A DNA stretch of 26,786 nt from positions 1-26,786 of IMG/VR virus record IMGVR_UViG_3300048813_000026; one strand, 5' to 3'. The DNA is from a virus. A program made the position numbers and the translations under genes. Each line of letters opens with the position of its first letter. Position 1 is the first letter of the stretch. The notes below the pieces were generated by a model. The model made no database searches. It was not told the origin of the DNA and was given only the letters and a program-made list of their open reading frames with translations. Of this stretch, positions 1 through 26,786 are shown piece by piece.

Positions 1-35
1 CCATGATCAACCAATTAGCCCAAGGAGGGGTTTAG
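1..35 (+). CDS. 3' end of an upstream gene (partial)
   Basis: An open frame enters from the left edge and stops at TAG 33-35, one base before the next ATG. Its visible last residues are MINQLAQGGV. The next gene's SD (AAGGAGGGG, 22-30) lies inside it, which is typical of tightly packed phage operons. Too little is present to name the product. Confidence 0.45.
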   Translation, partial: MINQLAQGGV

Positions 36-428
36 ATGACATATGTACCGGGGATTCGCCGCAAGGCAGTAAAGCGTAAGTCTAACGAGCTATCGGAACA
101 CGACGAGCAAGTTAGAGTAGTCGTGTACCTGCATAAGCTAGGGAAGCTGGTACACAGCACGCCTAATGCTGGCAAGCGTAACCCACGGCTAGGCAAGTGG
201 CTGAAAGACGAAGGCATGGCTGCAGGTGTGCCAGATCTGTTTATCCCAATGCCGTGCAACGGTAAGCCTGGACTGTACATTGAAATGAAAGTGCGTGCCG
301 GCGGCAGCGTGTCAGACCTGCAGGCGTGGTGGCTGGAGCAGCTGCAGAAGCAGGGCTATGTGGCTTGCGTGTGCAAAGGCCACGAGCAGGCGATAGCGGT
401 GATTAACGAATACTTTGGGATTGAATAA
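36..428 (+). CDS. VRR-NUC domain nuclease
   Basis: This 130-residue protein matches the small stand-alone phage VRR-NUC (PD-(D/E)XK superfamily) nucleases. Visible signatures are HSTPNAGKRN (40-49), GVPDLFIP (64-71) with the acidic D67, and YIEMK (81-85) supplying E83 and K85. A later Q96 and a GY...V.C.G pattern near 107-115 also fit the fold. Family members cut DNA at flaps or Holliday-like structures. In phages they usually sit among replication and recombination genes, so this one probably processes replicating phage DNA. The start is fixed by a strong SD, AAGGAGG, ending 6 to 8 bases upstream. The gene follows the previous stop with no gap. The family call is confident; the substrate is inferred. 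Confidence 0.9.
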   Translation: MTYVPGIRRKAVKRKSNELSEHDEQVRVVVYLHKLGKLVHSTPNAGKRNPRLGKWLKDEGMAAGVPDLFIPMPCNGKPGLYIEMKVRAGGSVSDLQAWWLEQLQKQGYVACVCKGHEQAIAVINEYFGIE

Positions 429-429
429 C

Positions 430-687
430 ATGGTCGTGTCAAAATGTTGTAGCGAGCGCGTCATAGCGATATGCGCGGAAGTTGGGTCATATTATACTTG
501 CGCCAAGTGCGGCAGGTGCTGTCAGACAAAATGTAGTTTAGAACTTGGAGCCTATGATGGAAGCAAGGATAGATATTACGAAAATAATGTGGAGATCGAT
601 ATTACAGGACTTGGCGGGGAGGGTGACGGTGCTAGCAGCGATGGTAGCAGTGTTAGCCTGGGCGATGCTGGCGCTAAATCTGGCTGA
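430..687 (+). CDS. Small zinc-ribbon-like protein
   Basis: The ATG at 430 follows the nuclease stop by one base and has only a weak GGGATT as SD. The 85-residue product has Cys pairs at C6/C7 and C24-x2-C27, with C30, C31 and C35 nearby, in the context YYTCAKCG. This is the usual look of short phage zinc ribbons, which may bind nucleic acid or protein. The last 40 or so residues are Gly/Ser/Asp-rich and overlap the next gene by 131 bases in another frame. The tail may therefore be poorly constrained, or a frameshift may have replaced an earlier stop. The Cys-rich first half is the believable part; the function is unknown. Confidence 0.6.
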   Translation: MVVSKCCSERVIAICAEVGSYYTCAKCGRCCQTKCSLELGAYDGSKDRYYENNVEIDITGLGGEGDGASSDGSSVSLGDAGAKSG

Positions 688-796
688 TGTGGATGACAGC
701 ATGTTTCATAACTGGCTGACTGCTATGCTGATCGTGCAGCTGGTGTTGATGGGTGTGGTGACAGGGGTATTACGTGGTATTGGGCAGTCTAAGTGA
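557..796 (+). CDS. Small membrane protein, two predicted helices
   Basis: The ATG at 557 is preceded by GGAG (547-550) at good spacing; ATG 554 is a less likely alternative. The 79-residue product has two hydrophobic stretches, about residues 24-44 (VTVLAAMVAVLAWAMLAL) and 57-74 (WLTAMLIVQLVLMGVVTGVL), separated by an acidic loop (ADVDDS). It is probably an inner-membrane protein. Size and topology would allow a holin-like role, but no lysis gene is adjacent, so no function is claimed. It overlaps the zinc-ribbon gene by 131 bases. The stop TGA lies within the hairpin at 782-802. Confidence 0.6.
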   Translation: MEARIDITKIMWRSILQDLAGRVTVLAAMVAVLAWAMLALNLADVDDSMFHNWLTAMLIVQLVLMGVVTGVLRGIGQSK

Positions 797-802
797 CTGC
801 CC
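782..802. terminator. Hairpin between convergent gene blocks
   Basis: GGGCAGTC (782-789) and GACTGCCC (795-802) form a perfect 8-bp stem around a 5-base loop that holds the end of the upstream reading frame. The next ten bases, TGGTATACCA (803-812), are a perfect palindrome. The structure lies between the rightward gene ending at 796 and the leftward gene ending at 815. There it could end or pause transcription from both sides. No U-tract follows on either strand, so a canonical intrinsic terminator is not shown. Confidence 0.45.
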
Positions 803-814
803 TGGTATACCATG

Positions 815-1051
815 CTAATTGCTAAGCGTAACGCTGCCGTGGAAGTCTACTAACCGTTCAGTTGTCCACATGATAGAATACTCGCCTATTTCATTGAGTT
901 TGCCTGCTGACGCATGGACTACCATGCCTTCTGCGTATGCAGTACCAAGGCAGCGTATTAATATTACTAGTTCAGGTGCGTCTTGATAATACATTAGCTT
1001 TGGACAGCTTGTTATGGGTAGTGGATTGGTATTGTCGATGGTGGATTTCAT
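815..1051 (-). CDS. Hypothetical small phage protein
   Basis: The 78-residue product ends in DFHGSVTLSN, a sequence type I associate with small early phage proteins of unknown role. It has no membrane segment and a mixed alpha/beta look. The start at 1051 has AGAGG about nine bases upstream and overlaps the stop of the preceding leftward gene as ATGA, so the two are probably translationally coupled. It is the last gene of the leftward block. I do not recognise a function. Confidence 0.6.
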   Translation of the reverse strand: MKSTIDNTNPLPITSCPKLMYYQDAPELVILIRCLGTAYAEGMVVHASAGKLNEIGEYSIMWTTERLVDFHGSVTLSN

Positions 1052-1221
1052 TTGGCTTGCCTCTCTTGTACTTGTTCCCAGTAATCAATAATGGCTTCTA
1101 CTTCGGTGTTGCCTCTACCCATTGGGCAGTTGCTATCAGGCGCGCCATCGTAGTTGTCGTCTGTGATAATGTGGCTATTCATGTAGTCATAGCTGTGTTG
1201 CAGTTTGGTTTCATATAGCAT
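1048..1221 (-). CDS. Hypothetical 57-residue protein
   Basis: Reading the minus strand gives an intact frame from ATG 1221 to TGA 1048. The product begins MLYETKLQHSYDYMNSHI and ends EAIIDYWEQVQERQAK; it is acidic and probably helical at the C-terminus. Its ATG overlaps the upstream stop (TAATG) and its TGA overlaps the downstream ATG (ATGA). These two-sided couplings are the main evidence that it is a real gene despite its size. No family was recognised. Confidence 0.6.
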   Translation of the reverse strand: MLYETKLQHSYDYMNSHIITDDNYDGAPDSNCPMGRGNTEVEAIIDYWEQVQERQAK

Positions 1222-1403
1222 TATTTGCTTACCTTATATCTAACGGCTCTGTTGACTCTGCCTATACAAATTAATTTACCGTCATCGATTAGTTTCTTGG
1301 CAATGCGCCTTAAATAATCGTAGCGCCATTTTAAGCTAATATCGAAATGTCCTTGGCATTTAGTGATGTGTAGCATCTTTTCTGGTGTCATCCTATTCTG
1401 CAT
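1221..1403 (-). CDS. Small winged-helix-like protein
   Basis: This 60-residue product is basic. The pattern WRYDYLRRIAKKLIDDGKL followed by two short strands (ICIGRVNRAVRYKV) resembles a compact winged helix-turn-helix with its wing, so DNA binding is plausible. ATG 1403 is preceded by GGTGA; an internal ATG at 1391 is possible. The start overlaps the stop of the 11-codon frame upstream (TGATG) and the stop overlaps the next ATG (TAATG). The fold call is by eye only. Confidence 0.5.
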   Translation of the reverse strand: MQNRMTPEKMLHITKCQGHFDISLKWRYDYLRRIAKKLIDDGKLICIGRVNRAVRYKVSK

Positions 1404-1438
1404 CAGTCATTCACCAATTTAGTTAGTTGTATATTCAT
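1403..1438 (-). CDS. 11-codon coupled frame, possible gene remnant
   Basis: Between the repeat protein and the winged-helix gene the minus strand reads MNIQLTKLVND and then stops. It is joined upstream by ATGA and downstream by TGATG. The peptide nearly repeats the C-terminus of the gene at 2200-2421 (QLTKLVNE), and the DNA match is 22 of 25 bases. It is most likely the left-over end of a duplicated copy of that gene, kept because it maintains coupling. Independent function is unsupported. Confidence 0.35.
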   Translation of the reverse strand: MNIQLTKLVND

Positions 1439-2187
1439 TTACATTCCCTCAATAGTTCTAACAATTTATCAGCTTGTGCAATACGATGCGTTGAGCGAGC
1501 AGCAGCATAAGCAGGAGCATAAGCAGCATAAGCAGCAGCATCAGCATAAGCAGCAGCATAAGCAGCAGCATAAGCAGCAGCATAAGCATAAGCAGCAGCA
1601 TAAGCAGCAGCATAAGCAGCAGCATCAGCATAAGCAGCAGCATCAGCAGCAGCATCAGCAGCATCAGCAGCATAAGCAGCATCAGCAGCAGCAGCAGCAG
1701 CATCAGCAGCAGCAGCATAAGCAACATAAGCAGCAGTTCGCGCCTCGCGCCATTGCCCAATAGTTATTTCTTTATAATCAGAATAATAATCAGCTACTTG
1801 CTGGGTAGCGGCTTTCGCAACATCAGATTTTGCATATTGCAATACGCCATGCGTGCCATCCGTTAATAGCCAGACCGCAAATTTAGGCCATATACCAGAT
1901 AAATCAGCGCCAACATTCACTGCCTCCAAGAATTCTTTAGGCCATATTTTAGCGCGATCATTGGGGAGATTCTCAAATATCCCATCCTCTAGTCTTGCCA
2001 ATAATCGTGGGATACCCAGCTCTGTTTCATATTTACCATGATCTGAGCCATGTATTGTACAGCCAACGGCGCAGCCCTTACCTTTCTCCCAATAAGTGCC
2101 TTTGATGATTTCATCGGCATCATGATGCGCGATAACTCTTGATAAGTATTTTTGTTTAATAGCTATGTCATTATGGTAAGCTAGCAT
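1435..2187 (-). CDS. Phage protein with long Ala/Tyr/Asp repeat
   Basis: The 250-residue product has a conserved-looking N-terminal domain of about 110 residues. It contains KGCAVGCTIHGSDHGKYE (36-53), LGIPRLLARLEDGIFENLP (57-75) and a WPKEFLEAV segment. After a linker ending GQWREAR (144-150) comes about 80 residues of AAYA/ADAA repeats (151-230) and a helical, charged tail (HRIAQADKLLELLREC). I have seen this architecture as a recurrent uncharacterised phage family; its role is unknown. The Ala-rich part may form a helical rod. The minus strand is chosen because only there do non-repetitive ends join the repeat in frame; the other open frames across it are repeat artefacts. The SD is TAGGAC, rather distant (about 9 bases). 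Confidence 0.8.
   Translation of the reverse strand: MLAYHNDIAIKQKYLSRVIAHHDADEIIKGTYWEKGKGCAVGCTIHGSDHGKYETELGIPRLLARLEDGIFENLPNDRAKIWPKEFLEAVNVGADLSGIWPKFAVWLLTDGTHGVLQYAKSDVAKAATQQVADYYSDYKEITIGQWREARTAAYVAYAAAADAAAAAADAAYAADAADAAADAAAYADAAAYAAAYAAAYAYAAAYAAAYAAAYADAAAYAAYAPAYAAARSTHRIAQADKLLELLRECK
1498..1733 (-). repeat. Triplet-based coding repeat (GCT/TAT/GAT codons)
   Basis: Roughly 235 bp are built almost only from GCAGCA, GCATAA and GCATCA blocks on the + strand, with 9- and 12-bp periodicities. On the minus strand this is GCT GCT TAT GCT with GAT alternatives. Every block is a multiple of three, so gains or losses keep the frame of the 250-residue protein. Two other frames also stay open across it. 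Confidence 0.9.
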
Positions 2188-2199
2188 TGTATTATTGTC

Positions 2200-2421
2200 C
2201 TATTCATTGACTAATTTGGTTAGTTGTACTAATTCCTGTAGTGTAAAGCTAACCCCGGATTCAGCGCCATCGCTGACGTTAATAAAGCAATGTTTATTGT
2301 GGTCGTATTTTTCTAACAGCAGGGTTTCCTGCATAGTTAGGGTTGGGATATTAAGCAGGTCTTGTTCTATCTTTTTCATTAATGCTGTCTCGGCATCGTT
2401 ATGTGGTAGTTTTTCAAACAT
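2200..2421 (-). CDS. Hypothetical 73-residue protein
   Basis: The product (MFEKLPHNDAETALMKKIEQ at its start) is mixed alpha/beta and ends LQELVQLTKLVNE. The middle (CFINVSDGAESGVSFTLQEL) looks like a small strand-helix unit. ATG 2421 overlaps the upstream stop as TAATG, with GAGGT about nine bases before it. Its 3' end is duplicated at 1407-1431, on the far side of the repeat-protein gene. No function is recognised. Confidence 0.6.
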   Translation of the reverse strand: MFEKLPHNDAETALMKKIEQDLLNIPTLTMQETLLLEKYDHNKHCFINVSDGAESGVSFTLQELVQLTKLVNE

Positions 2422-2588
2422 TATATTATAACCTCATGTTCAGTTACGATTAGTATTCCATCAATGCCAGCGCCGAACTGTTTAACTATTTCGTCTGCAT
2501 AGCGTTTATTAGTGGTGACGATCCTAATATTGTCGTAGTCATAGGCTTTTTGTACGACATATACGATTATTGGTGTGGTGGGCGTCAT
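2421..2588 (-). CDS. Hypothetical 55-residue protein
   Basis: The frame runs from ATG 2588 to TAA 2421. The product begins MTPTTPIIVYVVQKAYDYDN and continues with a VTTNKRYADEIVKQFG segment and a C-terminal strand (ILIVTEHEVII). This beta-helix-beta pattern resembles short phage proteins of the VYVV...Y.....F....A kind (DUF7336-like by eye). It is coupled on both sides, ATGA upstream and TAATG downstream. The function is unknown. Confidence 0.55.
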   Translation of the reverse strand: MTPTTPIIVYVVQKAYDYDNIRIVTTNKRYADEIVKQFGAGIDGILIVTEHEVII

Positions 2589-2728
2589 TCAGTAACTCCA
2601 TAACTAAGCATCAGTGCAAATATGGCAAACAATATAAACACGACATTAGTATCGTATAACCCTAGTATTGCTAAGGCTGTAGCGCATCCTTGCAATGTGT
2701 ATTTGATAACGTATGGTATATGGGTCAT
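2585..2728 (-). CDS. Small membrane peptide, 47 residues
   Basis: Minus-strand frame from ATG 2728 to TGA 2585. Two hydrophobic runs, CATALAILGLY (15-25) and NVVFILFAIFALMLSYGV (28-45), suggest a membrane hairpin or a single long helix. Both ends overlap neighbouring genes by ATGA, which supports expression. It is one of at least two tiny membrane proteins in the leftward block. No role can be assigned from sequence. Confidence 0.55.
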   Translation of the reverse strand: MTHIPYVIKYTLQGCATALAILGLYDTNVVFILFAIFALMLSYGVTE

Positions 2729-2979
2729 GAGTATATCGCCGCTTGATATCTAAACCGCTTTAGCATTTCATCCAGGTATTGCGGGTATGTGTATTGGTCT
2801 TTTAAAGCAAATGACGCATACATTTCAGCGCAATGCTTGCTGAACTTGGTAAATGACATTGCCGCGCCAGGCTTAGTGAGTGGATACATTTCGATAAGTA
2901 TATCCTGTGCGACACGCTGGTCATCCATAGCGTCCATAGCGTCAGTTAGGTCTTTAAGTGTATTTTTAGCTTCTTCCAT
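2725..2979 (-). CDS. Hypothetical 84-residue helical protein
   Basis: The product is mostly helical and charged, starting MEEAKNTLKDLTDAMDAMDD with a C-terminal KDQYTYPQYLDEMLKRFRYQ. It shows no Cys cluster, membrane segment or catalytic motif. ATG 2979 follows TATAGGAT at suitable spacing, a shorter version of the block's common leader. Its stop overlaps the downstream start as ATGA. Function unknown. Confidence 0.6.
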   Translation of the reverse strand: MEEAKNTLKDLTDAMDAMDDQRVAQDILIEMYPLTKPGAAMSFTKFSKHCAEMYASFALKDQYTYPQYLDEMLKRFRYQAAIYS

Positions 2980-2996
2980 TGGTTATCCTATATAAG

Positions 2997-3107
2997 TTAG
3001 TGTGATTCTTTGCAGTTTTTCTCGCCACAGTCGTAGCAATAGCCCTGCTTATATAATTGCTCAAGTCTATCTTGATCCTCTACTGGATCGGTTGGTTCAT
3101 CGTACAT
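2997..3107 (-). CDS. 36-residue acidic Cys-motif peptide
   Basis: ATG 3107 overlaps the previous stop (TAATG) and the frame ends at TAA 2997. The product MYDEPTDPVEDQDRLEQL is followed by YCYDCGEKNC, giving C24-x2-C27-x4-C32. Three cysteines and a nearby His (H36) could form a zinc knuckle. The tight coupling and the coherent peptide make it more than a chance frame, though its size limits certainty. Confidence 0.5.
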   Translation of the reverse strand: MYDEPTDPVEDQDRLEQLYKQGYCYDCGEKNCKESH

Positions 3108-3253
3108 TATGCGGCATCCTCTTCAGCAATAATCGCATCTAGTTCAGATTCGGGTATTAATTCCATTACCATGTCTAATAATTGCAGACGGTCATAATCG
3201 CGGTGGAGAATATCATAAACACGCGATAATTTTTGCTCTAATTGTTTGGTCAT
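3107..3253 (-). CDS. Hypothetical 48-residue helical protein
   Basis: The best start is ATG 3253, because AGGAAC lies about nine bases upstream within an ACTATAGGAA element. A longer frame up to 3316 has no SD and would run through the leader hairpin at 3291-3323. The product (MTKQLEQKLSRVYDILHRDY... ending AIIAEEDAA) looks wholly helical and acidic at its end. No family recognised. Confidence 0.55.
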   Translation of the reverse strand: MTKQLEQKLSRVYDILHRDYDRLQLLDMVMELIPESELDAIIAEEDAA

Positions 3254-3259
3254 AAGTGC

Positions 3260-3273
3260 GGTTCCTATAGTAG
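3260..3273 (-). promoter_or_regulatory. ACTATAGGAA leader element
   Basis: On the minus strand this reads CTACTATAGGAACC, seven bases upstream of ATG 3253. It contains the SD (AGGAA), but the match to the other leaders continues 5' of the SD (ACTAT). Confidence 0.4.
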
Positions 3274-3290
3274 TAAGTAAATCCATAGCT

Positions 3291-3323
3291 ATGCACTGGC
3301 AGGCAATGCTAGTCAATGCATAG
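3291..3323. promoter_or_regulatory. Leader stem-loop
   Basis: CTATGCA (3291-3297) and TGCATAG (3317-3323) are perfect 7-bp inverted arms around 19 bases. It sits in the 92-base gap between the small membrane peptide at 3346-3435 and ATG 3253, so it could influence leftward transcription or RNA stability. No U-tract is present. Confidence 0.3.
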
Positions 3324-3345
3324 GGTATTGGTGTGAAATGTTAAC

Positions 3346-3435
3346 TTATCTAATGCGGAGTAAAGTTAAGTTGTCATCTATTTGTAATAGTTTTAAGAAT
3401 ATCAAGAATAACAGAAATGCGATTAGTATTAGCAT
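3346..3435 (-). CDS. 29-residue membrane peptide
   Basis: A minus-strand frame from ATG 3435 to TAA 3346 gives MLILIAFLLFLIFLKLLQID and a short polar tail (DNLTLLRIR). It is a single strongly hydrophobic helix followed by a charged end, as in phage micro-membrane proteins. GGGAG lies about ten bases upstream, within the end of the preceding gene. The amphipathic layout and SD support it, but chance cannot be excluded at this length. Confidence 0.4.
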   Translation of the reverse strand: MLILIAFLLFLIFLKLLQIDDNLTLLRIR

Positions 3436-3439
3436 GTGA

Positions 3440-3676
3440 TTACGCTCCCAACGTAGCGACATAATCGCCATTAGGCAGGCAACCAAAGCCATATATTTCG
3501 AAACCGCCATCGACATACATTTCTTTGGCGAACCTAACAGCTAAGGCGCGAGCTTGTGTATCATAATCCATTGAGTGGTTACGTGCTTCAATCAACGTGC
3601 CAACTCTAGCGATTGCTTTTAATCTAATGCCGAAACTATTAGTTTCTGGTAGATATTTAATTAGTATTGCCTGCAT
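3440..3676 (-). CDS. Conserved phage protein, YLPETNSFGIRLKA type
   Basis: The start at ATG 3676 gives 78 residues beginning MQAILIKYLPETNSFGIRLK and ending GFGCLPNGDYVATLGA. The pairing of an N-terminal IxIxYLPxTNxxGxRxKA strand pattern with a C-terminal GxGxLPxGDYV is one I recognise from many small uncharacterised phage and prophage proteins. A longer upstream extension is possible in frame, but it would overlap the zinc-ribbon peptide at 3678-3794 and is rejected. The ATG lies one base after that gene's stop. Function unknown. Confidence 0.7.
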   Translation of the reverse strand: MQAILIKYLPETNSFGIRLKAIARVGTLIEARNHSMDYDTQARALAVRFAKEMYVDGGFEIYGFGCLPNGDYVATLGA

Positions 3677-3677
3677 G

Positions 3678-3794
3678 TTATATGCTCTCGCTATCAATAT
3701 TCTTTGGTTGACCGCTGTCACAGAACTCGCAACATGGTTGACCATTATGGTCGATAGCATCGAGATCACTATTACAGTAATTACATTTTTGCAT
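3678..3794 (-). CDS. 38-residue zinc-ribbon peptide
   Basis: The frame from ATG 3794 to TAA 3678 gives MQKCNYCNSDLDAIDHNGQP, then CCEFCDSGQP. C4-x2-C7 and C22-x2-C25 are spaced as in a classic four-Cys zinc ribbon. The SD is the AGGAAA of an AACTATAGGAAATA leader element at ideal distance, and the next gene starts one base after the stop. It probably binds zinc; partner and role are unknown. Confidence 0.6.
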   Translation of the reverse strand: MQKCNYCNSDLDAIDHNGQPCCEFCDSGQPKNIDSESI

Positions 3795-3797
3795 ATA

Positions 3798-3811
3798 TAT
3801 TTCCTATAGTT
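3798..3811 (-). promoter_or_regulatory. AACTATAGGAAATA leader element
   Basis: Identical over 14 bases to the elements at 4369-4382 and 4764-4777, three bases upstream of ATG 3794. It includes the SD, but identity extends on both sides of it. Confidence 0.5.
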
Positions 3812-3835
3812 TAGTTAAGTAAAGACTATTCGTAA

Positions 3836-3883
3836 TGCCAGCGAGTAACTGGCACTGGTATAACCCTATTGCAACTACGTTGC
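3836..3883. promoter_or_regulatory. Two small hairpins in an intergenic gap
   Basis: TGCCAG/CTGGCA (3836-3841 with 3849-3854) and GCAAC/GTTGC (3871-3875 with 3879-3883) form two perfect short stems. They lie in the 88-base gap just downstream of the leftward gene ending at 3883. They may slow polymerase or protect mRNA ends. Neither is followed by a U-run. Confidence 0.3.
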
Positions 3884-4155
3884 TAAAACGAGCGTACATA
3901 GTTTGGATAGTTACGTATTTTAGATGTTTTATTGGTGTGATGTTCACGGATTGTAAACGCTATACCATGGTCGGCTAATGTTTTGAGTAACAAGCTAGCG
4001 TCACAGTCTTCTTCAAGATAGGCATAGATACCGCGAGCATATGAATATGAACTAACTTTGTGAGCTATTTCTAGTTCAATCAGTTTGCGTCTAGGTATCT
4101 TGCACCATGCATGGCCAGGATCAGCGTAGAAATGCAATGTAATATGTTTTCGCAT
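3883..4155 (-). CDS. Conserved phage protein, HFYADPGHAW family
   Basis: The 90-residue product has an N-terminal HFYADPGHAWCKIPRRKL, a central SYSYARGIYAYLEEDCDASL and a near-C-terminal IREHHTNKTSKIRNYPNY. I recognise this three-block pattern as a widespread small protein of phages and mobile elements with no assigned function. The His/Asp/Glu-rich conserved blocks are striking, but no catalytic assignment is known to me. It starts one base after the stop of the neighbouring gene, with which this family often travels. Confidence 0.75.
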   Translation of the reverse strand: MRKHITLHFYADPGHAWCKIPRRKLIELEIAHKVSSYSYARGIYAYLEEDCDASLLLKTLADHGIAFTIREHHTNKTSKIRNYPNYVRSF

Positions 4156-4156
4156 A

Positions 4157-4363
4157 TTATGCCACCTTCGCTATCAAGCCATTACGCATTGTAACTTCAG
4201 CAAAGAATTCACGCTTATAGCCAGTGAGGTGCGGACGATTGCAACCACAAAACTTGCCATCAGGTTGATATTCATTGCCATGCATTGAAGTCTCGGTATA
4301 GCGCAATGGTTGCCCGATACATGCTTTGAGTTCTTTTTTAGATGGATAGTTTAATATCATCAT
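4157..4363 (-). CDS. Conserved phage protein, NYPSKKELKACIGQPLRY family
   Basis: The 68-residue product starts MMILNYPSKKELKACIGQPL and ends KREFFAEVTMRNGLIAKVA. The pattern K.LK..IGQPLRY.ETS...EY...G...G.NRP...GYKREFFAEVTM is a recognisable conserved small phage protein, usually beside the HFYADPGHAW-type gene as here. Its biochemical role is unknown. ATG 4363 or ATG 4360 could be used; the AGGAAA of the AACTATAGGAAATA leader lies at suitable distance from both. Confidence 0.75.
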   Translation of the reverse strand: MMILNYPSKKELKACIGQPLRYTETSMHGNEYQPDGKFCGCNRPHLTGYKREFFAEVTMRNGLIAKVA

Positions 4364-4368
4364 TGTTT

Positions 4369-4382
4369 TATTTCCTATAGTT
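4369..4382 (-). promoter_or_regulatory. AACTATAGGAAATA leader element
   Basis: Six bases upstream of ATG 4363, in an 88-base intergenic gap that also holds a GGATAA/TTATCC hairpin (4409-4430). The same 14-mer occurs at 3798 and 4764. Confidence 0.5.
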
Positions 4383-4451
4383 TATGGTTTAAGGTGTAAA
4401 GCTATTCTGGATAAACTCGAAAGCTTATCCATGAATGACTCTAGTGAGATG

Positions 4452-4757
4452 CTATTTGCCAAGTAGTGATGCTTTAAATTCTTCTTCTAGTTTATAGCGT
4501 CTGGATGACATCATTTCGGCGATAGCTTTTAGTTCAGCAATGTTTAGTTCTTCGATAAACTCCGCGACTATCTTGCCAAGATTCCATGTATTGCATGATG
4601 CATCACATAGCGCGTCAATACGGCCTTCGTAATATCCCGACCAATATTGGCTAGACTTATCTTCAAGCTTTAGATTTTCATAACGCTTAGTTACTTTATC
4701 TTTGCGAGCATTATCTAATAAAGTATTAATGCGACCAACGATTGTATTGTTTAGCAT
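4452..4757 (-). CDS. Hypothetical 101-residue protein, first of leftward block
   Basis: The product begins MLNNTIVGRINTLLDNARKD and is predominantly helical, with a central YWSGYYEGRIDALCDASCN and a charged C-terminal helix (EMMSSRRYKLEEEFKASLL). It has no membrane segment. ATG 4757 is the most upstream convincing leftward start, next to the long intergenic region that must contain the promoter for the block. The SD lies in an AACTATAGGAAATA element. No family recognised. Confidence 0.65.
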   Translation of the reverse strand: MLNNTIVGRINTLLDNARKDKVTKRYENLKLEDKSSQYWSGYYEGRIDALCDASCNTWNLGKIVAEFIEELNIAELKAIAEMMSSRRYKLEEEFKASLLGK

Positions 4758-4763
4758 GGTGTT

Positions 4764-4777
4764 TATTTCCTATAGTT
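4764..4777 (-). promoter_or_regulatory. AACTATAGGAAATA leader element
   Basis: Lies six bases upstream of ATG 4757. Here the bases further upstream, TAATCTTAACAA, give the closest resemblance among the copies to a T7-type promoter frame (TAAT...CTATAGG). That resemblance is partial. Confidence 0.5.
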
Positions 4778-5188
4778 GTTAAGATTATTCATTCTTACAC
4801 TCATAGTGATTGATTACAGTAGAGTGCAAGGTGAATCCTCTTTGTGACTTTCGTCACGCAGTCCGGAATAAACCTTAAGGAAATAGGGGGAGTTGCATTA
4901 AGCGCAGAGTTATACGTGTAAAGAAAGCCAACTCTTATAGTCATCCTGACTGGCGGCAAATAACATGCATTGTTAAAGATCATTGAAACCGGCAGTTGGT
5001 CGAGCATGTTTGCCTGTACTAGCACTCATAACAATGCCTTTAGCCTGACAAGTCTATAACTGGCAGTGAAGCGACTATTGATAGACTAGATAACAACGGC
5101 AGTACTAAACCAGATAGAGCTTGGTAGTTCCCTTTTGACCGACTAGCTATTGATAACCATAGAGTTAACAGAGAGAGCAACCTTGCGG

Positions 5189-5200
5189 GACTAGCTAGTC
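5189..5200. repeat. 12-bp perfect palindrome GACTAGCTAGTC
   Basis: Exact dyad in the intergenic region. It shares its AGCT core with a second perfect 12-bp palindrome at 5485-5496. It could be a repressor site, but nothing else identifies it. Confidence 0.4.
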
Positions 5201-5275
5201 ATCCATAACCGTATCAATCAACCTACAAGAGCGATTCTACGCGACCACGCGCCAATGTCAATACCTTAGTGCAAC

Positions 5276-5299
5276 ATAACCAACATTATAACCAACACT
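5276..5299 (+). repeat. 12-bp tandem pair, ATAACCAACAYT
   Basis: ATAACCAACATT is followed directly by ATAACCAACACT, 11 of 12 bases identical. It is followed by a GGCCGGCAGGCC stretch. Purpose unknown. Confidence 0.45.
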
Positions 5300-5423
5300 G
5301 GCCGGCAGGCCTTGCAGCACTAGGTGTGAGCTAGATACAGTACTAATCTAGTATGGTATCCCGACAGAGGTCAACAAATGTACAGTGTAAGCTCAGGCTA
5401 GCTAAATGGTAGCAACGCTAGAT

Positions 5424-5442
5424 GGGAATGATAATCATTCTC
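5424..5442. promoter_or_regulatory. Fur-box-like palindrome
   Basis: GGGAATGATAATCATTCTC agrees with the classical Fur-box 19-mer at 16 of 19 positions, including the whole AATGATAATCATT core. It forms 7-bp inverted arms (GAATGAT/ATCATTC) around one central base. It lies about 280 bases upstream of the small terminase gene. Identity as a host Fur site is inferred from the match alone; it may be a phage operator. Confidence 0.4.
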
Positions 5443-5484
5443 TTTTAGCTAACGCTCTGAATCACATGATCAGACTGAATACAA

Positions 5485-5496
5485 ATAGCTAGCTAT
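5485..5496. repeat. 12-bp perfect palindrome ATAGCTAGCTAT
   Basis: Exact dyad, one of two related ones in the intergenic region (the other at 5189-5200, GACTAGCTAGTC). Confidence 0.4.
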
Positions 5497-5546
5497 GTAA
5501 TATCTGGTTATCAAATATCTGTCTGTTAATTTTCCGGCATTGACGT

Positions 5547-5580
5547 TTGGTGTGTGCAGCAGATTGGTGTGTGCAGCAGA
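5547..5580 (+). repeat. 17-bp tandem duplication
   Basis: TTGGTGTGTGCAGCAGA occurs twice with no gap and no mismatch (5547-5563 and 5564-5580), followed by TTG as if starting a third copy. It directly precedes the degenerate 15-bp array. Perfect identity suggests a recent duplication. Confidence 0.85.
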
Positions 5581-5588
5581 TTGACTGG

Positions 5589-5718
5589 CTATTCAATGAC
5601 ATGCTATTCAATAGTCTATCAACTAATAGCCTACTAACTAACAGTCGACTATCTAATGCCTAGCTATCGTATAGCCACCTATTGAATAGCCAGCTATTGA
5701 ATAGTCGGCTATCTGGAG
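5589..5718 (+). repeat. Degenerate ~15-bp tandem array, CTATTGAATAGCCAG
   Basis: Nine units begin with CTAT or CTAC at 5589, 5604, 5616, 5631, 5649, 5664, 5679, 5694 and 5709. Spacings are 15, 12, 15, 18, 15, 15, 15 and 15. The best units read CTATTGAATAGCCAG and CTATTGAATAGTCGG. The core CTATTGAATAG is the exact reverse complement of CTATTCAATAG at 5604-5614, so the motif is a near dyad. The last unit runs into the SD of the small terminase. There are no unique spacers, so it is not CRISPR. It may be an iteron-like binding array, or decayed pentapeptide-repeat coding DNA. Confidence 0.75.
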
Positions 5719-5724
5719 CAAATT

Positions 5725-6291
5725 ATGCACATGGCCACCCCTGAGTCGCGTGAACGGGTACGTTTATTGTCATCCTTCGGCGTGAGCAGACAAGATATCG
5801 CAAAGGTGTTACACATTGGCGTAGATACATTGTGTGACATATATATGGAAGAATTACATATAGCAGCTGTAGACAAAAATGCGGCAATTGCCCACCGCCT
5901 ATATGACAAAGCTATGGGTGGTGACACCACAGCGATGATATTTTGGCTAAAGTGCCGCGCACGATGGCGTGAGGTTGACAAGCTAAACCAGCAACCCAAC
6001 CAGCTACAAGATTCCATATTGGAAGTATTACAAGCATTGAAAGGTGCAGCCAACAATAAAGTTGTAAAGTTGGGTGTTGGTGAACCGACACTACTGGAGC
6101 AACTAGCATCGCCAGCGATTGATGCGGTGGCATTCGCAGGTGAAACCACGTATGAATCCGAACCCATCCAGGAACAAATAGGTCTACCGGTAAACCCAGA
6201 TGTGACCAACCATGCACGGATACCGAAACCCACACCACAGGAGCGCACGGCACAGGCGATGTTGGAAAACGGGATATCGTTTGGTGACTAA
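5725..6291 (+). CDS. Terminase small subunit
   Basis: The small terminase selects phage DNA for packaging and hands it to the large subunit. This 188-residue protein has an N-terminal helix-turn-helix (about 13-43, LLSSFGVSRQDIAKVLHIGV), then the family signature GGDTTAMIFWLKCRARWRE (65-83). A long polar C-terminal tail carries PTPQERTAQAML. It is a little longer than P22 gp3 (162). ATG 5725 has GGAG at 5715-5718; ATG 5731 is a weaker option. Position directly before the terminase and portal genes agrees. Recognition-site specificity cannot be read from sequence; the array upstream is one candidate substrate. Confidence 0.85.
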   Translation: MHMATPESRERVRLLSSFGVSRQDIAKVLHIGVDTLCDIYMEELHIAAVDKNAAIAHRLYDKAMGGDTTAMIFWLKCRARWREVDKLNQQPNQLQDSILEVLQALKGAANNKVVKLGVGEPTLLEQLASPAIDAVAFAGETTYESEPIQEQIGLPVNPDVTNHARIPKPTPQERTAQAMLENGISFGD

Positions 6292-6340
6292 TCTAAATAC
6301 CGGAATATATTTGCTTTCTAGTACTGTGGGTGATATTAGT

Positions 6341-6360
6341 ACACCTACAATTGTAGGAGT
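6341..6360 (+). promoter_or_regulatory. Dyad enclosing an SD sequence
   Basis: CCTACAATTGTAGG (6344-6357) is a perfect 14-bp palindrome, extending to 20 bases with one mismatched pair. Its right arm contains the AGGAG that would serve the zinc-finger gene starting at 6374. It could be an operator or an RNA structure that hides the SD. Confidence 0.45.
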
Positions 6361-6373
6361 TAATAGACACTAT

Positions 6374-6586
6374 ATGTACACGGAAGCCAAGCCATTTCAA
6401 CCAGTAATACCCTTACCAGAGATTACAAAAAGCGCCAAAGAGCCATCTATTGTGTGTAATATTTGTGCAAAGGTGATGATGGTGACGCATGTGTGCTACA
6501 ACAAATGCATGGAGTCACAGCGCCATATTTTGCAAGGCAGAGATGTATGCCATTGGTGTTGGGATAAACATTTAGCAGTGCAGTAG
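6374..6586 (+). CDS. 70-residue multi-Cys zinc-finger-like protein
   Basis: From ATG 6374 the product is MYTEAKPFQPVIPLPEITKS followed by three Cys pairs: C28-x2-C31, C41-x3-C45 and C59-x2-C62, with His at 39, 51, 60 and 66. Two zinc sites, possibly a treble-clef-like fold, are likely. The frame is open further upstream into the small terminase gene, but that part lacks a good start. AGGAG is about 14 bases from this ATG, which is long, so the exact start is uncertain. Located between TerS and TerL, it might assist packaging or be an independent cargo gene. Confidence 0.55.
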   Translation: MYTEAKPFQPVIPLPEITKSAKEPSIVCNICAKVMMVTHVCYNKCMESQRHILQGRDVCHWCWDKHLAVQ

Positions 6587-6734
6587 CCAGTACGGGATTC
6601 TAGCTACTACGTAGCCCTAGGAAACATGTGGGGTTTGGGATACTGATGTTCCTGCGTGATTGTTTTTTTGAACGCGGCTTTGTATATAGGCGCTTATCGT
6701 TATCTCTCAGTTTAACACATTTATAGGGAATTAG
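6587..6734 (+). other. 148-base gap before large terminase, candidate promoter
   Basis: No gene is visible. AGGAAACAT (6619-6627) and ATGTTCCT (near 6647) can pair with one bulge, and a run of seven T follows at 6663-6669, nine bases beyond the stem. That makes a poor terminator. TTGTTT (6660-6665) and TATATA (6683-6688) are 17 bases apart and could be a weak sigma70-type promoter for the head genes. TTTAACACATTTATAGGG leads into ATG 6735 and resembles the leftward leaders. Confidence 0.25.
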
Positions 6735-8282
6735 ATGCAAGCTTTAACTGATTTACAAGACACTATTAGTCACGAAGACATACGGAATCTATTGGACTTC
6801 AAGTTATTTGCTGCGTCTTTTTTAAAGATTAGATCCAAGTCTGGTGCGATACAGCCATTAGTGTTTAACCAGGCACAGAACTATATTAATTATAAGTTAG
6901 ACGATCAGCTTAAGCGTACTGGTAAAGTACGGGCAGTTATATTAAAGGGTAGGCAAGCTGGTACATCAACACTGATACAAGCTAGATATTCACATAGAGT
7001 GCTCACGTCTAAAGGTATTAAGGCTTATATCCTGACGCATGAACAGGAAGCGACTAATAACTTATTTGAAATGGCTAAGCGGTTTATGGATAACTTGCCC
7101 AAGGGGTTAGCGCCAGTTGCTGAAGCTAGTACGTCAACCAAACTATATTATAAGTCATTAGACTCTGGTTACTCAGTGGGTACTGCTGGTAATAAGGGTG
7201 CAGGTAGATCCCAGACTATACAGTTATTCCACGGTAGTGAAGTTGGGTTCTGGCCGCATGCTAGTGAACATGCTAAAGGTGTCATGCAGGCTATTAGTAG
7301 GGATGACGGTACAGAAGTAATATTAGAGTCTACCGCTAATGGTATTGGTAATTACTTTTACCATATCTGGTTATCAGCAATGGCTGGTAAGTCAGAATTC
7401 CAGGCGATATTTGTGCCATGGTATTGGCAGCGTGAATATGTCAATACTGCAGATGGCTTTACACCAACAGCAGATGAAAACGAACTATTAGACCACTATG
7501 CTAGAGATGGCTTGTCCATTGCGCATCTGTCATGGCGCAGGTTAAAGATTGCAGAGTTTAGCAATGACTATGAAGTCGGGTTAGAGCAATTCAAGCAAGA
7601 ATATCCGATGACGGCTAGTGAAGCCTTCCGTAACCCGATAGACAATGCATTTATTAATTCCAAGCATGTCATGCGTGCTAGAAAAGCTATTGTGGAGTCA
7701 GACGCTAAACTAATCATCGGTGTCGATGTTGCTATCAGTGACAAAGACAAGACAGCTATCATTAGGCGCAAGGGTCGATTGACATACTCATTGGAGAAGT
7801 TCAACAACCATAACACCATGGAAATATGTGGTAAAATTAAGCGCATTATTTTGGAAGAAAAGCCTGAAAAGGTTTATATTGACTGTATAGGTATTGGTGC
7901 CGGCGTGGTCGACAGGTTACAGGAAATGGGATACACGCAGGTAGAAGGCGTCAATGTATCGCGATCGGCCAATGACAAAGAACATTACAAAAACCTCCGT
8001 GCAGAACTATGGGGTGAGCTACGTGACTGGTTAGGTCAGGAAATGGCAGTGCAGATACCAGACGACGATGAACTGCATGGGGAATTATGTTCTTTGGGAT
8101 ATAAGTTCAATAGCAATGGACAGTTGCAGATAGAATCCAAGGATGACCTTAAGGCAAGAGGAATGCCTTCGCCGGATGGTGCCGATGCGCTTTGTTTGAC
8201 CTTTTCTGGAGGTTTCTATCAAACTATGGGCAGTTTACCAGTAGATAGGTTATCACCGCAAGAGAAAGGTATGTTTCTTTGA
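6735..8282 (+). CDS. Terminase large subunit
   Basis: This is the ATP-driven packaging motor and DNA-cutting nuclease that docks on the portal. The 515-residue protein (P22 gp2 is 499) has the Walker A-type KGRQAGTST at 71-79 and a Walker B-like IQLFHGSEV with catalytic E169. It then has the coupling motif ILESTANG (197-203). The C-terminal RNase H-like nuclease shows IIGVDVAISD (D331), VYIDCIG (D383) and SPDGADA (D481, D484). All key residues are present, so the enzyme should be active. The SD TAGGGA lies five bases upstream of ATG 6735. An HNH gene directly downstream is a common arrangement in phages. Confidence 0.97.
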   Translation: MQALTDLQDTISHEDIRNLLDFKLFAASFLKIRSKSGAIQPLVFNQAQNYINYKLDDQLKRTGKVRAVILKGRQAGTSTLIQARYSHRVLTSKGIKAYILTHEQEATNNLFEMAKRFMDNLPKGLAPVAEASTSTKLYYKSLDSGYSVGTAGNKGAGRSQTIQLFHGSEVGFWPHASEHAKGVMQAISRDDGTEVILESTANGIGNYFYHIWLSAMAGKSEFQAIFVPWYWQREYVNTADGFTPTADENELLDHYARDGLSIAHLSWRRLKIAEFSNDYEVGLEQFKQEYPMTASEAFRNPIDNAFINSKHVMRARKAIVESDAKLIIGVDVAISDKDKTAIIRRKGRLTYSLEKFNNHNTMEICGKIKRIILEEKPEKVYIDCIGIGAGVVDRLQEMGYTQVEGVNVSRSANDKEHYKNLRAELWGELRDWLGQEMAVQIPDDDELHGELCSLGYKFNSNGQLQIESKDDLKARGMPSPDGADALCLTFSGGFYQTMGSLPVDRLSPQEKGMFL

Positions 8283-8326
8283 GTGCAGATGCATTAAGAT
8301 ATATCTTCTATTTATAGGAGATAATA

Positions 8327-8935
8327 ATGCGTGAATATGTAATATATAAAGGGCATACATATTTTATTCAAACAAGTAATAGGTATTACCAGAATGGGAA
8401 TAAAGATGTGACAGAAAGATTATTACATCGTGCAATATGGTCAGATCATTATGGTGCAATTCCAGATGGTCATATTATTCATCATAAAGATCATGATTGG
8501 CGAAATAATAATATTGAAAATTTAGAGTTAATGGAATTACGAAAGCATCTTAGTGACCATGCAAAAGAATTGCATAGTAATTCAGAATATATAAAACAAA
8601 ATAAAGAATCATTATTAAAAGCACAAGAATCAGCAAAGATATGGCATGCATCTGAAGAAGGTTTAGCATGGCATAAGAAGCATGGCAAAGAATGCTGGAT
8701 AGATAGAAAATTACATAAAGTTAATTGTATTGTTTGTAAAAAAGAAGTTGAAACTCCATTTCCAACAAGAACAAAATACTGTTCCAAGTCTTGCAGACAA
8801 AAAATTGATTATCAAAAACATAAAACTGATAAACGTAATTGTTGTGTATGCAATAAAGAATTCTTAGCTAATAAATATACAAAAGTTATGGCGTGTTCAA
8901 GAAAATGCGGAAATAACATAAGATGGATGAATTAA
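8327..8935 (+). CDS. HNH endonuclease with C-terminal zinc fingers
   Basis: The 202-residue protein has an N-terminal HNH core with LLHRAIWSDHYG (32-43), IIHHKDHDWRNNNIENLEL (50-68) and a further His at 74. Two Cys4 fingers follow: C134-x2-C137 with C152-x3-C156, and C172-x2-C175 with C190-x3-C194. Such free-standing enzymes cut double-stranded DNA and spread as homing genes; some next to terminases also help packaging. Its A-rich codons differ from the flanking terminase and portal, which suggests later insertion between them. The SD TAGGAG precedes ATG 8327 by nine bases. Confidence 0.9.
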   Translation: MREYVIYKGHTYFIQTSNRYYQNGNKDVTERLLHRAIWSDHYGAIPDGHIIHHKDHDWRNNNIENLELMELRKHLSDHAKELHSNSEYIKQNKESLLKAQESAKIWHASEEGLAWHKKHGKECWIDRKLHKVNCIVCKKEVETPFPTRTKYCSKSCRQKIDYQKHKTDKRNCCVCNKEFLANKYTKVMACSRKCGNNIRWMN

Positions 8936-8947
8936 AAGGACAAGAAC

Positions 8948-11122
8948 ATGCCAAGGAAAGATTCGGAAGTAGTATCAAAGATCAGGGCAATGATCGACAA
9001 GTGGGATAAGTACTGGCGCATCAATCGTGAAGAATACTACCAATGGGTATTGTTCATCATGGGTGACCAATGGCGTGAAGATGAATCCAAACTATTTGAA
9101 CGATACAATAAGATACCGCTGACATTTAATAAGCTCGGCGCATTGGCTAACCACCTGATTGGCGACCAACGCCAGAACACACCAATGCTACAAATCCATC
9201 CTGATGACTTTGTTGATCCTGAAACGGCTGATGTACGTGCAGCACTTATCAAGAATATTACGTTTAACTCCCAGGCAGAAATCGCATACCAAACTGCATT
9301 TCAATCCGCCATTATTGGTGGGTTCGGTGCATTCCGTGTTGGCATTGACTATGAAGATGAATCGTCATTCCATAAGAAATTAGGTATCTATGAAATCAAA
9401 GATCCGACACGATGTTATTGGGATATGGCAGCAGAGTCACCCTGCAAGACTGACGGGATGTATTGTGGTTACAAAGTTAGAATGTCACGCAAGAAATTCA
9501 AATCCATCTATGGCAAAAAGATTGAACAAGATATTGGTGCATCAGCTGTTACTGAGGACAGTTCATTTGTTTATGCAGATGATGATTCAATTACCATCGT
9601 GTATCACTTTGAACGCGAAGGTAGGCCATCCAAAATACATAAGCTGTCTAATGGTGAAACCGTTAGCACGCAAGAACTAAAAACACTAAGTAAATTCGAA
9701 CTAGATGGTGTAAACGAAAAGTTATATCTCTACAAAGGCGAACCAGTATCCGTCGTCGATACACGTGACGTCACTATCTATAAAATCACGCAGAAAGAAC
9801 TAGCCGGTGATTATATTCTGGATGAAACAGACTTCCCGACTGAGCAACTGCCCATACCATATGTTGATCAAAATTCATATTGGGATAAACGTGGACAGCA
9901 AGTTACTAGATCGTTTTTCCAGGATGTAAAAGATTCCCAACGCTACCTAAACTATCTCGCTACGCAATCCGCTTATATTATGAAAGTATCGCGTTACGAC
10001 CAGTTCATTGCTAGCAGAAAGAACGTCGCAGCACCCGATACACAACAAGTCTGGCGTGATCCATCTGTGCAACAAGGTGCATTGATTTATGACGAATCGC
10101 CGAATGGGAATAAGCCAGAACAGTTACGGCCACCAGAACTATCGCAATCGTTGATGACGCAATATGACAGATGTTTAATGGATATACAAACTGGCACGGG
10201 TATGTACAATACCCAACTTGGGGAGAAAGGAAATGAAGTCTCCGGTAGAGCGATTGATGCGCGTACGAAACGTGGCAGTTATAATACTTATGTACCTTTT
10301 AATAGCCTTAATCGCGCTATTGCCTGTGCCGGACAGATCATTAACGAAGCCATCCCAAAAGTATATGACGCGGAACGCCTGATGGTTTTGCAAATGCCAG
10401 ATCGTGAAAATGTACGTGTCACGATTAACAAGCAGGAAGACGAATATGGAATGCAGGTTACTAATGATATGACCACAGGCAGATACCATATACGGCTACT
10501 ACCAGGACCATCCTACCAGGGTCAGAAAGCAGAAGCCCTGCAATCCATGGAAATGATGCTTGCTGCTGACAAATCTGGTCAAGTATTCCCATTGATTGCC
10601 GACCTCTATGCTGAGAATCTGGAATTACCAAACAATTTGGTCATACGTAATAGACTACGTACTATTGTACCACCAGAAGTCATCCAAGCGGGGAAAACCG
10701 GTGAGCCATTACCACCAAAACCACCGCAACCAAACCCAGAAATGGAACTCATTGCACTGAAAAAACAAGAATTAGAGTGGAAAAAGCAGCAAGCAATGCA
10801 AGATTCCCAGAAAAAAACGCAAGAATTGCAGATAAAACAGCAAGAAATACAGCGAAAAGCGATGGAAACCCATCAAGATATGACAATGGCATGGGAAAAA
10901 CTGGAAGGCGAAAAACAAGAATCTGCGGCCAAACTCCAAGAGACGATCCTGCGCTACGATGCCGAAATCAAGCACATGCAGTCTGCAGAAGATATGAACC
11001 ATGCTAATAACCTGGTGAAACTATTGACACATGGGTCACAAGTTGGCCATGAACGTGAAATGCAACATAAAGAACTGAATCATCCATCCAATAATAAACC
11101 AACACCACCAAAGAGAGATTAA
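8948..11122 (+). CDS. Portal protein, P22 gp1-like
   Basis: The portal forms the ring at one capsid vertex through which DNA enters and leaves. At 724 residues it is nearly the same length as P22 gp1 (725). It shows the family's N-terminal NREEYYQWVLFIMGDQW, the NKIPLTFNKLGALANHLIGD segment and central SFFQDVKDSQRYLNYLATQS. A Gly/Asn segment (NTQLGEKGNEVSGRAIDART) follows. The last 130 residues are a Gln/Lys/Glu-rich helical region fitting the long C-terminal barrel of P22 portals. The SD AAGGA precedes ATG 8948. It follows the terminase and precedes the scaffold, as in P22. Confidence 0.95.
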   Translation: MPRKDSEVVSKIRAMIDKWDKYWRINREEYYQWVLFIMGDQWREDESKLFERYNKIPLTFNKLGALANHLIGDQRQNTPMLQIHPDDFVDPETADVRAALIKNITFNSQAEIAYQTAFQSAIIGGFGAFRVGIDYEDESSFHKKLGIYEIKDPTRCYWDMAAESPCKTDGMYCGYKVRMSRKKFKSIYGKKIEQDIGASAVTEDSSFVYADDDSITIVYHFEREGRPSKIHKLSNGETVSTQELKTLSKFELDGVNEKLYLYKGEPVSVVDTRDVTIYKITQKELAGDYILDETDFPTEQLPIPYVDQNSYWDKRGQQVTRSFFQDVKDSQRYLNYLATQSAYIMKVSRYDQFIASRKNVAAPDTQQVWRDPSVQQGALIYDESPNGNKPEQLRPPELSQSLMTQYDRCLMDIQTGTGMYNTQLGEKGNEVSGRAIDARTKRGSYNTYVPFNSLNRAIACAGQIINEAIPKVYDAERLMVLQMPDRENVRVTINKQEDEYGMQVTNDMTTGRYHIRLLPGPSYQGQKAEALQSMEMMLAADKSGQVFPLIADLYAENLELPNNLVIRNRLRTIVPPEVIQAGKTGEPLPPKPPQPNPEMELIALKKQELEWKKQQAMQDSQKKTQELQIKQQEIQRKAMETHQDMTMAWEKLEGEKQESAAKLQETILRYDAEIKHMQSAEDMNHANNLVKLLTHGSQVGHEREMQHKELNHPSNNKPTPPKRD

Positions 11123-11128
11123 TGCCCT

Positions 11129-12052
11129 ATGGAAGCCCAAGAAACCAACACTGATACGGATACGACTACAACAGAACTAGCACCAAGACCGATTAAGAAC
11201 ATTGATGCCCAATTGGTCGCAGCGATGCAGCCAGAACCCGTGGAACCGGTAGCAGAAAATGTTCCACGCGGAACAGAGGAACCAGAAGTTGTAGTAGATT
11301 CAGTACAACAAGAACCTGTAGTAGATTCAGCACAAGATACCGAGAAAACCTCGGCAACTGAAAAACCAGATAAGGTTGACAATAAATCGGATAAAGTTGT
11401 CAATGCCGCTGTTACTGATGAATACGGCAATCCAGTTGTCAAAGAGAAGATGTATACAGAAGCAGAACTAAATCAGCGTATTAGAGAGCGTCTAGCACGT
11501 GGTAAATACGCCGAACAGCAGCAAACTGCACCTATCGTGCAACAACCTGCAGTCACACAAGTAGATCCTGATGCAGACTGGGAAACGCAGTTAAAGACGG
11601 TTATTAAGTCTACTGTGAAAGAGATTGGTCAGGAAACACAGCAAGTGCAGTGGCAGCAAGCTGAACAAGCACGCCAAGCAGAGTTTGAAGAAAAGTTCAC
11701 TAATGGCATGGCCAAGTACAAAGACTTCCACGACGTCATTGCTGACAAACCCATTACTGACAGTATTATGTTGGCAACACGTGGCATGGATAACCCAGCA
11801 GCATTCCTATATGCCGCTGCCAAGACGCAAGCCACAGAATTAGACAAGATAGCCAGAATGACTGACCCATACCAGCAGGCTGCAGCGATTGGTCGGTTAG
11901 ATGAAAAGATGCGCAAGGTTCGTACAGGTAGTGTGGAATCTAAGGTCATCAAGACTAAGCAGGGTGACATGACAGATGCCAAGCCTGAACCCAAAAGATC
12001 AATTGACGATCTGATCCATAAACATGCAAAATCTAAACAATGGCGACGCTAA
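11129..12052 (+). CDS. Scaffolding protein, P22 gp8-like
   Basis: At 307 residues this matches the size of P22 gp8 (303) and sits between portal and coat. The first 90 residues are acidic, low-complexity and Thr/Val/Glu-rich. A helical middle contains MYTEAELNQRIRERLARG, ATRGMDNPAAFLYAAAKTQA and a repeated DKIARM...EKMRKV. The end, SIDDLIHKHAKSKQWRR, is a short basic helix like the gp8 coat-binding element. It should guide coat assembly and leave the procapsid. ATG 11129 is six bases after the portal stop; the ATG at 11122 opens only a ten-codon frame. A parS-like 16-mer lies inside the gene. Confidence 0.88.
   Translation: MEAQETNTDTDTTTTELAPRPIKNIDAQLVAAMQPEPVEPVAENVPRGTEEPEVVVDSVQQEPVVDSAQDTEKTSATEKPDKVDNKSDKVVNAAVTDEYGNPVVKEKMYTEAELNQRIRERLARGKYAEQQQTAPIVQQPAVTQVDPDADWETQLKTVIKSTVKEIGQETQQVQWQQAEQARQAEFEEKFTNGMAKYKDFHDVIADKPITDSIMLATRGMDNPAAFLYAAAKTQATELDKIARMTDPYQQAAAIGRLDEKMRKVRTGSVESKVIKTKQGDMTDAKPEPKRSIDDLIHKHAKSKQWRR
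11260..11275. promoter_or_regulatory. parS-like 16-mer inside scaffold gene
   Basis: TGTTCCACGCGGAACA differs at one base from TGTTCCACGTGGAACA, a form of the ParB-binding parS site typical of Pseudomonas-type chromosomes. One half-site is perfect and the other has C for T next to the centre. CGTGGAACC, another exact half-site, lies at 11239-11247. The bases encode VPRGT in the acidic, low-complexity part of the scaffold. Function is unproven. Confidence 0.3.
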
Positions 12053-12066
12053 CCTAGGAGTTTGAT

Positions 12067-12222
12067 ATGCCGATACCTGGTGATAATGGTCAACCCGCAA
12101 AAGAAAAGAAAGCGCAAGAGAACCGCATTACAGATGTAAGTCAGCGCGATGCCTGCGTACAGAAAGAAGTCATTCTGAATAAGCCCGCACCGAAAGAAAA
12201 GAACATATTTGGAGTAATGTAA
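12067..12222 (+). CDS. 51-residue hypothetical protein
   Basis: ATG 12067 follows AGGAG at ideal spacing, 14 bases after the scaffold stop. The product (MPIPGDNGQPAKEKKAQENR...) is polar, Lys/Glu-rich and probably disordered, ending NIFGVM. It opens a run of six tiny genes between scaffold and coat. No family recognised. Confidence 0.65.
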   Translation: MPIPGDNGQPAKEKKAQENRITDVSQRDACVQKEVILNKPAPKEKNIFGVM

Positions 12223-12223
12223 A

Positions 12224-12403
12224 ATGCCCAAACAACCCAAAGAGTGTTGCTACGAAGAAATGTCAAATGAAGGACCAGAAGGCGGTCAGTCTATTACCAA
12301 GATAGATAACAGTATTCATTCTGAAATTTGGGATGAACCCATGCAGAATGCTTATGAACTGGCACGTAATAGTGCGTTCGATCAATCTGGGATGAAGAAA
12401 TAA
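12224..12403 (+). CDS. 59-residue hypothetical protein
   Basis: The gene starts one base after the preceding stop, with GGAG about nine bases upstream. The product begins MPKQPKECCYEEMSNEGPEG, is acidic, and has a C-terminal helical part (MQNAYELARNSAFDQSGMKK). It is coupled to the next gene by TAATG. A minor head component or assembly factor is possible from its position only. Confidence 0.65.
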   Translation: MPKQPKECCYEEMSNEGPEGGQSITKIDNSIHSEIWDEPMQNAYELARNSAFDQSGMKK

Positions 12404-12642
12404 TGAATGAAATGGAACCGAAATATGCTCAAGATGATCCCAATGATATGTCTACTGAATTAGTTGAGAAAGGTAAAGGCATGAAATCACTGGATCAAGC
12501 AGATAAAGAAAGAAAATCGGCATTAGCAGAAGACTTGAAAAATAATAAACCATCATTTGCTCAAATGATAAGTTCACCTAATTATGGATATAAAGATACA
12601 TCTAAACCAGTAAAACGTACTGGCTACAAGGAACACCGCTAA
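12403..12642 (+). CDS. 79-residue hypothetical protein
   Basis: Highly polar product starting MNEMEPKYAQDDPNDMSTEL, with Lys/Glu-rich segments and an end NYGYKDTSKPVKRTGYKEHR. No hydrophobic core is obvious, so it is probably flexible. Coupled by TAATG on both sides. Unknown function within the scaffold-coat gene cluster. Confidence 0.65.
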   Translation: MNEMEPKYAQDDPNDMSTELVEKGKGMKSLDQADKERKSALAEDLKNNKPSFAQMISSPNYGYKDTSKPVKRTGYKEHR

Positions 12643-12845
12643 TGCGTGATAATGAATCCTTAAATGAATTTCTTGCCCTTGTAAAACACAATGAACAAGT
12701 TAGAAATAATTTAAAAGAATTCATTAGGTATCCAGAGAGATTTCCTCATATAAATGGTAGTTCAGTTAATTTTGAATATAGAGATGTTAACTGGAAACCA
12801 AATCTTACTTTAAATAAGATTGAACAAGTTATAAGGAATAGTTAA
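12642..12845 (+). CDS. 67-residue hypothetical protein
   Basis: Starts MRDNESLNEFLALVKHNEQV, helical in its first half, then an aromatic YPERFPHINGSSVNFEYRDV segment. It is more AT-rich than its neighbours. Its first 15 bases, ATGCGTGATAATGAA, recur with one change at the start of the next gene. That suggests it was inserted there or copied that start. Linked by TAATG at both ends. No family recognised. Confidence 0.6.
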   Translation: MRDNESLNEFLALVKHNEQVRNNLKEFIRYPERFPHINGSSVNFEYRDVNWKPNLTLNKIEQVIRNS

Positions 12846-13036
12846 TGCGTGATAACGAAGACAATCAGTCCATGGTTGCTTATGGCACGAAGAATCTGCA
12901 AGAGAAACATACGCAGGTTCCAAGTGATAATAAGCAATTTCCGGGTGATAAGATGCCGCAGAACGCGCATATCGTGTCTTCACGTAAGCGACCTCAAAAA
13001 CATCGACATATTGTCAGACATGCGGAGTATAGATAA
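12845..13036 (+). CDS. 63-residue basic hypothetical protein
   Basis: The product begins MRDNEDNQSMVAYGTKNLQE and ends in a basic His/Arg-rich stretch (SSRKRPQKHRHIVRHAEYR) that could touch nucleic acid or an acidic partner. The TAATG overlaps with both neighbours support it. Another frame over most of the same bases is open but unsupported. Confidence 0.6.
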   Translation: MRDNEDNQSMVAYGTKNLQEKHTQVPSDNKQFPGDKMPQNAHIVSSRKRPQKHRHIVRHAEYR

Positions 13037-13188
13037 TGCCATTAGTCAAAGGTAAAGCATCCAAAAGCCAGAAAGGTATCTCAGAAAATATTAAGCGTGA
13101 ACGTGCTGCTGGTAAACCAGAAAAGCAAAGCATTGCTATTGCTATGTCTGAGGCTGGTAAGTCTAAGAAACCGGCGAAAAAGAAGTAA
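13036..13188 (+). CDS. DUF6496-like small basic protein
   Basis: Fifty residues beginning MPLVKGKASKSQKGISENIK with RERAAGKPEKQSIAIAMSEAGKSKKPAKKK. The pattern MPLVKGKS...IS.NI..E..AGKPQKQAVAIAL..AGK is a common tiny phage protein that I associate with DUF6496. Its role is not established. It is strongly basic and is coupled to the previous gene by TAATG. The following hairpin begins within its stop codon. Confidence 0.75.
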   Translation: MPLVKGKASKSQKGISENIKRERAAGKPEKQSIAIAMSEAGKSKKPAKKK

Positions 13189-13209
13189 GGGGTACGGTTA
13201 ATACCCCTT
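13187..13209. terminator. Hairpin ending the head-gene run
   Basis: AAGGGGTA (13187-13194) pairs perfectly with TACCCCTT (13202-13209) across a 7-base loop. A T-rich stretch follows on the + strand a few bases later (GGTTAATTATTTTCTTTT). It lies between convergent genes ending at 13188 (+) and 13217 (-), so it may act on both. Confidence 0.6.
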
Positions 13210-13216
13210 GTGGTGG

Positions 13217-13789
13217 TTAATTATTTTCTTTTAAATAGTTCATAGCTTTTTGCATTAATAAAATGTCATCTTTGAAATGTCCTAGTCCGGTATTACAGTG
13301 ATGACATAGTAATCCTCGAATTTTACCAGTAATATGGCAATGATCTACCGCAAGGCGTTTAACTGGTGTTTTATCAGGATGAGAAGATTTCATTGTTTCT
13401 GGTTTATCACATATAGCACATAATCCATTTTGCTTTTGATGAATTTTCTCATATTCACTTATTAGTAACCGAATGCCACTTCCCTTTTTGCCTAAATGAA
13501 TAAAATTTCTAGTTTGAATCCTATCTGGATTATTTTTAGCAAATTTATTACTTCTTCTTTTTTTACATTCTATGCATTGGTAATAATCCTGTTTTTCATA
13601 ATAATAAGTTTGATGCTCTTTCAATTGTCCATGTAGATGACAAGTCATAATAATATCTTCGGATAATTTTGGCAGATCAAAAGATTTGTGCCTTCCCCAT
13701 CTAACACGATGCATTGTGCATAAAGTAGATCGTTGTTTAATGTCTCTTGGGTTGGTGCAATGTGGCGCTCTACAAGTATAAATTTCCAC
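13217..13789 (-). CDS. Endonuclease VII-type HNH nuclease, antisense insert
   Basis: The 190-residue product has the recombination endonuclease VII signature: C124-x2-C127, then LAVDHCHITGKIRGLLC (146-162), C165, N166 and a helical end. The N-terminal half carries further Cys/His groups (C6, C11, C24; C50, H53; C72-x2-C75), likely extra zinc modules. The start is GTG 13789, preceded by TATAGGAATC. It points against the late operon, between the small head genes and the coat gene, and its codons are AT-rich. A homing-type insertion is the simplest explanation. It would cut DNA, but its target is unknown. Confidence 0.88.
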   Translation of the reverse strand: MEIYTCRAPHCTNPRDIKQRSTLCTMHRVRWGRHKSFDLPKLSEDIIMTCHLHGQLKEHQTYYYEKQDYYQCIECKKRRSNKFAKNNPDRIQTRNFIHLGKKGSGIRLLISEYEKIHQKQNGLCAICDKPETMKSSHPDKTPVKRLAVDHCHITGKIRGLLCHHCNTGLGHFKDDILLMQKAMNYLKENN

Positions 13790-13958
13790 TATGATGATTC
13801 CTATATTGATAAATAAAAACTATGTGTATACAATTAATTCAAGTGAGTATTGTGTTTAGTAATGCCCCACTTCATTACGCAGGCGTGTAATTGTGCTTCC
13901 CGCTGAGCCATAAACTATAGCTTCTACTTAATTATACTTTATACTCGGAGAGAATACA
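13790..13958 (+). promoter_or_regulatory. Coat gene leader region
   Basis: These 169 bases hold no gene. ATTACGC (13874-13880) and GTGTAAT (13885-13891) form a 7-bp stem with one G-T pair. Two TATACT boxes (13933 and 13939) are possible -10 elements but lack a clear -35. Since the antisense HNH gene and the hairpin at 13187 lie upstream, the coat gene probably needs its own promoter here. SD GGAGA precedes ATG 13959. Confidence 0.35.
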
Positions 13959-15218
13959 ATGCCCAATATGTTTGAGACGACACAATATATCCTGGACGAA
14001 ACGTTTATTAGGTTTGTCAACTATCTTAATTATGCAAAAGTCGCGAACAGAAACCTTGAAGGTGACTTCAAAGGCTTGAAATATGCAACTGGCCAGACCA
14101 TTGACTATCGTTTAGAAGAACGATACCTCGGTGGCGAAGGTGCAACTGCAGTGTCAGAAGCACGCGTACAGGTTATCCGTCCACTGACCATCAGCAAGCA
14201 GTTCAACACGATGGTAGAGTTCTCTGGTTTCGAACTGACCTTTGATCGCGCCCGTGATCAACCATACTTGGATATGATGTTAAATCCACGTGCTAAGCGT
14301 TTAGCTAACTTGGTTGAACAGTTCATTGCAACGACCAATTTGCAGACTGCTATTTACCAGTACACTGGCACACCCGGTGTACCCATCGATTTCAATACCG
14401 TTTTGGTCACTGATGCTTACATGACCCAATTAGGCATTCCAGAAGACGGTAATCGTTACTTCTCCTGTTCGCCAATGGTATCTGCTGGCTTGTCTAATGA
14501 TCTCTATACAGTATTTAACCAGACGGTTAACCGTGGTGCATTGATGGATGGTTTCATTGGTCACTTGTCCGGGTTTGACTTCTTTAAGACAAACTTCTTG
14601 CAGAGACAAATTGCTGGTGTACCAGATGCTACCGTAGCAGGTACACCGCCAACTGGATTCTTGGCTGCTGGTCAGGTAGTTGGTCCGGTAACTGGTGGAA
14701 ATGTGTTAGTGGTGAGCGGTTTAAATGCTAGTAACACTAATGGTGTTGCATTGTTTAATGTCGGTGACATTATCACGATTGATGCTGCAGCTAATGTGTT
14801 TATGATTAATCCATTAAATTATGAACCTTTACAAGCTACAGCACAGTTTGTTGTGACGGCGCAGGTATTATCAGCGACTGGTGTAACACAATATACTGTT
14901 CCAGTTAGCCCAACTATTGTGACTTCTGGTGCTAGACAGAATATTTCTAATGTTATTCCCAATGGCGCACAGTTATATCGTGCTAATTCACATAACGTGT
15001 CCATTGCATTCCATAACCAAACGATTGTCTTCGCTGCTCCGCCAATCAAAGAGCTGAAAGGTGGTGTAGAGGCAGTAACTTCCTATAGTGATCTGTATAA
15101 ACTTGCTATGACTTATACACTGGGTGCTGATATTCGTAATTACGTTCAGTTAGATCGTATTGACGTTATTTGCGGTGTTGCGATTAATCCAGAGTTCGGC
15201 GTATTGGTAATGTCATAA
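13959..15218 (+). CDS. Major coat protein, P22 gp5-like
   Basis: At 419 residues this is close to P22 gp5 (430) and occupies the same position after the scaffold. Recognisable stretches are the N-terminal helix (ILDETFIRFVNYLNYAKVAN), YRLEERYLGGEGATA, a long helix (MLNPRAKRLANLVEQFIATT) and the C-terminal NYVQLDRIDVICGVAINPEF. The Gly/Ala/Val-rich 225-300 section fits an inserted beta domain of the kind found in P22-type coats. It assembles around the scaffold into the icosahedral shell. A strong terminator follows immediately, as expected for a very highly expressed gene. Confidence 0.92.
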   Translation: MPNMFETTQYILDETFIRFVNYLNYAKVANRNLEGDFKGLKYATGQTIDYRLEERYLGGEGATAVSEARVQVIRPLTISKQFNTMVEFSGFELTFDRARDQPYLDMMLNPRAKRLANLVEQFIATTNLQTAIYQYTGTPGVPIDFNTVLVTDAYMTQLGIPEDGNRYFSCSPMVSAGLSNDLYTVFNQTVNRGALMDGFIGHLSGFDFFKTNFLQRQIAGVPDATVAGTPPTGFLAAGQVVGPVTGGNVLVVSGLNASNTNGVALFNVGDIITIDAAANVFMINPLNYEPLQATAQFVVTAQVLSATGVTQYTVPVSPTIVTSGARQNISNVIPNGAQLYRANSHNVSIAFHNQTIVFAAPPIKELKGGVEAVTSYSDLYKLAMTYTLGADIRNYVQLDRIDVICGVAINPEFGVLVMS

Positions 15219-15225
15219 ACAATGT

Positions 15226-15267
15226 TAGGGGATGCATATTGCTACGGTATGTATCCCCTATTTTTTT
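15226..15267 (+). terminator. Strong intrinsic terminator after coat gene
   Basis: TAGGGGATGCATA (15226-15238) pairs with TATGTATCCCCTA (15248-15260), 13 bp with one G-T pair and a 9-base loop. Seven T follow (15261-15267). The next gene's SD (TATAGGA) begins directly after the T-run, so connector genes depend on read-through or on another promoter. Confidence 0.9.
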
Positions 15268-15279
15268 ATAGGATTATTC

Positions 15280-15567
15280 ATGAATCAAACTAAAGAAGCT
15301 GTTGTTGAACAAGTTGTATATCAGGGCAGATGGATAAATAAGTCGCCATTTAGATCATTTGTTTATAGCAAGGATTCTGCAAAAGTTGCTGAATCATGGG
15401 ATGAATACCAACGATTATTAGACTCCGGTGTTTGGTTTGCAACATTGGAAGAAGCAAAAGCTCCACAAGTCATCAAGCGCACAAGAAAAGTAGTTGAACC
15501 TGTGATATTGGCCGAACCTGGAGTATCCACAAATGCCGAGTCAGACAGTAACGCAGTTCATCACTGA
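15280..15567 (+). CDS. Hypothetical 95-residue head-region protein
   Basis: ATG 15280 with TATAGGA upstream is chosen over an in-frame ATG inside the terminator stem. The product has a compact aromatic part (YQGRWINKSPFRSFVYSKDS, SWDEYQRLLDSGVWFATLEE) and a charged, probably flexible tail. Its 3' end overlaps the next gene by 35 bases, and that gene's SD lies inside it. Location between coat and gp4-like gene hints at a head accessory, but no family was recognised. Confidence 0.7.
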   Translation: MNQTKEAVVEQVVYQGRWINKSPFRSFVYSKDSAKVAESWDEYQRLLDSGVWFATLEEAKAPQVIKRTRKVVEPVILAEPGVSTNAESDSNAVHH

Positions 15568-16255
15568 TTCTTACCAGTTAATCAGTGCTAATAGTCCTAC
15601 TGTTCCCTTATATGATGGGGATATGTCTAAAGGTCTACAATTCTTGAATGAATTGCTGCAGGACTATAGTGGCAATGGATTGATGATTACTGTTGCCAAA
15701 ACGGTGACATTTAATGTAGCAATTGGTCAGGAATTTGTGACATTTGGTGCGCCAGATTTCACACCAACACCTAATGTTACAATTGGTCGTTTAGCAAATC
15801 TGGAAAATGCCTGGTTGTTACTGGATGGCGTGACTTATCCGCTCATTGATGAATCGAGAAATGTATTTTATGGATCATACAAGTATGACCCTCAGCTTGG
15901 TTTACCTAGATTTTGTATTGTCACTTACGACACAGATGTTACGACGATGCGCTTATATCCGGCACCATCGCAAATATACACACTAACTGTTTATGCCAAA
16001 TTTGAACTACTGCCATTTGTAATTACGGATACTATGGCGGCATTGCCGCGCTACTACATGCGCTATCTTAAATTAGCATTGGCATATGAATTAGCTTTCT
16101 ATAAAGGCCGTTCAGCAGCTTGGGATAATAAATTACAGAAGAAACTAGACGATGCTGAAAAAGTTATGGCATCTATCAGCACGATTAATCTGGTTATTGA
16201 CACTGGTAATGAGTCTTACCTTAATGGATCTTGGCGCGTTAAGGCGGGGGTCTAA
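15533..16255 (+). CDS. Head-tail adaptor, P22 gp4-like
   Basis: The 240-residue protein shows the pattern of P22-type tail accessory factors: an N-terminal helix (VTQFITDSYQLISANSPTVP) and a GLQFLNELLQDYSGNGLMIT segment. It also has central LYPAPSQIYTLTVYAKFEL and YYMRYLKLALAYELAFYKGR. P22 gp4 (166 residues) binds below the portal and starts tail assembly. The extra length here is mainly beta-rich sequence in the middle. GGAG precedes ATG 15533, and its stop overlaps the next gene by TAATG. Order coat, gp4, gp10 is as in P22. Confidence 0.85.
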   Translation: MPSQTVTQFITDSYQLISANSPTVPLYDGDMSKGLQFLNELLQDYSGNGLMITVAKTVTFNVAIGQEFVTFGAPDFTPTPNVTIGRLANLENAWLLLDGVTYPLIDESRNVFYGSYKYDPQLGLPRFCIVTYDTDVTTMRLYPAPSQIYTLTVYAKFELLPFVITDTMAALPRYYMRYLKLALAYELAFYKGRSAAWDNKLQKKLDDAEKVMASISTINLVIDTGNESYLNGSWRVKAGV

Positions 16256-17934
16256 TGCAACAACGTACAGATGATTCAGGATGGGAAGTTAAACCACTAC
16301 CAATCATTGGACAGTATAATAGGCAGCGCTTTGATCAATTCTGCCCTGAAGATGCTGCTAATTTCTACGTTGTTACTGGCAAAGATACTAAGAAACCATT
16401 TGTTATGTATCCCACATTTGGTCGTCAGCATATTTCATTTGGTGGTTTGAATCGCCTGCTGTTTGGACAAGAACCACGTTCTATGTTTAGAACACTAAAC
16501 TATTGGTATTCAGTAGTTGGCAGTACGGTATGGCGTATTGATGCGAATTTCAACCAAGTGGATATCAGTATTGCCAATCCATTGCAGACAATTGCTGGCA
16601 ATGTGTTTTTTTGCCAATTAGTCGTTAATGCTGAAACATTTGTATGTTTGGTGGATTCACAGCGTGTCTATGTATACCAAGAAGTAGCAGGTGGATTCGT
16701 TACAATTCTGGATATCAATGTACCATTTGGTAAGCCATTGACAGATGCCAACTATCAAGCACCTGGATATATCGTAGCATTCGGTAATCGCATAGCAGTA
16801 TCTATTGCAAATAGTTCACAATTCTTTCTGTCTATTGTTAATCTAGGTGGTAATGCATTTTCTAATACGGCAGCATTTAATATTGCAGGTGTAACGACAT
16901 TTGCTCAAGAATCTGGTGTCATTGGTCAGATGGGTGTGTTGAATAATACACTTTATATATATTGCGATTTTACAACCGGTGTTTGGGCAAATACGCCGGC
17001 TATATTTTCTGGTACACAATTATATTTTCCATGGAAAAAGAATACGACTTATGACTGGAATGTTGGTATTGCTGATCCACTATCGCTAGATATCAATTTT
17101 GGTCGAATGGCATTTCTTGGGCAAAATAGTAATGGTTTATTGCAGGTTATGTCATCTATGGGTGGTGAGCCTAAACCAGTTAACTCACAAGCAATTGACG
17201 TATTATTCCAAGACTATGCAAATGACCCATTAACAAATAGTCCATTCCTGGAAGGTAATGCGAATGGCTTCCTATACCAATATGAAAACTCTGTTATGTA
17301 TAGACTGTCAGCCGGACCTTATCATGGATCAACTATATTAGACGACACTGAAGTTGCTAATAGTCTTGAATATAACTTCACGACTGATACCTGGCATAGA
17401 TGTATTGAAGAAAATGGTGAGCGTTGCCGTGTACAGAAACATGTGTTTTTCAATAATCGCCATCTTGTTAGTGTGGAAGGTGAAGGCACTGTTTATGAAT
17501 TATCTGGACGGTTCTATACGAATGAATCTGAAAATCCATTGCAGTTAGACCAACAAGCAATTGATGCCTATATTGTTAATCCCATGCGCTATGAACGCAT
17601 TACACCAATTGTATTCCAAGACGATTATTCCGAATTAGAAACTGACTATGTGCAGATAGACTTTGTATTTGGTCAAGGTGCCACATACTTTATACCACCA
17701 CCATTATGGATACCGGCTATTGAACTATTCTGGTCAGACGACGGCGGCATGACATACAGTTCCGCTGATCAATTAGACTTTGGCCGACAAGGTACTTACC
17801 AATGGCGTATGCGTTGGTATCAATTGGGTTGCTCACGTAACCGATGTTACAAGTTAGTAGCAACTAGTAAATACCCTATTGTTGTATTGGGTGGAACGAT
17901 GAAAGTCAGGAGGGTGAGTGGCGGAGCAGATTAA
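16255..17934 (+). CDS. Packaged-DNA stabilisation protein, P22 gp10-like
   Basis: P22 gp10 closes the portal channel after packaging. This 559-residue protein (gp10 has 472) starts with the typical KPLPIIGQYNRQRFDQFCPE and NFYVVTGKD stretch and is then almost entirely beta-strands. Repeated segments such as YWYSVVGSTVWRIDANFNQV and YVYQEVAGGF suggest a propeller-like body. The C-terminal part, with LFWSDDGGMTYSS and GTYQWRMRWYQLGCSRNRCY, is also conserved-looking. It is coupled to the gp4-like gene by TAATG and to the next by a 17-base overlap. Likely a head-closure and tail-hub component. Confidence 0.85.
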   Translation: MQQRTDDSGWEVKPLPIIGQYNRQRFDQFCPEDAANFYVVTGKDTKKPFVMYPTFGRQHISFGGLNRLLFGQEPRSMFRTLNYWYSVVGSTVWRIDANFNQVDISIANPLQTIAGNVFFCQLVVNAETFVCLVDSQRVYVYQEVAGGFVTILDINVPFGKPLTDANYQAPGYIVAFGNRIAVSIANSSQFFLSIVNLGGNAFSNTAAFNIAGVTTFAQESGVIGQMGVLNNTLYIYCDFTTGVWANTPAIFSGTQLYFPWKKNTTYDWNVGIADPLSLDINFGRMAFLGQNSNGLLQVMSSMGGEPKPVNSQAIDVLFQDYANDPLTNSPFLEGNANGFLYQYENSVMYRLSAGPYHGSTILDDTEVANSLEYNFTTDTWHRCIEENGERCRVQKHVFFNNRHLVSVEGEGTVYELSGRFYTNESENPLQLDQQAIDAYIVNPMRYERITPIVFQDDYSELETDYVQIDFVFGQGATYFIPPPLWIPAIELFWSDDGGMTYSSADQLDFGRQGTYQWRMRWYQLGCSRNRCYKLVATSKYPIVVLGGTMKVRRVSGGAD

Positions 17935-18280
17935 CTTTCCTAGAGTCGATAGATGCCCAGTGGAGTATGAAGACTTCCACGATATTATGGGGCGCTGGTT
18001 AACTGATCTGGCTGACCAGATGAATATTGCTTTGCAAGAATTAGATAATGGTTTGGCGATTGACACGACTACTAACGTATCGGCGTCACCTAGTCATACT
18101 GTAACAATACCAGTCCTTGGTATGACGACGTTTTCCATTGCAACAGCATCTATTGCATCATCGACTAATCCAGTTACGATTTTTTCGATTACACCAACAG
18201 CCGGTAATCTTGTTATTTTATTATCAGGTGATCCGGGCGCATCTATTACCATCAACTACAGTGCTTTGGTAGCAACTTAA
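17918..18280 (+). CDS. 120-residue tail-hub-region protein
   Basis: The gene starts with GTG 17918, supported by AGGAGG at 17908-17913. The first 45 residues (YEDFHDIMGRWLTDLADQMN) are helical. The rest is Thr/Ser/Ile-rich beta sequence (SHTVTIPVLGMTTFSIATAS, GDPGASITINYSALVAT). It occupies the place of the gp26 tail needle in P22, but it is half that length and lacks the long heptad coiled coil. It may be a different plug or a minor virion protein. Confidence 0.7.
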   Translation: MAEQINFPRVDRCPVEYEDFHDIMGRWLTDLADQMNIALQELDNGLAIDTTTNVSASPSHTVTIPVLGMTTFSIATASIASSTNPVTIFSITPTAGNLVILLSGDPGASITINYSALVAT

Positions 18281-18290
18281 GGAATTTAAT

Positions 18291-18959
18291 ATGTCTATTT
18301 GGGATACCTACAAACGCATTAGTGGTGGCAATATGTTAAAGAGTTTTTTTCACCCTGAAGATGCTTATAAAAAGGCTCAAGAAGCCGCTGATCAAGGTTA
18401 TAATGAAGCACAGGATTATCAGCGCCCAATCATGCAACATGGTGAAGATCAGTATGGTGATCTGAATACTGCTAGACAGCGCCTCATGAATCCTGGCGCT
18501 TTGGAAAATGAATGGGCAGGTGGTTATGAACAGTCACCATATGCCAAACAGTTATTACAGCAAAACCAGACTTCAGGTTTAGATGCGGCATCGTCAATGG
18601 GTTTGAATGGTAGCAGTGCTGCCATTGGCAATATTCAACAAGGTGCGGGTCAGATTGTAAATGCAGATAGACGCCAGTATATGGAAGACCTGATGAAGAA
18701 GTATATGACCGGTATTGGCCTTGGTGAAGATATCTATGGCGCAGGTGCTAATGCTGCTGGGAATATGGGTAACAGAGCATTTGAACATGGCCAATCTAAT
18801 GCTGGATTAGCCTATGGTAAAGAAGCGGCACCTGGAGAATTATTTGGTAATTTGCTACACAAGGGTATGGACGCAGGTGCTAATTATGCAACAGGTGGTG
18901 CATATGGTGCAACCAAAGGATTGGGTGGTAATTCAATGAACAATAATTATCAGCAATAA
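18291..18959 (+). CDS. Putative internal ejection protein (gp7-like position)
   Basis: The 222-residue product is Gly/Ala/Asn/Gln-rich and helical, with NTARQRLMNPGALENEWAGG, YAKQLLQQNQTSGLDAASSM and a Gly-rich end (ATGGAYGATKGLGGNSMNNN). Small flexible helical proteins of this kind, just after the tail-hub genes, are the DNA-transfer proteins carried in P22-type heads and injected with the genome. SD AAGGAA precedes ATG 18291. The assignment rests on position and composition plus the motif look. Confidence 0.65.
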   Translation: MSIWDTYKRISGGNMLKSFFHPEDAYKKAQEAADQGYNEAQDYQRPIMQHGEDQYGDLNTARQRLMNPGALENEWAGGYEQSPYAKQLLQQNQTSGLDAASSMGLNGSSAAIGNIQQGAGQIVNADRRQYMEDLMKKYMTGIGLGEDIYGAGANAAGNMGNRAFEHGQSNAGLAYGKEAAPGELFGNLLHKGMDAGANYATGGAYGATKGLGGNSMNNNYQQ

Positions 18960-18968
18960 GGGATAACT

Positions 18969-20393
18969 ATGGCAGTAACTGGACCGATTCCATTACCACA
19001 AACTGGTATGCAGGCTTTTGATACTGAGGCAATGCGATCACAAAAAATGATGGCGTCTATGTTGCAAGGCAGACAGCGCCAACAACAATTAGGGCTTAAT
19101 AAAGAACAATTAGATATTCATAAACAGGCTGAAGCGCGAGCGCAAAAAATCATGCCGCATTTAATTGAAAAGTATAAACGTGAAATGCTTCAAGCGCGTG
19201 CGCAACAAAAATATCTTGATGACATCATGGGTGGAAATCAATCTGGAAATTCAGAAATATCTGATATGACTGGAAGCGCTTCTGGAAGTGGCATGGATGG
19301 TGGCGGGGGCGGTATTGATGAACAATCTATGCCACAAAATAATATTTCATCTGAAAATCTGTCACCAGAAGATATGCAAGGTATTAATAATTTGCAACCA
19401 GGGCAGACATATACAGTAGGTGGAATACAAAATAGACCACCAATAGCTGGTAAGATTCCCAAAAGTGAAGCAGTTCAAATGGCTAATCAAGATCAGGCTA
19501 AATATGATCAATCACATGGTCAACAGACTGGACAAATACCAGAACAGTCTGCTAAGCAGCAACCTGAAATGCCACAACAACAAACACCACAGCAAATTTC
19601 ACCAGAAACACCACAATCCATAGGAAACCAGAATCCATTTAATAAATTGCAAGAACGATTAAAGTCAGGTGAAGAAGTTGTAATTAGACCACCAACAAAT
19701 CCACGAATGGCAAAGTGGGATAAACTGGCTGGACAAACAGTTATGGGTATTAAAATCCCAAAAGTACAATCAGAAACTAAAGATGGTATTAGATATGATG
19801 TTTACCCAAGTGGATTAGTAAAAGCACGTAAAGAAGCATTAAGTGCCACTGAACAAGAACAACAAAAAGTGGATATTAAGCGTGCAAAAGATTTAGAAGA
19901 AACTGGAAAATTGATTAATAAATTTAGTCAACATTCTGAAGCATTAACAGACCTTTTTGAAAATAAAGGTTTACATACAGGCAATCTTGCCGCATTAAGA
20001 AATTGGACAAATATGCCAGCAAAACATGTTGGTACATTTATGGAAAATAGCACTCCATTAGTAGGACAGTTATCTAAAGAATTGTCACAACGCGGTGGTG
20101 CTGTTGTTTCTGGTATGGCGGCTGCTGCAAAACCAGATTTGAAGAAACCTGATGACTATAACAAAGAAATTTTAAATGAATTACATAAACAGACGTATCA
20201 TGATTATCAGGCAGTGAAAGCAGAATATGAACGTATTACTGGAAAAGAATATCCAATAAAATTATCTAAATTTTATGAAAAAGTAAAAGTACAATCTCCG
20301 CATGGTGTAACAGCTATTCGTTCACCAGAAGAAGCTGAAAAATTAGTTAAAAAGTATCCTGGTTCTAAAATATTGGGAAATGCTTATGAATGA
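18969..20393 (+). CDS. Putative internal ejection protein (gp20-like position)
   Basis: A 474-residue polar protein. Residues 1-90 are helical and Met/Gln-rich. Residues 90-230 are low-complexity with Gly and Pro/Gln runs. The rest is helical again (KRAKDLEETGKLINKFSQHS, YHDYQAVKAEYERITGKEYP). Long flexible Gln-rich proteins in this slot are injected virion proteins in P22-like phages. A-rich codons set it apart from the upstream structural genes. SD AAGGGA precedes ATG 18969. No enzymatic motif is seen. Confidence 0.6.
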   Translation: MAVTGPIPLPQTGMQAFDTEAMRSQKMMASMLQGRQRQQQLGLNKEQLDIHKQAEARAQKIMPHLIEKYKREMLQARAQQKYLDDIMGGNQSGNSEISDMTGSASGSGMDGGGGGIDEQSMPQNNISSENLSPEDMQGINNLQPGQTYTVGGIQNRPPIAGKIPKSEAVQMANQDQAKYDQSHGQQTGQIPEQSAKQQPEMPQQQTPQQISPETPQSIGNQNPFNKLQERLKSGEEVVIRPPTNPRMAKWDKLAGQTVMGIKIPKVQSETKDGIRYDVYPSGLVKARKEALSATEQEQQKVDIKRAKDLEETGKLINKFSQHSEALTDLFENKGLHTGNLAALRNWTNMPAKHVGTFMENSTPLVGQLSKELSQRGGAVVSGMAAAAKPDLKKPDDYNKEILNELHKQTYHDYQAVKAEYERITGKEYPIKLSKFYEKVKVQSPHGVTAIRSPEEAEKLVKKYPGSKILGNAYE

Positions 20394-21363
20394 TGAATAT
20401 GAAAAAGATTGGGGAAAGCCAATACCAAAACAGCAATCTATGCCAAATAATATTGGCAATACTGCTGAACAAGATTGGTCTGGAAATGGAAATAATAAAC
20501 CAATGGTTGATACATTAATTGGTAAATTAGATCCAAATGGTTATAAAATTGATCGCAGTCCTGAAGCAATTAATGATATGGTCATGACAGCTGCTGGCGC
20601 ACCCGGTATGAAAGTATTAGGAACATTTGGTCGAGGAATAAAAAGCGCATTAACAAAAATAAATCCCAAAGAATTATTGGCTGAAGTACAAGGTGGTCAT
20701 GATAAACTCATGCAGCATTCTTCTGATATTTACAATTTTGTTAAAGATGAAGTTAAACCACGTGGAGTTGGAAAAATAGATGTTAAACCAGAAATACTAG
20801 ATGAAGCATATCAGCATTTACCAAAAACACGTGCTAATCAAAAATTAATAGAATCTGCCAAAACTGGTGATTATGATGCATTGCATCAATTGCAATCTGA
20901 TCTAGGTAAGCAAGGTCGTCAAGCATCTGCATCTGATTCTTTTGCAGAAAGAAATCTTGGTCAAGAAATACATGATACTCGTAATAAAATAAATGAATCC
21001 ATTATTGAGAGATTTAAAGATTATGGTCATGAAGATTTGGCAAAATTATTAGAAGAAGCAAAAGGCAAATATAAAAAGATGAAAGAATTATACTACTCAC
21101 ATCCACGTATTGCGCAATTAGTAGAAAAAGGATTACGAAAAGAACCTGCAAATGCCATGAATATGTTTTCTGAAGTTTCTGATCCTATGAAAGCAATTCT
21201 GCAAGAACATCCTAATATTGGCAATGCATTAGAAACACAACGAACAGCAAAAGATTTTTTCAATAAACTGAAATTAGCAAAGAAAGGCGCTATTGGCCTT
21301 GGTGCAACTGGAATAGGTGTATCAGGTAGTAAGACATTAATAGATATGTTAACTGGGAAATAA
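20386..21363 (+). CDS. Putative internal ejection protein (gp16-like position)
   Basis: 325 residues from ATG 20386, which has GGGA at about seven bases; ATG 20380 is an alternative. It overlaps the previous gene by eight bases. A polar start is followed by helices (LLAEVQGGHDKLMQHSSDIY, SIIERFKDYGHEDLAKLLEE). A Gly/Ala membrane-like end (KKGAIGLGATGIGVSGSKTL) fits an injected protein that inserts into the host membrane. Codon use is strongly A-rich. The role is inferred from position and shape. Confidence 0.6.
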   Translation: MNDEYEKDWGKPIPKQQSMPNNIGNTAEQDWSGNGNNKPMVDTLIGKLDPNGYKIDRSPEAINDMVMTAAGAPGMKVLGTFGRGIKSALTKINPKELLAEVQGGHDKLMQHSSDIYNFVKDEVKPRGVGKIDVKPEILDEAYQHLPKTRANQKLIESAKTGDYDALHQLQSDLGKQGRQASASDSFAERNLGQEIHDTRNKINESIIERFKDYGHEDLAKLLEEAKGKYKKMKELYYSHPRIAQLVEKGLRKEPANAMNMFSEVSDPMKAILQEHPNIGNALETQRTAKDFFNKLKLAKKGAIGLGATGIGVSGSKTLIDMLTGK

Positions 21364-21366
21364 GTA

Positions 21367-22026
21367 ATGATAATATGTGAAGATAAAATTGATTATCAAG
21401 TACGAACAGGCGCATGGAAAGAAATACAGTTAAATTTTCATAACTTTAATGTTATAGAAGATTTAGGTATGTTATTCCCAGTAACAGAATCAAAACAAAA
21501 GAAACGATATGTAAAAGTACAATGTATTTTATGCTCAAAGGAATATGTAGGCCAATACGCAGCATTTAAAGTAAGAGATAAAGTATGTGAATGTGAAAGC
21601 AAGAAAGGAAAAACACAAATTAAATGGTCTAATCCAACCAGAGATAGGATTATCAAGATTAGGGCAGGAATGATTTATCGATGTCATCATGAAAAATGTC
21701 CAGCATATATAAATTATGGTGCAAGAGGAATATCAGTATGTAGTGAATGGCTTGAATCACCTGAATCATTTTATAATTGGGCATTAAATAATGGATATAA
21801 AAATAATTTAACAATTGAAAGAATAGATAATAATAAAGGTTATTCTCCGGAAAATTGCAAATGGATTGCTAAAAAAGAACAGGCATCAAATAGAAGAGGT
21901 AATGTTACGGAAAAAGAAATATTAATCATTAGGAATCTTATTAAACAGGGTATTAGTCAGAGAAAAATTTCATTGATTATAGGTCGAGGTAGGTCTGTAA
22001 TACAGAAAATTTCCTTAATCGGATAA
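21367..22026 (+). CDS. HNH-like homing endonuclease (YGARGI type)
   Basis: The 219-residue protein carries the block familiar from phage homing-type endonucleases: [20 protein letters not shown] (99-118), [10 protein letters not shown] (119-128) and [19 protein letters not shown] (148-166), followed by EQASNRRG. An N-terminal Cys cluster (C53-x2-C56, C74, C76) may bind zinc. The C-terminal segment [20 protein letters not shown] looks like a helix-turn-helix. It is very AT-rich and sits between ejection and tail genes. Catalysis is inferred from the family pattern. Confidence 0.8.
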
Positions 22027-22047
22027 ACATTTAAAAAAGGATTATTT

Positions 22048-24153
22048 ATGTCAAGTTTTATCCGTGCGGCAAATCCAATCTGGTGGATACCAGATTATCT
22101 AACTGGCTTGCCATTAGATGACACCTACTATGCATTCTTCCTGAATAACTTGGATCATACACAGTTTTTCAATGTATATAACACGCCGAATGGCACACCC
22201 TATGCCAATCCATTGCAATTTCAGCCAGGTGGCACGTTACCCAATAATTTATACTTTGATCCGATGTTAACGTACTGTATACAAATACGACAGGGCGACA
22301 CTCCCTTATCACCACTGCTGTATGAGATTGATAACTTCACACCAGAGAATGATCAGTTATCTATACAGAATAGTTTCATTGGTTCGCAGAATTTGATTAC
22401 TGATCCCCAGTTTGCAGATGTATTATTTAGTTCGCCAATGACTATCACGACTGCTGGCACATATGAAATTGCGCCGGGATGGTTTCTGCAATTAATTGGT
22501 ACGGGTACATGCATATTAACGCAAGATACGATTACTGGGCAGGCATCAAGTGTTGGACCAATCCCAGGTAATCCACCTTACGATCTAAGTATTGAAACTA
22601 GTGGCACATGGTCACAAGTATTTCTATATCAACAGTTATTGAATAATGGTGCTATTGCCGCTAATGGTTCTATAGCCGTGACCTTTGTAGCTGAAGCCAT
22701 TACCAATCCCTATAACATTTCATTGAATTATATCAATTCGCAACCGCCATCTGGCACTGAACAATTGATTCATACATGGGTTGTAGGTGCAGGCGCATTT
22801 GCAACATATGCCTGGCAGGAAAATATCAATCCATCTGACAATACGACTGCTGGCCAAAATGCTTATGTATATCTGTCATTTACCTTGCAGAATACTGGCA
22901 CTATTAAGTTAAGCAATATCCAGGTATTAGCGCAGACGGCACAGATTAGCGGTACGTTTTCATCGGCATCATTGCCATTATTCATCCAGCCTAGTTATGC
23001 GCAGATAGTAAATGGTGAATTTAATTATTACTTACCACAATTACTTAATGAGAGAATTCCTAGTTATCTAGTAGGTTGGGATTTTCCATTGAATCCTGTG
23101 CAGTTCTTAAATACAGTAGGTAATGCTGGTGCAAATAAATCATTTTATGCAATAGATCAAACGATTGTTTATGATTCTTTAAGTGCAGGCACTACAGTAT
23201 CTATTGGCACGGCTTCTGAACTGGTATTGACATGTAATACTACAGGAAACCAAGCGGCTATTATCCAATATATTCCAGCAGCACAAGCTAATGAATTATT
23301 GAATAGTGCAATGGCGATTAACATTGCGGCTAAATGTAGTAATGCTGCAGGCTTGGCAGTTACCGTATCATTATATTATACAACAGGTGCATTACCAGTT
23401 ACTGTTGGAGCGCCACATAATTCTATCGTAGCTACATTAGATGCTAATGGTAAACCAGCAACATTCAATGGCACATGGGTAGAGATACCACAGTCATTAA
23501 TCAATTCACAATTCACTATCCAACCAAATGCTACTACAGCCTTTAATGATTATCAGTTAAATGGTTGGAATAATATGGCAGTCAATAATGCGACATTCAT
23601 GGCTATCGTTGTGGGGTTTGCAGCAATGACAGCAGCAGATACCGTGAATATTTTATCTGTTGGTTTGATGGCAGGTAGTATTGCGACCAGACCGGCACCA
23701 CAGACAGAAGATGAAGTATTGCGTGAATGTGAGTATTACTTTGAAACAAGTTATGACACTAGCATTATAAATAGCATACCACCAGCAGCTGCAGGAGGCG
23801 GTATATTCTTTGAACAATTAGGTTATACTGATGGTGCAAATGTCAGTTTAGTGCCAAGAGCATTTGGATGGCAATTTAATGTACACAAATGGTCTATACC
23901 AGTAATACTTCTATTTTCACCAACAAGTAGTGCACTTAACCAGGTGCGAGCTTATATAAAAGCAAATGGTAATCCTATTACAAATACCGATTATCCAACT
24001 ACTAATTGGAATCCACTCAGCAGTTCACGTGTTAGTGTTAATTTTGATGCCGCCAATATTGTATTGGGATTAACTACATCTAATGCAGGAGTACTTCCAG
24101 AAGCATATATTTTATTAGGTTATCAGGCCGATTCCCGCCTTGGTAGATCATAA
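22048..24153 (+). CDS. Putative tail protein, 701 residues
   Basis: The N-terminus, ANPIWWIPDYLTGLPLDDTY then FFLNNLDHTQFFNVYNTPNG and GGTLPNNLYFDPMLTYCIQI, is a block I recognise at the front of tail-associated proteins in other phages. There it probably serves as the virion attachment part. The rest is beta-rich and Thr/Asn/Gly-rich, with repeated jelly-roll-like stretches (NPYNISLNYINSQPPSGTEQ; GLAVTVSLYYTTGALPVTVG), as in carbohydrate-binding modules. No catalytic residues of a tailspike hydrolase can be picked out. SD AAGGA precedes ATG 22048. Confidence 0.7.
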   Translation: MSSFIRAANPIWWIPDYLTGLPLDDTYYAFFLNNLDHTQFFNVYNTPNGTPYANPLQFQPGGTLPNNLYFDPMLTYCIQIRQGDTPLSPLLYEIDNFTPENDQLSIQNSFIGSQNLITDPQFADVLFSSPMTITTAGTYEIAPGWFLQLIGTGTCILTQDTITGQASSVGPIPGNPPYDLSIETSGTWSQVFLYQQLLNNGAIAANGSIAVTFVAEAITNPYNISLNYINSQPPSGTEQLIHTWVVGAGAFATYAWQENINPSDNTTAGQNAYVYLSFTLQNTGTIKLSNIQVLAQTAQISGTFSSASLPLFIQPSYAQIVNGEFNYYLPQLLNERIPSYLVGWDFPLNPVQFLNTVGNAGANKSFYAIDQTIVYDSLSAGTTVSIGTASELVLTCNTTGNQAAIIQYIPAAQANELLNSAMAINIAAKCSNAAGLAVTVSLYYTTGALPVTVGAPHNSIVATLDANGKPATFNGTWVEIPQSLINSQFTIQPNATTAFNDYQLNGWNNMAVNNATFMAIVVGFAAMTAADTVNILSVGLMAGSIATRPAPQTEDEVLRECEYYFETSYDTSIINSIPPAAAGGGIFFEQLGYTDGANVSLVPRAFGWQFNVHKWSIPVILLFSPTSSALNQVRAYIKANGNPITNTDYPTTNWNPLSSSRVSVNFDAANIVLGLTTSNAGVLPEAYILLGYQADSRLGRS

Positions 24154-24164
24154 GGAGCTTCAAC

Positions 24165-24521
24165 ATGCCACAAGCAGCAGTTACACAGTATCAGACAAAT
24201 TTTCATGAAACCTACCCATTCAGCAATGCGGCGCTCAATACTCTATTGGCAGCCAGTACAGCTTTAGGCTGGACAGTGCCAGGTCTGCCAACGCAGCAAT
24301 ATCGGGCGCATTTCTCTGTGTCCACCAGTGCTGATGTATGGGTATCCTTGAATGGCACAGCCGTAGTGCCAACTAGCAATACTGCTACTGCCACTCCCTA
24401 TCAAGAGCGCATTGATTCAGGCATGAATCGCTATGTCAAAGGCGGCGATACATTGAGCTTTATTAGCACAGGTACGCCGCAAGTTGGTGTATCATTATTG
24501 CAATTGCCATGCACGCAGTAG
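24165..24521 (+). CDS. 118-residue beta-rich structural protein
   Basis: SD AAGGAG overlaps the stop of the upstream gene. The product is Thr/Ala/Ser-rich with alternating hydrophobic residues (YRAHFSVSTSADVWVSLNGT, RYVKGGDTLSFISTGTPQVG), which implies a small beta-sandwich. It is likely a tail-associated or decoration-type protein, judging by its place between two tail genes. No family recognised. Confidence 0.65.
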   Translation: MPQAAVTQYQTNFHETYPFSNAALNTLLAASTALGWTVPGLPTQQYRAHFSVSTSADVWVSLNGTAVVPTSNTATATPYQERIDSGMNRYVKGGDTLSFISTGTPQVGVSLLQLPCTQ

Positions 24522-24555
24522 CACATGGAATAACTTAACATTAAGGAATCATGCA

Positions 24556-26786
24556 ATGGGTATTCAGTCGATCAAGAGAGACTATGGCATCACACCAAGT
24601 ATTGTTCGTATTTTGACGACTGATAACTTGGCGACCGTTAAAACCGCAGGATATATCACGTCACAGTATGCCAATATCCTGGAAGTGAATGATGGTGAAT
24701 TTAACTGGGTCGTGACAGACACAGCATTGATATCTGCTAGTGATGGTTGGGCATTAGCATCTGTCACACCAGACTTTACTTCTTTTTCATTCATTGCTGC
24801 GACTGGTAGCGGATCGGTGACTTTCCCTATCACGATTGCAGAAGGCGGCACAAATGCCACGACTGCACCGAATGCAAGAACAAATCTAGGTCTTGGCAGT
24901 ATTGCCACCCAAGCAGCAAGTGCAGTTGCAATTACCGGTGGCCAGATCACCGCTGATAGTACCTGGGTCTACCAAAACGTAGTCGGCGCCATTGATCTTG
25001 TTGCTACCAAGAGTAATGCCTATTTTGACTGCACAGCATCTGGATTCAATATCAGTGATGTACTTGGCTTGGGGTCATATGACAATGGTTACTATTTTGC
25101 CATCAAGAATGACACAGGCGCTGGCAATGTTACGTTTGTACCGGATGGTGCCGATACCATTGACGGCAATGCATCATTAGTTGTCGGTCCGCAACAATGC
25201 GTAGTGATTACCAAGTGCGCGGGTCAATGGTCTACGACTGCTGAATCTAATTTCGGTGGTGGTGTCACAGCGTCACAAGTGCAATTGCAAACTTTCAACG
25301 AAGCTACTGACTCTGGTATTTTAAACAACCTCATCGGCGCTTACACACCAGCTATCACAGGCTTTGGCGGTTTAGACGGCGTCACATTCGTTTTGAATAC
25401 CGTAAACTTCACCAATACTGGCTCAACCACATTTGACAACGGTGCTGGCGCTAAACCAGTTGTGACGCCAGATTTTAATGCTTTGGTTGGCGGCGAAGTT
25501 GTATTAAATAATTCATACCAGCTTATGTATAACCAGTTTCAAGATAAATATATTTTGCTGAATAGTTCATTGGATACGGGTATTACGCCAGCCCAAATTC
25601 AAGATAATGCTTTCACTTATGCGTTAGATACTGGCACATTAAATGCCTATGTCGTGACATTATCGCCAGTACCGACCATCCAAGATGGTTTCACATTCTG
25701 GATGAAAGCAAGTTCAACGAATACCAGTGGTTCGACCCTTGATGTAAATGGCACTACAGGCACAATTGTAGATAAAGCGAATAATGTCTCTCCAGCAGGA
25801 TCATTGATAGCCAACTACATTTATCAGTTTGCATGGCAATCGAATGTTGCCAATTGGGTATTGCAGGCATCTAGTATTGTGGCGGCTGCATCACCTTGGA
25901 CATTTAGTACTGGAACAAATTCGGCAAAGGGTGGTGCGGCTCTAAGTGCGGCTGGAACTAATTCATTGGCGTGGGGCAATTCAGTTGCGACAGCAAATGC
26001 CGGTAGTTTTGTCATTGCTGATAATACTGGCACACCTAATAATGATTCAGCTGCGAATCAATATAATGCAACATTCGCTAATGGTTTTAGATGGTTTATT
26101 GGCTCAACATTAGTATTCACCATTAACAATCAAAATACTGCCATCGGTGGTGATGGCACATCATCATCGACTGGATATAACTCATTTACCTATGGCGTAA
26201 ATTGCAAAGCAAATGGCTATGCCTCAGTATCATTCGGCAGATATTCTTATGCTAATGGAAATTACTCGGCAGCATTCGGATATAATTCTAGTACAAACTT
26301 TCAAACAGCATTTGTAATGGGTGATAGTTGTATGGCTGATGCTGTTTTATCGTATGCTTTCGGCGCATCTGCGGTTGCAAATTATACTGGCTCATATGTT
26401 TATTCAGATCATAATCGTGATGGTGCAACCGATACTGCTGCTGATCAATATGTCATTGGTTGTCGTGGCGGCTTCTATTATTATCAGCAGAATGTTTTAA
26501 AGTTTAGTGTTGATATTAACGGAAATACCATTAGCACAGCAGGCACAGCCGATCAATCCTATTCCCTGCAAGCACCATCAACGGGTTTCAGTATTACGAT
26601 TGCTGCTGGTGTCAGAACATTAGTATTGAATCCTGCTGGTCTATTAGCAACTGGCACAATCATCATGCCAGCCGCACCGATTGATGGTCAGGAAATTGTG
26701 GTATCAGCAGAAAACTTTGGGGTGACAGCATTAACAGTTTCACCTAATGCTGGACAAACTATTTCTAATGCTCCGACAAATCTGCA
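24556..26786 (+). CDS. Tail fibre protein with YadA-like repeats (3' end missing)
   Basis: From ATG 24556 (AAGGAA upstream) an uninterrupted frame of 743 codons runs off the window. The overlapping ATG 24551 stops soon. Early on it has the tail-fibre motif EGGTNATTAPNARTNLGLGS (near 93-112). Around residues 450-493 and 539-618 it has YadA-head-like repeats, spaced about 14 residues, with NSFTYGVNCKANGYASVSFG and AAFGYNSSTNFQTAFVMGD. Such repeats fold as trimeric left-handed beta-rolls. The last visible part (SITIAAGVRTLVLNPAGLLA) is another motif frequent in phage structural proteins. It is probably the receptor-binding fibre; the tip or chaperone domain is beyond the edge. Confidence 0.82.
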   Translation, partial: MGIQSIKRDYGITPSIVRILTTDNLATVKTAGYITSQYANILEVNDGEFNWVVTDTALISASDGWALASVTPDFTSFSFIAATGSGSVTFPITIAEGGTNATTAPNARTNLGLGSIATQAASAVAITGGQITADSTWVYQNVVGAIDLVATKSNAYFDCTASGFNISDVLGLGSYDNGYYFAIKNDTGAGNVTFVPDGADTIDGNASLVVGPQQCVVITKCAGQWSTTAESNFGGGVTASQVQLQTFNEATDSGILNNLIGAYTPAITGFGGLDGVTFVLNTVNFTNTGSTTFDNGAGAKPVVTPDFNALVGGEVVLNNSYQLMYNQFQDKYILLNSSLDTGITPAQIQDNAFTYALDTGTLNAYVVTLSPVPTIQDGFTFWMKASSTNTSGSTLDVNGTTGTIVDKANNVSPAGSLIANYIYQFAWQSNVANWVLQASSIVAAASPWTFSTGTNSAKGGAALSAAGTNSLAWGNSVATANAGSFVIADNTGTPNNDSAANQYNATFANGFRWFIGSTLVFTINNQNTAIGGDGTSSSTGYNSFTYGVNCKANGYASVSFGRYSYANGNYSAAFGYNSSTNFQTAFVMGDSCMADAVLSYAFGASAVANYTGSYVYSDHNRDGATDTAADQYVIGCRGGFYYYQQNVLKFSVDINGNTISTAGTADQSYSLQAPSTGFSITIAAGVRTLVLNPAGLLATGTIIMPAAPIDGQEIVVSAENFGVTALTVSPNAGQTISNAPTNL

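Follow-up and report, generated by a model that had tools for sequence, protein, structure and literature searches.

Predicted hairpins and a repeated ribosome site precede gapped genes in a leftward phage operon

Four small genes of a leftward operon start behind copies of one leader in the DNA analysed here (the 'window', a 26,786-base virus record from a phage with P22-like head genes). We lean slightly towards reading these leaders as copies of an RNA-level intercistronic cassette, which would combine RNase III-type processing or insulation at each gap with a standard strong ribosome-binding site. The whole cassette is found again in a second phage, IMGVR_UViG_3300049617_000022 (hereafter G003), whose large terminase subunit (TerL) is 81% identical to that of the window.

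The window and its leftward genes

Head genes of the window include the terminase (6735-8282), the portal (8948-11122) and the major capsid gene (13959-15218). As relatives of this phage are 35-46 kb long, the window is incomplete, with perhaps a quarter or so of the genome missing. The genes that carry the repeated leader all lie on the minus strand. They are the first gene of the leftward array (4452..4757; 101 aa, 36% identity to its G003 counterpart, also first in the array), a gene for a 68-aa conserved phage protein (4157..4363; phrog_37117), an ORF of 38 aa with four cysteines, zinc-ribbon-like as judged from its sequence (3678..3794), and an ORF of 48 aa that is 61% identical to a G003 ORF (3107..3253).

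Other features of the window may be mentioned. HNH and endonuclease VII-like genes lie between terminase and portal (8327-8935, plus strand) and just ahead of the capsid gene (13217-13789, minus strand), a placement that resembles homing endonuclease insertions. On the minus strand, a 250-aa protein (1435-2187), 50% identical to a protein of the record G006 (L297), contains a long Ala/Tyr/Asp-rich low-complexity repeat (AYAAAYAAA...). Similar stretches (TACAACTAACYAAATTRGT) at 1403-1440 and 2187-2240, also on the minus strand, stand ahead of two adjacent gene starts and are perhaps a duplicated gene end.

A repeat at the ribosome site of gapped genes

The initial annotation had reported a shared leader motif just upstream of four leftward starts, and exact minus-strand copies are indeed present: AACTATAGGAAATA at 3798..3811, 4369..4382 and 4764..4777, ahead of the ATGs at 3794, 4363 and 4757, and CTACTATAGGAACC at 3260..3273, 8 nt ahead of the ATG at 3253. 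The repeat thus measures 14 bp in three copies and 10 bp in all four. Its common part, ACTATAGGAA, is located 6-9 nt (counted from AGGAA) 5' of the ATG in 4/4 leftward genes having a gap of about 90 nt. The association with gaps, also claimed at the outset, was borne out: the four motif genes come after gaps of ~88-92 nt or a long leader, and the motif is absent from leftward genes whose start overlaps the preceding gene. No further site for AACTATAGGAAATA was found in the window, allowing 0-2 mismatches of the 14-mer.

The repeat does not reduce to its Shine-Dalgarno (SD) core. Among the 45 AGGAA sites of the window (both strands), five have ACTAT directly ahead, and when flanks were shuffled with every leader's SD core kept, four copies of a 10-mer arose in 0/300 trials. 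Only ACTATAGGAA(ATA) is fixed across copies; within the window ACTAT and AAATA are strictly conserved, which exceeds the needs of RNase III or of SD pairing. The claim of conservation beyond AGGAA therefore stands for ACTAT. It holds in part for the looser element further upstream, TTAAC, which is present at a distance from ACTATAGG that varies from 1 to 5 nt and is degenerate at 3253. Aligning the leaders showed the motif to be the 3' end of a longer unit made of a hairpin and a ribosome-binding site, described below.

A fifth exact ACTATAGGAA, at 15080-15089 on the minus strand, is antisense within the major capsid gene. It also occurs there in relatives that lack the leaders, and the coded residues SYSDL account for it. 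Antisense pairing of the leaders with this copy of the capsid mRNA was rejected for these reasons.

The shorter string TATAGGA precedes the genes at 8327, 13789 and 15280, as had been noted, and additionally the gene at 2979; at 6735 the reading is TATAGGG. Overall, TATAGG stands ahead of 7 of the 44 called starts in the window, compared to 7/665 in ten relatives (Fisher p about 5e-6). The window phage does lean to TATAGG, of which the TAT adds no anti-SD pairing. Leaders of the ten related genomes contain ordinary TAAGG or AAAGG sites, and ACTATAGGAA in none. A scan of IMG/VR for AACTATAGGAAATA was also made: among the matches listed, 28 out of 120 precede a start with an open frame, as against about 11-13% of baseline positions, so that the string appears usable as a ribosome site in general. 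Within the stretches fetched among these matches, no other contig had two copies. We also observed a strong terminator-like hairpin with a T-run immediately 3' of the capsid gene (15226-15267, plus strand), which reaches into the TATAGGA site of the 15280 gene.

The leaders of a sister phage

G003 has a homologous leftward array, in which the window proteins at 4452, 3107, 2725, 2200, 1048 and 815 all have homologues, and their order is unchanged. Its operon leader is homologous to that of the window (alignment score 136, compared to at most 86 for shuffles). Array-protein alignments against IMG/VR revealed no record with the array beyond G003, and conservation consequently rests on two genomes. 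All six G003 leftward genes with at least 64 nt of gap ahead of them have the cassette (L291 starts 19301, 18679, 18292, 17836, 17367 and 16524). Their common leader consists of a hairpin, (A)GATTAYCTTTA, an A/T-rich stretch with AACTTAA or AACTAAA, AGGAAA or AGGAGA, and the ATG. Cores in the homologous leaders are AACTTAAGG, AAACTTTAAAGG and ACTGAAAGG. One leader reads AACTTAAGGAAATA where the window has AACTATAGGAAATA, TA replacing AT, which indicates that 'CTATAGG' is a variant of the ordinary TAAGGA ribosome site. Together with the fixed distance to the AUG, this canonical form argues for the motif being a ribosome site, and the extended Shine-Dalgarno sequence that the initial annotation had listed among its options is supported as far as that reading goes.

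Another of those options was a phage RNA-polymerase promoter. ACTATAGG is the initiation core of T7-type promoters (as in the T7 phi10 promoter), and a phage single-subunit RNA polymerase would start at its GG. The TAAT expected upstream is present at the T7 distance, in the copy at 4764 only. T7-type promoters share a conserved block of about 23 bp with fixed spacing; here the upstream block is not fixed, and G003 lacks the core, with AACTTAAGG or AACTTAAGGAAATA at this place. Moreover, a start at GG would put the SD at the extreme 5' end of the transcript. A search for the polymerase itself (PF00940) gave no match, either in the window, an incomplete genome, or among 18 related records (35-46 kb), while the T7 control was recovered at 1e-109. 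We find promoters of this type scarcely credible.

The motif might instead be the site of a regulator encoded by phage or host, which would bind RNA and repress or activate the translation of all the motif genes. The conservation that reaches past the SD core on both sides, and the presence of one copy per gapped gene in a single orientation, agree with such a site, and the start-associated sequences (SAS) of cluster K mycobacteriophages, likewise conserved past SD pairing, were considered possible binding sites (PMC3203893). However, the core differs in the homologous G003 leaders, ribosome binding alone explains the strict SD-to-AUG spacing, and no candidate regulator was identified; we judge this possibility unlikely. 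Recognition by CsrA was rejected, as the motif has no A two bases ahead of GGA.

Hairpins in the gaps

Every motif gap also holds a predicted RNA hairpin 5' of the motif, which the initial annotation had not noticed. Its usual form has two storeys, with an upper stem of variable sequence above a lower stem that ends in CUUUA; the A/U-rich linker and the ribosome site follow. This arrangement was found in 4/4 gaps of the window and 6/6 of G003; in the window the order is hairpin, GAATAG(T)CTTTA, TTAAC, AACTATAGGAAATA, ATG. Folding places CTTTA in the 3' arm of the lower stem, opposite TAAAG, TAGAG or AGGGT, and puts an upper stem of 8-10 bp atop a small internal loop. The form of the upper stem is constant and its sequence differs among copies.

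All four window hairpins are on the minus strand. That of copy 3 (4397..4443) has the lower stem TAGAGTCATTC/GAATAGCTTTA and the upper stem TGGATAAGCT-TTCG-AGTTTATCCA, with a folding z of -5.54. In copy 4 (4781..4842; z -3.59) the arms are AAGAGGATTCA/TGAATAATCTT below and CTTGCACTC/GAGTGTAAG above, and internal mismatches make it fail a strict two-storey descriptor. The two weakest hairpins are those ahead of 3794 and 3253. The former, in copy 2 (3822..3867; z -1.61), pairs AGGGTTAT with ATAGTCTT and AGTGCCAGT with GCTGGCATT. The latter, in copy 1 (3274..3348; z -1.98), has a 10-bp upper stem (3289-3298 / 3314-3323) over a poor lower stem (3274-3278 / 3344-3348) and also fails the strict descriptor.

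Considering the ten cassettes of both phages together, the mean folding z was -3.84 (-1.6 to -5.9), while 19 control starts taken from the same arrays averaged -0.73, and the predicted openness of the ribosome site was 0.69, compared to 0.49. The strict descriptor was matched by 7/10 cassettes and by 3.5% of shuffled copies. An imperfect helix of about 20 bp with an internal loop in an intercistronic gap, the layout of RNase III-type substrates, was thus found in seven cassettes strictly, in a further two as folded structures with additional bulges, and weakly in copy 1. The ten cassettes were set in register by hand to count lower-stem pairs: pairs 3, 4, 5, 8, 9 and 10 are retained in at least nine of them, and 82% of cells are paired, compared to 77% with the arms re-dealt (23/2000 shuffles were equally good). 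Covariation counts add little for this stem, since its 3' arm hardly varies. MAFFT and RNAalifold gave no consensus for the G003 cassettes, whose stretches were clipped at the 5' arm and whose upper stems are unalignable by sequence, and Rfam, at the gathering score, had no family match within the window. Intrinsic terminators were rejected: the hairpins have no U-run, and none is predicted in the gaps. Homologues of the 4157 gene have leaders that differ from the window's, with a hairpin ahead of the SD in several.

The two arrays differ in cassette placement: in G003 the cassette is missing before the homologue of the 3107 gene and present before that of the 2725 gene. Cassettes preceding different genes would fit a strong leader copied by recombination or short homology for module exchange, in which case the unit would be only an ordinary ribosome site and the hairpins incidental. 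The short identity among window copies also speaks for this. However, hairpin structure is retained while sequence is not, and upstream of the motif most pairs of copies have chance-level similarity, which speaks against the whole unit having been copied recently. We hold simple copying to be rather unlikely.

Transcription of the operon

A sigma70-like promoter, TTGACA-16-TAGAAT (11/12), is predicted at 5234..5261 on the minus strand, where it scores above shuffles; the leftward transcript probably begins there. Within the gaps, sigma70 promoters were rejected, since scores were no higher than those of shuffled sequence. The leader of the predicted transcript contains a boxA-like site, TCTTTAACA (4971..4979, minus strand), whose counterpart in G003 (L291 19437-19447, minus strand), GCTCTTTAACA, is a perfect match to GYTCTTTAANA; the window's site nearly matches this consensus. 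This suggests Nus-dependent antitermination of the operon.

Could the gaps themselves be Nus-factor sites, with CUUUA resembling boxA and the hairpin resembling boxB, acting in antitermination or in a suhB-like control of translation? The boxA sites at the same place of both operon leaders speak for this, and the boxA and SD of suhB are 6 nt apart (PMC5725501). Nevertheless, GYTCTTTAANA is matched by 0/10 gap elements, and the CUUUA of the gaps belongs to the lower stem. Such a role of the gaps seems very improbable.

A proposed function of the cassette

We return to the processing or insulation cassette, the reading that we prefer. The leftward operon of small genes would make one polycistronic transcript, probably from the sigma70-like promoter at 5261-5234. 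On it, each cassette would comprise an imperfect hairpin, usually two-storey, an unpaired, A/U-rich linker containing (C)UUUA...UUAAC, the ribosome site AACUAUAGGAAAUA and the AUG. The hairpins may be cut by RNase III of the host or a nuclease like it, or may do no more than insulate the coding segments. Cutting or insulation at each gap is proposed because layout and size match the early RNase III sites of T7. Each downstream gene would thereby start on an exposed, standardised ribosome site, whose strength, like the cleavage and the transcript start, we infer.

Repeated leaders in other phages

A survey for repeated leaders covered the fetched contigs of 10 kb or more. The record IMGVR_UViG_3300032251_000005 (G019; L416/L417, also L238), in which the window gene 3883-4155 has a homologue, contains 16 copies of GAGGTTGAGA in 40.5 kb, compared to 0 for the reversed control. 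Fifteen of the 16 are immediately 5' of an ATG, with 2-3 nt separating GAGGTTGAG and the ATG, and strong double hairpins stand ahead of several. This start-associated repeat is much stronger than the window's. Other phage contigs with repeated leaders (L269/L272, L225 and L075) have five copies of AAGAGAGGAT, four of TTGGAGATTA and four of TAAGGAGCAA; several of the AAGAGAGGAT leaders show a TATAAT-like sequence about 20 nt upstream.

The cassette could even represent an undescribed family of regulatory RNAs that arose independently in several lineages of phages, G019 included. Its repeated two-part hairpin, with conserved 3' arm and linker, would let a dedicated phage or host factor switch on the small early genes as a set, at translation. 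We regard this as decidedly doubtful.

Start-associated repeats have been a puzzle in actinobacteriophages since 2011. Similar repeats occur in unrelated metagenomic phages, and the variable-sequence hairpins point to RNA structure. It can now be tested whether phages standardise the translation of small early genes by a leader that can be used repeatedly, and whether this arrangement exists for the sake of RNA processing. With its 16 copies, G019 would be the best system for such work.

Comparison with known systems

The early RNase III sites of T7 (R1.1, R1.3) are like the cassettes in having an imperfect hairpin in early polycistronic gaps, followed by an A/U-rich leader and a ribosome site. 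R1.1, located between T7 early genes, is the standard RNase III substrate and has an internal loop (PMC6121014). The T7 gene 1.3 leader, folded here, showed the cassette layout of hairpin, TTTAACCAATAGGAGATAAACATT and ATG. The systems differ in that the linker and the ribosome-site sequence are fixed and common to the window and G003, and that cleavage is here only proposed; moreover, the window phage is P22-like in its head genes, with no T7-type polymerase in the window. The T7 gene 10 leader also combines a hairpin, an A/U-rich stretch with TTTAACTTTA, an SD, ATAT and ATG; unlike the cassettes, it is a single leader behind a T7 promoter and not an intercistronic repeat. With boxA/nut sites, the arrays share a CUUUA(A) segment near a hairpin and the boxA-like site of the operon leader, whereas the gap elements fail the boxA consensus.

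In cluster K mycobacteriophages, the SAS is a 13 bp sequence, GGGATAGGAGCCC. There are 11-19 copies, each at the ribosome site of a gene whose gap exceeds 50 bp, and about half of them have upstream inverted repeats (ESAS) (PMC3203893). An analogue is known from Microbacterium phages (PMC7302621). The ESAS repeats are conserved in sequence with little hairpin support, and carry putative SigA promoters in Adephagia (PMC11373665). Such a sequence-conserved inverted repeat with a promoter differs from the window gaps, where stems vary and no promoter exceeds shuffles. The consensus is also different: only ATAGGA or AGGA is common to the window motif and GGGATAGGAGCCC (cluster K) or GGGAAAGGACCCC (cluster EF). 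The window phage belongs to another phage group, with 4 copies compared to 10-19. The window motif is nonetheless an asymmetric repeat of about 13 bp that extends beyond SD pairing, as the SAS is. In both systems, genes with large gaps have a conserved, repeated element at the position of the ribosome site, with an imperfect inverted repeat upstream, in the SAS case in a subset. We conclude that sequence, copy number and the conservation of the repeats set the cassette outside SAS/ESAS, which it resembles in position and repetition.
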